The notes beneath the pieces were generated by a model. That model worked only from the letters and a program-made list of their open reading frames with translations, did not search any database and had not been told where the DNA came from. This document shows, piece after piece, positions 1 to 53,623 of a stretch of 53,623 bases of DNA. Every line of letters starts with the position of its first letter. Position 1 is the first letter of the stretch. The position numbers and the translations under genes are program-made. Source of the DNA: Promethearchaeota archaeon (lineage in GTDB: Archaea; Asgardarchaeota; Lokiarchaeia; Sigyniarchaeales; SOKP01). The stretch covers positions 1-53,623 of the forward strand of contig SDNY01000007.1 of assembly GCA_004524535.1 (NCBI GenBank), in the 5' to 3' direction.

Positions 1-91
1 AAGAAATTATACTGTTAGCATTTTATTTGCGTTCCTTGACCTTTAGAAACAGGTTTTGAATAAAAATAACAAAAAAAATAGCAAGATAAAT

Positions 92-619
92 ATGAGTGAA
101 AAAGGTATAGTGGTAGTACAAGCGCTGGTGAAAGGCGGAGCGGCGAGCGGGGGGCCTCCTATAGGACCGGCTGTAAAGTAAATCAAGTCGAATTACTTAG
201 CCCAAGGTCCTACGGGGATTAATATCAAAGATGTTGTGGACGCTGTAAATGAACAAACTATGATGTTTAAAGGATTAACCGTTCCAGTGAGGATTGAATG
301 TGATCCTGAAACAAAGCAATTTGAAATATTTGTAGAAACTCCTTCGACAGCATCATTATTGTTGAAAGAAATCGGTGTAGAGAAAGGGGCTTCAAATCCA
401 GGGGAGGACAAGATTGGCAATTTAACTATCGACCAAATAATTTCAGTAGCTAATGCTAAAAAAGACATCTTTTTAGATAAGACATTTAAAACTTGTGTTA
501 AAACAGTAATAGGAACAGCGTTATCCGTAGGACTAACTGTTGAGGGTGTGGATCCTAGAATCATTCAAGAGAGAATAGACAAGGGAGAATATGACGATAA
601 AATAAAGGAGGAATCGTAA
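92..619 (+). CDS. rpl11: Ribosomal protein uL11, interrupted by a BHB intron
   Basis: Large-subunit protein of the GTPase-associated stalk base. Reading starts at ATG 92 and gives the L11 N-terminus with the glycine/proline motif GPPIGPAV, then meets an in-frame TAA at 179-181. The family sequence resumes in the same frame at about 206 (GPTGINIKDVV). Removing 175-204 (30 nt, a BHB-shaped insert listed separately) joins the halves as GPAVGPTGINI with no residue missing. The product would be 165 aa, normal for archaeal L11. It is followed 3 nt later by L1, then P0 and P1, the usual archaeal stalk operon. A conventional gene caller would call only the downstream part, from GTG 236. Identity is certain; the splicing is inferred from sequence and structure. 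Confidence 0.93.
175..204 (+). other. 30-nt BHB intron in the L11 mRNA
   Basis: Outer helix TAGGACC (162-168) with GGTCCTA (206-212), 7 bp. Central 4-bp helix GGCT (169-172) with AGCC (199-202). 3-nt bulges GTA (173-175) and CAA (203-205) lie on opposite strands. Inner helix AAGTAA (176-181) with TTACTT (193-198), loop 182-192. This is the canonical substrate of the archaeal tRNA-splicing endonuclease, which cuts after the second base of each bulge. Doing so removes 175-204, including the in-frame TAA, and creates a GTA (Val) codon from bases 173, 174 and 205. The reading frame and the conserved L11 sequence are restored exactly. Confidence 0.88.
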
Positions 620-622
620 AAT

Positions 623-1354
623 ATGAAAGTGGATGATAAATTATTAAAAAGATCGTTAAATGCTGCTATTGACTTTTCGATTATAAAGAAAGAAGGATTT
701 AAAGATAAAATTCGCAAATTTGACGAAACTATTGATTTCATAATAAACTTAAAGGATATTAATTTAAGTGATCCAAAACAGAGACTTGACAAGGAATTAA
801 TATTGCCTAACGAGGTAATAACAGAAGATAAACCTAACATATGTGTGATTGCTTCTGATGAGATATTATTAGAAGCTAAAAAAATAGGATTGGATACTAT
901 TGACCCAGATGGTTTGGCAGCTTTGGATCGGGAAGAAAAGAAAGACAAAAAAAAATTCGTGAAAAAATATGATTTTTTTGTTGTGGAAGACAAGAACATG
1001 CGCGACGTTGCTCGTTTTCTGGCCAGATTTTTAGGACCTTCTGGAAAAATGCCTAAACCTTTTCCGTCGGGATATGGAATTATTTCATCAGTAGATGATC
1101 TTAATGTAGCTGTTGAGAGATATAAAAAAATTGTTAGGATCATGGTCAAAAAAAATCCAGTATTACAGGTAAAAATTGGCAAAAAATCAATGGAAATGGA
1201 TAAAATTTTGGAAAACATGAAATCTATCGTCGATTATGTCGCAGATCAAATGCCTCATAAATATAACAACTTTAGATCGATGTTTATTAAGACTACAATG
1301 GGACGACCGATCAAGATTGATAATGAATATCTAGAGACATTGGGGGTGAAATAA
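623..1354 (+). CDS. rpl1: Ribosomal protein uL1
   Basis: Large-subunit L1-stalk protein; in archaea it often also represses its own operon. The 243-aa translation carries the L1 core: FLGPSGKMPKPFP near residues 137-149, and the C-terminal segment KTTMGRPIKID before the end. There is an N-terminal helical extension. ATG 623 sits 3 nt after the L11 stop, with a purine-rich AGGAGG about 10 nt upstream, inside the L11 3' end. It is second in the L11-L1-P0-P1 operon and is translationally linked to P0, whose ATG lies 1 nt beyond its stop. Confidence 0.95.
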   Translation: MKVDDKLLKRSLNAAIDFSIIKKEGFKDKIRKFDETIDFIINLKDINLSDPKQRLDKELILPNEVITEDKPNICVIASDEILLEAKKIGLDTIDPDGLAALDREEKKDKKKFVKKYDFFVVEDKNMRDVARFLARFLGPSGKMPKPFPSGYGIISSVDDLNVAVERYKKIVRIMVKKNPVLQVKIGKKSMEMDKILENMKSIVDYVADQMPHKYNNFRSMFIKTTMGRPIKIDNEYLETLGVK

Positions 1355-1355
1355 A

Positions 1356-2255
1356 ATGATATCAAAAAAGGACATTCCAAAGTGGAAATTAGACGAAATT
1401 GAATACTTAGTAGATTTATTTAAAAAATATAAAAATATTGCGGTGATTATGGTTGGTAGTATTAACGATAAGCAAATTCAAGATACACGGAAGATTTTGA
1501 GAGGAAAAGCGGAAATTCGAATGTCTAAGAAGAGTATACAAATAAGAGCAATTGAAAAGTACAAAAAAGAGTCAAAAAAAACAAATCTTGATGATTTAGC
1601 GAAAAATATCCCAGGACAATCAAGTCTTGTTTTTACAGATATGAACCTATTTGATTTAAAAAAGATTTTCAACGAGAGTGAATGGATGGTCCCTGCTAAA
1701 CCTGATGAAATCACTCCCGTAGACATTTGGGTTCCTGCGGGAGATACAGGATTACCTACTGGACAAGTAATTTCGGAGCTAAATATGACATTACGATTAC
1801 CTACTCGTATTCAGAACGATACTATATGGATTCGCGAGAAGACGAGAACACATAAAGCTGGAGAAATTGTAGATGTTAAACAAGCGGCAGTTTTGAAAAA
1901 GCTTGGGATTAAACCGATAGAGTCATTAATTAAAATCCATTACGCATGGAGTGAGGGAGAAATAATACCAGAAGATATATTGTACATGGATATAGAATCG
2001 TTTCAACGAGATGTTGCATCATGCTACTTAGCTGCTTTAGCAATTCTTTTTGAATTACCTATTTTCCTTGAAGAAATGACAGATGAGTATATTAAAAAAG
2101 CAGTATTTGATGCAAAAATAATCAATACTATAATTTTTGAAGGTGGAATTAAAGCTTCATTGAAAAAAGAGGAGGCTAAACCCGAGGAAGAAAAACCAGA
2201 TGAGGAAGAAGAAGAAGAAGAAAGTGCTCCAGGTATCGGAGGACTATTTGGATGA
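1356..2255 (+). CDS. rplP0: Ribosomal protein uL10 (acidic stalk protein P0)
   Basis: P0 anchors the P1 dimers on L11-bound rRNA to form the factor-recruiting stalk. The 299-aa translation begins with the L10 RNA-binding domain (residues about 1-110) and contains the archaeal/eukaryotic insertion domain (TGLPTGQVISELN near 130). It ends in a charged Glu/Lys hinge and the terminal GIGGLFG used to bind translational GTPases. ATG 1356 follows the L1 stop by one base. The family's usual archaeal length is about 300-340 aa, so the gene is complete. Confidence 0.95.
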   Translation: MISKKDIPKWKLDEIEYLVDLFKKYKNIAVIMVGSINDKQIQDTRKILRGKAEIRMSKKSIQIRAIEKYKKESKKTNLDDLAKNIPGQSSLVFTDMNLFDLKKIFNESEWMVPAKPDEITPVDIWVPAGDTGLPTGQVISELNMTLRLPTRIQNDTIWIREKTRTHKAGEIVDVKQAAVLKKLGIKPIESLIKIHYAWSEGEIIPEDILYMDIESFQRDVASCYLAALAILFELPIFLEEMTDEYIKKAVFDAKIINTIIFEGGIKASLKKEEAKPEEEKPDEEEEEEESAPGIGGLFG

Positions 2256-2328
2256 GAATCTAAGATGAAAAATTTAAAATTAAAAAACTAGCAAAAGAAA
2301 AAAATAAAACAAAAAGAGGTAAAGAAGT

Positions 2329-2628
2329 ATGGAAAGTATATATGCTGCGCTCTTACTTCATACAGCTTCAAAAAAAATAACAGAGGCGGCTATTGAAAAA
2401 GTTCTGACGGCTGCTGGTGTAGAACCCGATAAATCTCAAATTAGTAAAATAATTGCAGGTTTAAAGCAAAAGAAAATTGATGAGATAATAGCTTCCGCAA
2501 CAGCAACACCAGTAATGGCTACCTCTGTTAGTGGGGGTGCTGAACCCGCCAAAGAAGCTCCTAAAGAAAAAAAGAAGGAAGAGGAAGATACAGAAGCAGA
2601 ACCAACTGGAATTGGTTCTCTCTTCTAA
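2329..2628 (+). CDS. rpl12: Ribosomal protein P1 (archaeal L12)
   Basis: Stalk protein of 99 aa. It has the N-terminal dimerisation domain beginning MESIYAALLLHTASKK, an Ala/Pro-rich then Lys/Glu-rich hinge, and the conserved acidic tail ending GIGSLF. That tail matches the P0 tail and is the shared elongation-factor contact. The start ATG 2329 has AGAGGT about 9 nt upstream. It lies 73 nt after P0 and is the last gene of the stalk operon; T-runs follow within 20 nt of the stop. Confidence 0.95.
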   Translation: MESIYAALLLHTASKKITEAAIEKVLTAAGVEPDKSQISKIIAGLKQKKIDEIIASATATPVMATSVSGGAEPAKEAPKEKKKEEEDTEAEPTGIGSLF

Positions 2629-2640
2629 TATATTATAACT

Positions 2641-2672
2641 AATTTTTTTTTAATATTTTTTTTTAATATTTC
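2641..2672 (+). terminator. Poly-T archaeal-type terminator after P1
   Basis: Two runs of eight or nine T on the coding strand begin about 15 nt after the P1 stop. This is the kind of signal that terminates archaeal RNA polymerase without a hairpin. The remaining spacer up to secY (2673-2922) is AT-rich and shows no gene on either strand. A TATA-like TTTTTATAA sits around 2852-2860 and could serve secY. Confidence 0.4.
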
Positions 2673-2922
2673 TTGAAATTTGATAGATCTACATTACTTA
2701 TTTTATTTTTAGGATTTATTCAATTTGGTATAAAGAATAAAATCCAGAAAAAGTATTCTGAATAATATTTTTCTCATTCATTCTATTTTCTAAAAAGATT
2801 TCAGCAATAAATTTGCCTAGATCACAAAGTTTTTTTTTAATTCACTTTTAATTTTTATAACTGGATTAATACTAAAATCGCATTTATAACCTAATCTACC
2901 CGAAATAAAGAGCTGACATAAA

Positions 2923-4392
2923 ATGGCAGGAGCATTTTTAAGATTCTTTACTCCATTCGTCAAAATAATGCCAGAAATAAGGAATCCTCAGAGGGAAGTG
3001 GCATTCAAGGAAAAATTTATCTGGACTGCCGTGGTCTTGATTATATATCTAATAATGTCAAACATTCCTTTATATGGCGTCGAACTTGAAAATTCAACAG
3101 ATTATTTTTATTGGTTAAGAGTAATACTCGCCAGCCAAAGAGGAACATTAACAGAATTAGGAATTGGCCCTATAGTAACAGCGGGACTTATTATGCAGCT
3201 ACTACTTGGATCTAAGATTATCAACGTTGATATGAACGATCCATACGATCGGGCAATGTTTAGTGGCACACAAAAAGTTATGGCTATTTTTCTGACTATG
3301 TTTAATATAATAGCATATATTATTGGAGGCCATTTTGGTAGACCAACTGATCTTGGAGTAGAAAGTATTGTGTTGATTTTTTTACAATTATTATTTGCAG
3401 GGATTATTATTATTTTGCTAGATGAATTACTTCAAAAAGGATGGGGGCTTGGTAGCGGTGTTTCTTTATTTATCGCAGCAGGCGTTGCTGGGCAAATCTT
3501 TTGGAATTCCTTTAGTTTTATCGAAGCTCCAGGGCAAGGACGTATTCCAAGAGGTATAATTATAGCATTTTTTTATGTTTTGTTTGATGACGATCCTGCG
3601 ACAAATTTAGATGATATCTGGATACGAGGGCAGTTGCCGTCTCTTTTAGGAATTATTACTACGATTATTATATTTATAATTGTTGTGTGGTTTGAGGGCA
3701 CGCGTGTGGAGATTCCGTTAGCGTATCGAGGCTATCGAGGTTTTAAAGGCAAATATCCAATGAAATTGCTCTATGTTTCTAATATTCCAGTTATTTTAGT
3801 TAACGCTTTATATGCCAATTTACTGTTTTTTGGTCAATTATTAGCAGGACCACAGTCCGGATTACGCGGTCAAGGTAATGACTTCTGGCTTGATTTACTT
3901 GGGACTTTCGAATACCAAGATACAGGGGCAGGCACAGGAGGCTATCTTATACCGAAATCAGGTTTGATATATTATCTTTCACCGCCATTGGGGATTGACG
4001 CGCTAGTGGACGATCCGTTACGGGCGGTTATTTATCTTTTCATATTCATAATCCTATGTATTTATCTCGGGAAGATTTGGGTCGAGGTATCGGGACTAGC
4101 TAGCCGTGACATCGCACAGCAAATTTTAGACTCCGGAATGATGGTGCCTGGCTTTCGCAGTTCGGCGAAAATCATAGAAAAGATACTGGATCGTTATATC
4201 CCCGTTCTTATTGTGCTTAATGGGATACTCATAGCGTGCTTGAGTTTTATGGCGGATAGTTTAGGTGCATTGACTTCAGGTACCGGGCTCCTCATCGCCA
4301 TAGGCATTATACATCAATACGCTGAGACTATATCAAAGGAGGTCGCAGCGCAACAATATCCGAGCATGCGTGGATTCCTTGGCTTAGATTAA
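2923..4392 (+). CDS. secY: Protein translocase subunit SecY
   Basis: Central pore of the Sec translocon in the cytoplasmic membrane. The 489-aa translation has the ten-helix SecY layout. Helix 1 is near residues 30-50, followed by the plug-type segment and the motif GLIMQLLLGSKII near 88-100. GWGLGSGVSLFIAAGV is near 169-184, and the ribosome-docking loop EIPLAYRGYRGFKGKYP near 262-278. The C-terminal end is YPSMRGFLGLD. In most archaea secY follows rpl15 in the spc operon. Here it is separate from L15 (29676-30140) and lies behind the stalk operon with its own 294-nt leader. Confidence 0.95.
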   Translation: MAGAFLRFFTPFVKIMPEIRNPQREVAFKEKFIWTAVVLIIYLIMSNIPLYGVELENSTDYFYWLRVILASQRGTLTELGIGPIVTAGLIMQLLLGSKIINVDMNDPYDRAMFSGTQKVMAIFLTMFNIIAYIIGGHFGRPTDLGVESIVLIFLQLLFAGIIIILLDELLQKGWGLGSGVSLFIAAGVAGQIFWNSFSFIEAPGQGRIPRGIIIAFFYVLFDDDPATNLDDIWIRGQLPSLLGIITTIIIFIIVVWFEGTRVEIPLAYRGYRGFKGKYPMKLLYVSNIPVILVNALYANLLFFGQLLAGPQSGLRGQGNDFWLDLLGTFEYQDTGAGTGGYLIPKSGLIYYLSPPLGIDALVDDPLRAVIYLFIFIILCIYLGKIWVEVSGLASRDIAQQILDSGMMVPGFRSSAKIIEKILDRYIPVLIVLNGILIACLSFMADSLGALTSGTGLLIAIGIIHQYAETISKEVAAQQYPSMRGFLGLD

Positions 4393-4475
4393 TTTCATTT
4401 TCGGTTAATCTAAGAAAAGATCGAACAAGAAGTATTATTATTAATAATAATATGAAAAGAAAAAAAAAGATTTTT

Positions 4476-5897
4476 CTACTTCCTTTTTGAATGCAGTTGC
4501 TCTAATTTAGATCTCATTTTCTTTAATTTATCTCCATGGAGATCAAAAAGCCTCAAGAATAGAATTCCAATTAGGAGAGCAATAGCTGGAAATAAAAACA
4601 TAATCAATTTCAATCCTAAAATAATATTTGTGCCTGGATTAGGTTTATAGCTAGACCAACCTGTACCTTGAAATATTAGAGCGATTGTTATGATAGAAAA
4701 TATTTGCGAAAACCTGTGTATAAAAGCATTGATACCATAATAACTCGCTGATCTTTTAATTCCAAATTCTACCTCATCAGAATCAATTACATCACCAATT
4801 AAAATATCCACATAAAATAATGCTCCACCTAATCCTAATCCTTGGATTGCAATAACGATAATTCCTATAATTCTCATAGTCGGATCATCATATAAAAGTA
4901 CAAGAGGAAATAATAAACAAATCCATATACCTAATGTAAGCATTAACCCATTTCTCATGCCTATTTTTTGACCGATCTTCATATGCAAAGGCAAAACAAA
5001 GGCAGCAATTAATAATGCTAACATTAATGCGATGCCTATAAGTAAAGGGTCTTTTTTAATTCCAAGAACCCATGTACAATATAGAGGTAATGCAGTAAGC
5101 AATGTAGTAAAGCAATACCATATGCACATATTTGCCAATGTAAATTTCAGAAAGGTTTTATTTCTTAAAGTAAATTTTAAAGAGCCTATAAAAGAAGGTC
5201 GATTTTCAAGTGTTTCTGTCAACTGCTCCTTCTCTTCAACACCTTTAGTTATGAATATCAACGCAGTAAAAAAGATTATAACTGCCATAATTAATCCCGC
5301 ATTGATATACATTAGTTGGAAGTGTAATATTGTTGATTGGGAAGGATTTTCCTCAGTCGGAATTAAAGGAGATATAACGATGGTGGGAATAAGAGAAGCA
5401 CAAATTACAGCAATTATAATAAATCCCTTTACAAATATATTGGTTTTAGCCCTTTCTTTTTCAGTAGGAAACATTTCTGGGAAGATTGCGTTCACGTTGA
5501 CACTCCACATCGTATAAATTAGCTCAAAAGTTAGAATGATCACAAGAAAATAAATGAATTGCATTAGCAGGGGAGCTCCAATTGGAACTGAAAAAAGTAG
5601 AATCATAATTAAACTGAGAGGCACCATAGAGATTATTAAAAAGAACTTTCGTCTACCCCATCTTTTCTTATATTTGGTCCTATCTGATAAAGCTCCCAAT
5701 ATTGGGTCGTTTAATCCATTCCAGAGCCCCCAGATGATATAAGCAGCCATTACAAATAGAACGGGTATTCCTACTACGGCAAAATAGAATGTAAATACGA
5801 GAATTGTAAAAGCTTGATACGTTAATTGGTCGGGAATAGCACTCAGGCCAAAAAGAGCTCTTTTTGATGTCTTTATTGATGGTTTTTCTTCAGTCAT
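4476..5897 (-). CDS. MFS transporter, GPH (sugar:cation symporter) type
   Basis: Integral membrane transporter of 473 aa with about 12 hydrophobic segments. The first loop has the GPH-family pattern GLWNGLNDPILGALSDRTK followed by KKRWGRRKFFLI (residues about 57-90), typical of melibiose/glucuronide-type cation symporters. Another conserved-looking loop, DVIDSDEVEFGIKRSASYYG, lies near 369-388. Substrate cannot be read from sequence; a sugar or sugar acid is likely by family, and a GH31 glycosidase lies 5.4 kb away. It is divergent from the DUF106 gene at 6113, with an AT-rich 215-nt intergenic region that must hold both promoters. Confidence 0.8.
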   Translation of the reverse strand: MTEEKPSIKTSKRALFGLSAIPDQLTYQAFTILVFTFYFAVVGIPVLFVMAAYIIWGLWNGLNDPILGALSDRTKYKKRWGRRKFFLIISMVPLSLIMILLFSVPIGAPLLMQFIYFLVIILTFELIYTMWSVNVNAIFPEMFPTEKERAKTNIFVKGFIIIAVICASLIPTIVISPLIPTEENPSQSTILHFQLMYINAGLIMAVIIFFTALIFITKGVEEKEQLTETLENRPSFIGSLKFTLRNKTFLKFTLANMCIWYCFTTLLTALPLYCTWVLGIKKDPLLIGIALMLALLIAAFVLPLHMKIGQKIGMRNGLMLTLGIWICLLFPLVLLYDDPTMRIIGIIVIAIQGLGLGGALFYVDILIGDVIDSDEVEFGIKRSASYYGINAFIHRFSQIFSIITIALIFQGTGWSSYKPNPGTNIILGLKLIMFLFPAIALLIGILFLRLFDLHGDKLKKMRSKLEQLHSKRK

Positions 5898-6112
5898 TTT
5901 TGTAAAAACTCTGTATAATTTATTTTAAATTGAGAAAAGCACACTCCTTTTAATATTTTAAATTAATTATTGCTACTTATTATAAATTCTTAAAAGATAA
6001 GTTAGGGAATTTTTATTTCAAGATTTAAAAAACTCCCAATAAAATATTAAAATAATGTTAATATTATTAAATATAAAACATTAAAATACTCAAATCTCTA
6101 AAGGTTATTATC

Positions 6113-6718
6113 ATGTCGTTATTAAGCCCTCCTGATTCAATGTTTTTTATTTTAATTCTATCTCTTATAGTTGCCCTTGTAAGTGTAGCTTTGACAAAGT
6201 TGTTGGTTGATACTGAAGAACTTCAGAGAAAACAAAAGCAAATAAAAGCACACCAAGAAGAGAAGAAAAAAATTATTGAATTAGCGGAAATCGATGTTGA
6301 GAAATATCGAAAACAGCGTAAAAGATGGGAGCGTCGGGAGGAGATGCTTAAGAAAACGCAACAGGGTATGTCAATGCAGAGATTAAAACCCACTTGTATT
6401 ACATTTTTACCTATGATAATAATATTCATCATTCTAAATAATTATTTTTATGGTCGAACAGCAGTTGCTTATACACCTATGAGCCCTGATCTTTATGGAA
6501 TGTTAAGATTTGTAACTCAAAATGCTATGGTAAATCCGGGAAGCAAAGATCCTTTAGAAAGTAGGGCATTAGTATTTACAGGTTGGTATTTCATTTGTTC
6601 ATTAGGGATTAATACATTGCTCCAAAGGCTATTTAAACTGCAAACACAAGCTTCGGGAGGGATGGAACAAATGTTTGGCGGACAGAAATCTAGTTCTATG
6701 CAATTTCCTGATGTTTAG
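6113..6718 (+). CDS. DUF106 membrane insertase (YidC/Oxa1/EMC3/TMCO1-like)
   Basis: Archaeal member of the Oxa1 superfamily, related to eukaryotic EMC3, TMCO1 and GET1, which insert membrane proteins. In the 201-aa translation TM1 is at residues about 9-30, followed by a long charged coiled coil (residues 34-90, many Lys/Glu/Arg). TM2 is near 99-115 and TM3 near 158-172, ending in a polar Gly/Met-rich tail. The three-TM plus cytosolic coiled-coil layout is diagnostic. In many archaea this gene sits between secY/adk and L34e-cmk-L14e. The same neighbourhood occurs here, although those genes run on the opposite strand. Confidence 0.85.
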   Translation: MSLLSPPDSMFFILILSLIVALVSVALTKLLVDTEELQRKQKQIKAHQEEKKKIIELAEIDVEKYRKQRKRWERREEMLKKTQQGMSMQRLKPTCITFLPMIIIFIILNNYFYGRTAVAYTPMSPDLYGMLRFVTQNAMVNPGSKDPLESRALVFTGWYFICSLGINTLLQRLFKLQTQASGGMEQMFGGQKSSSMQFPDV

Positions 6719-6791
6719 CCAATTGGGTCAATACAAAATTTTTCTTTTTAAAATTGTCTTAAGAGTTAATTAGAAAGCGCAACGGGAGGGA

Positions 6792-6820
6792 ATTTCGTTT
6801 CTTGCGAAATGGATAGAAAC
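6792..6820 (-). other. tRNA-Ser T-loop BHB intron (29 nt, position 59/60)
   Basis: The outer helix is the T-stem GGGGG/CCCTC, the central helix TTCG/CGAA, the bulges AAG and ATT, and the inner helix TTTC/GAAA. Cutting after the second bulge base gives the seven-base T-loop TTCGAAT. Every element of a strict BHB is present. Confidence 0.88.
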
Positions 6821-6851
6821 TTCGAACCCCCGAGTGCAGAGCACACTGGCT

Positions 6852-6875
6852 ATTTGGATATGGAAGATACCTTCT
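6852..6875 (-). other. tRNA-Ser anticodon-loop BHB intron (24 nt, position 37/38)
   Basis: On the minus strand the outer helix is the anticodon stem CTGGC/GCCAG, the central helix TTGG/CCAA (4 bp), and the bulges AGA and ATA. Cutting after the second base of each bulge gives the seven-base loop TTGGAGA. The position is the canonical archaeal 37/38 site. Confidence 0.85.
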
Positions 6876-6913
6876 CTCCAAGCCAGCGCGTTACCAGGCT
6901 ACGCTACCGTTGC

Positions 6914-6954
6914 GCGTTAACAGGCGCGTTACGCGTTACCAGCGCTACCGTTGC
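6914..6954 (-). repeat. Degenerate copy of the tRNA-Ser 5' end
   Basis: Immediately upstream of the tRNA (minus strand) is a second GCAACGGTAGCG followed by CTGGTAACGCG. These match bases 1-12 and 16-26 of the tRNA, with the TAGC between them missing. GC-rich repeats of the GTTACGCG type fill the rest. It cannot form a tRNA. It may be a slippage duplication or the scar of an integration event at the tRNA. Confidence 0.7.
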
Positions 6955-7013
6955 AAAAAATAAAGAAAGTTAAAGAAATTTTTAAAAGTATAATAATTAA
7001 TTATAGATTTAAG

Positions 7014-7292
7014 TTATTTTATAGGGATTGCCATTGTTTCATTCATTTTTTTTGTCTTTTTAGCTTGTTTAATAACTGCCTCAACCGCTGTGTGATCTGC
7101 TCCTTTTTCAAGATTAATTACTTCAGTCGTGGGTTCAACATGATTATAATTTACACGACGTCTTCGAACTTTTAATCCGTCAATGAGCAAATAATTCTTA
7201 TCTATAACATCCACAATTACAGCGTATTTTCCCGCTTCCCTTCCTTTAGTTTTTACAACAATTCGTCCTATATCATATGCAGAATTACTCAT
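7014..7292 (-). CDS. rpl14e: Ribosomal protein eL14
   Basis: Archaeal/eukaryotic large-subunit protein of 92 aa with a KOW-type SH3 fold. It starts YDIGRIVVKTKGREAGKYAV, continues into VIDKNYLLIDG and the basic VRRRRVNYNHVEP segment, and has a short Lys-rich C-terminal helix. Archaeal L14e is usually 75-96 aa. It is downstream of cmk and L34e on the same strand, a gene set conserved in many archaea. Confidence 0.93.
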   Translation of the reverse strand: MSNSAYDIGRIVVKTKGREAGKYAVIVDVIDKNYLLIDGLKVRRRRVNYNHVEPTTEVINLEKGADHTAVEAVIKQAKKTKKMNETMAIPIK

Positions 7293-7456
7293 AATTCGTC
7301 ACCAAATCATTTTTAGTAAATTTATCAATACTGGTTTATTTCCAGTAAAGATAAACAATGCAGTGTAAGATATGAAATATATTTAATAATAAATTTTTTG
7401 CGATTTTATAAAAAGGAGTTATTAATTTAGTTATTGTTTTAATCTCTTCAAGAATT

Positions 7457-8038
7457 TTATTTTAAATTTTTACTTTTAATTACAGAGAGAATTTTGTTTA
7501 AAACTTCCTCAATAGACAAGTGTTCTGTTTCTAGTATTAAATCATAAATTGTATTATCTTCTAAATCAATATCATATAGTATTTTAAATCTTTCTTGTTC
7601 CGATTTCTCTCTAACCATAGTTTCTTTTAATTTCTCTTCATAAGAAGTGTGATCTCTATCTGCCATTCTTTTAACTCGAGTTTCTAAAGGGCATTTAAGC
7701 ATGATTTTAAAGTTTTCGATATTTTGTAAGAGATGGCCACTTAATTGACTATCAATTATGATGTCCCCTTTTTTAGCTATTTCCACGATTTTTTTGTCCA
7801 ACTCTCGATCGATCTCAGGATGATTTTCAACATATTGAGTAAACTCTTCTAACGACATATTCTTTTCGTTTGCAAGATCCCTAAACGCTTGCCCCGTTGA
7901 ATAATATTTAAATCCAATTTCTTCGGCTAATGCTTTACCTACAGCAGATTTGCCACTACCATGCATTCCGGAGAGTGTGATCGCCCTCTTTGCTTTTTTC
8001 TCTGCTGATTTCCTTTTCTTTTTCCTACTTTTAGCCAT
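7457..8038 (-). CDS. cmk: Cytidylate kinase (archaeal CMK)
   Basis: Phosphorylates CMP/dCMP using ATP. After a very basic N-terminal tail (residues 1-18) the 193-aa protein has the P-loop GMHGSGKS at 24-31. The archaeal CMK-type YYSTGQAFRDLA segment is near 45-56, IIIDSQLSGHLL near 93-104, and the LID-like R-rich segment CPLETRVKRMADRDHTS near 115-131. Length and motifs match archaeal CMKs, which typically sit between L34e and L14e, as here. The extra basic tail is longer than usual. Confidence 0.88.
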   Translation of the reverse strand: MAKSRKKKRKSAEKKAKRAITLSGMHGSGKSAVGKALAEEIGFKYYSTGQAFRDLANEKNMSLEEFTQYVENHPEIDRELDKKIVEIAKKGDIIIDSQLSGHLLQNIENFKIMLKCPLETRVKRMADRDHTSYEEKLKETMVREKSEQERFKILYDIDLEDNTIYDLILETEHLSIEEVLNKILSVIKSKNLK

Positions 8039-8168
8039 AACAAAATAAGCTCTTTTTACTATTTAATCTATTAATAGTACAATTATATTATAAAATTAAA
8101 GAATTATCAAAATAATCAAAACATTCCCAATGATAAATAGAAAAGATGTTTTCTATAATAAAAAGTTA

Positions 8169-8438
8169 TTACTGGGTCCAGACAGATTGTTTTATTAAAT
8201 CTTGAAGACATTTACCACAATATCTTCCACTTTCCAACCTATTGGGTCTTCTTGTGATTTTATCAGTCTTTTTCATTTTTGAAGGTCTTAGTTTTGGGAT
8301 AGAGGGTAATGGTTTTTTACAGATAGCACAATGGCTCTTTTTAGGTTTTCTTCTCCAATAGTGGACTACATTCCGATTTCCAGGGGTTCTTATTTTTTTT
8401 CTTTTTTGTGCACGGCTCCTCAAACCAGGTCTCGGCAT
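8169..8438 (-). CDS. rpl34e: Ribosomal protein eL34
   Basis: 89-aa basic protein starting MPRPGLRSRAQKRKKIRTPG, the typical L34e N-terminus. It has a zinc-ribbon-like pair HCAICKKPL and YCGKCLQDL, and the motif PKLRP between them. It is upstream of cmk and L14e in the same orientation, the conserved archaeal order. Gaps to the neighbours are AT-rich and hold nothing else recognisable. Confidence 0.92.
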   Translation of the reverse strand: MPRPGLRSRAQKRKKIRTPGNRNVVHYWRRKPKKSHCAICKKPLPSIPKLRPSKMKKTDKITRRPNRLESGRYCGKCLQDLIKQSVWTQ

Positions 8439-8539
8439 TTTAATTCATACCTATAATGATAATGATTATAGTACTAGAAATTATTGATAAACTAATATCT
8501 TCTCAAATTATAGAAGAAATATTAATTTTATTATTTTAC

Positions 8540-9196
8540 TTAAGTTTTTACATTTAGATTTTGCTGAAATTCTTTTAAAACAGAATACAGCCGATCTACT
8601 ATTTTTTCTCTGAATTGAGTGTCGCTAACGAGTTTAGTCTTATTTTTTGAGGCTTTTTTATAAATCTTTTTTATTTTAAGTTGAATATCTTCCAATCCGG
8701 GAAAATCAAATTTCTTAATATTTGCTTTTAATTCTTTCATAAGTTTTATTATAAGATGGCTTTGTCCTTCTAGTTTTAACGCATCCATGAGCGTTATAAA
8801 TGAAGATGTTATCTCTGAAGCAATTCCAGGCAGTTCTAAAATGTATGACTTCATTTTTTCCATAGATTGGGAAAAGATTCCATTATTGCTTCTAATAAAT
8901 TCGTTAGATGGGTTTAGATTTGAGATCTCTTTAAATATTTTAATTGCGTTCTCATATTCTTTAACGAAATTCATTTTTTCAATAAACTCTGAAATGGGAA
9001 TATTTTTCTCTCTTAAGTATGATTCAATTTTTAACAAACCATTCATAGCGTTTTTAACAGCTTTTTGGAAAAAATCGTCGTTAATTGTTCCTTCTTGGTA
9101 TTTAAAATATAAATTATTTATTGAATTGACTAAAGAAAAGATTTCAGATTCTATTTCAATGGATACTTCTTTATTTTCTTTCATTTTAAATTCCAA
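8540..9196 (-). CDS. Hypothetical helical protein
   Basis: 218 aa, no family recognised. The composition is charged and helical (Lys, Glu, Ile, Asn), with predicted coiled-coil stretches near residues 5-60 and 170-215 and no membrane segment or cysteine motif. Its start codon overlaps the end of the upstream zinc-ribbon membrane protein gene by 11 nt, so the two are almost certainly translated together. It could be a cytosolic partner of that membrane protein. Function unknown. Confidence 0.7.
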   Translation of the reverse strand: MEFKMKENKEVSIEIESEIFSLVNSINNLYFKYQEGTINDDFFQKAVKNAMNGLLKIESYLREKNIPISEFIEKMNFVKEYENAIKIFKEISNLNPSNEFIRSNNGIFSQSMEKMKSYILELPGIASEITSSFITLMDALKLEGQSHLIIKLMKELKANIKKFDFPGLEDIQLKIKKIYKKASKNKTKLVSDTQFREKIVDRLYSVLKEFQQNLNVKT

Positions 9197-10097
9197 GGAG
9201 AGTAGGTCTCAGAAAAAATATGATCACAGCAACAAATCCACCTATTATCAGAGATGATATTAAAACACGAAATGTAGATGAATTAGACAAGTCTCTTATG
9301 GCTAATGTCATCAAGATAGGAACCCATATTGCGATAGTTAAGGCATCCATAACATCAAGAACGGCCCATATTTGAGATTGAAATATTCTATTTAAAACAA
9401 TAGGAGAAAGGTCTCCTTGAGTATAAATGTTAACTGTTGGGAACGCAACAAGAATTATCATAATTTTAAGTGTGTTAATTAATAACAAGGGAGCAAAACT
9501 GCAGAACAGCATTTTATATTTATTCGCTTCTTGTGTTTGTAATAGTGTACCTCCTTTATAAATAGAGAATGGACTCATTTCAGCGTTCTTATGTATCTCT
9601 TTTATTTCTTTATCACCTCCAAAACGGAGTTCCAATCTTTCGGAAAAGCCAACAGAGTAATTAGCGCCTTTAATAAACAACCAAGTAAGAATTGTATAAA
9701 AAATAAAATTGATAATAAGTCCAAACATAAAAAAAACTAAAAAAAATGTAAATGCGAAAATAAATCTAGTTGATTCCGGTTGAAATATAAAATGTGAAAT
9801 AAAAGCCAAACCCATAAGACCCCATAAAAAAGAGTTTAATAACAAAATGAGATAACCGGGAGCTGCACTTCTTTTATGATTGATATCATTGAAAGCACGA
9901 GCCGGATCTCTAAAAAGATAATAGATTTTCATATACCACTTGAGTGGGGTTATCCAAGGATCTTCAATTCGACGAAATAGGAAAAAATTTTCAATATACT
10001 CCATTTTTAACCTATTACCGCAGAAAGAGCAAACAAAACTATCAGCAGGATTTTCATTTCCGCATCTTGGACATCTTAGGAGTGCAGTGGTTGACAT
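9186..10097 (-). CDS. Zinc-ribbon plus Yip1-like multi-pass membrane protein
   Basis: The 303-aa protein opens with a zinc ribbon (C9-x2-C12, C23-x2-C26). A soluble linker rich in aromatic residues follows (residues 35-85, with the YYLFRDPARAFNDI-type segment seen before many Yip1 domains). Five hydrophobic segments lie at about 90-115, 118-150, 200-222, 240-262 and 278-300. Yip1-domain proteins in eukaryotes act in vesicle traffic; the prokaryotic role is unknown. It overlaps the helical gene downstream. The Yip1 assignment is by pattern and moderately sure. Confidence 0.65.
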   Translation of the reverse strand: MSTTALLRCPRCGNENPADSFVCSFCGNRLKMEYIENFFLFRRIEDPWITPLKWYMKIYYLFRDPARAFNDINHKRSAAPGYLILLLNSFLWGLMGLAFISHFIFQPESTRFIFAFTFFLVFFMFGLIINFIFYTILTWLFIKGANYSVGFSERLELRFGGDKEIKEIHKNAEMSPFSIYKGGTLLQTQEANKYKMLFCSFAPLLLINTLKIMIILVAFPTVNIYTQGDLSPIVLNRIFQSQIWAVLDVMDALTIAIWVPILMTLAIRDLSNSSTFRVLISSLIIGGFVAVIIFFLRPTLLGI

Positions 10098-10190
10098 TTA
10101 TAGAAAATTTGAAAATTATTTTTTAATATTCTTATAATAATGATCTTATAAATATTTCTTTTGAATTTTAATGATTTTATAAATAGGGTA

Positions 10191-11258
10191 TTATTGATAT
10201 TCTATTAAAAAATAATGTTTTTCTTTAGTAATTTTATAATTTCGATTTATAAATTTTTTAATTAACTCTAAATTTGTTTTGGTATGATTTGTAATTTCTA
10301 AAACTTTTATTCTGGAAGGTTCATCCTTGATGTAAGCCATTAACGGTATCAATTGATCGCTTAAATAATTATCAACTGGAATCTCGTTTTTTATATATTT
10401 TATCAATTCGTCTGCTGCAATAATACCGAGTTTCTCCGAAGAAATGCGTTTTTCTCCCAAAATAGTTCCTGTTGAGATAATAGCACCAGTATCGGAGTGA
10501 GCCCATAAAGAAAGCCCTACTCCAGGACTATTTGAACTTACCCAAGTATAATTTATCTCTGTTTCCATCTTTAGGTTTCTTTTAATTTGCTGTTTTATTG
10601 ATTTTCGAATTCTTTCTGCTATGTTATCTCTTTGTCTCCTTAATTGATTGGTACAAATAATTTCACCTTCGATTAAATCAATATTTCCTAATTCTGTTAA
10701 ATTTATAGGTATTAGATTTTGTTTAAGAGGAGATATAATACATTTTACTTGAGCTCCTCCTTTGGGATAAAATCCATGTTTTTGAATTTTTATTTCAATG
10801 TTTAATCCTGAATTTTTAAAGATTTTATATGTAACTTCATTAAGGTAATTGAGGTCAGGCGCCCATTTTCCAAAAGTACCTCCTCCTGAAAGAGAGATTT
10901 CAATTGGCTTGAGTCTTTTAAGATTCAAACAAGCAATTTGAATTGGTTGCAATAGAAGACCAATACTTGCAGCAGTGGCGATATTTACATTTATTTTGGG
11001 TGATAACTGTTTATTAGGGATTAATGTTATTTCACGCGTACCAACTTTACATTCACTTAATTGACTATTAGTTAATTCAGCAAGAGTTTTAAGTCCTAAT
11101 AGATGCTGTAATTTTAAACCAGGTTTAGGACGGTTAGCACGTATATTATTAATTCTAATTGGTTGGTTAAATAGAATCGAATATCCAGCACTTAATCGAA
11201 GTATTGACCCACCCCCTTCTCCAAAAGAACCATCTATTTCCAAAAAAGTGTCGTTCAA
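10191..11258 (-). CDS. rtcA: RNA 3'-terminal phosphate cyclase
   Basis: Converts RNA 3'-phosphate ends to 2',3'-cyclic phosphates via an adenylylated enzyme. The 355-aa sequence has the RtcA signature start IDGSFGEGGGSILR (residues 8-21), then RANRPKPGLKLQHL near 39-52. GGGTFGKWAPDLNYL lies near 124-138, and the C-terminal block SDQLIPLMAYI carries the motif preceding the active-site region. Length fits (about 340). The enzyme produces ends used by the RtcB ligase, which joins BHB-spliced exons in archaea, so it is relevant to the many introns here although no rtcB is in the window. Confidence 0.9.
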   Translation of the reverse strand: MNDTFLEIDGSFGEGGGSILRLSAGYSILFNQPIRINNIRANRPKPGLKLQHLLGLKTLAELTNSQLSECKVGTREITLIPNKQLSPKINVNIATAASIGLLLQPIQIACLNLKRLKPIEISLSGGGTFGKWAPDLNYLNEVTYKIFKNSGLNIEIKIQKHGFYPKGGAQVKCIISPLKQNLIPINLTELGNIDLIEGEIICTNQLRRQRDNIAERIRKSIKQQIKRNLKMETEINYTWVSSNSPGVGLSLWAHSDTGAIISTGTILGEKRISSEKLGIIAADELIKYIKNEIPVDNYLSDQLIPLMAYIKDEPSRIKVLEITNHTKTNLELIKKFINRNYKITKEKHYFLIEYQ

Positions 11259-11331
11259 TAATCCTTTTTTTTCTCTTTTTTTATTGATTTTTATTAATTA
11301 ATGTGATTTAAAATAGTTATTTAACATCATT

Positions 11332-13623
11332 TTATCCCATATTAATTATAAAGTTAACATCAGTTTTTCCTACCTTAATTTTATGTTTACCATTAGATGC
11401 TACATATTCTACCATTATCCTATCATCTTTAACAGGAACCATAAAGGTTGATTTACCATCTCCTTCGAACTTACCAATTCGTAATTCAATCTCATCAGTC
11501 TCAATTTCATCAATATAATTCATGACAGGCCCTATAGGAATAATTCCTCCTTCACGAATATAAAGTGGTAATGTTTCAATATCTACCTCAACATTTATCC
11601 ATTTTTCACCCTTAATACGTTCACCATTCCACCAGTCAGTCCAAACACCTTTGGGGAAATATATTTCTCTTGTATTAGTATCATCTGTTATTGGAGCTAC
11701 GAGCAGATTATCTCCAAACATGAATTCATTTGATATATTCCATACGTTAGGATCATCTTGAAATTCAATTACTAATGCTCGTGTCATAGGAAGGGATTTT
11801 TCTACACAATCAAATGCAGAGCCATAAATATAAGGGAGAAGTTGATATCGAAGTTGAATATAATCTCGACAAATTCTCATGATATTTGGACGGAACCTAT
11901 AGAGCTCCCGCTTTCCCATCCCATGGATACGACTATGTGAATGAAATAGCCCTAGTTGCATCCAACGTATAAGAAGTTTGCCAAAAGTTAAACCTGCAAA
12001 CCCTCCTATGTCTTGACTCCAGAATTGATATCCTGAAAGTCCGAAGGATAATCCTCCTTCAAGTTGAGGTATCATATTAGTCCAATTTGCGCTGCTATCT
12101 CCCCCCCAATGAACGGGATAACGCTGATTACCTGCCCATGCTGAACGAGACCACATACAAATGCCACCAGTCATCTCTTTTGTTATCTGGCATGCTGCTT
12201 TATTATATAATAGGGGATAGAGATTATGCATTCGATGTCCTGGCGTTCCATTATAATAAACACCATCTAAAGGTGCGCTTTCACCAAAATCTGTCTTAAT
12301 AACTTTAGCCCCTAATTTAAGGAGTTTACCAATCCATTTTTGATAAACCTCTACTGCGTTTGGATTAGTAAAATCAATACAAGCGGAAACACCCTTGAAT
12401 CCTTGAACCATACAAATCCCTGTATCATAAATTTCTCCCTCCTTAGTTTTAACAAATCCACCAACAGATTTTAACTCTTCATAATATTTGGAACCTTCAG
12501 GAATGTATGGAAGTTGCCATAAAGATACTTTGAATCCCATTTTTGTTAATTCTTCAAAAAATTTTTTAGGATCGGGAAACCTCTGCTTATCTAGCTCAAG
12601 ATCACAATACCAATCTTTTTTAAACCAGTGTGTATCTAGATGAATTACATCACAGGGAATCTCATTTTCTCGCAATTTCTTAGCAATTTTGAGTGTTTCT
12701 TCAGCTGATTTATAAGATATTTTACTTTGCCAATATCCAAAAGTCCATTTTGGAGGGACCACTCCTTTTCCCGTAATATCAGTATATTGTGATAAAATTT
12801 CTTTAATATTCCCTAAAATTACATAATAATCTAAAAAATCATCTTCCACAGCAACTTGAACATCGGTAGCACTCATGCTTCCAACCCACACTGTCATAGG
12901 ACATGAATGGTTAAAAAATACACCATAACCCTTAGTACTTACGAAGAAAGGAGTATTCTTATAGCTACGGGGCGTTGTCGTGCCTAACGCTTCCTTCATA
13001 ATAAGATCAATAGTTTGTCCTACTTTGTTTAATCTAGTAAACTGCTCACCAAATCCATAGATGGCTTCATGAGGATGAAGATCAAACTTTTCTACGCCAA
13101 TTGGAGAATTATCTTTTTTTGAATAACAAAAACCTGTGCCAAAAGCATCCCAATTGTTAAAATTATTTTTTTCTAATCCACTTAAACCACATAGTTTAAC
13201 ATTATTTAGAGTAAATATTTCTATTCGGAACGGTTTTAAGTTTATAGAAAAAATTATTTGTCCAGTTGTAATTAAAAACTGTTTTGATCCTTTCTTTATT
13301 TTTAATTTTGAGGGGCCCTCAAACGTTCCTATAACCATAGGATTTTCATTATTATTTACTTTTTCTGCTTCTTTATAGCGAATCCGTATAATCCTATCAG
13401 TAATAACATCAATTCGGAGAGCCCCTGGACTTTCTTTCAATTTACTATATTCTTTAAATGCTTCAGAAAGATCTTCAAAGCCATTAAAAGAGTCGTTAAG
13501 AGTTCCTTTCCTGATATTAATCGAAGTTTCAAAAATTAATGAATTTCCTTCTATTTTTTGAAGTTTTATACTATCTACTCTATGTTGAACAACCCCATTG
13601 GATTCTAATAATCTCGTTATCAT
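11332..13623 (-). CDS. GH31 family alpha-glycosidase (alpha-xylosidase-like)
   Basis: Retaining exo-acting glycosidase of 763 aa. It has an N-terminal beta-sandwich (residues about 1-260), then the GH31 barrel beginning PPKWTFGYWQSK. The likely nucleophile is D445 in KTDFGE and the acid/base D509 in HWGGDSSANW. C-terminal beta domains start near 640. KTDFGE and WAGNQRYPVHWGGDS resemble alpha-xylosidases of the YicI/XylS group more than alpha-glucosidases. No signal peptide is visible, so it is probably cytosolic. It may act with the GPH transporter at 4476, though the two are not in one operon. Confidence 0.88.
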   Translation of the reverse strand: MITRLLESNGVVQHRVDSIKLQKIEGNSLIFETSINIRKGTLNDSFNGFEDLSEAFKEYSKLKESPGALRIDVITDRIIRIRYKEAEKVNNNENPMVIGTFEGPSKLKIKKGSKQFLITTGQIIFSINLKPFRIEIFTLNNVKLCGLSGLEKNNFNNWDAFGTGFCYSKKDNSPIGVEKFDLHPHEAIYGFGEQFTRLNKVGQTIDLIMKEALGTTTPRSYKNTPFFVSTKGYGVFFNHSCPMTVWVGSMSATDVQVAVEDDFLDYYVILGNIKEILSQYTDITGKGVVPPKWTFGYWQSKISYKSAEETLKIAKKLRENEIPCDVIHLDTHWFKKDWYCDLELDKQRFPDPKKFFEELTKMGFKVSLWQLPYIPEGSKYYEELKSVGGFVKTKEGEIYDTGICMVQGFKGVSACIDFTNPNAVEVYQKWIGKLLKLGAKVIKTDFGESAPLDGVYYNGTPGHRMHNLYPLLYNKAACQITKEMTGGICMWSRSAWAGNQRYPVHWGGDSSANWTNMIPQLEGGLSFGLSGYQFWSQDIGGFAGLTFGKLLIRWMQLGLFHSHSRIHGMGKRELYRFRPNIMRICRDYIQLRYQLLPYIYGSAFDCVEKSLPMTRALVIEFQDDPNVWNISNEFMFGDNLLVAPITDDTNTREIYFPKGVWTDWWNGERIKGEKWINVEVDIETLPLYIREGGIIPIGPVMNYIDEIETDEIELRIGKFEGDGKSTFMVPVKDDRIMVEYVASNGKHKIKVGKTDVNFIINMG

Positions 13624-13781
13624 AATTCTATTTCTTTTTTTTTTTTAATTTAAATAATTAGTATGATTTAAAACAATTATTTAAAATGCTACACTATATA
13701 AAACATAAAGAGTTAGTGTTAATTTATTCTAACCATTTTTTATTCATATTAATAGGAAAGAAATAATCTAAGGTTATAATA

Positions 13782-14879
13782 ATGGCTAAAGGAAAAGAAT
13801 TAATAGACAAAGGAAGTAATTATTTCGATAAAGGCAAATATAATGAGGCCATTAATTTATATAAAAGGGCCTTAGATTTAGAGCCTAATGATGTAGATTT
13901 GCTTATTAAAATAGGATTGTCTTATCGACATTTAGAAGAATATGATAGAGCGATTGATTATTATGATCGGGTTTTAGAGATCGAACCGGACAATAAAACA
14001 GCTCTGAACAACATAGGTTACACTAAAGAATGCCAGGGTCAGATAGAAGAAGCTATTGATTTGTATAAGAAATCTTTAGAAATAGATCCATCTTACGATG
14101 TCCCTTTGGTAAATCTTACAAATATCTATTTCGAGAGAGAAGAGTATACCGACGTGATAAAAGTGTTGAAAAAAGCGTTAAATATAGATCATTTAAATAC
14201 TGCGAATTGGATAGATTTAGGACGAGCTCATAGGTTCTTGGAGGAATACGATGAGGCAATAGTCGCTTACAAAAAAGCTTTAAAGCTCGATAAATACTCT
14301 AAGATAGCTTGGAACAATATTGGATGGGTCTATTATTGCAAGAAACTATATGCTGAAGCGGTAGATGCTTATACAAAATCTCTTTCTATTGATTGGCTCT
14401 ATGATTTAAGTTTTTCAAATTTGATTAAAGTTTACAAGAAAATGATTAAAAATAATAGCCAAGATGCTATTATGTGGAAAAATATAGCTAATGGTTTTTA
14501 TGTAGCAAAAGCATATAAAAGGGCTCTTGATGCTTGTAATCGATCTTTGGAGCTTAATCAAAGTAATGAGGCACTTAAACTTTATGAAAAAATTGAGAAA
14601 GCTAAGTCTAAATTTGATATGGTTCCAATATTATTGAAAAAGATAGAAGATGCATTGGAGTTATTTTCCTCGATTTCAACTTCCGCATTATTAAGGGATA
14701 TTATTGAATACGTCAAACATAAATCACCTGAATTAAGTTCAGAATTTAACAATAATGAAATAAAATTCAAAATATTTGAAACGATTAGAGAAAAAGGTTT
14801 TTACATTAAATTGGAGAAAAATAAGTTAATTTTTTACGAAAAACCTGAAAGTGAATCAAGAATAGACTATATGAAATAA
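13782..14879 (+). CDS. Tetratricopeptide-repeat protein
   Basis: 365 aa made of about seven 34-residue TPRs from residue 3 to about 250. Repeat cores are easily seen as KGKYNEAINLYKRALDLEPN, EYDRAIDYYDRVLEIEPDN, EEAIDLYKKSLEIDP and EYDEAIVAYKKALKLDK. A non-repeat helical C-terminus of about 110 residues follows. There is no signal peptide or catalytic motif. TPR arrays are protein-interaction scaffolds and are abundant in Asgard archaea. It is convergent with the NadM fusion gene, with only 5 nt between the stops. Specific role unknown. Confidence 0.85.
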   Translation: MAKGKELIDKGSNYFDKGKYNEAINLYKRALDLEPNDVDLLIKIGLSYRHLEEYDRAIDYYDRVLEIEPDNKTALNNIGYTKECQGQIEEAIDLYKKSLEIDPSYDVPLVNLTNIYFEREEYTDVIKVLKKALNIDHLNTANWIDLGRAHRFLEEYDEAIVAYKKALKLDKYSKIAWNNIGWVYYCKKLYAEAVDAYTKSLSIDWLYDLSFSNLIKVYKKMIKNNSQDAIMWKNIANGFYVAKAYKRALDACNRSLELNQSNEALKLYEKIEKAKSKFDMVPILLKKIEDALELFSSISTSALLRDIIEYVKHKSPELSSEFNNNEIKFKIFETIREKGFYIKLEKNKLIFYEKPESESRIDYMK

Positions 14880-14884
14880 ATCCT

Positions 14885-16021
14885 TTATTTATTTTTAAGT
14901 GATTTTATTCTTTCAATCCCTTTAAATTCTTTAATTAATTTTGAGACTTCTTTAGGTACTAAATTTAGCCATTCATCATCATCATTGTAGATTAGATCTC
15001 TAATGTGTGTAGCATTCAATTTATCCATCTTCAAGGGTAATTTGTCTGCAACCAGATAACTTTTGTTAGTAAATAGAGTTCTCACCCAGTCGCTATTAGA
15101 ATAAATAATATCGACATCTCCGACTATACTTATTACGTGATCGACCCATTTTTGAGCTTTAAAAATATCAACTATGTCAAAGATTTCAATCCTTTCCTTA
15201 GGTATCTTTTCAAATTCTAATGTAGATATGATAAATTGCTTTCTCTCTTCTGCAGAGAAAGGATCATTTATAGTATGAGAGAATTGGGAGCTTCCAATTC
15301 CTAATTTGACTTTTTCACACTTCTTTAACATTTTTTTTAATACATATAAATGACCATTATGAAATGGCTGAAATCTTCCAATAAATAATCCTACTTTGCC
15401 TTTCTTGATTTTAGAGATTCTTTTTTTCTCAAAAAGTGTTTTTATATCCTGTTTCAATAAAAATTCCCAGATTTCTCGAGAATAATCAACTAATTTTTCA
15501 TAATTCATTAAATTTTTTAGCTCTTCTTTAGTATAAAACTGGCTCCCGTTGAGTTCTAACTCACTGGGATTTGGATGTAATTCGATGGGGTAGTCAACTA
15601 ACGCGAAAAAAATGTATGCGATTTCTGGAGTGAAGTTATCTTCTTCAGTGTGTAATTTGTAGAATAGAATCTTCTGAATATATTTTTCAGCAATCCCAAA
15701 TTCTTCTTCAAGCTCTCTTACCGCATTTTTTTTTATGTCATTAAGCGTCATTTTATCTTTATATTCAACATGACCTGAAGCGGAATCTGTGAAGTATTCA
15801 GGATACCCTCTTTTACTTTTACCTCTTTTTTGTACTAAATATAGGATTTTGTTTTCAGCTGTAAATGCCATTACAAAGAGCCGAACGATGAGATGGCTAA
15901 TTTTATTCTGATGAGCTTCACTACGGTTCATTGGAAAGATATATTTGGAAAGTTGCCCCGATTGGAGATATTTTATATGTTCATTTTTGATACAGGCTAA
16001 AATTTCATCATTTGATTTCAT
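14885..16021 (-). CDS. Nudix hydrolase fused to NMN adenylyltransferase (NadM)
   Basis: A 378-aa two-domain protein. The N-terminal part (about 40-180) is a Nudix domain of the isopentenyl-diphosphate-isomerase-like branch, with GHVEY at 83-87 and the Nudix-box core RELEEEFG from R102. The C-terminal part (about 210-370) is an archaeal-type NMN adenylyltransferase with nucleotide-binding GRFQPFHNGH at 215-224, IGSSQFSHT and NATHIRDLI. NadM makes NAD from NMN and ATP. The Nudix half may clean up ADP-ribose or damaged nucleotides. Bacterial NadM-Nudix fusions have the reverse domain order. It is last gene of a minus-strand operon, 11 nt after SAM hydrolase. Confidence 0.88.
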   Translation of the reverse strand: MKSNDEILACIKNEHIKYLQSGQLSKYIFPMNRSEAHQNKISHLIVRLFVMAFTAENKILYLVQKRGKSKRGYPEYFTDSASGHVEYKDKMTLNDIKKNAVRELEEEFGIAEKYIQKILFYKLHTEEDNFTPEIAYIFFALVDYPIELHPNPSELELNGSQFYTKEELKNLMNYEKLVDYSREIWEFLLKQDIKTLFEKKRISKIKKGKVGLFIGRFQPFHNGHLYVLKKMLKKCEKVKLGIGSSQFSHTINDPFSAEERKQFIISTLEFEKIPKERIEIFDIVDIFKAQKWVDHVISIVGDVDIIYSNSDWVRTLFTNKSYLVADKLPLKMDKLNATHIRDLIYNDDDEWLNLVPKEVSKLIKEFKGIERIKSLKNK

Positions 16022-16032
16022 TCAATAACACC

Positions 16033-16848
16033 TTATATTCTAATCTTAATAATATCACCTACTTTAAGTAAAAGATCTTTAGCAGCATTTCCTTGATTCT
16101 TCGAGATTTCAAGATAACCAGTGGATCCAACAAGAAATAATAAAGAATGGAGAGATTCGCTAGCAAAATGGGTTACAAATTTACCTCTATATTTTTGGTT
16201 TTTAGATTCCAATTCTATTGTATCTTTTAGTGAGAGAGATGATCCTTCAATTAAGTTATCTTTTATTGGGATATTTGTTGTTATATTTCCAAAATTATCA
16301 ATGTATTGTACTGTGCAATGAATAGTTCTCTCATTAGGAATTAGTCTATACTCAACATCAATCTCAGTTAAATTATCTAAGTTGAAGGAAGGACCAAATT
16401 TACTTAGTGGTACTCCACGGGTAATATGAGCGCCTATAGGAGCCATAATATCTCGTCCGTGAAAAGTATTTGAAACAGGTTTATTGAAATATTCATCATT
16501 GTTAACGATTACACATTCAACAATTTTTTCATTTGAGAATATAGTTGAAAATACACCATTGTTAGGTCCAATAAAATAATAGTTAGAATCAGATTTGAAG
16601 GCAAGAATTTCTCTTGAACTACCAACGCCAGGATCTACTACTACTACAAAAACTGAATGTTCAGGGAAATGTTTATATGTAGTTTTAATAAGATATGAGG
16701 CTTCAATTATAGAATAAGAGGATATATTTTGAGTGATATCAATGATTTTAACATTAGGATTAATTTTTAGAATGGTACCCTTCATACTTGCGACATAATG
16801 ACCTCCAAGAGGACCAAAATCAGTTAAAATAGCAATAATATTTGTCAA
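16033..16848 (-). CDS. SAM hydroxide adenosyltransferase (DUF62 / SAM hydrolase)
   Basis: Splits S-adenosylmethionine into adenosine and methionine using activated water. The 271-aa protein has the family motifs TDFGPLGGHYVASMKG (residues 8-23), VVVDPGVGSSR near 70-80 and FIGPNNGVFS near 92-101. NTFHGRDIMAPIGAH lies near 126-140, and a C-terminal beta-barrel contains the segment IDNFGNITTNI. Length and motifs fit the archaeal DUF62 family, related to fluorinases but without their specific insertion. It is 16 nt after the unknown helical gene and 11 nt before the NadM fusion; pathway linkage is via adenosine/SAM salvage at most. Confidence 0.92.
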   Translation of the reverse strand: MTNIIAILTDFGPLGGHYVASMKGTILKINPNVKIIDITQNISSYSIIEASYLIKTTYKHFPEHSVFVVVVDPGVGSSREILAFKSDSNYYFIGPNNGVFSTIFSNEKIVECVIVNNDEYFNKPVSNTFHGRDIMAPIGAHITRGVPLSKFGPSFNLDNLTEIDVEYRLIPNERTIHCTVQYIDNFGNITTNIPIKDNLIEGSSLSLKDTIELESKNQKYRGKFVTHFASESLHSLLFLVGSTGYLEISKNQGNAAKDLLLKVGDIIKIRI

Positions 16849-16864
16849 GATTCTGTCATTACAA

Positions 16865-17764
16865 TTATTGTTTTTTCTGAAATCTTTGTTCTGCTTGATA
16901 AAAATCCTGTAGTGCTTTTGACTTTAAAGTATATTCTTCTTCTTTTTCAGTTTGCATTAGTTTTTTGGATAACTCGCTTGCTTTTTTATAATATGTATAA
17001 GCGGCGTGGAAGTCTTCTTTCCTTAACGCGCTTCTTGCCTCTCTCACGATTTCATCACGTTTTTTAGACAAATCTGGTATATCTACAGATAAACTAGCTC
17101 TCTCCCTTAACGATTTAGCTAGATCTCTTACTTTTAACTCTTCTGCAACTTCTGCGGCTTTATTGAAAAGCTTTCCAGCTCTTTCGTAATCTAGCGATTT
17201 TAAAGCGCTCTCCGCAGCCTTATAATATTCAGAAATTTTTGTATGCACTTTATCTTCAATTTTTTGTAATAATTCTTGCGCAATTCTTCTTTCTTTTTTA
17301 CCTTCGCTTAACATTTCTTTAGTTAGATTGATTATCCTTTCTTTTAATACATCAGCGTTTAAAATATCATCTAACGTTTCAATATGTTTTTCATAAATGG
17401 CTTTTAATTCTTCTTCAAATTCTTCTTTTGGAATCTCTAAAAAGTTTAAAGATTCTATAGAAATTGCGGCATTTTTCATCGGAGCTCTAAATTTTTCGGG
17501 CTCTTCACCTTCGTTTAGTAATACTCCAACTATTATTCCAGAGGCTTTTCGACTTATTTTACCTGTGAAATTATGAAGATAAGAAATTATAATATAATTT
17601 TTTAATTTTAAAAAATTAAATGTGTTCTTTGAGTGGTCTAAATTTAGCCTTAAAAACAAATCACTTGATACTTCGAAATCTAATTCAGTGTTTTTTAAAT
17701 AATAACCTAGAATTTTATAATCCGCTTCTCTTGGCAATAATACAATAAATAAGCCTTTTGGCAT
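16865..17764 (-). CDS. Unknown protein with a beta-rich N-terminal domain and helical repeats
   Basis: 299 aa, no family recognised. Residues 1-100 are beta-rich, ending near GKISRKASGIIVGVLLNEGE, and could be a small longin/roadblock-like or ligand-binding fold (guess). Residues 110-299 are helical, with repeats such as YYKAAESALKSLDYERAGKL and ARSALRKEDFHAAYTYYKKA that look like TPR/SEL1-type pairs. It lies 64 nt downstream of two coiled-coil genes and 16 nt upstream of the SAM hydrolase, so it appears to belong to the same transcript. No membrane segment. Confidence 0.75.
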   Translation of the reverse strand: MPKGLFIVLLPREADYKILGYYLKNTELDFEVSSDLFLRLNLDHSKNTFNFLKLKNYIIISYLHNFTGKISRKASGIIVGVLLNEGEEPEKFRAPMKNAAISIESLNFLEIPKEEFEEELKAIYEKHIETLDDILNADVLKERIINLTKEMLSEGKKERRIAQELLQKIEDKVHTKISEYYKAAESALKSLDYERAGKLFNKAAEVAEELKVRDLAKSLRERASLSVDIPDLSKKRDEIVREARSALRKEDFHAAYTYYKKASELSKKLMQTEKEEEYTLKSKALQDFYQAEQRFQKKQ

Positions 17765-17828
17765 AAAATTTAAGTCACCTTAAAGTTAACTATTAAAAAG
17801 TAATTTTAAATGTTAAAAAAAAATTAAC

Positions 17829-18245
17829 TTAAGTTTTTTTTAAAACTCTATTTGTTTCTTCTCTAATAGAACGAATTATGGAAAGTAATTGGGCGTAATA
17901 TAGATTATTAGAAACCGCTTTTTCTCCTTGTCTTATTGCGTCAATTGCCTTCTTTTCTTGTTTTAGGATAGTGTCTATAGAATTTTTATCCCATAATTCT
18001 TGTATTTTTTCACCTAATTCATCGGATAAATCTTTCAAACTTTTAGAAGACTGCACGCGAAATTGTTTTAAAACTTCTACGATTAACCTGATATTCTCCG
18101 TTAGGCTTACAGTCTCCTCACTAAATTTTTGACTCATATTATTAATTGCAGTTCCCATATTCTGAATTTGGGCAATTGTACCGTCCAATGATTGGGTAAT
18201 TGAGTTAATTTGTTCAATCATTTGGTCTAAGAGTTGTTCAGCCAA
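17829..18245 (-). CDS. Short coiled-coil protein A
   Basis: 138 aa and almost entirely amphipathic helix. Ser/Thr/Gln/Asn-rich heptads run from residue 5 to about 90 (INSITQSLDGTIAQIQNMG), then a second helix near 100-135. It starts MAEQLLDQM, closely similar in style to the upstream neighbour MAEMLTDLL, from which it is separated by one base. The pair looks like two diverged paralogues or two subunits of one coiled-coil complex. Composition is reminiscent of chemoreceptor or tether helices, but no known domain is recognised. Confidence 0.75.
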   Translation of the reverse strand: MAEQLLDQMIEQINSITQSLDGTIAQIQNMGTAINNMSQKFSEETVSLTENIRLIVEVLKQFRVQSSKSLKDLSDELGEKIQELWDKNSIDTILKQEKKAIDAIRQGEKAVSNNLYYAQLLSIIRSIREETNRVLKKT

Positions 18246-18246
18246 A

Positions 18247-18660
18247 TTAACTACTCACCTCCTCCTCTCGTAGATTCTTTTTCAATTTATTTACAGACTC
18301 AATTGCTTCTGACAAAAGTAAATTTACAGTATCTTGAGTTAACACTTCAGAGGCTAATTTTTCAAAATCTTCGAGTGAAGAAATCATTTTTTCAAAGGAA
18401 TCGAGTGCAAAACCTTGTCGAATTTTTCCAAACTCATTTTTAATTCCTTCTCCAATCTCTTTTAATGCATCAATATATATTGTTTGAGTTACATTTATCT
18501 CTCTTGAGAATTCTGAGATTTTTTCATTTAAATTGGATATCTTCTGCTCTATATTCTTGTTTAATTCGTCTAAAGTATTCTTTAACCCTTGAATTGCTTG
18601 CCCTAATTGTGCAATGCGTTTATAAATATTTTGTAACAAGTCTGTTAGCATTTCTGCCAA
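18247..18660 (-). CDS. Short coiled-coil protein B
   Basis: 137 aa, first gene of the minus-strand operon running down to the NadM fusion. It is a continuous heptad pattern with hydrophobic residues every three or four positions (IAQLGQAIQGLKNTLDELNK, KISNLNEKISEFSREI) and no membrane segment or cysteines. The stop is one base from the start of coiled-coil protein A. The upstream 100 nt is AT-rich and includes a TATA-like TTATATATAG on the minus strand around 18723-18732. Function unknown. Confidence 0.75.
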   Translation of the reverse strand: MAEMLTDLLQNIYKRIAQLGQAIQGLKNTLDELNKNIEQKISNLNEKISEFSREINVTQTIYIDALKEIGEGIKNEFGKIRQGFALDSFEKMISSLEDFEKLASEVLTQDTVNLLLSEAIESVNKLKKNLREEEVSS

Positions 18661-18763
18661 GTTTAAACACCTTATTTAGCTATTATATTAAAATTATAAG
18701 TGTAATTTTTTATTTAATTTAATCTATATATAACAATGTAATTATAAAAAAACTTTTATTTTT

Positions 18764-18958
18764 TTGTGTTACATTCTAAATTTTGGAGATGGGATAATTA
18801 CAAATAAGGATTTAACCAGAGATTTATTAATGAATCGAACATTAGCGTGGAATTATTTGGAACGCTTAACCGAGAAAAACATTTTTAAAAAACTAACCAC
18901 AACAAAGCCATCAGAATATAAAATGAATCCAGATTACTTATTTTTTCTATCTAATTAA
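18764..18958 (+). CDS. Small winged-helix-like protein (doubtful)
   Basis: 64 aa from TTG 18764. Residues 12-50 read like the last part of a winged helix-turn-helix (ITNKDLTRDLLMNRTLAWN, then LERLTEKNIFKKL and a wing). No first helix or convincing ribosome-binding site precedes it, so it may be a truncated regulator rather than an intact gene. It is divergent from the coiled-coil operon. Low confidence. Confidence 0.35.
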   Translation: MCYILNFGDGIITNKDLTRDLLMNRTLAWNYLERLTEKNIFKKLTTTKPSEYKMNPDYLFFLSN

Positions 18959-19348
18959 TCAATTAATTTCAAAAAGTGATATAAAAAAATGATCGTAAGA
19001 ATGTTAACCCTACATTATTCACGCCCCAATAATAAAGAGAAATATTATCTAATAATTATGAGAAACTAATGAGTATGTCTGTCTAAATTTATTCTTTATT
19101 TTATAATTAGTACTCTGATTTCTCCCTAAGAAAATTTCAGATTCTTTTGAGAGAATTGTCATTTATCTGAAAGCACCAATAAAAAGGATTCAATCCTTAG
19201 ACAAATAATAGTATTTACCCCCTTTACTCTTTCTAAAATCATAAATTTTTTATTTCATTCAATCTAAATAATAATAACAAAAATTTTTTTTGTTATAACA
19301 AACAAGAACAACAACAAGAACAAACAAGAACAACAACAAGAACAGTAT
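18959..19348. other. 390-nt spacer before tRNA-Ile
   Basis: No open reading frame of credible coding character on either strand. It contains a small palindrome AAGGATT-C-AATCCTT (about 19186-19200) and a 22-bp exact tandem duplication directly before the tRNA (listed separately). The rest is featureless AT-rich sequence. Confidence 0.6.
19297..19340 (+). repeat. 22-bp perfect tandem repeat upstream of tRNA-Ile
   Basis: Two adjacent identical copies (19297-19318 and 19319-19340) of a purine-biased unit built of AACAA and AAGAAC pieces. A partial third copy AACAG runs up to 9 nt before the tRNA. The strand has almost no T in this stretch. It could be a slippage product or the untranscribed/leader part of the tRNA promoter. 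Confidence 0.9.
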
Positions 19349-19388
19349 GGTCCATTAGCTCAGCTTGGTTAAAGCGCGGGTCTTATAA

Positions 19389-19438
19389 GACCATATAGAC
19401 GGACACCCCCTACTAAAAACTGTCTATATAGCATAAAA
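19389..19438 (+). other. tRNA-Ile anticodon-loop intron (50 nt, position 38/39)
   Basis: Central helix TTAT (19383-19386) with ATAA (19433-19436); bulges AAG on both strands. A strong inner helix ATATAGAC/GTCTATAT lies within the intron. Cutting after the second base of each bulge yields the seven-base loop CTTATAA followed by G39. The outer helix is the anticodon stem with one 2-nt irregularity. Confidence 0.78.
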
Positions 19439-19445
19439 GCCCGAG

Positions 19446-19461
19446 AGCCTTGTGCCGGGAT
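19446..19461 (+). other. tRNA-Ile variable-loop intron (16 nt)
   Basis: Central helix CCCG (19440-19443) with CGGG (19456-19459); bulges AGA and ATA; a two-base-pair inner stem GC/GC. Cutting by the same rule leaves the five-base variable loop AGACC. Without removal, the variable region would be 21 nt and could not be a standard class I tRNA. It is a relaxed BHB because the outer helix is nearly absent. Confidence 0.7.
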
Positions 19462-19475
19462 ACCGGGGGTTCGAA

Positions 19476-19505
19476 ATACCAGAGCATAAAGCTCTAGGAC
19501 GGACT
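19476..19505 (+). other. tRNA-Ile T-loop BHB intron (30 nt, position 59/60)
   Basis: Outer helix GGGGG/CCCCC (the T-stem), central helix TTCG/CGGA with one T-G pair, bulges AAA and CTT, inner helix AGAGC/GCTCT. Splicing gives T-loop TTCGAAT. Confidence 0.85.
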
Positions 19506-19579
19506 TCCCCCATGGACCATTTTATAACTTAGCAAATATATATAACGCCTAAAAAAGAGTTAAATAACAACAATTGTTC

Positions 19580-20260
19580 CTATTTATCAAGGCTAACAGA
19601 AACTAAATTTAACAGCCATTTCTTTATTTGCATTAAATTCTTAAGTAATCCAGGTACATGGTTTTCTGGGAATGTTTTATCTGGTTCTAATTTTTGTGTA
19701 GCGCTCATCCACTTGTTCAATGCTAATTGTACTAAACTTGCTCCTTCAGCTTCCATAAACATTGGCACAACAGCAGCAGATTCTCGGGCATCCCCGATTG
19801 CGAAATAAATTTTTCTATTGATACCTTTTATCATTACTAGATTAGCACATTCATCCAGCTTTCTTTCAACCAAAATTGATTTAAGAATTTGCTCTTTCTC
19901 GTTCTCTTCTTTTTTAGCAAAAATTTCCTTCCTAGCTTTAAGTTTGGGGGCTATTTCATTAATTAATTTATCACCAGTAGTGCCCTCATTGAAATACTTT
20001 GTAATAGATAAATTATCATCTAAAGCTTCGATTAAGATAAATTTTTTTGTATTTGAATAAAGGATTGCTTTTGAACCACCTTTATTTTCATTTTGGGATA
20101 ATTTTATGAAAATATTTCTCGTACTTACATTGTTATTCGTGTGATACCCTAATTCGAACAATTCTTTATGGTTTAAAGGAGCGAACTCTTCAGTTATATT
20201 TGTGGATAACCATTCGGATGTGATTACAGAGTTAAATTGATCTAACAATCGATTTTCCAT
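19580..20260 (-). CDS. Hypothetical protein
   Basis: 226 aa with no recognised family. It is mixed alpha/beta; a Lys/Glu-rich helix at about 108-128 splits it into two parts. The second half has the compact segment LVMIKGINRKIYFAIGDARES and a C-terminal helix pair. No transmembrane segments or cysteine motifs are seen. It is downstream of SepSecS on the same strand with a 122-nt AT-rich gap, so it may be independent. A link to selenocysteine synthesis is only positional. Confidence 0.7.
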   Translation of the reverse strand: MENRLLDQFNSVITSEWLSTNITEEFAPLNHKELFELGYHTNNNVSTRNIFIKLSQNENKGGSKAILYSNTKKFILIEALDDNLSITKYFNEGTTGDKLINEIAPKLKARKEIFAKKEENEKEQILKSILVERKLDECANLVMIKGINRKIYFAIGDARESAAVVPMFMEAEGASLVQLALNKWMSATQKLEPDKTFPENHVPGLLKNLMQIKKWLLNLVSVSLDK

Positions 20261-20382
20261 AATTGATTAGAACCCATGTTATTTTTTAGAATTTGATTAT
20301 ACAATATACAATATTCTTATAATAAATAATTATAATTTTTATATATATTTTCATTTCGATTACAATAATATAAAATTATTTT

Positions 20383-21750
20383 TTATTTCTTAATTATTTG
20401 TTCATAAGCTTTTTCAAATCTTTCGATTGCAGTTATGATATCAGTAGATTTAGCTCCTATTGAGGCGTTCATCACAATATATGGTATGGGATAGTTATCA
20501 CAGCACATACCAAAATTTTTATCCTCTTGATTATAGACTCTAGGGCCAGTAACCCGTAAATTATAGAGAGCACCTCCTAATTCGGAAATTTGTTCTTTCT
20601 TTAGTTTTTCAAGAGATAATGCAACAGCAACTGGATTATATATTTCTAAAATTCTTTCATTTATTTTTTTCGCAATCTCTACTAATCTCTTTTCAAGTAA
20701 TTTACGATTTTTTTTTTGTTCCTCCAACAGAGTTTGATAACCAGTGAGTCCCAACGAAAGCGTGGAAATTAAAAAATTCACAATGGGAGTTGCAGATGCC
20801 CGACCAGCGTATGTATGGCTAATCTTAGTGATTAACTCATCGTGCGGAGATGCAATTATAGCTCCACCCACGGGAGTAAGGAAATTCTTATCTGTAGATT
20901 GAATGATCGCATCGACTCTTCCCGCGTCAATGGCAGTACGAATTAATTTCATCCATTCTATACTTTGAACACCATAAGCGTTAATAATGATATGCACAAG
21001 GTCATGTTCCTTCGCAAATTTGCTAATTTCTTTAATATTGTCGTGTTCTCGCGGTGGAAAAAAGCTCGTAATTGAAATAATGGCAAAACAATTTTCATCC
21101 AAATTGCTTTTAATATCCTCAATAGGAACTCGAACAGCATCTCCAAAAATCTTTCCATTAACAACCTTTACATTACAACCTATTAAATCAATTGCTTTTA
21201 ATATTGATTGATGGTCAATTCTGGGAAGTATAACTTTTCTCTTATTTATGAACTTATTATCATTCCAATCAGGTTTTAAAGCGCCTAGGCATAATGCCAA
21301 TGACATTCCAGTACAGAGAGGAACTACTATTGCCTTTTTAATATTAGGTAAGCCAAAATTTTTTAGAAAATTTCGTGCTAAAAAATTAGAGATTTCGTAC
21401 ATTATTGACCCACCCGGAGCCTTTGGTTGTGGAGCTGTTAAAAAACCAGAGCGACCAACACCATGACAAAAACCACCAGAAGTTTTTAATTGGAGTTTAG
21501 ACGCGATTCTTGCTTCTCTTTCACCCACTTTAGCAGCTCTATCATCCTTATCAGTATCCATATTTGAAAGAATCTGAAGTAAAAACTCAATTTGCTCGTC
21601 GCTCCAAGGTTCTTTTGGCACACTTTTCTGTTCAAATAGAATTTTTATTGGCTTCAAGAAATTATCTAAAACAATCTGCCCTCTATTTAACATATTTTGA
21701 GGAATAGAAGAATTTTCAAAAAATTCGCTTATTTTGTTAAAATCAACCAT
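20383..21750 (-). CDS. sepsecS: O-phosphoseryl-tRNA(Sec):selenocysteinyl-tRNA synthase
   Basis: PLP enzyme that converts phosphoseryl-tRNA(Sec) to selenocysteinyl-tRNA using selenophosphate. The 455-aa protein carries the SepSecS phosphate-binding segments GEREARIAS (residues about 77-85) and HGVGRSG near 95-101, plus APGGS just after. The cofactor lysine is K288 in STDKNFLTPVGGA. Length matches archaeal and eukaryotic SepSecS (430-500). The tRNA-Sec gene starts 27 nt from its start codon on the same strand and aSelB is 3.3 kb away, so the window holds most of a selenocysteine locus. PSTK and selenophosphate synthetase are not present here. Confidence 0.95.
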   Translation of the reverse strand: MVDFNKISEFFENSSIPQNMLNRGQIVLDNFLKPIKILFEQKSVPKEPWSDEQIEFLLQILSNMDTDKDDRAAKVGEREARIASKLQLKTSGGFCHGVGRSGFLTAPQPKAPGGSIMYEISNFLARNFLKNFGLPNIKKAIVVPLCTGMSLALCLGALKPDWNDNKFINKRKVILPRIDHQSILKAIDLIGCNVKVVNGKIFGDAVRVPIEDIKSNLDENCFAIISITSFFPPREHDNIKEISKFAKEHDLVHIIINAYGVQSIEWMKLIRTAIDAGRVDAIIQSTDKNFLTPVGGAIIASPHDELITKISHTYAGRASATPIVNFLISTLSLGLTGYQTLLEEQKKNRKLLEKRLVEIAKKINERILEIYNPVAVALSLEKLKKEQISELGGALYNLRVTGPRVYNQEDKNFGMCCDNYPIPYIVMNASIGAKSTDIITAIERFEKAYEQIIKK

Positions 21751-21795
21751 ATAAAATCACATTTTTTTAATTTAAGATGGCGGCCCTCGAGGAGA

Positions 21796-21826
21796 TTTCC
21801 TGTCAATTGGGTAAATCCCAATGATT
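21796..21826 (-). other. tRNA-Sec T-loop intron (31 nt)
   Basis: Inserted in the T-loop between GGAG and CTCC. It has a strong inner helix ATTGGG/CCCAAT with loop ATTTA. The central helix is imperfect (TTC with GGA plus a mismatch), so the exact ends may be off by one. The proposed cut gives T-loop TTCGATT, the same 59/60 site as in the other two tRNAs here. Confidence 0.65.
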
Positions 21827-21884
21827 ATCGAACTCCTATCCCTCCGCAGGATAACTGGGTTTGAAGCCCAGCGTCAGAGACCAC

Positions 21885-21914
21885 TTATCGTTGACCAACT
21901 AATTTTTGATCAAT
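21885..21914 (-). other. tRNA-Sec D-arm BHB intron (30 nt)
   Basis: Central helix GTCG/CGAT with one G-T pair; bulges GAA and AAG; inner helix TTGATC/GGTCAA with one T-G pair; outer helix short (CG/TG). Cutting after the second bulge base builds the 7-bp D-stem with its TGGT loop, which cannot form otherwise. Position is unusual, inside the D-arm. Confidence 0.78.
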
Positions 21915-22036
21915 TCCGACCGTCAAGGGCCATAAAAAATTATTTTACCTAAATCAAATTATCTATTATTTTAAATGAAATTAACTATTATTTTTTAATA
22001 TTAATTTCCTAAGAAAGATAAAAGAAAAAAACATTT

Positions 22037-22702
22037 TTATCCAAAATCTTCACATATTAGTCGTCTTGCTCCGGGAGTTATAAGTTTCAGATCGTAAACT
22101 AATTCAATGAAACTCACTATCATATGCGTAGTCGCTCCAAAGATAACATAGTTTTTTTCATTATTGGGTGCTCGATAATTATATTTTCCTACCGCAATTG
22201 TATTATTTTTAACTTTATAAGTTCTTTCTCTATAATTTTTTTTATTGGCAAAAAAGGTAATTGGAATCTTAACAATCTCTTGTACTTCCTCTTCACATTT
22301 CGTCATTTTTTGATGCTCATCAACATATCCAACAAAAGGAGTAATTATGAATTTTTTTGGCGTTATATGATCGTCAAAACATCCTAATAATTTGATTTCT
22401 TCCTTTTGAATGGCTAATTCTTCTTTTATCTCTCTTAGCGCAGTATCTTGATAAGTTTTATCAAAACGCTCGTCAAATTTACCTCCAGGAAATGCCATTT
22501 CTCCCGAATGTTTATCACCTTTTCTACTAGTACGGCGAATCAAGACTAAATCATAAGGTTTATTATTGTAAGGGATAATTAGAAAAATTACTGCGGATTT
22601 AACAAAATCTTCATCTACAAAAGAGAGCCTATTATTAGAATTAAAAGATTTTAATTTATTTTTAATAAAATCTTCATTAAAAATAAAATCGATATTGTTC
22701 AT
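22037..22702 (-). CDS. Nudix hydrolase, CoA-pyrophosphatase-like (copy 1)
   Basis: 221 aa. The segment HSGEMAFPGGKFDERFDKTY leads into ALREIKEELAI, a Nudix box with the extra residues between GG and the REXXEE core that is typical of the NUDT7/NUDT8/YeaB CoA-diphosphatase group. RTSRKGDKHSGEMAFPGG resembles the CoA-specific upstream motif. It likely hydrolyses CoA or related dinucleotides, cytosolic. It is a tandem paralogue of the upstream gene at 22728, separated by 25 nt, and the two share the same N-terminal NKNLIK/NEDFIK-type start. Confidence 0.85.
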   Translation of the reverse strand: MNNIDFIFNEDFIKNKLKSFNSNNRLSFVDEDFVKSAVIFLIIPYNNKPYDLVLIRRTSRKGDKHSGEMAFPGGKFDERFDKTYQDTALREIKEELAIQKEEIKLLGCFDDHITPKKFIITPFVGYVDEHQKMTKCEEEVQEIVKIPITFFANKKNYRERTYKVKNNTIAVGKYNYRAPNNEKNYVIFGATTHMIVSFIELVYDLKLITPGARRLICEDFG

Positions 22703-22727
22703 ATTATTTTTTTTTTTTTTCTACTTA

Positions 22728-23450
22728 TTAAAATTTACTTTTAATCTTTCTTCTGTATTTGATGTAGTCCTTTAATTGTTTGATATTTTCCAATTTAAAC
22801 CGTTTTAATCCAAGTTCTGATAGATCTATGTCATACACAAGTTCAATAAAATTTGAAATCATATACGCAGTTGCACCCCACACTGTGTATTTTTTACGAT
22901 TTTTTTTATTTTTATAATTAAAATAGAAAATTGGGAATTTTTTACCCTCAATATCAATAGCTTGCTCCCTGAAATTTCTTTTACTGATAAAAAAATCGAT
23001 GGGGATTTTTAAAATCTCCTGAACTTCTCTCTCTTCTTTAGTTAAAATTTGATCTTTATCAATAATGCCAATAAAGGGGGAAATGATGAACCTGGTCATC
23101 GTGGGAAAGTCGTCGAGACAGCCTAAGATTTTTATTTTTTCCCTAGGCACTCCAATTTCCTCTTCGGTCTCTCTCAATGCTGTATCTTTTAAATTTTTAT
23201 CATGATTAGAATCGAAACTTCCTCCTGGAAAACTCATTTCACCTGCATGTTTTGAACCCCTATTAGTCCGATGTATTAATATTAAATCATAAGGCTTTTC
23301 CTTATAGGGAATTATTGCAAATAAAACGGCTGATGATTTAAAAAATTCGTCTTTAATAGAGATTCTCTTAGGAGAGTCAAAAGGAAAAATCCTTTTCTTT
23401 ATCAAATTTTTATTAAAAATTAAGTCTAATTTGTCCATGAGTTCTAGCAA
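22728..23450 (-). CDS. Nudix hydrolase, CoA-pyrophosphatase-like (copy 2)
   Basis: 240 aa, clearly homologous to the downstream gene over its whole length. It has HRTNRGSKHAGEMSFPGG, ALRETEEEIGV and the C-terminal ATAYMISNFIELVYDIDL segment, matching ATTHMIVSFIELVYDLKL in copy 1. The Nudix catalytic residues (REXXEE) are intact in both. The two copies have diverged well beyond a recent duplication, suggesting different substrates. The upstream 70 nt contains the divergent promoter region shared with the small zinc protein at 23522. Confidence 0.85.
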   Translation of the reverse strand: MLELMDKLDLIFNKNLIKKRIFPFDSPKRISIKDEFFKSSAVLFAIIPYKEKPYDLILIHRTNRGSKHAGEMSFPGGSFDSNHDKNLKDTALRETEEEIGVPREKIKILGCLDDFPTMTRFIISPFIGIIDKDQILTKEEREVQEILKIPIDFFISKRNFREQAIDIEGKKFPIFYFNYKNKKNRKKYTVWGATAYMISNFIELVYDIDLSELGLKRFKLENIKQLKDYIKYRRKIKSKF

Positions 23451-23521
23451 AAATTTTAAGATATCAGTTATTTACAAAACTTAATATTCATTTTAATAAA
23501 ATTTTTTCTCATTGAACTACT

Positions 23522-23821
23522 ATGAAACTTCCGAAGGAACTCAGAGAGAAAAGCGACCTTAGTGGAACGGCAAGTAAAGGAAAGATATGCTCCGTAAAAG
23601 AATGTGGCGAATCAGCTATACGTTCTCTTTCAGAGAATAAATGGTCAAAGGTTTGTGAAAAAGCAAACTTAATGCTTAATGAAAATAGACTACGTAAAAT
23701 TTTTTTATGTAAAAAACACTATAAAGAAGCCAATAAAATGAGAAAATCAGACGAAAAATTAATCCAAAAAAAGGGCTTTTTGGAAGATTCCACTTCTACC
23801 AAAAGGGGAAAATGGGATTAA
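23522..23821 (+). CDS. Small putative zinc-binding protein
   Basis: 99 aa of basic composition with C23-x4-C28 and C63-x2-H66, a spacing compatible with one zinc site. Conserved function not recognised. The same arrangement (C-x4-C, then C-x2-H about 20-35 residues later) recurs in the unrelated-locus ORF at 40363-40683, suggesting a small lineage-specific family. It is divergent from the Nudix pair. Confidence 0.65.
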   Translation: MKLPKELREKSDLSGTASKGKICSVKECGESAIRSLSENKWSKVCEKANLMLNENRLRKIFLCKKHYKEANKMRKSDEKLIQKKGFLEDSTSTKRGKWD

Positions 23822-23839
23822 ACCTAGAGATAACAATCA

Positions 23840-23980
23840 TTAGGAAGCGCCATATGCTTCAAAATCAGACATCTCCTCGTAAAATGGTTCTATAAGAAGG
23901 ATTTGCCCCTCAATAATCCCTACAACTAAAAATGACAAGGCTATTAGAAGTATTATAAAAGCGATCAAACTTTTTCTCAT
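23840..23980 (-). CDS. 46-aa single-pass membrane microprotein
   Basis: Starts ATG 23980 and reads MRKSLIAFIILLIALSFLVV, one transmembrane helix (residues 4-24) with a positive N-terminus. A short acidic extracellular or periplasmic tail (LIEPFYEEMSDFEAYGAS) follows. A purine-rich AAAAGGTGATAAG lies just upstream of the ATG on the minus strand, consistent with a ribosome-binding site. It lies between the zinc protein (convergent) and the zinc-ribbon coiled-coil gene. No family recognised. Confidence 0.6.
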   Translation of the reverse strand: MRKSLIAFIILLIALSFLVVGIIEGQILLIEPFYEEMSDFEAYGAS

Positions 23981-24033
23981 TTCTTATCACCTTTTAAAAT
24001 AATAGAAAGCAATTAAATTTTCGTTAGAAGACC

Positions 24034-24927
24034 TTATTTTATAAGTGTCTTTAATGTTTTAATTTTATTCTCTACTTTATCTATTTGTTTTACAAACTCA
24101 CTATCTTTTTCTTTAAACTCTTTTTCTGATATTTCTTTAGAAGAAAATCTTGCCTTATTAAAATTTTTTTCTGTCGTAAGCTCACTTTTTCTGTCAATTA
24201 GATCTTCAATCCATAAATTTATTCCAGCAATCAATTCTTCCTTTTCAGAAATAAAATTTTCTAGTTGCTGTTTATACTTTTCTTTTAATTTTCTAACGAC
24301 ATCCTTATCTCTTATCTTTTTTAATTTATGCTCTCTCCATAGATTTTTAAGCTGATCTCTCTTGACTGCAATATCGGTATTTAATTTTTCTACAATAAAT
24401 TTATCTGTAGCCTTTTGTTTTAACTCGTTTTCTTTTTGTTTCAATTCTCCGATAAGTGTTTTAACTGCTTTTAATTGAACATTTATTTTTTCCCCAAACT
24501 CAAAATCGGTGTCGTATTGTGGACTTTTCACCAATTTTTGAATTTCTTTCAATTTCTCAGCCAGATTTTTCTTTTTTTCACGAATTTCGTTAAGTTCAAG
24601 ATGAATTTCTATTTGTTCTTTTACGTCCTCTGAAAGAGGGTTTACTTCTTTTTTTTTTTGTTTTTTATCTTTTAATTTCTTTTCTACTTCTTCCAATTCT
24701 TCTCCCAATTCCATTTCTTCTTCTAGTTCCGTTTCTACTTCTTTTTCTTTTTTATCTTTCTTTTTTTTCTTTTTATCAAGATTTTTTTCTTTAGACTTTT
24801 CAGGAACCGCCTTTTCGGTTTTTTTTTCGGTTTTTGGTAAATTAGCAAGTAATGGTTTCCCACAGGAGATACAGAATTTGTCATTCGGGGCGACTGGTTT
24901 ACCACAATATACGCAATATTTAGGCAT
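24034..24927 (-). CDS. Zinc-ribbon protein with long charged coiled coil
   Basis: 297 aa. The N-terminal double-CxxC zinc ribbon is YCVYCGKPV then FCISCGKPL (residues 4-24). A low-complexity Lys/Glu region spans about 30-95, and a continuous coiled coil about 100-295 has strong heptads. There is no membrane segment. Such zinc-ribbon coiled-coil proteins are frequent in Asgard genomes and have no assigned role. It is divergent from selB with a 102-nt AT-rich promoter region. Confidence 0.75.
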   Translation of the reverse strand: MPKYCVYCGKPVAPNDKFCISCGKPLLANLPKTEKKTEKAVPEKSKEKNLDKKKKKKDKKEKEVETELEEEMELGEELEEVEKKLKDKKQKKKEVNPLSEDVKEQIEIHLELNEIREKKKNLAEKLKEIQKLVKSPQYDTDFEFGEKINVQLKAVKTLIGELKQKENELKQKATDKFIVEKLNTDIAVKRDQLKNLWREHKLKKIRDKDVVRKLKEKYKQQLENFISEKEELIAGINLWIEDLIDRKSELTTEKNFNKARFSSKEISEKEFKEKDSEFVKQIDKVENKIKTLKTLIK

Positions 24928-25029
24928 GATTTAGGTTTTTTTACATATTATTATAATATATTTTAAATGAAATTTATAATTAAAAAAGTTATATTAGTCC
25001 AGTTGTTAAAATTTTTTTAGTTTTAAAAA

Positions 25030-26445
25030 ATGGAAATTGAGAAAAAAATTCCAATTCATCTTGGATTATTTGGCCATATTGATTGTGGTAAAACGGCTAT
25101 TGCTGCGGTTTTAAGCGAATTTATATCAACTGCAGGTATTGATGCACATCCACAAAGCAAAGAAAGAGGCATTACTATTGATTTGGGATTTACGAGCTTT
25201 ATACTCGATAATTATCTGGTAACTTTAGTAGATGGTCCTGGACATGCTGATTTGATTAAAATAAGCGCTTCTTCTATAGAGATAATAGATTGTGCGTTAT
25301 TAGTTATTGATATAAATAAAGGTCCTCAAGTTCAAACTGGAGAACATTTAATCATGATTGAGGCGCTTAATATAAAAAAGATAATCGTAATTCTCAACAA
25401 AATAGATTTATTTAAGAGGCCCCTTGATGAAGAAATTAAGAAAATCAAAAAATTTTTTGAATCCACCTCTTTTGGAGCAAATATACCGATTTACACCGTT
25501 TCTGCTAAGAATAAAGAAGGATTTGAAAAATTAAAAAATGGTATTTTAAAAACAATTGAAACTTTAGATATTAAAAGAGATCTTGAGGGGGATTTAGTAA
25601 TTCCTATTGATCACCATTTTTCAATCAAAGGAATGGGGGCAGTTATCACAGGGACTATATTAAAAGGAAAATTAACTTTGAATCAATTTTTAGAATTGTT
25701 ACCTGTAAATACTTCAGGAAGAGTTAAAAATATTCAAGTTTTTCATCAGAATGTTGAATCTGCTAAAGCAGGTGATCGAGTTGGTATCAATGTAAAAAAT
25801 ATCGATATCAACAAGGTTTATCGGGGGTGTTATGCTACAAATAATAAAAATGCGTTTGAATATTGCGATATTATAGAAGTAAAAGTCAATAATAATAATT
25901 TATTTAAACCTGAAACCCGTTTTGGTACTCAAGTCCATGTTACAATAGGAATGGTAACTGTTGTAGGAAATATTTATCCTTATTACGAACTGGAGGGTAA
26001 AAGAGTTAAAACTACAGCATCAAGCAATAATAAAGGATTTAAAGCTATTTTATGGTTAAAGGAAAGAGTTTTAATTAGAAAAGAAAAAGCAATTATGCTT
26101 ATTAGTCGATTAGATTTACCGCCGACCACTCTTAGAATAATAGGTTCAGCAGAAATAATAAAGATTCATACTGAACCTCCTTTATTTTACAAATACAAAA
26201 TAAAAAAAGGGCGAATCCAAAATCCTAATCATCCTCAAGGAATAGTATGTGAAGGTTTAGCCAAGAGCGTTGTCGGAGCAAAAAAAATTATTGGGAAAAA
26301 ATTGGAGGCCCCATTCACAAAGATTTTAAGCACTTTTGGAACCAAAGGAGCAGTAATTGTCGGAATTGAAAGCAAAGAGATAATATTAAAAAAAAGTGAG
26401 CCAGTTTTAAAAGAGTTAAGAAGTTTTCATTTAAAAAAGATTTAA
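25030..26445 (+). CDS. selB: Selenocysteine-specific elongation factor aSelB
   Basis: GTPase that carries Sec-tRNA(Sec) to UGA codons. The 471-aa protein has G1 GHIDCGKT (residues 15-22), switch II ERGITIDLGF near 43-52, G3 DGPGHADL, and G4 NKIDLF near 122. EF-Tu-like domains II and III follow (GMGAVITGTILKG near 200-212), with a C-terminal domain IV. GITIDLGF instead of the EF-Tu GITI..A pattern, and the length, are typical of archaeal SelB/eEFSec. Together with tRNA-Sec and SepSecS it shows that the organism makes selenoproteins. Start ATG 25030. Confidence 0.94.
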   Translation: MEIEKKIPIHLGLFGHIDCGKTAIAAVLSEFISTAGIDAHPQSKERGITIDLGFTSFILDNYLVTLVDGPGHADLIKISASSIEIIDCALLVIDINKGPQVQTGEHLIMIEALNIKKIIVILNKIDLFKRPLDEEIKKIKKFFESTSFGANIPIYTVSAKNKEGFEKLKNGILKTIETLDIKRDLEGDLVIPIDHHFSIKGMGAVITGTILKGKLTLNQFLELLPVNTSGRVKNIQVFHQNVESAKAGDRVGINVKNIDINKVYRGCYATNNKNAFEYCDIIEVKVNNNNLFKPETRFGTQVHVTIGMVTVVGNIYPYYELEGKRVKTTASSNNKGFKAILWLKERVLIRKEKAIMLISRLDLPPTTLRIIGSAEIIKIHTEPPLFYKYKIKKGRIQNPNHPQGIVCEGLAKSVVGAKKIIGKKLEAPFTKILSTFGTKGAVIVGIESKEIILKKSEPVLKELRSFHLKKI

Positions 26446-26485
26446 ATTTTCAGAAAATATAATAATCATAAGTGAGGTTGTAAAA

Positions 26486-26908
26486 ATGGCAAATATTGGA
26501 GAATCGGAATTTGAAATTAAACAAGAGACATTAGATGTACTGATGCGTTCATTAGAAACACTGGAGAGCAGTACTGATTTAGAAGGAACTGCAATTGTCT
26601 CTAAGACAGGATTAAGGGTTGCAAGTTCTGAGACAGCAGATGTAGTAGCGGATATTTATTCTGCTTCGCCAGCAACGTTAATTTCCCTTGCAGAAAAAAT
26701 AAGTGAAGGATTAAATCAAGGGGAATTAAAAGAAATCTTAATTAGAGGTAGTAGTGGATACACTATTATTTTAGTAGGCGATAAAGATACCGATTTTATG
26801 CTGTTTACCAACTGTAAGAAAGCCTTTAAGCTTGGGTATTACATTCATAAACTCAAAAAGTCTTTTGAGCTAATGGGGCCAATCCTAAAGCAAATTGCTC
26901 AAAAATAG
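26486..26908 (+). CDS. Roadblock/LC7 domain protein
   Basis: 140 aa. The roadblock fold is recognisable from LESSTDLEGTAIVSKTGLRV (residues about 28-47), then ISEGLNQGELKEILIRGSSG near 75-94 and the strand IILVGDKDTDFML. Family members (MglB, LAMTOR/dynein light chains) dimerise and regulate small Ras-like GTPases; they are numerous in Asgard archaea next to expanded GTPase families. It is 40 nt after selB with its own GAGGT near the start, possibly co-transcribed by accident. No GTPase partner is encoded in this window. Confidence 0.88.
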   Translation: MANIGESEFEIKQETLDVLMRSLETLESSTDLEGTAIVSKTGLRVASSETADVVADIYSASPATLISLAEKISEGLNQGELKEILIRGSSGYTIILVGDKDTDFMLFTNCKKAFKLGYYIHKLKKSFELMGPILKQIAQK

Positions 26909-26921
26909 TAATATAAAGTTT

Positions 26922-28772
26922 TTAAGATTCTTGAAATTCCCATCGAATTGTATCTCCATCTCGTAAGTAATGTCTATCGGCTCCATGACCTGGTTTTTCA
27001 CCATTAACTTCGTAAATCCAATCACCTTCAATACCATCAATTTCAGTAACCAATATTCCCCAGCCATAATCATCATATTTTATATCGCAGTATTTATCAA
27101 GCGCATCCAAAACAGTAGTTTTTCCTTTCGAAAGAGTAAAATCTTTCCAACTTTTTATGTTTCCATCTCCATAATCTACGATCAATGTAATATCTTCTAC
27201 AACTTCTAAAGCCGTTTCATTACTTGTCTCATCGATAGATCTTACGCCTGTATTAATCCAATAACTAAAAACTAACAATGAACTAAAACATATGGCACCA
27301 AAAATTCCAGTGAATAAATATTTTAACATTTTAGTATCTTTTTTCCATACTAATAAACCAAATGATACCGCAGCGCCACATCCAAGTAGTATAAATGGTA
27401 TTGTAAAATTAGAATATTCTTTTTCTTTCTTTTTTTCCTCGACATCAATATCATAAATAGTTTTAGTATAGGGATTAGGTGGTGGAATTGGATCTGATTC
27501 TTCATAATATAGTACTAATTCCATATCAAGTAAAAAATTGCCTGAAACGGCTCTCATCGCCATTAAGAGACCAGTGCGTTTATCATATGTTGTTATTGAA
27601 TAATTCTCGCCTCCCGTTTCAATAAAAATGAATTTAACTGTTAATCCTGTTTCTTCAATTGAAAAAAGAAGATAGTTTGATTGGTCTCCTGTTCCTTCAA
27701 GAGTTGCATTTTCCTTTAAAGATGTTAAATTTTTTGTAGGAATGAGAAATCCAGAACTAAAATTATTAAAACCAATGTGTAGATTAAGGGCTGCTTCAGT
27801 ATTAGATATATTATATAACGTAAAATTTGTTTTCAAATTACCAGTCTTATTTTCAATAAATGTAATATTTATCCATGGAATGGGATTTTCAAAAATACTG
27901 TTATCATTAATATCTTTCTCATGGTAGCCTGTAAAATTAACTCTTACTAAACCATTAATAGTTGTATTTACATTCCCTTTGAAATCACCTGACATATTAA
28001 ACCATTTAAAAGGCTCGCCATATTCCTTTACAGTGTAATTATAGGTTAAATCTAAATTAGAAGTAAAATTCAGCGAGGTTATTTCCATTTGAAAGGCAAA
28101 TAATGACGTTTTCGCCCAAACCAATAATCCACTATGTCGCTCGTAAATCATGTATGTCCTTTGAGTTCCATCAGTTTGTTCAAAGCTAAAATAGATAAAA
28201 TTATATGTTTCCTCGATTTTTACAATACCGTTAGCCCATAAACTAGAACTTTCAGCAATGGCCAACTCCTTCACTTTAGTCAAATTTTCTGTCGGAAGAA
28301 GAAAACCTGAATCAAAATTATTATATCCAATTCCTAAAGCATCAGCAGCTTCAGGATTAGAAACATTATATAAAGTTCTATTATTTACAAATGTAATATT
28401 TATATACGGTATAGGCTCAGGGAAGCATGATGGATCTTTTGGGTGCTTATCGTCAAATCCTGTAAAATTAACTAATATTTGACTTCCAGAACTAGAATTT
28501 ACATAATCCTTATTGCCATCAAAAGACCACCACCATAACGGTCCTTCAAATTGAGTCACATTGTATACATATGTGCCATTAAGATCTAAATCCTGATAAT
28601 AATCCTGAGGAATATCTGCAATTTTAAGTTTCGAGGTATCTTTAGTTTTAAAATTTAAAGTATTAGTACTTTCTCCTTCAGAATTATTGATTTGGATTGA
28701 GGAGTAAAAAATTATGGCTCCGATTGCCATAGTAAAGATGAATAAGCTTATCAATAATATCTTTTTATTCAA
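26922..28772 (-). CDS. Surface protein with DUF4430 domain
   Basis: 616 aa. The N-terminal hydrophobic segment (residues 5-25) acts as signal or anchor. Two related extracytoplasmic repeats of about 190 residues follow, each containing a PxPxINITFVNN/ENxT segment, YNISNxEAAxxLxIGxNNF and a GxLxxM/A strand. Two further membrane segments are near 458-478 and 484-505. The C-terminal DUF4430 domain is near 525-616 (GWGILVTEIDGIEGDWIYEV, HYLRDGDTIRWEF). DUF4430 resembles the C-terminal ligand-binding domain of cobalamin carriers. It is divergent from an ECF S component, the context seen for corrinoid uptake in bacteria. Many Asn-x-Thr/Ser sequons suggest N-glycosylation. Confidence 0.8.
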   Translation of the reverse strand: MNKKILLISLFIFTMAIGAIIFYSSIQINNSEGESTNTLNFKTKDTSKLKIADIPQDYYQDLDLNGTYVYNVTQFEGPLWWWSFDGNKDYVNSSSGSQILVNFTGFDDKHPKDPSCFPEPIPYINITFVNNRTLYNVSNPEAADALGIGYNNFDSGFLLPTENLTKVKELAIAESSSLWANGIVKIEETYNFIYFSFEQTDGTQRTYMIYERHSGLLVWAKTSLFAFQMEITSLNFTSNLDLTYNYTVKEYGEPFKWFNMSGDFKGNVNTTINGLVRVNFTGYHEKDINDNSIFENPIPWINITFIENKTGNLKTNFTLYNISNTEAALNLHIGFNNFSSGFLIPTKNLTSLKENATLEGTGDQSNYLLFSIEETGLTVKFIFIETGGENYSITTYDKRTGLLMAMRAVSGNFLLDMELVLYYEESDPIPPPNPYTKTIYDIDVEEKKKEKEYSNFTIPFILLGCGAAVSFGLLVWKKDTKMLKYLFTGIFGAICFSSLLVFSYWINTGVRSIDETSNETALEVVEDITLIVDYGDGNIKSWKDFTLSKGKTTVLDALDKYCDIKYDDYGWGILVTEIDGIEGDWIYEVNGEKPGHGADRHYLRDGDTIRWEFQES

Positions 28773-28804
28773 TTTTTTTTAGTCCTATTCTATTGTGATT
28801 AAAA

Positions 28805-28892
28805 AGCCAGAGCCTATAATTGATAAATTGCCTTCTCCAGGCTTATCCTATGATGGCAGGAAGCCCAGAGCCTCGCGGGAAACTTATCCTAT
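28805..28892. promoter_or_regulatory. Structured, repeated element between divergent uptake genes
   Basis: A GC-richer island in an AT-rich spacer. AGCCAGAGCCT (28805-28815) and AGCCCAGAGCCT (28862-28873) are near-identical, and each is followed by CTTATCCTAT (28842-28851 and 28883-28892). Between them is a hairpin 28840-28865: GGCT/AGCC and TCCT/AGGA with a 2-nt bulge and 8-nt loop. It could be a double operator or a small-molecule-sensing RNA. It does not match the cobalamin, TPP or other riboswitch consensus I know. Confidence 0.55.
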
Positions 28893-28978
28893 ATATTTTT
28901 AAATTAAAAAATATTAGATATATTAAAAATGTTTTGGTATTAAAAACTAATACAAAACAATTATAAGGTTGGAGTGTC

Positions 28979-29617
28979 ATGGAAGTAAGGTCTGAAGAAA
29001 AATCTGATGATGTTATTACAAAAGAAGGTGAAAAATTGAGTCAAACAGTATGGCTCGAGAGAAAATCTTTCCGAGTTGCATTACTCGGAATTTTTACTGC
29101 GTTAGCAGTCGTTTTAGGGTATGCGTTGGTGTTTATTCCTAACATTGAATTATTTACTTTAATGATCTTTCTTGCAGGATTTATTATGGGAAAAAGGGAT
29201 GGAGCGATTATTGGTTTAATGAGCTCATTTATATTTGTATTTTTTAATCCTTATGGAGTTTCTCCTTTACCGCTTTTTGCTTATCAATTAGTTCATTATA
29301 CTTTAATAGGATTTTTAGGAGGAATAATGTGTAATTTCTTGGGTAAGAAAAAATCTTTTAAACCAGAGGAAGATTTATATGTTCTTCCTGTTTTAATAAT
29401 ATTCGCAATCACAGGGGCACTTATTACATTCACATATGACGTTATATCTACATTGATAGGGGCTTTGGTGATTTACGGAACATTAGACTCGTTTTGGCCC
29501 ATTTATATAATTGGATTGCCATTCACTACAATCCATCTAATTGGAAATACGCTTGGATTTATTTTTATTTTACCCATGTTAATCCAATTGATATATAAAA
29601 TACTCGATATATCATAA
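28979..29617 (+). CDS. ECF transporter substrate-binding (S) component
   Basis: 212 aa with a charged cytoplasmic N-terminus (residues 1-30), then about six hydrophobic helices. Helix 1 contains ALLGIFTALAVVLGYAL, similar to the Ala-rich S-component motif that contacts the T component. GFIMGKRDGAIIGLMSS and the region around FNPYGVSPLPLF follow the vitamin-type S-component layout. Energising subunits (EcfA/T) are not in the window. Substrate is unknown; the DUF4430 neighbour makes a corrinoid possible. GGAGTG lies 4 nt before ATG 28979. Confidence 0.82.
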   Translation: MEVRSEEKSDDVITKEGEKLSQTVWLERKSFRVALLGIFTALAVVLGYALVFIPNIELFTLMIFLAGFIMGKRDGAIIGLMSSFIFVFFNPYGVSPLPLFAYQLVHYTLIGFLGGIMCNFLGKKKSFKPEEDLYVLPVLIIFAITGALITFTYDVISTLIGALVIYGTLDSFWPIYIIGLPFTTIHLIGNTLGFIFILPMLIQLIYKILDIS

Positions 29618-29675
29618 ATTTCAATTAAAATCGAAATATATAAACATTAATGAAGTGAAATTTTTTAAATTTTAA

Positions 29676-30140
29676 TCATTTCGATTCAGAAAGAAGCGTA
29701 ACTTTACCACCAGCAGCTTCTATTTTTTCAATTGCCCTTTTAGAGGCTTTATTTACGGATACGTTAATTTTTTTGTTAATTTGACCGCGACCTAATAATT
29801 TTTGGATATTAATCTCGTTTAAATTTATGGTATAGGTATCAGCTGATTTTTTAGCTATATTTTCAATGCTATAATCTAGATCTTTAACATTAATAGCATT
29901 TACTTTGGAAAGACGGACCATATCCTGAGGTCTCTTAAAGCCTGTTTTTCCCATAATCCAATCTGGGTCTGGAAATCCTAGCTCTTTCTGTTTTAAGTAG
30001 AAAGATCTTTTACTTTTTTTCCATTGGGTTGTTTTACCTCTCCCTGCGCGTTGACCTGTTTTTCTATGTTGTCCTACTCTTCCATAGCCACATGTACGAG
30101 TGCCTCTCATTTTTTGAATTTTTTTGGGATATTTTCTCAT
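29676..30140 (-). CDS. rpl15: Ribosomal protein uL15
   Basis: Large-subunit protein of 154 aa, last gene of the big ribosomal operon. It starts MRKYPKKIQKMRGTRTCGYG with the Gly/Arg/Lys-rich RNA-binding N-terminal arm (GQRAGRGKTT), contains GFKRPQDM, and ends in the globular L15 fold around ASKRAIEKIEAAGGKVTLL. It is 18 nt after L30. In most archaea secY follows; here the transcript ends instead, and secY sits elsewhere (2923). Confidence 0.95.
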   Translation of the reverse strand: MRKYPKKIQKMRGTRTCGYGRVGQHRKTGQRAGRGKTTQWKKSKRSFYLKQKELGFPDPDWIMGKTGFKRPQDMVRLSKVNAINVKDLDYSIENIAKKSADTYTINLNEINIQKLLGRGQINKKINVSVNKASKRAIEKIEAAGGKVTLLSESK

Positions 30141-30158
30141 AGTTCCTCACTTTCTTAA

Positions 30159-30695
30159 TTACAACATTTTGTGAATTAATACATTAATATATTCTCCCAC
30201 ATTTCCAAGAATTCCCCCTTCAGCGTAATGCTTTTTAATTGAACCCCTGTAACCTTTTCTTGGTGGATGTAATCTAAAAACAGGTTTAAGTTTATACACA
30301 AATTTTTCATTATATTGTATTTTTCCGTTCAATAAAGCTTTAGAAAAATCTTTTATATTTTTATATTCGGTTAAATTTTTAATATATTCATCTGTGAGTG
30401 GTTTATTTCCTACAACTCTTCCTCTTACTCTCAATAATCTTACTAAAGTTTTCTCGTCAATTTCTCCATAAGCAATGTAATCTTTACATTTATTTAACAT
30501 TCCATTATAACTTTTTCCAGCCCATATCAGGACTCCGTGGTTTACTTTATGCATTCTGAGCATTTTTAACGTATCCGAGATCTTTCTTTTCATACCTGGA
30601 GCACCTCTTATCCGAATAGCGAAAATAAGGTTAGGTGCGAATTCAATTTTTTCCTTGGACGTTAATTTTTTTTTTGCCATAGACATTTCAACCAC
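30159..30695 (-). CDS. rpl30: Ribosomal protein uL30
   Basis: 178 aa, of the long archaeal/eukaryotic (L7) type. It has FAIRIRGAPGMKRKISDTLKM near residues 26-46, then LRMHKVNHGVLIWA, and a C-terminal KPVFRLHPPRKGYRGSIKKH segment typical of archaeal L30. Alternative starts at M4 and M6 are possible because the first ATG is only 4 nt from S5. Order S5-L30-L15 is conserved. Confidence 0.94.
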   Translation of the reverse strand: MVEMSMAKKKLTSKEKIEFAPNLIFAIRIRGAPGMKRKISDTLKMLRMHKVNHGVLIWAGKSYNGMLNKCKDYIAYGEIDEKTLVRLLRVRGRVVGNKPLTDEYIKNLTEYKNIKDFSKALLNGKIQYNEKFVYKLKPVFRLHPPRKGYRGSIKKHYAEGGILGNVGEYINVLIHKML

Positions 30696-30699
30696 TCAA

Positions 30700-31344
30700 T
30701 TAGATGTTAAAATTAAATTTATGAGCATTTTTAAGTGCGTCAAAAGTAGCTTTTACTAGGTTTTCGCTAGTTCGAGTATCTCCAAAAGTTTTGCTCCAGA
30801 TATCTTCAATACCGCATAACTTTAAGACTTGTTTAACTTTATCTGCACATGCTAATCCTACTCCCGCCGGAGCAGGAATAAGTTGAATCCTAACGCTTCC
30901 ACATTTTCCATTAACTCTAAATGGTATAGTGTGACTTCCATCACATCCACATTCTTTGCTGCCACAACCTGTTAAAATTGGAACTACAGAAAGTTTTGCT
31001 TTATCTATTGCTTTTCTGATTGCTGGTCCTACTTCTCTACTTTTTGCTGCGCCAACACCCAAAAAGCCATCAGAACCCACGAGTACAACAGCTTTAAATC
31101 TAGATCTTTGTCCAGATGCTGTCATTTTTTGAATCATTTTTATTGTCACTACGTCTTCACGAAGTTGTGGTAATAATATATCGATAATTTCTTTCTCTTT
31201 AACCACTAAGTTATTTTGGAAAATTCTTTTTAGGTCTATTAGACCTTCTTTTACTAATTCACCAAGCTTCGTCTTTGGAATCCACAATTCTTCCTCTCTT
31301 ATTCGACTCATCTTTATCATTATGGAATTAAGCGTTATTTTCAA
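30700..31344 (-). CDS. rps5: Ribosomal protein uS5
   Basis: Small-subunit protein at the mRNA entry. It has an archaeal insertion with a CGSKECGCDGSH cysteine cluster, the double-stranded RNA-binding segment ASGQRSRFKAVVLVGSDGFLG and the C-terminal GVGLACADKVKQVLKLCGI. The open frame begins at 31344, overlapping the L18 stop (31328). The true start is probably one of the internal ATGs at 31320 or 31311, the latter giving the usual-looking MSRIREEELWIPKTKLG. Mature length is then about 203-206 aa. Confidence 0.93.
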   Translation of the reverse strand: MKITLNSIMIKMSRIREEELWIPKTKLGELVKEGLIDLKRIFQNNLVVKEKEIIDILLPQLREDVVTIKMIQKMTASGQRSRFKAVVLVGSDGFLGVGAAKSREVGPAIRKAIDKAKLSVVPILTGCGSKECGCDGSHTIPFRVNGKCGSVRIQLIPAPAGVGLACADKVKQVLKLCGIEDIWSKTFGDTRTSENLVKATFDALKNAHKFNFNI

Positions 31345-31924
31345 TCATATTTAAAGTATTTGAAAAGATTTGATTTAATTTTGAAGGATCAATTTTCTTT
31401 TTATTCAAGTATCCCGAGAAAACTTGATTGTATCTTTCTGGCTCGTTTTCTTTTAATAATTTTGCGTAATTTTCAATATGAGAACCATTTATTCTTTCTT
31501 CTAAACTATCTGGGAAAAATTCTTCGCTATGAGGAATATTAATACCTGCTTTCAAAACTCCTTTAATAGCAGCAAGAACACGATTTTTATGATAAAATAT
31601 TCCCAGATCAAGTATGGCAGATTCGATTTTTGCTTTTTTTGCTCTTACACCTGCTAAATAACCTGTTAAATATGCCGCTGGAATATTGCCAGTATTGGCA
31701 TTAAATCCAAATTTTAGAGATAACTCCTTGGAAAAAGTGGAGATTAATACTTTATCCCCACCCCTTTTAGATTGAATAAATTGAATTCTGATATGATTAT
31801 TAGAGGCTCTGATAACCAATCTCAACTCTTTTGATTTTAATAATTTTAATCTTTTATGGTAATTTGTTTTGCCTTGTTCCCGTCTTCTAAAGGGTCTTCT
31901 ATATCGTGGACCGCCGTGAGCCAT
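31328..31924 (-). CDS. rpl18: Ribosomal protein uL18
   Basis: 5S-rRNA-binding protein, 198 aa, archaeal/eukaryotic L5-type length. It starts MAHGGPRYRRPFRRREQGKT, with YHKRLKLLKSKELRLVIRAS and NIPAAYLTGYLAGVRAKK following, then ILDLGIFYHKNRVLAAIKG and the acidic-basic C-terminal extension containing HSEEFFPDSLEERINGSHIE. It is one base downstream of L19e and overlaps the longest S5 frame. Confidence 0.95.
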   Translation of the reverse strand: MAHGGPRYRRPFRRREQGKTNYHKRLKLLKSKELRLVIRASNNHIRIQFIQSKRGGDKVLISTFSKELSLKFGFNANTGNIPAAYLTGYLAGVRAKKAKIESAILDLGIFYHKNRVLAAIKGVLKAGINIPHSEEFFPDSLEERINGSHIENYAKLLKENEPERYNQVFSGYLNKKKIDPSKLNQIFSNTLNMIENNA

Positions 31925-31925
31925 T

Positions 31926-32381
31926 TTATCTCCCTCTTCTCAATAATTCTTTGTCTTTAATATAACGATTTAATTGAGACACGCTATTAAACATGCCACC
32001 TTTAGCATTTTTATACAATTTTCTATAAGTGGTTATCGTTATCAATTTTCGATCTCTTAGTTTCTTTAAATGAGACCTAATTGGTCTGATTCTTCGAATC
32101 CAAGCTCTTTTTTTAGGAAAACGAGCATTTTTGGTTCCTTTTCTTTTTCCGAACCCTCTTCCTCTTCCTTTTATCTTTCTTTGATGCCGAATTTTTTTTC
32201 TATAATTTGAAATCCCTTTTTTATAGGCTTTTTGAATAATTCCCTCTTTAATTAGGTTACGAATATCCTCCCTTGTGATAGCCATAGCTATCTCATCCCC
32301 GAGGTATGGATCAAAATAGACTCGATTTACACCACACTTTAATATATCCGCTGCCATTCTCCTCTGAGCACTTAAATTCAT
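31926..32381 (-). CDS. rpl19e: Ribosomal protein eL19
   Basis: 151 aa, strongly basic. The N-terminus MNLSAQRRMAADILKCGVNR is diagnostic, followed by DIRNLIKEGIIQKAYKKGIS, the rRNA-binding KGRGRGFGKRKGTKNARFPK, and RIRPIRSHLKKLRDRKLIT. Length equals typical archaeal L19e. It lies between L32e and L18 as in most archaea. Confidence 0.95.
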   Translation of the reverse strand: MNLSAQRRMAADILKCGVNRVYFDPYLGDEIAMAITREDIRNLIKEGIIQKAYKKGISNYRKKIRHQRKIKGRGRGFGKRKGTKNARFPKKRAWIRRIRPIRSHLKKLRDRKLITITTYRKLYKNAKGGMFNSVSQLNRYIKDKELLRRGR

Positions 32382-32411
32382 TTTGTCATCACTCTATTTT
32401 TAATAAATTTT

Positions 32412-32912
32412 TTATTCGTCTAAATCGAGATCTTCCTCATCAAGGAAATCTTCATCTTCTAATTCTTCTTCATCAAGAAAGTCTTCATCTTCGAGCATAG
32501 CTTCAAATTCATCCATTTCCTTTTGAGAAATGCCAAGATTAAGAATCAGAAAATTTCTTTTCTGAGCGTAATCTATTAAATCTAATCGTTTTTTTGACCC
32601 TAACCTACCAGAAATCTTTATAGCATGTTTATTAGGCCTTAAATTTAACGTCTCTATATCGTATTTATTATTTATTCTAACTTCTTGGTATCCAGATGGA
32701 TGTAAACCTCGTATTTTTTTAGGACTTCTATATCCAACTGAAGGAGATTTTACGCCTGATTTGGTCTTTTTTCGTGTTTGTGAATCTATACCTCTTGCTT
32801 TTCTCCACGAATCCTTAACTCTATCATATCGCCATGATTCAACTCGTCTAAATGAGGGGCGTTTTTTCTTCATCCGTTTTCGAATCTCCAATAATCTCTC
32901 TTCTTCTGACAT
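32412..32912 (-). CDS. rpl32e: Ribosomal protein eL32 with an acidic repeat tail
   Basis: 166 aa. The L32e core is residues about 8-132, with KRPSFRRVESWRYDRVKDSW, GVKSPSVGYRSPKKIRGLHP and NKYDIETLNLRPNKHAIKIS. It is followed by an unusual acidic tail in which EDEDFLDEEE is repeated and then decays into LDEEDLDLDE. The core is normal; the tail (about 30 residues) is not part of the usual family. Similar acidic extensions occur on S3 and S19 in this operon. Confidence 0.93.
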   Translation of the reverse strand: MSEEERLLEIRKRMKKKRPSFRRVESWRYDRVKDSWRKARGIDSQTRKKTKSGVKSPSVGYRSPKKIRGLHPSGYQEVRINNKYDIETLNLRPNKHAIKISGRLGSKKRLDLIDYAQKRNFLILNLGISQKEMDEFEAMLEDEDFLDEEELEDEDFLDEEDLDLDE

Positions 32913-32933
32913 ATTTATTCCCTTTATTATAAT

Positions 32934-33515
32934 TTACTTAATTTGCCATATTATTTCATTTCCAATTTGCTTCTTATACAAATAAACCCCGTCCTGAAAT
33001 ACTCTTGGATCTTTTTTACGAATTTTGCAACATCTTTTTAAATTAGCTGCCGTTTGGCCTAGAGATTCTCGGTCAGGCCCCTCAAGGATGATATCATCCT
33101 CTTCGACTTTTATTTTTACATTTTTTTCTATTTTTGCTTTTCTTGGTGCTCTTTCTCCTAAAAAATTTTCTACAAATAATATTTGAGCTCTTTCATCAGC
33201 CCGAACAGTAAACGGGAAATGAGAGTAACAAACTTTTGATACATACTTATACGGAGTCTGCACACCAACAATTAAATTGTGAATAATATTCATGATTGTT
33301 TTTGCCAAGGCAACAGTTTTGTTTTTTGGAAAATGTGAACTGAATATGATTTTATTTTTTTCAATTGATATCTTTATACCTCTAGCATGCGAAAAATCTT
33401 TAGAAATTGGTCCTCCATTAGGTCCTTTTACTATAATTAAATTATCCCCTTTAATTTCAACATCTACTCCCTCAGGAATCTCCAGTGTTTCACTAAAATA
33501 GGCAATTTTTACCAT
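32934..33515 (-). CDS. rpl6: Ribosomal protein uL6
   Basis: 193 aa. Two tandem L6 folds: the first runs from VKIAYFSETLEIPEGVDVEI to VGVQTPYKYVSKVCYSHFPF, the second includes VEEDDIILEGPDRESLGQTA and the C-terminal RCCKIRKKDPRVFQDGVYLY. This is the standard archaeal L6 form. It is located between S8 and L32e. Confidence 0.95.
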   Translation of the reverse strand: MVKIAYFSETLEIPEGVDVEIKGDNLIIVKGPNGGPISKDFSHARGIKISIEKNKIIFSSHFPKNKTVALAKTIMNIIHNLIVGVQTPYKYVSKVCYSHFPFTVRADERAQILFVENFLGERAPRKAKIEKNVKIKVEEDDIILEGPDRESLGQTAANLKRCCKIRKKDPRVFQDGVYLYKKQIGNEIIWQIK

Positions 33516-33538
33516 TTTTCCTTAACACAATAATTTAT

Positions 33539-33951
33539 TTAATATATATAACATAAAGAATGTCCACCAATACTTTTTTCTTCAGCTTCTTTTAAACTAA
33601 TTATTCCTTGATTTGTGGTCAAAATAATTAAACCTAAACCAGGAGCAGGAAGTAATTTTCTCTCCAATGCTTCTAATTGGTTAACTGTATAATTTAAGCG
33701 CATCAAGGCCTTACATTCATTGATTTTACCTAACAATGCTATTTTGAATTTACCTTGTCTGCCATCATCATATCTCTCGAACTCGCCAATATACCTTGAA
33801 TAAATCAGAATTTATTGATGTAGGCGTGGCGTTGGAATATTCTTAAGATGTGCTGGTTTAATTTCGAGGCAGGGGTGATAATTACTTCTTTCTTCTTCGC
33901 ATACTCTCCCATCTTGAGCGTGTTACACATATCTGCAAGTGTGTTTGTCAT
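33539..33951 (-). CDS. rps8: Ribosomal protein uS8, split by a BHB intron
   Basis: Small-subunit protein binding 16S rRNA helix 21. Exon 1 (33951-33820, 44 codons) encodes MTNTLADMCNTLKMGEYAKK through RIFQRHAY. Exon 2 (33790-33539, 83 codons plus stop) starts IGEFERYDDGRQGKFKIALL and ends with the family signature GGHSLCYIY. The exons are in different frames; reading on from exon 1 hits TGA after three codons. Excision of 29 nt (33791-33819) at a BHB restores a continuous 127-aa S8 with every conserved segment. The frame change makes an accidental point mutation an unlikely explanation. Confidence 0.93.
33791..33819 (-). other. 29-nt BHB intron in the S8 mRNA
   Basis: Minus strand. Outer helix CGCCA/TGGCG (5 bp, with one C-T mismatch next to the bulge). 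Central helix GCCT/AGGT (one G-T pair). Bulges ACA and ATA on opposite strands. Inner helix AATAAAT/ATTTATT topped by loop TCTG. Cutting after the second bulge base joins TAC (Tyr) to ATT (Ile). This gives HAYIGEFERY, and 29 nt is exactly the shift needed to reconcile the two frames. Confidence 0.86.
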
Positions 33952-34082
33952 ATTTTAATGTTTTTTTATTTATTCATAATTAATAAAATTATTCTAAGTT
34001 CTTCTAAATAGTTATGGATTAAATTTTAATTTTATTAATTAATGCCGAAAATTGAAAGAAAACTACAAAAATCTATAAGGAT

Positions 34083-35840
34083 CTAAATTTTTTTTTTTGC
34101 CTTCTGCATCCAATAATAATAATTTGATTGTGACTGGTCTGGAAATAGGGATCTAAACATTGAAAGACTCATATTAGGATTTTTTTTATATTCGCTAAGA
34201 AATTTAAGATAGTCTAACTTCATAAGATCTTCTTTAATATCTTCATAAGATATATTATATACTTCTATTGGAGTAAGTCTTTTAAATTTAATATATTCTA
34301 AGAAATTTAGAATACCCCCCCACAAGCATAAACCACCCTTAAAACCCCAAAACAATGAGATTTGCTTTCTCAATCTATCAATTGAATCTTGCTTTAAATA
34401 AATGGCTATTTCTCTTAAACTTCTGCCTTCTGATAACATTTCTGCAATAATTGGTTTTACAATTATAATTCGTGCATCTTTATTCGACCCACACCATTGT
34501 GGAATATATTCTTTTCTTACAGTCTCCCAAGGGACGCCTTTTAATTCGAAATCCATCTCGTATACTTCATATCCTTTTTTGAAAAGCCTTATGAGATGTT
34601 CTTTTATAAGTTCCAACCGTTTTGTTTGAAAATCTGTATTCCAAAATATGTTTGATAGATTAGCCACTCCATGACTAGATTCGTGAGGAAAGCCATTTTC
34701 TGAAAGATAAGTCGCACTATACCCCTGACTCATTAATATTTCTAAAATAGGTTTAAGAAAAAGAATCCTTGCGTTGTCTATACTAACCCAATATTCATTA
34801 ATTCTTTTAAGTACAACATCTTTAGAACATATTATACCATATTCAATTCCAAGAATTTCTGCGATTTTAGGACTCCAGAATCCTCTAGCTATTAGTGGAA
34901 TTAATAAAATAGGAGGTATAATTATTTTTGAACCCCCTTTTCCCCCCGTATCTATATTACCGATTCTATTCTTGAATTCTTCTTTAAATTTTTTAATCCA
35001 ATCAATTTCACGAGTTCTTAATTTTGAATCCGACCAACAGATCTCCAAAATCTCCCAAGTGAAGACCCCATTTTTTCCAATAAAACCGATCCCGTCTTTG
35101 GAGAGTCTTGTAAGCTTCTTTAGATTTTCACTTGCTATATTTTCAAAATCTCTCATAAGCTGATAAATTTCTAATTCTTTATTATTTTCAAAAGCATCAA
35201 CTTGATACCAAAACCATCGAGAAGAAAATCTCTCAGTAGTAAAACCAATTTGGATTAAACCGTCATCTATCGGATTCATTCCTATATCTTTAATTTGAGT
35301 AATTTTATATATTATTCCAGACCATTGATATTTCGCCCTATGAGAATAGATATCTATTAAAGTGAGAATTGGATGAGTACCACCATATCTTATATTCGAA
35401 TGTTCTTCTCTATCTTTTTCAGCTATATATTGCTGAAGTCCAAATATAAAGGGTTCAATCAGTTCATCAAAATCAATAGGGTATGGTTTAGCTATATATC
35501 CCTCGCTAACCTTATGAGATTTTTTTGAATATTGTGTTATTCCAAATTTTGCGATTAAGTTATCTGAGCTCATCTGATATTTTTGCCTAATCCAATTTTC
35601 ATATATTTTATTAAATTTAGGTAAAGTTATGAATATTAAGTTCTCCATCCCTTTAATATAGTGTTCGCTTGAGATGATATTTTGATTTAAATAAGCTTTA
35701 GAGCATAGATCGCAAGTATATTCCCAATTCAAAAAGAACCCATTATTTAGCAATAGTGGAAAATGAAGATCTAAAAATCTGTAAACAAGAGTTGTATCGT
35801 CTTGTTCAGAGTATTTAATCGACAAATTTTTTAGCGACAA
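34083..35840 (-). CDS. GIY-YIG endonuclease-like protein with helical DNA-binding repeats
   Basis: 585 aa from TTG 35840, inserted between S14 and S8. An N-terminal CDLC pair (C43, C46) may bind zinc. Residues 172-290 look like a GIY-YIG nuclease: GIIYKI at 175-180, IQIG at 196-199, candidate catalytic R208 and E278, with the usual spacing. The C-terminal half has three related units: KIIIPPILLIPLIARGF, ARILFLKPILEILMSQGYS and ARIIIVKPIIAEMLSEGRS. Each is followed by a helix-turn-helix-like segment, like the DNA-binding repeats of homing endonucleases. It interrupts a conserved operon, with S8 and its intron immediately downstream. Nuclease call is by motif; activity unproven. Confidence 0.68.
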   Translation of the reverse strand: MSLKNLSIKYSEQDDTTLVYRFLDLHFPLLLNNGFFLNWEYTCDLCSKAYLNQNIISSEHYIKGMENLIFITLPKFNKIYENWIRQKYQMSSDNLIAKFGITQYSKKSHKVSEGYIAKPYPIDFDELIEPFIFGLQQYIAEKDREEHSNIRYGGTHPILTLIDIYSHRAKYQWSGIIYKITQIKDIGMNPIDDGLIQIGFTTERFSSRWFWYQVDAFENNKELEIYQLMRDFENIASENLKKLTRLSKDGIGFIGKNGVFTWEILEICWSDSKLRTREIDWIKKFKEEFKNRIGNIDTGGKGGSKIIIPPILLIPLIARGFWSPKIAEILGIEYGIICSKDVVLKRINEYWVSIDNARILFLKPILEILMSQGYSATYLSENGFPHESSHGVANLSNIFWNTDFQTKRLELIKEHLIRLFKKGYEVYEMDFELKGVPWETVRKEYIPQWCGSNKDARIIIVKPIIAEMLSEGRSLREIAIYLKQDSIDRLRKQISLFWGFKGGLCLWGGILNFLEYIKFKRLTPIEVYNISYEDIKEDLMKLDYLKFLSEYKKNPNMSLSMFRSLFPDQSQSNYYYWMQKAKKKI

Positions 35841-35901
35841 ATAAATAGTTTTAAATATTTTAAATATTAAATATTAAATATTTTAGCGACAAATAAATAG
35901 T
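35829..35901. repeat. 21-bp direct repeat at the GIY-YIG gene start
   Basis: An identical 21-mer occurs at 35829-35849 and 35881-35901, separated by 31 nt of AT-only sequence built of TAAATAT units. The first copy covers the TTG start and first codons of the endonuclease-like gene. A 12-nt core, ACAAATAAATAG, also occurs at 40144-40155 in front of another inserted minus-strand gene. Confidence 0.85.
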
Positions 35902-35953
35902 ATGCCCCAAATTAGATATTCTATTACTTAAGAGTGATAAAAAAGAGTTGCTT

Positions 35954-36103
35954 TTATTCATAACGCTTAAATCCAATGTCCTTACCGATTTCATAAAAGC
36001 ATCTGCGGCAAATATTTAACCCATAGCGCCTTATAATGGCCCTATGCGTTCCACACCTTCTACACTCCCTTCTTCCCTTTCCAAAATCTTTTCCTTGCGG
36101 CAT
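35954..36103 (-). CDS. rps14: Ribosomal protein uS14 (zinc form)
   Basis: 49 aa: [20 protein letters not shown] and so on, with the zinc pairs C14-x2-C17 and C32-x2-C35, and the end DIGFKRYE. This is the standard short C+ archaeal S14 (about 50 aa). It lies 48 nt after L5, in the conserved L5-S14-S8 position; the GIY-YIG gene now separates it from S8. Confidence 0.95.
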
Positions 36104-36151
36104 GTTTTCCTTGTTTTTTTATTTTTTTTTAATTATTTATTCACAGAAGAA

Positions 36152-36730
36152 CTACCATTCTAAATCGAGCTTTTTCACTATTGATACATTATATTTTTTA
36201 TTAAGAAATTCTTGGGTTTCCAATTTAGACACATAGTGATGCTTTGAGATTTTAGATCTTTTAGTTCTTCTATTTTTTACTCTCATTCCAGGTCTCACGA
36301 TTTTTCCACAAACATCCAAACCATATATTCCAATTTCCGTATCATATTCGATGCCAGGAATCGAAATATGTTCTGGTATTCCAAAGCCAAAATTTCCATA
36401 ATTATCGAAACTTTTTTTGAGGATCTTATTGTTGGTCACAATCAATAATCTTTTTAATAATTTTTCGCCCTCCTTTCCTCGAACTGTTACTTTGGTCCCT
36501 ATGGGGCGCCCTATTCTCAAATTGAACTCTTTAATATTTTTTTTTGACATAGTTTTTACAGCTTTTCTCCCTGTAATCGTTTCTAAAACGGTTGTCGCCC
36601 TTTCTAATTCCTCGCCACCAGCGCCAACACCTATATTTAGTACAATTTTTTCAAGAAATGGTCTTTTCATTGGATTTTTCCATATTTCCTCAAAATCAGA
36701 TTTTTGAGTCTTTTGGGCTTTGGATGACAT
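36152..36730 (-). CDS. rpl5: Ribosomal protein uL5
   Basis: 192 aa. 5S-rRNA-contacting protein with NPMKRPFLEKIVLNIGVGAG at residues about 19-38, then TITGRKAVKTMSKKNIKEFN. LRIGRPIGTKVTVRG and the C-terminal FGIPEHISIPGIEYDTEIGI and GMRVKNRRTKRSKISKHH follow. Archaeal length and order (S4e-L5-S14). Confidence 0.95.
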   Translation of the reverse strand: MSSKAQKTQKSDFEEIWKNPMKRPFLEKIVLNIGVGAGGEELERATTVLETITGRKAVKTMSKKNIKEFNLRIGRPIGTKVTVRGKEGEKLLKRLLIVTNNKILKKSFDNYGNFGFGIPEHISIPGIEYDTEIGIYGLDVCGKIVRPGMRVKNRRTKRSKISKHHYVSKLETQEFLNKKYNVSIVKKLDLEW

Positions 36731-36750
36731 TTAAATACTCACTTATTTTC

Positions 36751-37506
36751 TTATATTTCAATTTTAGGTAAATTAATTTCTGATTCATTCTCTCCTATGA
36801 TAAATGTATAATCATACAAAGTTTCTGTATGATCTCCATTATGTTCAATTGAAACCGTACTTGCTTTTGGTCCAAATAATTTTTTAATATTTATTATTTT
36901 TCCTATTTGTCCGATGTTTTTACCGGACATTATGAGAGCTAAATTGTTTTCTTTAAATTTCAGATTTTTAAGAATTTCTTGGTCAGGAATAGAAATTTTT
37001 AAGACATCCATCCTTTTATAAATATCTTCTTTGGGGTTTCTTGGATCCTTTACTCTTAGTAGAACATTTCTCCCATCGTGTAGGTTTAATTGAACATGAC
37101 CTCCTTTAACAGTAGTTTTTTGATTTATTCTGCATAATTTGAAAGTACTTTCTGCTTCTGGTATTTCGTGTAAAAATAAACCATAATGAGAATCTGGGAG
37201 TATTCGGTAATGTTTATTAATTTTTTCAATACTTAAGACATCCATTAAACCAACAGGATAATTTTTATCTCTAATAACTTTACCATCAACTTTAAAATGC
37301 CCAAGTTTTATCAATTTTTTTGCTTCTCGATGAGTATCAACGATTTTAAGAAGATCTCTTATTATATGTAAGAGCGGTAAACAAAATCTAGTTGGATGAG
37401 GTCCAGGAGATGGCTTTAAAAAAAACGTCCCATGTTTTCGTTTTATTTGCAAAAATTTTGGTGTATTTAATCTTTTTAATACTCTTTGTCCTGCATGCCT
37501 TGTCAT
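36751..37506 (-). CDS. rps4e: Ribosomal protein eS4
   Basis: 251 aa. Starts MTRHAGQRVLKRLNTPKFLQ, contains the S4-type RNA-binding unit (REAKKLIKLGHFKVDGKVIR), the central beta domain (HYGLFLHEIPEAESTFKLCR) and a KOW segment near IMSGKNIGQIGKIINIKKLF. It starts 3 nt after the L24 stop, so the two are translationally linked. Standard archaeal family length. Confidence 0.95.
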   Translation of the reverse strand: MTRHAGQRVLKRLNTPKFLQIKRKHGTFFLKPSPGPHPTRFCLPLLHIIRDLLKIVDTHREAKKLIKLGHFKVDGKVIRDKNYPVGLMDVLSIEKINKHYRILPDSHYGLFLHEIPEAESTFKLCRINQKTTVKGGHVQLNLHDGRNVLLRVKDPRNPKEDIYKRMDVLKISIPDQEILKNLKFKENNLALIMSGKNIGQIGKIINIKKLFGPKASTVSIEHNGDHTETLYDYTFIIGENESEINLPKIEI

Positions 37507-37509
37507 TAT

Positions 37510-37953
37510 TTATTCCTCCTCTCCCTTTCCTTTTCCCTTTTCTCCTTTCTTTGGACCCACTAATTCCTCTCCCCATATAAATCCAGACTTTTTTTCAATC
37601 ATAGCAGAGCGCCAACCATCCATTTTCTTCCCGATTTTTCTAAACTTAGTTATAACTAGATTAGAAACATGAATAGTTGGATGAAATTGTGTCCCATCCG
37701 CTTTATCAAAGACACATTCCTTAACTTTAACTCTTAAATTTTTAGTAATTTCTAACACTTCGCCCTCAAAATCTCTGAACTCCCCAGAACACACTCTAAC
37801 GCTGTCGCCCACACGCAAGGGTATTCTCTTTATTCCAAATTCGTCTCGAAGAAAATCAGCTAATCGACAAGTTAATAATTTCGACCGTTGATGCTTTTTA
37901 TATTTATAGAGAGCCTTTCTCTGTTTAGTTGGCTTTTTTGACTTAACTTTCAT
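37510..37953 (-). CDS. rpl24: Ribosomal protein uL24
   Basis: 147 aa with the basic N-terminus MKVKSKKPTKQRKALYKYKK and the KOW motif region RIPLRVGDSVRVCSGEFRDF. HPTIHVSNLVITKF follows, then a charged C-terminal extension ending GEKGKGKGEEE. The tail lengthens it slightly beyond the typical 120-aa archaeal L24. Order L14-L24-S4e is conserved. Confidence 0.94.
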   Translation of the reverse strand: MKVKSKKPTKQRKALYKYKKHQRSKLLTCRLADFLRDEFGIKRIPLRVGDSVRVCSGEFRDFEGEVLEITKNLRVKVKECVFDKADGTQFHPTIHVSNLVITKFRKIGKKMDGWRSAMIEKKSGFIWGEELVGPKKGEKGKGKGEEE

Positions 37954-37974
37954 GTTTTTTACACTTTTTAAATG

Positions 37975-38400
37975 TTAAATGATTAAACTTGATATTGAAG
38001 CAAGCCTAGGAAACATTTCTGCTGCTTCTCGAGCAATCGGGCCTCTAATTTCTGTCCCTTTTGGTTCACCTTCTTTTGTCACAAGAACGGCGGCATTATC
38101 TTCAAAACATAATCTTGTGCCATCTATTCGGCGATAAATCCTCTTTTGCCGGACAATTACGGCTTTGAGAATGCTGCCTCGAAGTTCTGGTTTACCTCGT
38201 TTAACAGTAACAGTTACTATGTTACCTATAGTTGCTTTAGGTAATCGTCTTAATCGCGTTTTACTATGATCAACATTAATAATTTGGGCAATTTTAGCAC
38301 CCGAATTATCTGCAATAAGCACTTTTGAACCATTTTGTAATCCGTAGCTTGTTCGAGCTTTTGTCACCCGTTTTCTTCCTAATTTTCTTCGAGTTCCCAT
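37975..38400 (-). CDS. rpl14: Ribosomal protein uL14
   Basis: 141 aa. After a short basic N-terminal extension (MGTRRKLGRKRVTKARTS) the L14 core begins at YGLQNGSKVLIADNSGAKIA. Conserved IGNIVTVTVKRGKPELRG and RIDGTRLCFEDNAAVLVTKE follow, ending PRLASISSLII. The start codon and 20 nt of coding sequence lie in a 65-bp direct repeat also present at 40761-40825, the other edge of the inserted island. Confidence 0.95.
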   Translation of the reverse strand: MGTRRKLGRKRVTKARTSYGLQNGSKVLIADNSGAKIAQIINVDHSKTRLRRLPKATIGNIVTVTVKRGKPELRGSILKAVIVRQKRIYRRIDGTRLCFEDNAAVLVTKEGEPKGTEIRGPIAREAAEMFPRLASISSLII

Positions 38401-38444
38401 TTAGTTTACACCTTAACTTGAGATTTTCTCTAATAGGATAAATG
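38380..38444. repeat. Direct repeat A (65 bp), L14-side edge of the island
   Basis: Matches 40761-40825 at about 60 of 65 positions. In minus-strand order it contains an S17-like 3' end (the last codons including LEKISS), the short S17-L14 spacer and the first eight codons of L14. At this edge the L14 gene is intact and the S17-like part is only a remnant. Confidence 0.9.
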
Positions 38445-38567
38445 TTTTCGATAAATCCTTAAAACTCTCTGAAGTAGCTTTGAAGCAGGGGTAATAATTA
38501 CTTCTTTCTTTTTAGCAAATTCTGCGTTTTTCAGTTGATTACATGCGTCAGCGAGCGTATTTACCAA
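38430..38567 (-). pseudogene. Orphan 5' fragment of a second S8 gene
   Basis: A 45-codon ORF from TTG 38567, with GGAGG 10 nt upstream, reading MVNTLADACNQLKNAEFAKK then KEVIITPASKLLQRVLRIYR and KHLSY. Residues 1-42 match the real S8 exon 1 at about 60-65% identity, with many silent and coding differences, so it is not a recent copy. Similarity stops within two codons of the place where the real S8 has its intron, and the sequence continues as an S17-like tail. It is probably a pseudogene fragment carried in by the rearrangement; a functional half-gene cannot be excluded. Confidence 0.75.
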
Positions 38568-38582
38568 TTATAAAAAACCTCC

Positions 38583-38976
38583 TTTTAATCTCATGATCTT
38601 TCATTCTGATACTAATGGTAAATAATTGATAAAATTTTAACTTTATTAAAATTAATAAAAACAAATATAAGAATAGCAAAACTAAAAAATCAGAATGAAT
38701 CTATCCATATAAAAGAAGGCTCTCGGAAGGCTCGGAAAAATGTTGACAGGCTCTAAACATTAGAAAAAAACAAAAAAAAGAAGATAAGCGTAAAAAAATT
38801 AGATTAAAACCCTAACAGAAATATGTCAAATTTTTTTTTCTTCAAATGAATTTTTTATCGTTATTATTCTGCATTAAATCTTAAATAAAAACTGCTCTCA
38901 GTTATAAAAATGTTAAAGGAGAAGAGAGTAAAAACTAAAATAAATATGTCAAATTTTCCTTTTTTTAAATAGATCT
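38583..38976. other. About 390-nt spacer within the island
   Basis: No gene seen on either strand. Very AT-rich; the 14-mer ATATGTCAAATTTT occurs twice (about 38821 and 38944). GGAGGT-like sequence at the left edge belongs to the S8 fragment. Confidence 0.55.
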
Positions 38977-39912
38977 TCATTTCCTAATTTTATGGAAATC
39001 TGATGGAAATGATATCACCCCAAGAGATGAGTCAAGCTTATTACCATAAAAACTTAATTCGCATAAATCTTTTAGCTTTAAAATTGTGTCGGGAACGGAC
39101 TCCAAGCGATTATTTCCAACAAAAAGCCTCTGTAATGAGGAAAGATCACCGATCGATTCCGGTAATTCTTGAAGCTCGTTAGAATATAAATATAATTCCT
39201 CTAATCTCTTTAAATTGCCGATAGACTCGGGGAGGCTCCTTAATTTATTATGATTTGCATGGAATCTCTTTAAATTTGTTAAATTGCCGATCGAATCTGG
39301 AAAAGCGGAAAGTTGGTTATGATGGATTGTTAAATATCTTAAATTCTTAAGGTTGCCAAACGATTGCGGAAGCTCGAAAAGTTGATTATCGGATATGCCC
39401 AAATATCTCAAATTCTTAAGGTTACCAAATGATTCGGGAAGGCATCTAAGGTAATTTTTAAATATCTCAAGATAAGTCAAATTGTAAAGGGCTCCAAAGG
39501 ATTCTGGTAATATTTCTATTTTATCATTGATTAAGCTTAAATCTTTTAATGAACATAATTCACAGATTGAATCTGGTAGTACTTTCAGCTTACTTCCATA
39601 TATATCTAATTTTTCTAATGATTTAAGGTTCCCAATAGATTCAGGAAGCTCGGATAAATAATTATTATCTAGATTTAATTCTCTTAGCCATTTTAAATTA
39701 GCGATTGATTCGGGGAGTTGTGTAAGACCCACTCCATTGCATTGAAGCCAACAAACGTGATTATATGCCGTCATAAAGCTTGCTGATGGTGTTTTTATGC
39801 CAATTTCAGTGACGAGTGAAAATTCAATATCTAATTCTTGCTCTAATTCACTAAGAAAAAGTACCTCTGATTCAATTAATTTGGCTCCTCTGAATTTAAT
39901 CATGGTCTTCAC
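38977..39912 (-). CDS. Leucine-rich-repeat protein
   Basis: 311 aa: a 50-residue N-terminal part, then about ten 23-residue LRRs with consensus LPESIGNLKNLRYLxIxxNxL (residues about 55-285), and a short C-terminal cap. The 23-residue spacing with LPxSIGNL is the SHOC2/PIRL (Ras-group) type, common in eukaryotes and in Asgard archaea. There is no signal peptide, so it is likely a cytosolic protein-binding scaffold. It sits in the island between S17 and L14, on the ribosomal operon strand, with large flanking spacers suggesting its own promoter. Confidence 0.9.
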   Translation of the reverse strand: MKTMIKFRGAKLIESEVLFLSELEQELDIEFSLVTEIGIKTPSASFMTAYNHVCWLQCNGVGLTQLPESIANLKWLRELNLDNNYLSELPESIGNLKSLEKLDIYGSKLKVLPDSICELCSLKDLSLINDKIEILPESFGALYNLTYLEIFKNYLRCLPESFGNLKNLRYLGISDNQLFELPQSFGNLKNLRYLTIHHNQLSAFPDSIGNLTNLKRFHANHNKLRSLPESIGNLKRLEELYLYSNELQELPESIGDLSSLQRLFVGNNRLESVPDTILKLKDLCELSFYGNKLDSSLGVISFPSDFHKIRK

Positions 39913-39959
39913 ATAATTTTAATCAATCAGCTTATTTAAATATTATGAGGGTATGAATT

Positions 39960-40124
39960 TTACGCCTTCATTTTATCTAGGGTATCGTGTTCGTCTTGGG
40001 TAAAGTCAACAAACGCCTCAAGAGTTTTAATTCCCGAATCAAAGGATTCTTTATTTTCATATACAAAGGTAAGGCTGGTAGTATTCCCTTGTAATGTAAT
40101 TCCCATAGGGTTTTTATTTGGCAT
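39960..40124 (-). CDS. Small protein (54 aa)
   Basis: ATG 40124 to stop 39960: MPNKNPMGITLQGNTTSLTF and so on, ending DEHDTLDKMKA. Two predicted beta strands are followed by a helix containing FDSGIKTLEAFVDF. No family recognised. It lies 48 nt upstream of the LRR gene, same strand, and could be its operon partner. Codon usage looks like its neighbours, but 54 aa is short, so it is uncertain. Confidence 0.5.
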   Translation of the reverse strand: MPNKNPMGITLQGNTTSLTFVYENKESFDSGIKTLEAFVDFTQDEHDTLDKMKA

Positions 40125-40362
40125 ACTACTAAAGAATTAACTCACAAATAAATAGATTTACCGACCGCCGATTTAGTGATTTTCTCTATTCCCACACCAG
40201 AGGAGCTCTACCCCATTTAGATTTAAATTGCTTAGATTTGATATATAAAAAGATACACCACAAATAACAAATCCTTTACTCTCTTTGATTATAAATTAGC
40301 GTATTTCCTTTATTATTTCAATCAACAAGAATCTTAAATCAAAAAAAAAAACCAAAACAAGA

Positions 40363-40683
40363 GTGAGAGAAAGAATGTATAACACCCCCAAGAGATGTGA
40401 CAATAGATATTGTAATCGTGAACCCGAATATAAAATTTCCTATCCGAACGGAGAGACTTTTTTCCGTTGTGCCCATCATTTTACAGCCTACGAAATTGAG
40501 AGAGATAACGATAATTGCATGATCGAATCTCTTATTTTTGATGAAAGCTGGATAACCGAGTGTGAAGAATCCTCAGAAATCATTAGCTGGTTAAACCGAT
40601 TCATTGAAGAAAAGAACTTAGACGATAAAATCATAGAGTTTTTTGACGACAACCACATGCACCACCTTATGCCCATTAAATAA
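40363..40683 (+). CDS. Small acidic protein with Cys/His zinc-like site
   Basis: 102-106 aa; GTG 40363 or, more likely, ATG 40375 starts it. C-x4-C near the N-terminus (RCDNRYCNREPEYKISYPNG) and C-x2-H in FRCAHHF resemble the arrangement in the protein at 23522. The rest is an acidic helical domain ending FFDDNHMHHLMPIK. It is the only plus-strand gene within this part of the minus-strand ribosomal region, as expected for inserted cargo. Function unknown. Confidence 0.6.
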   Translation: MRERMYNTPKRCDNRYCNREPEYKISYPNGETFFRCAHHFTAYEIERDNDNCMIESLIFDESWITECEESSEIISWLNRFIEEKNLDDKIIEFFDDNHMHHLMPIK

Positions 40684-40760
40684 TCGGAGATCCCGCTTTG
40701 GCAACTTACTCGGATGGATTCGAGATTGAACACATCTAAAACCGACGGAAGTTTTAGATC

Positions 40761-40825
40761 TAATTTTCTTCGAGTTCCCATTTAATTCACACCTCAACTT
40801 GAGATTTTCTCTAATACAATAAATG
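40761..40825. repeat. Direct repeat B (65 bp), S17-side edge of the island
   Basis: Counterpart of 38380-38444. In minus-strand order: the real 3' end of S17, the spacer, then a false L14 start MGTRRKLD that diverges from L14 after eight codons. Thus S17 is intact here and L14 is a remnant, the mirror image of repeat A. Confidence 0.9.
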
Positions 40826-41132
40826 CTTTTGTTTTTGATATTTTTCGAGATTCACCAACTCTCACCATGTCTCCAACTTCAATTTCATGCCACAAGCATT
40901 CTGGTAAGTGACAAGCAAGACGAGTGTTACGTCGTTCGTATCGCTGATATTTTCTAATAAAATGCATGTAATCTCTTCTAATAATTACGGTATTCTTTGA
41001 TTTTTTGCTTACTACAACTCCTTTCGTAATTTTTCCTCTTATTCTTGTACTCCCATGAAAAGGGCACTCTATATCTGAGCATTCTCCAGTTTTTGGAGGT
41101 TTTACACCGGGTACTCCTATGTTCCGACTCAT
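40794..41132 (-). CDS. rps17: Ribosomal protein uS17
   Basis: 112 aa. Archaeal S17 with MSRNIGVPGVKPPKTGECSD, CPFHGSTRIRGKITKGVVVS, and the conserved HFIRKYQRYERRNTRLACHL. It ends VGDMVRVGESRKISKTKAFI and LEKISS. It starts one base after the RNase P p29 stop. In other archaea L14 follows directly; here a 2.4-kb island intervenes. Confidence 0.95.
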   Translation of the reverse strand: MSRNIGVPGVKPPKTGECSDIECPFHGSTRIRGKITKGVVVSKKSKNTVIIRRDYMHFIRKYQRYERRNTRLACHLPECLWHEIEVGDMVRVGESRKISKTKAFIVLEKISS

Positions 41133-41133
41133 T

Positions 41134-41439
41134 TTATTTTCTCCACCTTTTTTTTCGCAAATTTCTTAATCTATTTTCAGGACGACCAACAATTTTCGTG
41201 CCTAATACTTCCAACATATTATCATTTTCGTTAGAAAGCTGAAATCTAAAGATGTAATCTTTTTTTATATATTTTTTTATCGTATTGTTTTTTTCTGTAA
41301 TTAGCATATTTTTTGACTCGTCAATAACCATACCTATCTCTGAGAAATTCATCTTTTTTTTTTGTGTTGATATAAGTTTTGCATAAGCGTATAATCCTAT
41401 TAAATCATGATAAATTAAATATTTTGGATTAATATTCAT
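41134..41439 (-). CDS. rnp1: RNase P protein component 1 (p29/Rpp29)
   Basis: 101 aa. Sm-like barrel protein of archaeal RNase P, which trims tRNA 5' ends. It has the start of the barrel in YLIYHDLIGLYAYAKL, then GMVIDESKNMLITEKNN, KYIKKDYIFRFQLS and LGTKIVGRPENRLRNLRKKR. Archaeal order L29-(SUI1)-rnp1-S17 is kept, minus the translation factor SUI1. Its ATG overlaps the L29 stop (ATGA). Confidence 0.9.
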   Translation of the reverse strand: MNINPKYLIYHDLIGLYAYAKLISTQKKKMNFSEIGMVIDESKNMLITEKNNTIKKYIKKDYIFRFQLSNENDNMLEVLGTKIVGRPENRLRNLRKKRWRK

Positions 41440-41660
41440 TCTTCTCTAGCCCATTCTTGCCATTTTTTCTCTTCGTTATTAATAGTTAAGATCCTTGCTA
41501 TTTGTTTCTTTAATATCTTCGCTTTTGCGGGATTATCGGAGATACCTCCCCCTGTTTGCGCAGAATAAAGTAACATTAATTCTTCTCTTAAATCAACTAA
41601 TTTTCTCTCTCTTTCCATATCATCCATATTCCGAATTTCTTCGGCTTTTACTATCTTCAT
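41436..41660 (-). CDS. rpl29: Ribosomal protein uL29
   Basis: 74 aa helical hairpin: MKIVKAEEIRNMDDMERERK, then LVDLREELMLLYSAQTGGGI and the archaeal KAKILKKQIARILTINNE. Length and position between S3 and rnp1 are typical. It ends in a 4-nt overlap with rnp1. Confidence 0.95.
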   Translation of the reverse strand: MKIVKAEEIRNMDDMERERKLVDLREELMLLYSAQTGGGISDNPAKAKILKKQIARILTINNEEKKWQEWAREE

Positions 41661-41694
41661 TTTTTATTTCTTGTGTTATATAATTTATAAAGAT

Positions 41695-42483
41695 TTATTC
41701 TTCTGTTTCCTCAGAGGATTCCAACGAGACCTCTTTAATATCTTCCTCATCAACCTCTTCTATTATTTCTTGAAGTTCTTCAGGTACAGCTCCTTCTATT
41801 TCTTCTTCTTCAATTTCCTCAGCAGACAGACGTTTTGGTTTTAGTTTAGCTAATTTAGCTTCTTCTTGTTTTTGAGCCATTTCCAATTCTTTTTCCTTAA
41901 TCTTAACCTCGTCGCCCATTTTATAGTCAGCATGCATAATTTTCACTACAACTCCAAGAACTCCGCTCTTCTGTATGCATTGAGAGATTCCTTTATCTAC
42001 AGCCTCTTGTGCAGGCATTCCACTTTTTTTCATTGTCCCAGCCCTAAAAATTTGGGTTCTGGCTCGTTGAGAAGTTACTTTACCTGAAATGATTATTTCT
42101 ACGCCACGAGCCCCCGCATCCATTACTTTTCTTAAGATATAATAGCCCGCGCGCCTATAATGTCTGCCACGATCAAGTGAATAAGCCAATCTCTCTGACA
42201 TTATCTGGGCATCTAGGTCAGGGTTTGCAACCTCCTCAACCTCTATCTGGGGCATCTCAAGTTCATATTTGTCACGCAGAACATCAGTAATTTCTTGTAT
42301 TCGTTTACCGCCTTTTCCAATAACGAGCCCTGGTCTTGAAGTCTTTAAAGTGATCCGGACACCCAGAGGAGTCTTTTGAAGGTCTATTCCAGCAAAGCCT
42401 GCTCGGACTAATTCAGACCTTAAATACTCATTTATTTGCATTAACTTAATACCTTGTTCGATAAAGTGTTTGGAAAGTGGCAA
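41695..42483 (-). CDS. rps3: Ribosomal protein uS3 with acidic C-terminus
   Basis: 262 aa. KH-type domain with GLVIGKGGKRIQEITDVLRD near residues 52-71, and C-terminal domain with GARGVEIIISGKVTSQRART and GTMKKSGMPAQEAVD. A long acidic tail (residues about 222-262, mostly Glu) follows, longer than in many archaea. Order L22-S3-L29 conserved. Confidence 0.95.
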   Translation of the reverse strand: MPLSKHFIEQGIKLMQINEYLRSELVRAGFAGIDLQKTPLGVRITLKTSRPGLVIGKGGKRIQEITDVLRDKYELEMPQIEVEEVANPDLDAQIMSERLAYSLDRGRHYRRAGYYILRKVMDAGARGVEIIISGKVTSQRARTQIFRAGTMKKSGMPAQEAVDKGISQCIQKSGVLGVVVKIMHADYKMGDEVKIKEKELEMAQKQEEAKLAKLKPKRLSAEEIEEEEIEGAVPEELQEIIEEVDEEDIKEVSLESSEETEE

Positions 42484-42538
42484 TTTTTAACCTTTATTTT
42501 AATTTTTTTAATTTTATTATTTTTATTTATTATATTCC

Positions 42539-43033
42539 CTAACTAGGTAATTCGTATAAAACAATCTCTAGATGAGTTAAATGTTTATTCCTCGCTGTCG
42601 ATCTTCCGTGCGCACGTTCAATGTTTCTTTTTATTATTCTTCCTCTGCTCGCTGCAATATGGATAACTCTACATAAATCGATATCTAAACCTTTATATTC
42701 AGCGTTAGATTCTACAGCTGTGAGAACTTCGTAAATTCTTGCCGCCGCTTTTTGAGGGTATCTTCCCGCATACCATTTAAATTGTTTTAAGTCTTTTCTA
42801 TGAGCCTGTTTTTTCTTATGACGCCTAAACGGCACGGATTGTTTTAGCTGAATTACATTCTCTAAAAAAGTTTTGGCTTGGTCCAATCTCATACCTTTTA
42901 GGACAGCACATATCTCTCTCGCATGTTTAGGTTTTATTCTTAAATCCCTGCCTGATGCCTTTGCTATGCGATCAACGTCCCACCGTTCCTCAGTGAAAGA
43001 ATATCCCCAGTTTGGAATTTTTTACCAACTCAT
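42539..43033 (-). CDS. rpl22: Ribosomal protein uL22, probably with a tiny 5' intron
   Basis: The core from GYSFTEERWDVDRIAKASGR through KPKHAREICAVLKGMRLDQA to VPFRRHKKKQAHRKDLKQFK and HLEIVLYELPS is a complete archaeal L22. The only nearby ATG (43033) reads ATG AGT TGG TAA, then the family frame continues in phase. No ATG, GTG or TTG lies between that TAA and the conserved core. Either translation starts at a rare codon such as ATT, or 43007-43024 is removed as an 18-nt intron, giving MSWGYSFTEERW and a 158-aa protein. The annotated-looking downstream ATG (42892) would truncate the protein. Confidence 0.85.
43007..43024 (-). other. Candidate 18-nt intron at the L22 start
   Basis: Central helix AGTT/AACT (4 bp) with bulges GGT and GGG on opposite strands. 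The cut after the second bulge base removes 43024-43007 including the TAA, leaving ATG AGT TGG GGA TAT. The outer helix is weak (a G-G mismatch then two A-T pairs) and no clear inner helix exists, so this is less certain than the L11 and S8 introns. Confidence 0.42.
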
Positions 43034-43061
43034 TTAGCTTTATTTTTGATTATTTTAGTTA

Positions 43062-43586
43062 TTATTTTAGTGGAACATATTTTGAACTTCTTGTGGCCCC
43101 AATTCCAGGAGAACCGTGCTGAATTCTTTTTCGAGTAAGGGAAAATTCACCTAAATAGTGTCCAATCATTTCAGGTTTTACATCAATGACTTCAAATTTC
43201 ATCCCGTTATAAACTCCAATTTTAAGACCAACCATCTCAGGGAACACGAGCATATCGCGTACGTGTGTTCTGGTGAGTAAGTCTTTACCCCTTTTCTTCG
43301 CTCTAAAAGCTCTTCTTAATCGTTCCAATAGCTTCTTTTGTCTTGGCGGTAATCCTCGTTTTAAGGAGCGTCTTGCCCTTGCGGGTAATAATTGGATAAA
43401 TTGATCCATATTCATTTTCTTCAACTCGTCTAAGGTATGACCTCTATAATGGAATCTTAATCTGTCGAGTTCAGCCTCAGTGTCTAATTGGTCGTCAGAT
43501 TCTTCAGTAATTTCTTCTTCTTCTGATTCTTCTTCTTCTTCTGGTTCTTCTTCTTCTCCATCTTCAAATTCTTCATCTGGAGCCAT
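43062..43586 (-). CDS. rps19: Ribosomal protein uS19 with an acidic N-terminal extension
   Basis: 174 aa. Residues 1-40 are almost entirely Glu/Asp ([20 protein letters not shown] and more), absent from ordinary archaeal S19. The core follows: [60 protein letters not shown], and the C-terminal [20 protein letters not shown]. It is first gene of the operon in this window; the usual upstream L3, L4, L23 and L2 are not here. An ATG closer to the core (M58) is too deep to be the start. Confidence 0.94.
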
Positions 43587-43827
43587 TTTTCCACCAGTTT
43601 CTTAATTCAATTTATATATTATAATTTATTTTTCCAATAGAATTTATTATACTAGTCTAATAAGTAAAAGGTTTAATTTTAATTTTATTAAAGAGGGCAG
43701 AAAAAGAGTGGAAAAAAACACAAAATTTAAAAGCAAGCAAGAAGATTTTTTGAAAAGATTCTATAACGCCTTAAAACTTTAAATTTCATCATAAGATTTG
43801 GCAGTTTCTTTTAAGGGAAAATAGTAA

Positions 43828-44514
43828 TTATTTATATTCGTTTGGATTAAACACCCTCTTAATATCTTCCTCATCGAAATTTCCATTCCAAGATTCTTTG
43901 ATCACCACAAATTGTTCCCGATCTTTATTTGGGTTAATAACAGAATGATACGTATTAATTGGAATGGCAAATTTTTGACCTTTTTTCACATAATAATGAA
44001 CTTTATTGTTATTAATTATTATTGGAGTTCCTTCTAAAATTTCCCAAGATTCATTTCGGAGTTGATGAGTTTGAATTGAAAGCCCCATTCCTGGTTTAAC
44101 AAAGATGAGATTATAATTAGGATAGGTAAATTTGAAACTATACCATTTAGGAAGCATGTCTATGTAACCATCAGGAATTTCATATCTTTGTTTAAAATCC
44201 TCTGGTTTAAAATTTATTCTCTCTAAATCTAAATATCTGGATGGATCGTAAATAATCTGGTGATTAGATATATTATAACTATATTTTGCTTCAATCTCTT
44301 TTTCCCCCTTATTTATTATCATATAATAATCGTTCGATTTTATAATAAGATCTGCCTCAGACGCATTTTTAGTAATAAACGACGTTCCATTAATAATAAA
44401 TATCTTTTTAAAATTCTCCCGATTTATTGATATTATTAACTCTTGTGAGTCATTTCTTCTCAATACAGTTCCTTTTTCTGGAAAAATTATTTCCTTTACT
44501 ATTTCATTTGTCAT
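43828..44514 (-). CDS. Cupin protein, phosphomannose-isomerase-like
   Basis: 228 aa. The C-terminal half is a cupin barrel: LSIQTHQLRNESWEILEGTP then KKGQKFAIPINTYHSVINPN. These carry the H-x-R...E-W and P...H motifs of type II mannose-6-phosphate isomerase/GDP-mannose enzymes. The N-terminal half is beta-rich but not recognised. It starts 9 nt after the ribokinase-like gene and is likely in the same operon, suggesting sugar-phosphate metabolism. Catalytic identity uncertain. Confidence 0.65.
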   Translation of the reverse strand: MTNEIVKEIIFPEKGTVLRRNDSQELIISINRENFKKIFIINGTSFITKNASEADLIIKSNDYYMIINKGEKEIEAKYSYNISNHQIIYDPSRYLDLERINFKPEDFKQRYEIPDGYIDMLPKWYSFKFTYPNYNLIFVKPGMGLSIQTHQLRNESWEILEGTPIIINNNKVHYYVKKGQKFAIPINTYHSVINPNKDREQFVVIKESWNGNFDEEDIKRVFNPNEYK

Positions 44515-44523
44515 TTTTTCAAG

Positions 44524-45477
44524 TCATTTTCTAAATTTCTTAAATTGCTCATCAATTTCATGTATGAATGGCATGGATTCTTGCGCTCCTTTTCTTGTCA
44601 CTGCTATTGAAGCCGCAGCGGTTGCATACTTTACAGCGTTTAATAAAGGTTCATCCTGACATAATTTACTTGCTAAAACTCCATTAAAACAATCTCCAGC
44701 TCCTACTGTATCAATTGCCTCGACTTTAAACGCGGGAATCTCGATAACCTCATCATTTTCAACAATTAGGCATCCTTTACTTCCTAATGTTGTAATAACT
44801 ATTTTAATACCTAAACTTGCTATGTCTTTTGATGCTTGGATAATTTTTTCTTTTTGTGTACCTGATAACTCCTTAAATTCTAAAAGAGAATGTAAGCGGA
44901 ATAATTCTCCCTCGTTAGGAATAATTATATCAATGTTTTTCAAAACACTGATAGGAATCGGTTTTAGCGGTGCTGGATTTAAAATCTTTATCACATCGCC
45001 TTGAGAAGCTATTCTATATATCTCTTCAATAGTTTCAATTGAGAGCTCCATCTGAACGACCAATACTTTTGCTTTTTTAATAATATCAGATTTAGCTTGA
45101 ATTTCCAACGGATTCAACCTTGCGTTTGCTCCTGGAGCTACACTAATCATGTTTTCTCCATTGTTATCTATCATTATAAATGCTACTCCACTTGCCTCCT
45201 GAGCATCTTTAATAATATGGCTCTTATCGATGCCTTCTTTTGTTAAACGAGATACCATTTGGTCCCCAAAAAAATCATTTCCAATTTTACCAATAAATAT
45301 TGTTTTAGCCCCTGCTCTCACTGACGCTATAGCTTGATTGGCACCTTTTCCACCTAAAAATTGTTTAAATATGCCTCCAGTCACAGTTTCTCCGGGTTTT
45401 GGAAGTCTCTCTGAATAGATATTAAGATCCATATTACTTGAGCCTATAACGAGGACATACCCATTTTTATCGGACAA
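44524..45477 (-). CDS. rbsK: PfkB-family sugar kinase (ribokinase-like)
   Basis: 317 aa. Signature 1 GKGANQAIASVRAGAKTIFI (residues about 43-62) and signature 2 DTVGAGDCFNGVLA with the catalytic Asp. The N-terminal GSSNMDLNIYSERLPKPGET is that of ribokinases (the NxD sugar contact). It probably phosphorylates ribose or a related sugar, cytosolic. It is upstream of the cupin gene. Confidence 0.85.
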   Translation of the reverse strand: MSDKNGYVLVIGSSNMDLNIYSERLPKPGETVTGGIFKQFLGGKGANQAIASVRAGAKTIFIGKIGNDFFGDQMVSRLTKEGIDKSHIIKDAQEASGVAFIMIDNNGENMISVAPGANARLNPLEIQAKSDIIKKAKVLVVQMELSIETIEEIYRIASQGDVIKILNPAPLKPIPISVLKNIDIIIPNEGELFRLHSLLEFKELSGTQKEKIIQASKDIASLGIKIVITTLGSKGCLIVENDEVIEIPAFKVEAIDTVGAGDCFNGVLASKLCQDEPLLNAVKYATAAASIAVTRKGAQESMPFIHEIDEQFKKFRK

Positions 45478-45716
45478 ATCTCTACACTATAATTTGATGG
45501 GATTAAGATATATTTATTTCAATATTAAGTAATAAATAATCATCATAATATTTTACCTATTTTTGAATAAAGTAAATAATCAGATAAAACCAAATGGTTT
45601 TTATTTGAAAAACTTGAATTCAATCTAATTATAATATTTTAGAATGTAAAATTTATAGAAGGAAAAATTAGTAGTTAAAATAAAAAAAAAATAAAAATTT
45701 ATAAGTTCTTTTATTA

Positions 45717-46061
45717 TTATTTTGCGGCTTCTTCTGCGGCTTCTTCAGCTGCCAATTCCTCTTCAAGTTCTTCGAGAGGCACTGGTGCTGGAGTTGTGAG
45801 CATGCTGTACCCAATCCATATCGCTATGATACAGATTAAGACAACTAATAACCAAAGAGGCAACACGACGAATAAGCGCCAAGAGAAGAGATCAAAACCC
45901 CAAAGGTCTTCAGTCATATCAGAAATTATTGGCATTTTAAATCCAGAACCACCCCAGACTGCTTCAATCCATAGATCTACGATTGAGCCCAAAGTATAAA
46001 GAATAGCGATGATGATGCCAAGCAGCATGATAATTAGTCCAATTATTTTATCTTTTGCCAT
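45717..46061 (-). CDS. Small two-helix membrane protein with Ala/Glu tail
   Basis: 114 aa. TM1 is residues 7-27 (IIGLIIMLLGIIIAILYTLG) and TM2 about 63-88 (FVVLPLWLLVVLICIIAIWI), with a Trp-rich extracytoplasmic loop between. The cytoplasmic tail is LEELEEELAAEEAAEEAAK. No family recognised. Spacers on both sides are long (239 and 468 nt), so it is monocistronic. Confidence 0.7.
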   Translation of the reverse strand: MAKDKIIGLIIMLLGIIIAILYTLGSIVDLWIEAVWGGSGFKMPIISDMTEDLWGFDLFSWRLFVVLPLWLLVVLICIIAIWIGYSMLTTPAPVPLEELEEELAAEEAAEEAAK

Positions 46062-46529
46062 TTTTAAAACCTTTTTTTATTTTAATTTTTTTTTATATTT
46101 GATTTGATTTTTTTAAGCATAGAACAATGTGCTTAATATTCTTTTTTAAAAAATGATCAAATTAAAACCATTCGATTTAAAGGATAATAAAATAATTAAT
46201 TAATTAATTTAAGTAATTAAGCAAGGAGTTAACATTTAAAAAATACCCTATCAAAATTGTTTAATAATTTTAAAGACGGATACGCAGAAGATGCTGCAAA
46301 GTAAAAATCCATAATCATTTATTTTTTTTTTATTTTAACTACGAATTTTTCCTTCTTTTCGTTTTTTTACCATTCCATGAATCGATTCCATTCCATTCAT
46401 TGATGATTGATTGGTGGTTTTTCAGATTAATTAAAATTTATATTTTTTACATAATTTTTAAACTCAACATATTAACCTAATTAAAAAATTAAAAATAAAT
46501 CGGAAAAAACACAAAAGTGTTGATGAAAT
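46062..46529. other. 468-nt spacer
   Basis: No credible coding frame or RNA gene found on either strand. It contains homopolymer A/T runs, a small CCATTCC repeat around 46371-46398, and the promoter region of the ferredoxin gene. Confidence 0.5.
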
Positions 46530-46727
46530 ATGTCTTTTGATATCAAAATAGATATGGACGCCTGTACGGGTTGCGGGACTTGCTATGAGGTATGTCCAAG
46601 CGAGTGTTTTGGAGAGCCAGAAGGCGGTAAAGTTAGCGTTCTTGAGGATAATCGCGACGATTGCGTAGGTTGTCGAGCTTGCGAGACACAATGTCCTGAA
46701 GAGGCAATAGAAATAATAGAGAATTAG
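46530..46727 (+). CDS. 2[4Fe-4S] ferredoxin
   Basis: 65 aa electron carrier. Cluster ligands are C12, C15, C18 with C55 and C45, C48, C51 with C22, the classic CxxCxxCxxxCP pair (ACTGCGTCYEVCP and DDCVGCRACETQCP). C26 is an additional cysteine. Acidic, cytosolic. It could serve 2-oxoacid oxidoreductases or hydrogenases, none of which is in the window. Confidence 0.93.
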   Translation: MSFDIKIDMDACTGCGTCYEVCPSECFGEPEGGKVSVLEDNRDDCVGCRACETQCPEEAIEIIEN

Positions 46728-46785
46728 ATTCTGTCTCATTAATAATTTCTAACTAATAAAAAAACTCAAATTCTTTTTTTATTTT

Positions 46786-48063
46786 TTATAAATCTGCGCA
46801 AAGGAATACAATAATTTCTTTTATGTAAGTTTTCACATCTTTTAATTTAATAGTTTCATTTACACCATGTGCATTTGAGCCGGGATTTCCATTTCCGTGC
46901 ATAATCATGTCATAATCTGTTAAATATCCCATATCAGTAGACCCCGACATTCCTATAGTGAGGATTTTTTCAATGGGTATATTTTGAACTAAACTCATGA
47001 CTTTTTTAATTCTATTAGATGCTGGTGAATTACCCTCAATTCTGAGAGCTGGATATCCCCAAATGAATGTTGTTTTTACATCTAAAGCCTTACTCTTCTC
47101 TTTTCCTCGTTTAATAGCTTCTTTTATTTCTTTTTCAATATCTTCAATATTCTCATCAGGGATATACCGTCGATTAACGGTTAAGGTACAGAGATCTGGT
47201 ACGATATTTGATTTTTCTCCTGATCTAATTATGTCTAGATTAAACATAGGACTCATATTTCGCTTCTCGCCAGTCCCTAGTTTTGGGAATCCCGGGATAT
47301 CTTTGCTTTCACGTTCTTCTACAGTTTTTTTAAGCAGCATAAGCTCATTTAAAATCGGGATCATCTCTTCTAACGCATTTACCCCCAAGAAATTCATACC
47401 AGAGTGGCAACTTCTTCCATGAGTTTGTATTATTACATCTAAATGCCCTGCTGCACCCAATGGGATGATAGGGCTGATTACTCCCTCCATACAAAACACA
47501 ATTCCCTTTACATATCCCTCTTCTTCTAAATATTTGATTCCAGGATATTGCCCTCCCTCCTCATCAGTACAAAGAAGGACATTGATATTATATTTTGGTG
47601 TTAATTTCATTTTTTCAATAATCTCTAAAGCGAGAATGAGGCTAACCATGGAACCCTTCATATCTGAGGTGCCACGACCATATATCTTTCCACTTTTTAT
47701 CATAGTAGCTTCAAATGGGTCAAAACGCCATTTCTTTTTTCCATCATTAGGGGCGGGCACTACATCCATATGAGCATAGAAGCTAATTTCCTCTTTTTGT
47801 TTAAAATCTTTGACAGCTACAAGATTGACACGAGGGCCTTCTAAGCCTAAGGGATCATCTTTTAAAAGCTCCTCTGGAACCGTTACCTCTTTAGTAGAAT
47901 ATCCTAATTCCTTAAAATATGGTTTTACAGCTTTAACAAATTCTGGATAGTTCTTACCAGGTGGGATGGTTGTATTAATATTAATAACCGTTCTCATTAA
48001 ATCCATGATTTTATCGGTATCTAAATTGTCAACTTCTTCAAAAATTTCGTTTAAATTAATCAT
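46786..48063 (-). CDS. M20 family metallopeptidase (ArgE/DapE/CPG2-like)
   Basis: 425 aa. Zinc motif AHMDVVPAP (H98, D100), GRGTSDMKGSMVSL near 131-144, catalytic CTDEEGGQYPG near 167-177, and the lid/dimerisation domain around 210-320. It ends with the HGVNETIKL-type segment. Likely a deacylase or carboxypeptidase acting on an N-acyl amino acid or dipeptide; the exact substrate is not readable. Convergent with the ferredoxin gene. Confidence 0.85.
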   Translation of the reverse strand: MINLNEIFEEVDNLDTDKIMDLMRTVININTTIPPGKNYPEFVKAVKPYFKELGYSTKEVTVPEELLKDDPLGLEGPRVNLVAVKDFKQKEEISFYAHMDVVPAPNDGKKKWRFDPFEATMIKSGKIYGRGTSDMKGSMVSLILALEIIEKMKLTPKYNINVLLCTDEEGGQYPGIKYLEEEGYVKGIVFCMEGVISPIIPLGAAGHLDVIIQTHGRSCHSGMNFLGVNALEEMIPILNELMLLKKTVEERESKDIPGFPKLGTGEKRNMSPMFNLDIIRSGEKSNIVPDLCTLTVNRRYIPDENIEDIEKEIKEAIKRGKEKSKALDVKTTFIWGYPALRIEGNSPASNRIKKVMSLVQNIPIEKILTIGMSGSTDMGYLTDYDMIMHGNGNPGSNAHGVNETIKLKDVKTYIKEIIVFLCADL

Positions 48064-48234
48064 TTAATATCCCTAAATTTTTAATTTTTAATTTTTAATT
48101 TAATTAATCTTATTTAAGATATAATAAAACTATTCGTAGGAAAAGAAAGAAAAAAGCCGAATTTTATTTCTTAGAGGTAAGTATCTTTTTTCATAAAAAA
48201 TCTTCCATTTCAATCAGCGTCGATTTAGGTAAGT

Positions 48235-49365
48235 TTACCATAGTAATATTCTATTGCATTTTTTACAAACTCCATGGTTAATTTGCATATTAATGCAATT
48301 TTCATGGTAAGCAGCTCCGCATTCTTTACAGAGATAAATATTTCCACTAAATCCGGAAAAATTTTTACCACAGAAGACACATTTACTGGAAAATGAAAAA
48401 TTTTTGTCGTTTGCTTCTATAATTTGAGAGGTACCAGACAAACCAATGCCGCTCCCAGCTGTAGTTGGTGTTAGATAATCGTTTGATTGAGGAGACCTTA
48501 TCCGTTGTCCTTCTAATTGAGCTTGGGAAGGAGATTGTTGTTGAGGTGGAGTTTCCCAATCTGAAACATACCGCTCCGCTGGTTTTTTGTCAAGACCCAT
48601 TTTCTGTGATATCTTTTCATCTAAAATATTTGTTATAATTAATGCTGAGGCGTATTTTCCTTTAGCACCTCCTTTTTGAAGATGAGTATGAGAAATCATG
48701 TGAATTATTCGGCCCCCTTTTTTTCCAAAATCAAAATATACTAATACTGGAGATTCGCCCCATTTCTGTTTAAGCTCATTTGAAGCTATTAATACCTCAA
48801 CAGCGGCAGATTTTAAAATTTGAATAGGAAAAGATCGCGTTTCAAGCCACCAACGGAATTCTGTTTTTCCAGTATTCGCACTTGTTTTTTTAGCCCATTT
48901 ATTTTGCTGAATTTCACCTAAAACACCTTCTAAAAATGGATGATTTGGCTCTAAAATTTGACACGCAACAACAGCATCCTCTGTTTTTATTCCGTTCCAA
49001 CAAATATAACCAGGAAATATATTTTGGATAATATGGTGAATTGCCCAATCTGTTGTGAGTAACCATCCACCATTCGCCACAAAATCTTTAATTTTTGAAT
49101 GAGCAATAGGAGGAATTTCATCTCCAGGGCACCCAATTAAGACGAGATCATATGAATCCAAGTCAATTTTTAAGATATTTTTTGGTTTTATTATCGTCTT
49201 TTCAGAGGCATACATATGTTGAATAATTTTTTTCGGTTTTTCGAATCTGCCATCAATAGCGAGAATCTTTCCATGTTCTTCAACCGCTTTAACGACACCA
49301 CCCTTATTCAATGCCTCCATTTTACGTTTTTTGACTTCAGAATAAATATCTTTCCATGAACTCAT
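48235..49365 (-). CDS. GATase1-like domain fused to a RING/PHD-like zinc domain
   Basis: 376 aa. Residues about 40-260 look like a class I glutamine-amidotransferase-like or ThuA-like fold (YDLVLIGCPGDEIPPIAHSK, FVANGGWLLTTDWAIHHIIQ) without a clear catalytic triad. A Pro/Gln/Ser linker follows (about 270-325). The end is a C4HC3 zinc domain: C329, C332, C346, C349, H354, C357, C367, C370, with spacing like RING or PHD fingers. In eukaryotes such domains mark ubiquitin ligases or histone readers; here the role is unknown. No ubiquitin-system gene is adjacent. Confidence 0.7.
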   Translation of the reverse strand: MSSWKDIYSEVKKRKMEALNKGGVVKAVEEHGKILAIDGRFEKPKKIIQHMYASEKTIIKPKNILKIDLDSYDLVLIGCPGDEIPPIAHSKIKDFVANGGWLLTTDWAIHHIIQNIFPGYICWNGIKTEDAVVACQILEPNHPFLEGVLGEIQQNKWAKKTSANTGKTEFRWWLETRSFPIQILKSAAVEVLIASNELKQKWGESPVLVYFDFGKKGGRIIHMISHTHLQKGGAKGKYASALIITNILDEKISQKMGLDKKPAERYVSDWETPPQQQSPSQAQLEGQRIRSPQSNDYLTPTTAGSGIGLSGTSQIIEANDKNFSFSSKCVFCGKNFSGFSGNIYLCKECGAAYHENCINMQINHGVCKKCNRILLW

Positions 49366-49474
49366 TTATTTCTCAATCTCAATCTCATTAAAATTAAAAT
49401 TAAAAGGTTTATAGTGTTATCTTATAAATATTATAAATTGATACTTATTTATATTTTCATAGGTAGCGATATAT

Positions 49475-50977
49475 TTGAAACAAAATCTTATAGATTTAGG
49501 ATCTCCATCAGAGTTTTGGGAATATTTTGAACAAATTTCTAGAATTCCTCGTTGTTCTGGCGAAGAAGAACAAATAAGAGATTTTATTATCAGAGAAGCC
49601 AAGAGCCTTAATTTCAATGCAAAAATAGACAAAGTAGGTAATCTCGTTATTAAAATTCCTTCAAAATCGGATAATAAAAGCGTAAAATCCGTAGTTTTAC
49701 AATGCCACATGGATATGGTGTGTGAAAAGAATAAAGAAATTCAACATGACTTCTCAAAAGATCCGTTGAAGTTGAAGATTGTTGAAATTGGTGGTGAAAA
49801 TTGGCTTACAGCAGAAGGAACAACTTTAGGTGCTGATAATGGAGTTGGCATTTCATATTTACTAACTTTAATGAAAAAAATCAATAAAGGAGAGCTCGTT
49901 TATAACTCATTAAACTTAGAATTTTTGTTTACGGTGGATGAGGAAGTTGGTCTTGTCGGAGCTTTTAATATTGATAAGGATTTAATAAAAGGTAAATATC
50001 TTATAAATCTTGATTCTGAAGAAGACGATAATTTCACTATAGGTTGTGCGGGGGGGATGAAAACCATCGGAGAAATAAAAATAAAGTATAATAAAATAGA
50101 AAAAGAGATAAATCCGATACCCATGAAGTTATCTATTACAGGTTTACTTGGAGGGCATTCGGGTGTTGATATTCATAGAGGGCGTGCTAATGCAATAAAG
50201 TTGATGGCTACTATTTTATGGAAACTTCATAAAGATAACTTTTTTGCCCTAAATTCCATCCAAGGAGGTAATAGAGCAAATGCAATTCCTAGGGAATGTT
50301 TTGTTATTTTATTTCTGCTTCCCGATGATTACTATCCAATAATGGAACTTTTCAATAAGATAAAGGAGGAAACAATATCAAGGTTTTCTGATATTGAGTC
50401 AAATTTAGAGATAAAATTGCAAAAGTTGGAGAATTTTAATGATAGAAAAATTTTTCCCGATAACCTTCTAAAAAATTTACTTCATATTCTTTATATCATG
50501 CCAAATGGACCAATTTCCATGCATTTAAAAATTCCTGATTTGGTGCATACTTCAACAAATTTAGGTTCCATTAATATTGAAAATGATTTTTTAAAAATAG
50601 TTACTAGTCAACGGAGTTTAGAAGAAATCTCAAAAGTTATAATCTGTGAAAGAATACACGCTTTAATGAAATTTGCGGGCAGGCATATTATTATAGAACA
50701 TGAGGGCAATTACCCTGGCTGGGAGCCTGATTTCAACTCTGAATTATTAAAAATATGCTCAGAAACCTTTAAAGAATTGTTCGATAAAGATCCCAATGTT
50801 CGCGCCATTCATGCCGGTTTAGAATGCGGAATATTAAAGGAACATTTTCCAGAAATGGAAGCAATCTCTATAGGTCCAACGGTTGAAGGAGCTCATTCGC
50901 CTGACGAACGTTTAAGAATTAGAAGTGTTGAGAAATTTTGGGACTACTTAATAAAATTACTCGATAGTATAAATTAA
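49475..50977 (+). CDS. pepD: Aminoacyl-histidine dipeptidase (PepD/M20C-like)
   Basis: 500 aa. It begins WEYFEQISRIPRCSGEEEQI, has the zinc motif LQCHMDMVCEK, EGTTLGADNGVG, the catalytic TVDEEVGLVGA, and GLLGGHSGVDIHRGRANAIK. The C-terminal AGLECGILKEHFPEMEAISI completes it. All match PepD, a cytosolic di- and tripeptidase. The start is TTG 49475, because no ATG lies between the upstream in-frame stop and the conserved start. The length is typical (480-500). Confidence 0.92.
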   Translation: MKQNLIDLGSPSEFWEYFEQISRIPRCSGEEEQIRDFIIREAKSLNFNAKIDKVGNLVIKIPSKSDNKSVKSVVLQCHMDMVCEKNKEIQHDFSKDPLKLKIVEIGGENWLTAEGTTLGADNGVGISYLLTLMKKINKGELVYNSLNLEFLFTVDEEVGLVGAFNIDKDLIKGKYLINLDSEEDDNFTIGCAGGMKTIGEIKIKYNKIEKEINPIPMKLSITGLLGGHSGVDIHRGRANAIKLMATILWKLHKDNFFALNSIQGGNRANAIPRECFVILFLLPDDYYPIMELFNKIKEETISRFSDIESNLEIKLQKLENFNDRKIFPDNLLKNLLHILYIMPNGPISMHLKIPDLVHTSTNLGSINIENDFLKIVTSQRSLEEISKVIICERIHALMKFAGRHIIIEHEGNYPGWEPDFNSELLKICSETFKELFDKDPNVRAIHAGLECGILKEHFPEMEAISIGPTVEGAHSPDERLRIRSVEKFWDYLIKLLDSIN

Positions 50978-51118
50978 ATTTATCATAGATTTTTTCAGTT
51001 TACTTGATAAAATATATTAATTTGAAAATAATTATTTATTTAGAATATTTATTAAAAATTTATAATTAATTTTAAGAGATAATATATCAAAAACGCTTAT
51101 ACGTTTTTATATTAAACG

Positions 51119-51634
51119 ATGTCTAAGTTCGAGAGAATAAAAGAAAAGAAAGACATTAGCGGGTCAGAAACAATAGCTGAAAAAATCAGAAAGCGCACAC
51201 CATGGATTTTTGGGAAAAAACTTAGAAGACCTAAAATTGTTTTCCCCAGATTAAGGCGTCGAGGCATAACTGTGCCTACCCCAAGTAAGACTTTGGGTAT
51301 TTTTGTTATCTATATATTGTTATTTGTACTTCAAACAGGCATAATATATTTGATTTATAGGGAGCCTCCTGCGCTGGGAGCAGATAGTAAGGGAGATCCA
51401 ATTTTTCTTTATTCGAGTGTACACGATTCATTCATTATTGAAGGGATAGTCGCATCAATTCTGATTTTTATTTCTTCGACTGGGTTCATCTTGCTTTATC
51501 AAGCTTCAAAACACTCGTTTAATCGGACAATGGCTTTAAGAATTCTGGTTCTTGGTATAATTATGATCTTCGTGAGTTTCCTCGCACTTCAGTATCTTAT
51601 AGCAGTGAAGACGGGCAACGACCCATTCAAATAG
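51119..51634 (+). CDS. OSTC/OST3-like oligosaccharyltransferase subunit
   Basis: 171 aa. A basic cytosolic N-terminus (1-58), TM1 about 60-80, EPPALGADSKGD loop, TM2 about 105-127 (IIEGIVASILIFISSTGFIL) and TM3 about 140-160. The EPPxxG loop, the IEG..AS....GFI helix and the final helix with a following Lys resemble eukaryotic OSTC (DC2) and the membrane part of OST3/OST6. These link the N-glycosylation enzyme to the translocon. Asgard archaea have been reported to encode such subunits. No STT3 in this window. Similarity is judged by eye. Confidence 0.7.
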   Translation: MSKFERIKEKKDISGSETIAEKIRKRTPWIFGKKLRRPKIVFPRLRRRGITVPTPSKTLGIFVIYILLFVLQTGIIYLIYREPPALGADSKGDPIFLYSSVHDSFIIEGIVASILIFISSTGFILLYQASKHSFNRTMALRILVLGIIMIFVSFLALQYLIAVKTGNDPFK

Positions 51635-51747
51635 GCAAAGTATATTCACACATTTACCATGTTGGCATATTTAAACCATTCTTTTATTAGAGGAATTAAT
51701 TATTTATTTTGAATCCAAAATAATTTAATTTTTATTAAAATAAGAAC

Positions 51748-52887
51748 TCATTCTGCTTTACAAATTTTTATCTCATCGTAATCTACAAGTACTTTATAAA
51801 ATCCTCTCATTTTCTCATCCAATTCAGCTGATCGAGTGTCTAATCTTAAAATCTGATTATGAATATTTTGAAGTTTATACTTAGTAGAGAGAATAATTAT
51901 ATTCTGAGGACCGATTTTTTTTAAAATAATTGGCGAAAATTGTAAATTACCTCTTCCAAAAAGAAAACCTTGCCTTCCTATTAAAGATACAATTATTTTT
52001 GTCTTTTTGTCTTTAATATGGGTTAATATTTGCTGTTCGTTAAGATCTTGGGCTATAATTTTATTGTTTAAAAGCAGATCTATTCCTAGAACAGTTTTTT
52101 TTTGATTTAATCTATCTGTAATAGCTTTTGTAGTTGTTCCGGGTCCTATTAAATAATAAACGTCTTTTTCAAGAGATTCAACAATTCTTTTAGCAATTCG
52201 CTCTTGATTATTTAAATCAGAATTGGGAGACCCAATCTTAGAATATTGCAAATAATCAGGATTATAGGGGGTAAGTAAATATCCATAAAGTTTTGAAACC
52301 AATTTTCCTTTTCTATATTCTTCCTCATCAATATCTAAAACCTCTGATTCCTTTAAAGGAATTTCATCCCATAAGAATTGAATGATAATAGATGATGCCA
52401 TTCTAGGATTTATGGAAAAAACGCTAGAGTACACTTTTACGCCCGCAGGAATTCCGAGACTAGGTTTTTCTTTACCTATAGCACTTACGATATCTCTTGC
52501 AGTTCCATCACCGCCCACAAAGAGAATGAGTTTTAAATCTTTAATGCTTTTCATAATTTCTGCAGCAATGGTTGTATGCTCGGCGGTGGAATCATAAATC
52601 TCCGTTATATCATTAAAAATCGGGGCTTCAATGATCTCACAATCAAAATCCATTTTTTTTAGGATTAATTCTCCCATGAATTTAGGGCAAGTGATAAACT
52701 TAAGCTTAGATTTTACTGATTTTAATTCATTCAATAGCTCTATTGTCCTATTTAGAGCATTGGGGGTAGCTCCAAGATTAATGGCTTTTTCCAAAATATC
52801 TCTACCGTCTGTTCCCTTAAGACCGACTGAGCCTCCCATTCCCGAAATCGGATTTATAATTAATCCTAAAGTGAATTTATCAGGCAT
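51748..52887 (-). CDS. ATP-NAD/AcoX kinase family protein
   Basis: Open frame extends to 52968, but the family start is ATG 52887 (MPDKFTLGLIINPISGMGGS), giving 379 aa. It shows LIINPISGMGG, the nucleotide motif FVGGDGTARDI near 116-126 and GIPAGVKVYSSVF, as in AcoX/PpnK-like diacylglycerol/NAD kinase superfamily proteins. The C-terminal domain GPGTTTKAITDRLNQKKTVL is that of the archaeal AcoX subgroup. The substrate is unknown. Downstream of gcvH on the same strand. Confidence 0.8.
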   Translation of the reverse strand: MPDKFTLGLIINPISGMGGSVGLKGTDGRDILEKAINLGATPNALNRTIELLNELKSVKSKLKFITCPKFMGELILKKMDFDCEIIEAPIFNDITEIYDSTAEHTTIAAEIMKSIKDLKLILFVGGDGTARDIVSAIGKEKPSLGIPAGVKVYSSVFSINPRMASSIIIQFLWDEIPLKESEVLDIDEEEYRKGKLVSKLYGYLLTPYNPDYLQYSKIGSPNSDLNNQERIAKRIVESLEKDVYYLIGPGTTTKAITDRLNQKKTVLGIDLLLNNKIIAQDLNEQQILTHIKDKKTKIIVSLIGRQGFLFGRGNLQFSPIILKKIGPQNIIILSTKYKLQNIHNQILRLDTRSAELDEKMRGFYKVLVDYDEIKICKAE

Positions 52888-52949
52888 TTTTATATATATA
52901 TATACTAAAAATAAAAAAAAGAAAAAATTTTTTATAATTCTTAACGAGT

Positions 52950-53360
52950 TTATTTGCTTGCAACCCAACTTTCATAGTCAGACATCGAAAGCAAATTTCC
53001 TTTCTCAGCGTCAAGATTAGAAGGTTCTAGAGTAAATAACCAGCCTGCCCCATAAGGATCTTCGTTAATTTTTTCAGGCTCGTCCATTAAATTGCTATTG
53101 ACTTCTTTTACCGCTCCAGAAAGAGGAGAATATACGTCACCTACAGCTTTACTGGATTCAACAACGCAATCTATTGGATCGCTTGTCGGATCATCACCAG
53201 AAATTTGTACTTGGCTTAACGTTGCTCCATCAATTCCTTCTACATCAACAAAGCTAATTTCACCGAGTTGCTCCTGAGCGTAATCGGTAAGTCCAACGTG
53301 TCCGGAATCTGGATCATACCACTGGTGTGTCTTACTTACCAAATAAGATTCTTTTCCCAT
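52950..53360 (-). CDS. gcvH: Glycine cleavage system H protein
   Basis: 136 aa lipoyl carrier. It starts YLVSKTHQWYDPDSGHVGLT, with QEQLGEISFVDVEGIDGATL following, and the lipoylation site K71 in VESSKAVGDVYSPLSGAVKE. The C-terminal PYGAGWLFTLEP completes it. An insertion GDDPTSDPIDC sits between the strand and the lipoyl hairpin, slightly longer than standard. P, T and L proteins are not in the window. H-proteins in archaea can also serve lipoate assembly. Confidence 0.92.
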   Translation of the reverse strand: MGKESYLVSKTHQWYDPDSGHVGLTDYAQEQLGEISFVDVEGIDGATLSQVQISGDDPTSDPIDCVVESSKAVGDVYSPLSGAVKEVNSNLMDEPEKINEDPYGAGWLFTLEPSNLDAEKGNLLSMSDYESWVASK

Positions 53361-53484
53361 TTAAATCACTTTTTTTTTTTTACTTATAAGTTATTAATTA
53401 GTAATGATATGTTTTTTTAATAATATTAGAAATTAAAATTTTTTTATTGTTTTAAAATCAAATAACAAATTCTGTTAAAAGATA

Positions 53485-53623
53485 TTGACTCTTAAGGAAC
53501 AAGTTGACTATTACTCTGAATTTAAGCATTGGTATCGAAAAATTATTAAAGATTTCAAATTCGATGTGAAAAAAGATTATAAAGCACGTGATTTATTATC
53601 AGAAATACTAAGCAAAAAAGGTA
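53485..53623 (+). CDS. Start of a DUF115/MptE-like gene (cut by window end)
   Basis: From TTG 53485, 46 codons run off the edge: EFKHWYRKIIKDFKFDVKKD then YKARDLLSEILSKKG. The pattern W-x2-I-x(3)-F-x-FD-x2-KD-x3-A-x-LL resembles the N-terminus of archaeal 6-hydroxymethylpterin pyrophosphokinase (MptE, DUF115), an enzyme of pterin synthesis. The match is short and the call tentative. Confidence 0.45.
   Translation, partial: MTLKEQVDYYSEFKHWYRKIIKDFKFDVKKDYKARDLLSEILSKKG

Follow-up and report, generated by a model that had tools for sequence, protein, structure and literature searches.

The canonical archaeal bulge-helix-bulge (BHB) motif has a 4-nt helix with a 3-nt bulge on either side and is occasionally found in pre-mRNA, according to a review of the splicing endonuclease EndA (PMC6379350). 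A BHB intron interrupts the cbf5 pre-mRNA of crenarchaea of the Desulfurococcales and Sulfolobales (Watanabe 2002; Yokobori 2009, PMC2738675). A 2020 paper gives cbf5 as the sole reported case in an archaeal coding sequence, apart from the 5' UTR case of that paper itself, and coding-sequence splicing in archaea had seemed a one-gene curiosity (PMC7714728). In the literature covered by our search, which included few subscription papers and no bioRxiv preprints, we found no report of protein-gene BHB introns in Asgard archaea. Asgard archaea are the closest known relatives of eukaryotes. Here we describe a 30-nt insert in the rpl11 gene of a Lokiarchaeal genome that is, with high confidence, a tRNA-type (BHB) intron in the L11 mRNA and part of a population of such introns.

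The cbf5 intron resembles the introns described here in being a BHB within an archaeal coding sequence, in its lineage-specific loss and in its literature link to hetero-oligomeric EndA; the genome described here likewise combines a coding-sequence BHB with a putatively heteromeric EndA, as judged by eye from its residues. It differs in occurring in one gene of one crenarchaeal clade, at a gene and site not homologous to ours (the gene here is rpl11), whereas many genes appear to be interrupted in these Asgard archaea, by introns of 28-37 nt, at several sites per gene and with turnover between close species. BHB introns of archaeal pre-tRNA and pre-rRNA share the canonical hBHBh form, and the same enzymes would be expected to act on them, but the rpl11 intron lies in an mRNA, and what its removal would preserve is a reading frame, not the fold of a tRNA or rRNA. 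The BHB of HVO_1309 in Haloferax (PMC7714728) is an EndA substrate in an mRNA, as predicted for rpl11; it is located in the 5' UTR, whereas the rpl11 intron is inside the reading frame. From sequence comparison, tRNA-type introns in Lokiarchaeal protein genes seem to be widespread and fast-changing, with cbf5 as their sole earlier counterpart within archaeal coding sequences in the literature searched.

The interrupted rpl11 gene and its predicted RNA structure

The window, by which we mean the whole 53,623-nt stretch of DNA that was analysed, begins at a contig end of a Lokiarchaeal genome assembly (3.66 Mb, 198 contigs, 99% complete). Its first gene is the single copy of the essential gene rpl11 in this genome (positions 92-619, + strand), directly followed by ORFs at 623-1354 and 1356-2255 that, judged by position, are probably L1 and L10. 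Read unspliced, rpl11 yields ...GGPPIGPAVK*IKSNYLAQGPTGINI..., the frame being broken by an in-frame TAA (179-181) within the 30-nt insert at 175-204. Without these 30 nucleotides the gene encodes a complete L11 of 165 amino acids with no stop and with the junction peptide ...GPAVGPTGINIK. This protein fits both of the L11 domains in Pfam and, nearly end to end, the NCBIfam model for archaeal L11, PRK01143. Exon 1 (92-174, + strand) ends two bases into a Val codon (GT^A), as set by spliced protein alignment, and exon 2 (205-619, + strand), delimited by the spliced reading and the Pfam and NCBIfam matches, includes the stop codon. The other window genes yielded no additional intron.

Sequence and RNA fold agree on a perfect BHB on the + strand, with a 7-bp outer helix (162-168 with 206-212), a central 4-bp helix (GGCT at 169-172 with AGCC at 199-202) and a 6-bp inner helix (AAGTAA at 176-181 with TTACTT at 193-198). 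The 5' bulge GTA (173-175) and the 3' bulge CAA (203-205) have predicted cuts after 174 and 204, respectively, where geometry and protein junction agree. At its borders with the exons the insert thereby has the canonical archaeal BHB form, a 4-bp helix lying between two 3-nt bulges. Spliced protein alignment, which is blind to RNA structure, placed the junction at exactly 175/204, and the BHB score is 20/20 at this protein-set junction versus at most 10/20 at other offsets. The region 155-220 folds at -25.3 kcal/mol (z = -4.4; none of 200 shuffles as good) with the BHB pairs present in both the MFE and the centroid structure, and the rpl11 intron ranked first in a blind motif-plus-coding scan of 850 kb of the genome. 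The first-pass annotation of this DNA had proposed a complete BHB with helices of 7, 4 and 6 bp and bulges GTA and CAA, which we confirmed base for base with all coordinates correct. Its claim that cuts after the second base of each bulge remove the TAA and restore GPAVGPTGINI also holds, as the spliced reading is an intact L11.

Distribution of rpl11 introns among relatives

Genes for L11 from related genomes and from a GTDB scan were compared by spliced alignment. Introns were present in 27 of 51 distinct rpl11 genes of the Lokiarchaeal family to which the window belongs, at four sites and with up to three introns per gene, as in LW40_87 (L066), while many relatives have an uninterrupted GPAVGPTGIN. 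The intron of the window is missing in most relatives and recurs at the same site in a sister species (G004; LW60_4, L032), in which the pairs are kept through wobble changes. The three further BHB intron sites of the family are VTGGS^ASGG, GGPPI^GPAV and a position inside the Asn codon of GPTGIN. Within the genus of the window, two species carry an intron at the window site, G003 has one at the GPTGIN site instead, and G001 is without an intron. Beyond this family, rpl11 matches from the rest of the order, class and phylum were essentially uninterrupted, and no BHB insert was found in those with a stop that were fetched (L092-L095). Short apparent inserts (11-15 nt), and the long ones that distant rpl11 genes seemed to contain, had no BHB and were rejected as alignment noise, as was a 'site 4' label on L095. 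On the L11 tree, 10 changes were counted for site 1, 6 for site 2 and 12 for site 4, numbers that speak for patchiness only as the tree is poorly resolved, and covariation within site 4 alone was not significant.

These comparisons bear on the suspicion, natural for a metagenome assembly with rpl11 near a contig end, that the insert is an assembly error or the gene is decayed and dead. Against it, the gene is the sole rpl11 in a nearly complete genome, both of its exons are conserved in frame, the insert at the identical site is found in an independently named assembly (LW60_4), and BHB inserts occur in many MAGs at several sites. We regard error or decay as exceedingly improbable.

BHB introns in other genes

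We searched 850 kb of the genome of the window (~23%) for BHB motifs joining two coding frames. Motif-only scanning is noisy in AT-rich DNA, with similar counts of forward and mirrored motifs past the top few candidates, and homology or a domain match across the junction was therefore required. A domain model spans the junction of scan-derived introns in cdhD (30 nt, positions 3057-3086 of L118, G000:C8), argG (30 nt, SGGL^DTS), an LsrF-like aldolase gene of the DhnA family (32 nt), tldD (30 nt), moxR (first intron, 29 nt) and cdhC (first intron, 30 nt); the scan also gave a 30-nt intron in an ORF with no Pfam name (L176). Homology-guided alignment, in which the motif was not used, added a 31-nt second intron in moxR, a 29-nt second intron in cdhC and a 30-nt intron in cdhA, as well as one intron each in the genomes G004 and G037. 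Including rpl11, eleven introns were thus found in 852,549 bases (~23% of the genome); by extrapolation from incomplete detection, the whole genome may contain ~45 if the rest is alike. BHB introns recur at 17 sites distributed over at least 10 genes. The interrupted genes include that of a core ribosomal protein and those of three CODH/ACS subunits, cdhC (two introns; L162), cdhD (L118) and cdhA (L173), which are all intron-bearing in this one genome. Lower-ranked candidates (L182, L181, L160, L114 and, on the - strand of G037, 152833 and 172718) were dropped, as no domain extended across the junction. Part of argG exon 1 (23 aa, 96% identical) occurs a second time near a contig end (G000:C118:28108-28176), perhaps as an assembly overlap.

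The full set comprises 53 distinct introns of 28-37 nt, with boundaries set by protein and slid only if this left the spliced DNA unchanged. In all 53, the BHB score at the protein-defined junction exceeded that at every tested offset and that of the mirrored motif, and the central helix was complete in 48 of 53 introns versus 2.3% at 1164 other offsets. With one intron per site (17 sites), 67 of 68 central pairs and 76 of 85 inner pairs were formed, neither of which was reached in 20,000 partner shuffles. At the 10 sites that homology revealed without the motif, 38/40 central and 43/50 inner pairs were formed, values likewise never reached in shuffles, which removes the concern that the motif scan had selected for pairing. 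The central helix is imperfect or the inner stem weak at rpl11 site 2 and in L083, L089 and G4c, introns whose cutting would need an endonuclease of relaxed specificity.

Short hairpin inserts within coding sequences are also known from bypass elements, such as T4 gene 60 and the mitochondrial byps, and the size of the Lokiarchaeal inserts resembles that of byps. In translational bypassing the mRNA stays uncut and ribosomes hop the insert, for which matching take-off and landing codons are required. Such codons flank just 12 of the 53 inserts even with sliding allowed, and the window intron has GTA versus CAA, with no codon match; the inserts instead have BHB geometry, whose 3-nt bulges flanking a 4-bp helix and whose pairing with exon bases bypassing does not predict. 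We therefore judge bypassing very unlikely. Readthrough of the stop codon, which would produce an L11 with ten extra residues, would suit the rpl11 insert in that its 30 nt are a multiple of three, but 32 of the 53 comparable inserts have lengths that are not, the added residues would split a stretch of L11 that is among its most conserved, and the BHB pairing would be left unexplained; we give readthrough next to no credence. Group I and group II self-splicing introns, whose catalytic RNA core spans hundreds of nucleotides, were rejected because the inserts fall far short of such a core.

The interpretation of the rpl11 insert as a BHB intron, which the first-pass annotation had put forward, is strengthened by the intron-minus alleles that it had suggested seeking among other Lokiarchaeial rpl11 genes, by the sister-species copy with its pairing kept, by further BHB introns at three more rpl11 sites and in at least eight other genes, and by the presence of two EndA genes and one RtcB gene. 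The rarity of protein-gene BHB introns in archaea that it had pointed out is in accordance with the literature, where cbf5 is the sole coding-sequence case (PMC7714728). It was right about the geometry of the rpl11 intron and missed the scale, this intron being one of many of its kind in the same Lokiarchaeal family.

Intron turnover and the predicted splicing route

Seven genomes from five genera have the argG intron at one site; its inner stems vary in sequence yet remain paired and covary across genera, and most relatives are without the intron. The cdhD intron is present in the genome of the window and not in G003 or G004 (96-97% protein identity), DNA alignment with close relatives revealing a clean 30-nt insertion, and G023 has a different cdhD intron. 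Like cdhD, moxR is uninterrupted in relatives that are 96-97% identical, and it is so in all 40 other genomes with a match. This patchy distribution of the argG, cdhD and moxR introns means that intron presence is recent or unstable, whether by gain or by loss. Active, repeated and genome-wide gain of tiny BHB introns into conserved protein genes of this family is a possibility that we raise tentatively, perhaps by reverse action of EndA and RtcB and subsequent copying into DNA; were it true, a prokaryote in the lineage nearest eukaryotes would harbor dozens of protein-gene introns.

The cdhD gene differs from its intronless counterpart in G003 most densely over the 30 nt that directly follow the intron (8/30 versus 0-2 per 30 nt upstream), a pattern suggestive of co-conversion or of selection for BHB pairing and not seen in the moxR flanks. 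The cdhC gene (L162, G000:C32, 3414-3815) is nearer to that of a species from another genus (87%) than to that of G004 from the same genus (82%), a hint that an intron-bearing gene was recombined or transferred.

Two EndA-family genes (PF01974; G000:C100 and G000:C84) and one RtcB gene are encoded in the genome of the window, and two EndA-family proteins are present in most Lokiarchaeial genomes searched. In one of the two EndA proteins of the genome of the window the catalytic Tyr/His/Lys residues are intact and in the other the His is missing (residues judged by eye), as would be expected of an alpha-beta enzyme. In the route that we infer, the rpl11 transcript would fold into the canonical BHB, a two-subunit (alpha plus beta) EndA would cut both 3-nt bulges after the second base, and RtcB would then ligate the exons, so that an mRNA for full-length L11 would be formed before translation. 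The rpl11 intron would be one member of a population of BHB introns, 28-37 nt in length and spread through the family, that are quickly gained and lost between species. If this is true, many genes of these Asgard archaea are wrongly annotated as disrupted or truncated, their tRNA-splicing enzymes serve mRNA genome-wide as well, and intron gain and loss are open to study between close species in the group nearest eukaryotes.

In a 400-kb region of G037 (1.0-1.4 Mb, L131-L150), seven of the eight tRNA genes detected by ARAGORN were found only when an intron of ~30-40 nt or more was allowed, which indicates that the splicing machinery is in heavy use. Standard annotation would miss these seven intron-bearing tRNA genes.
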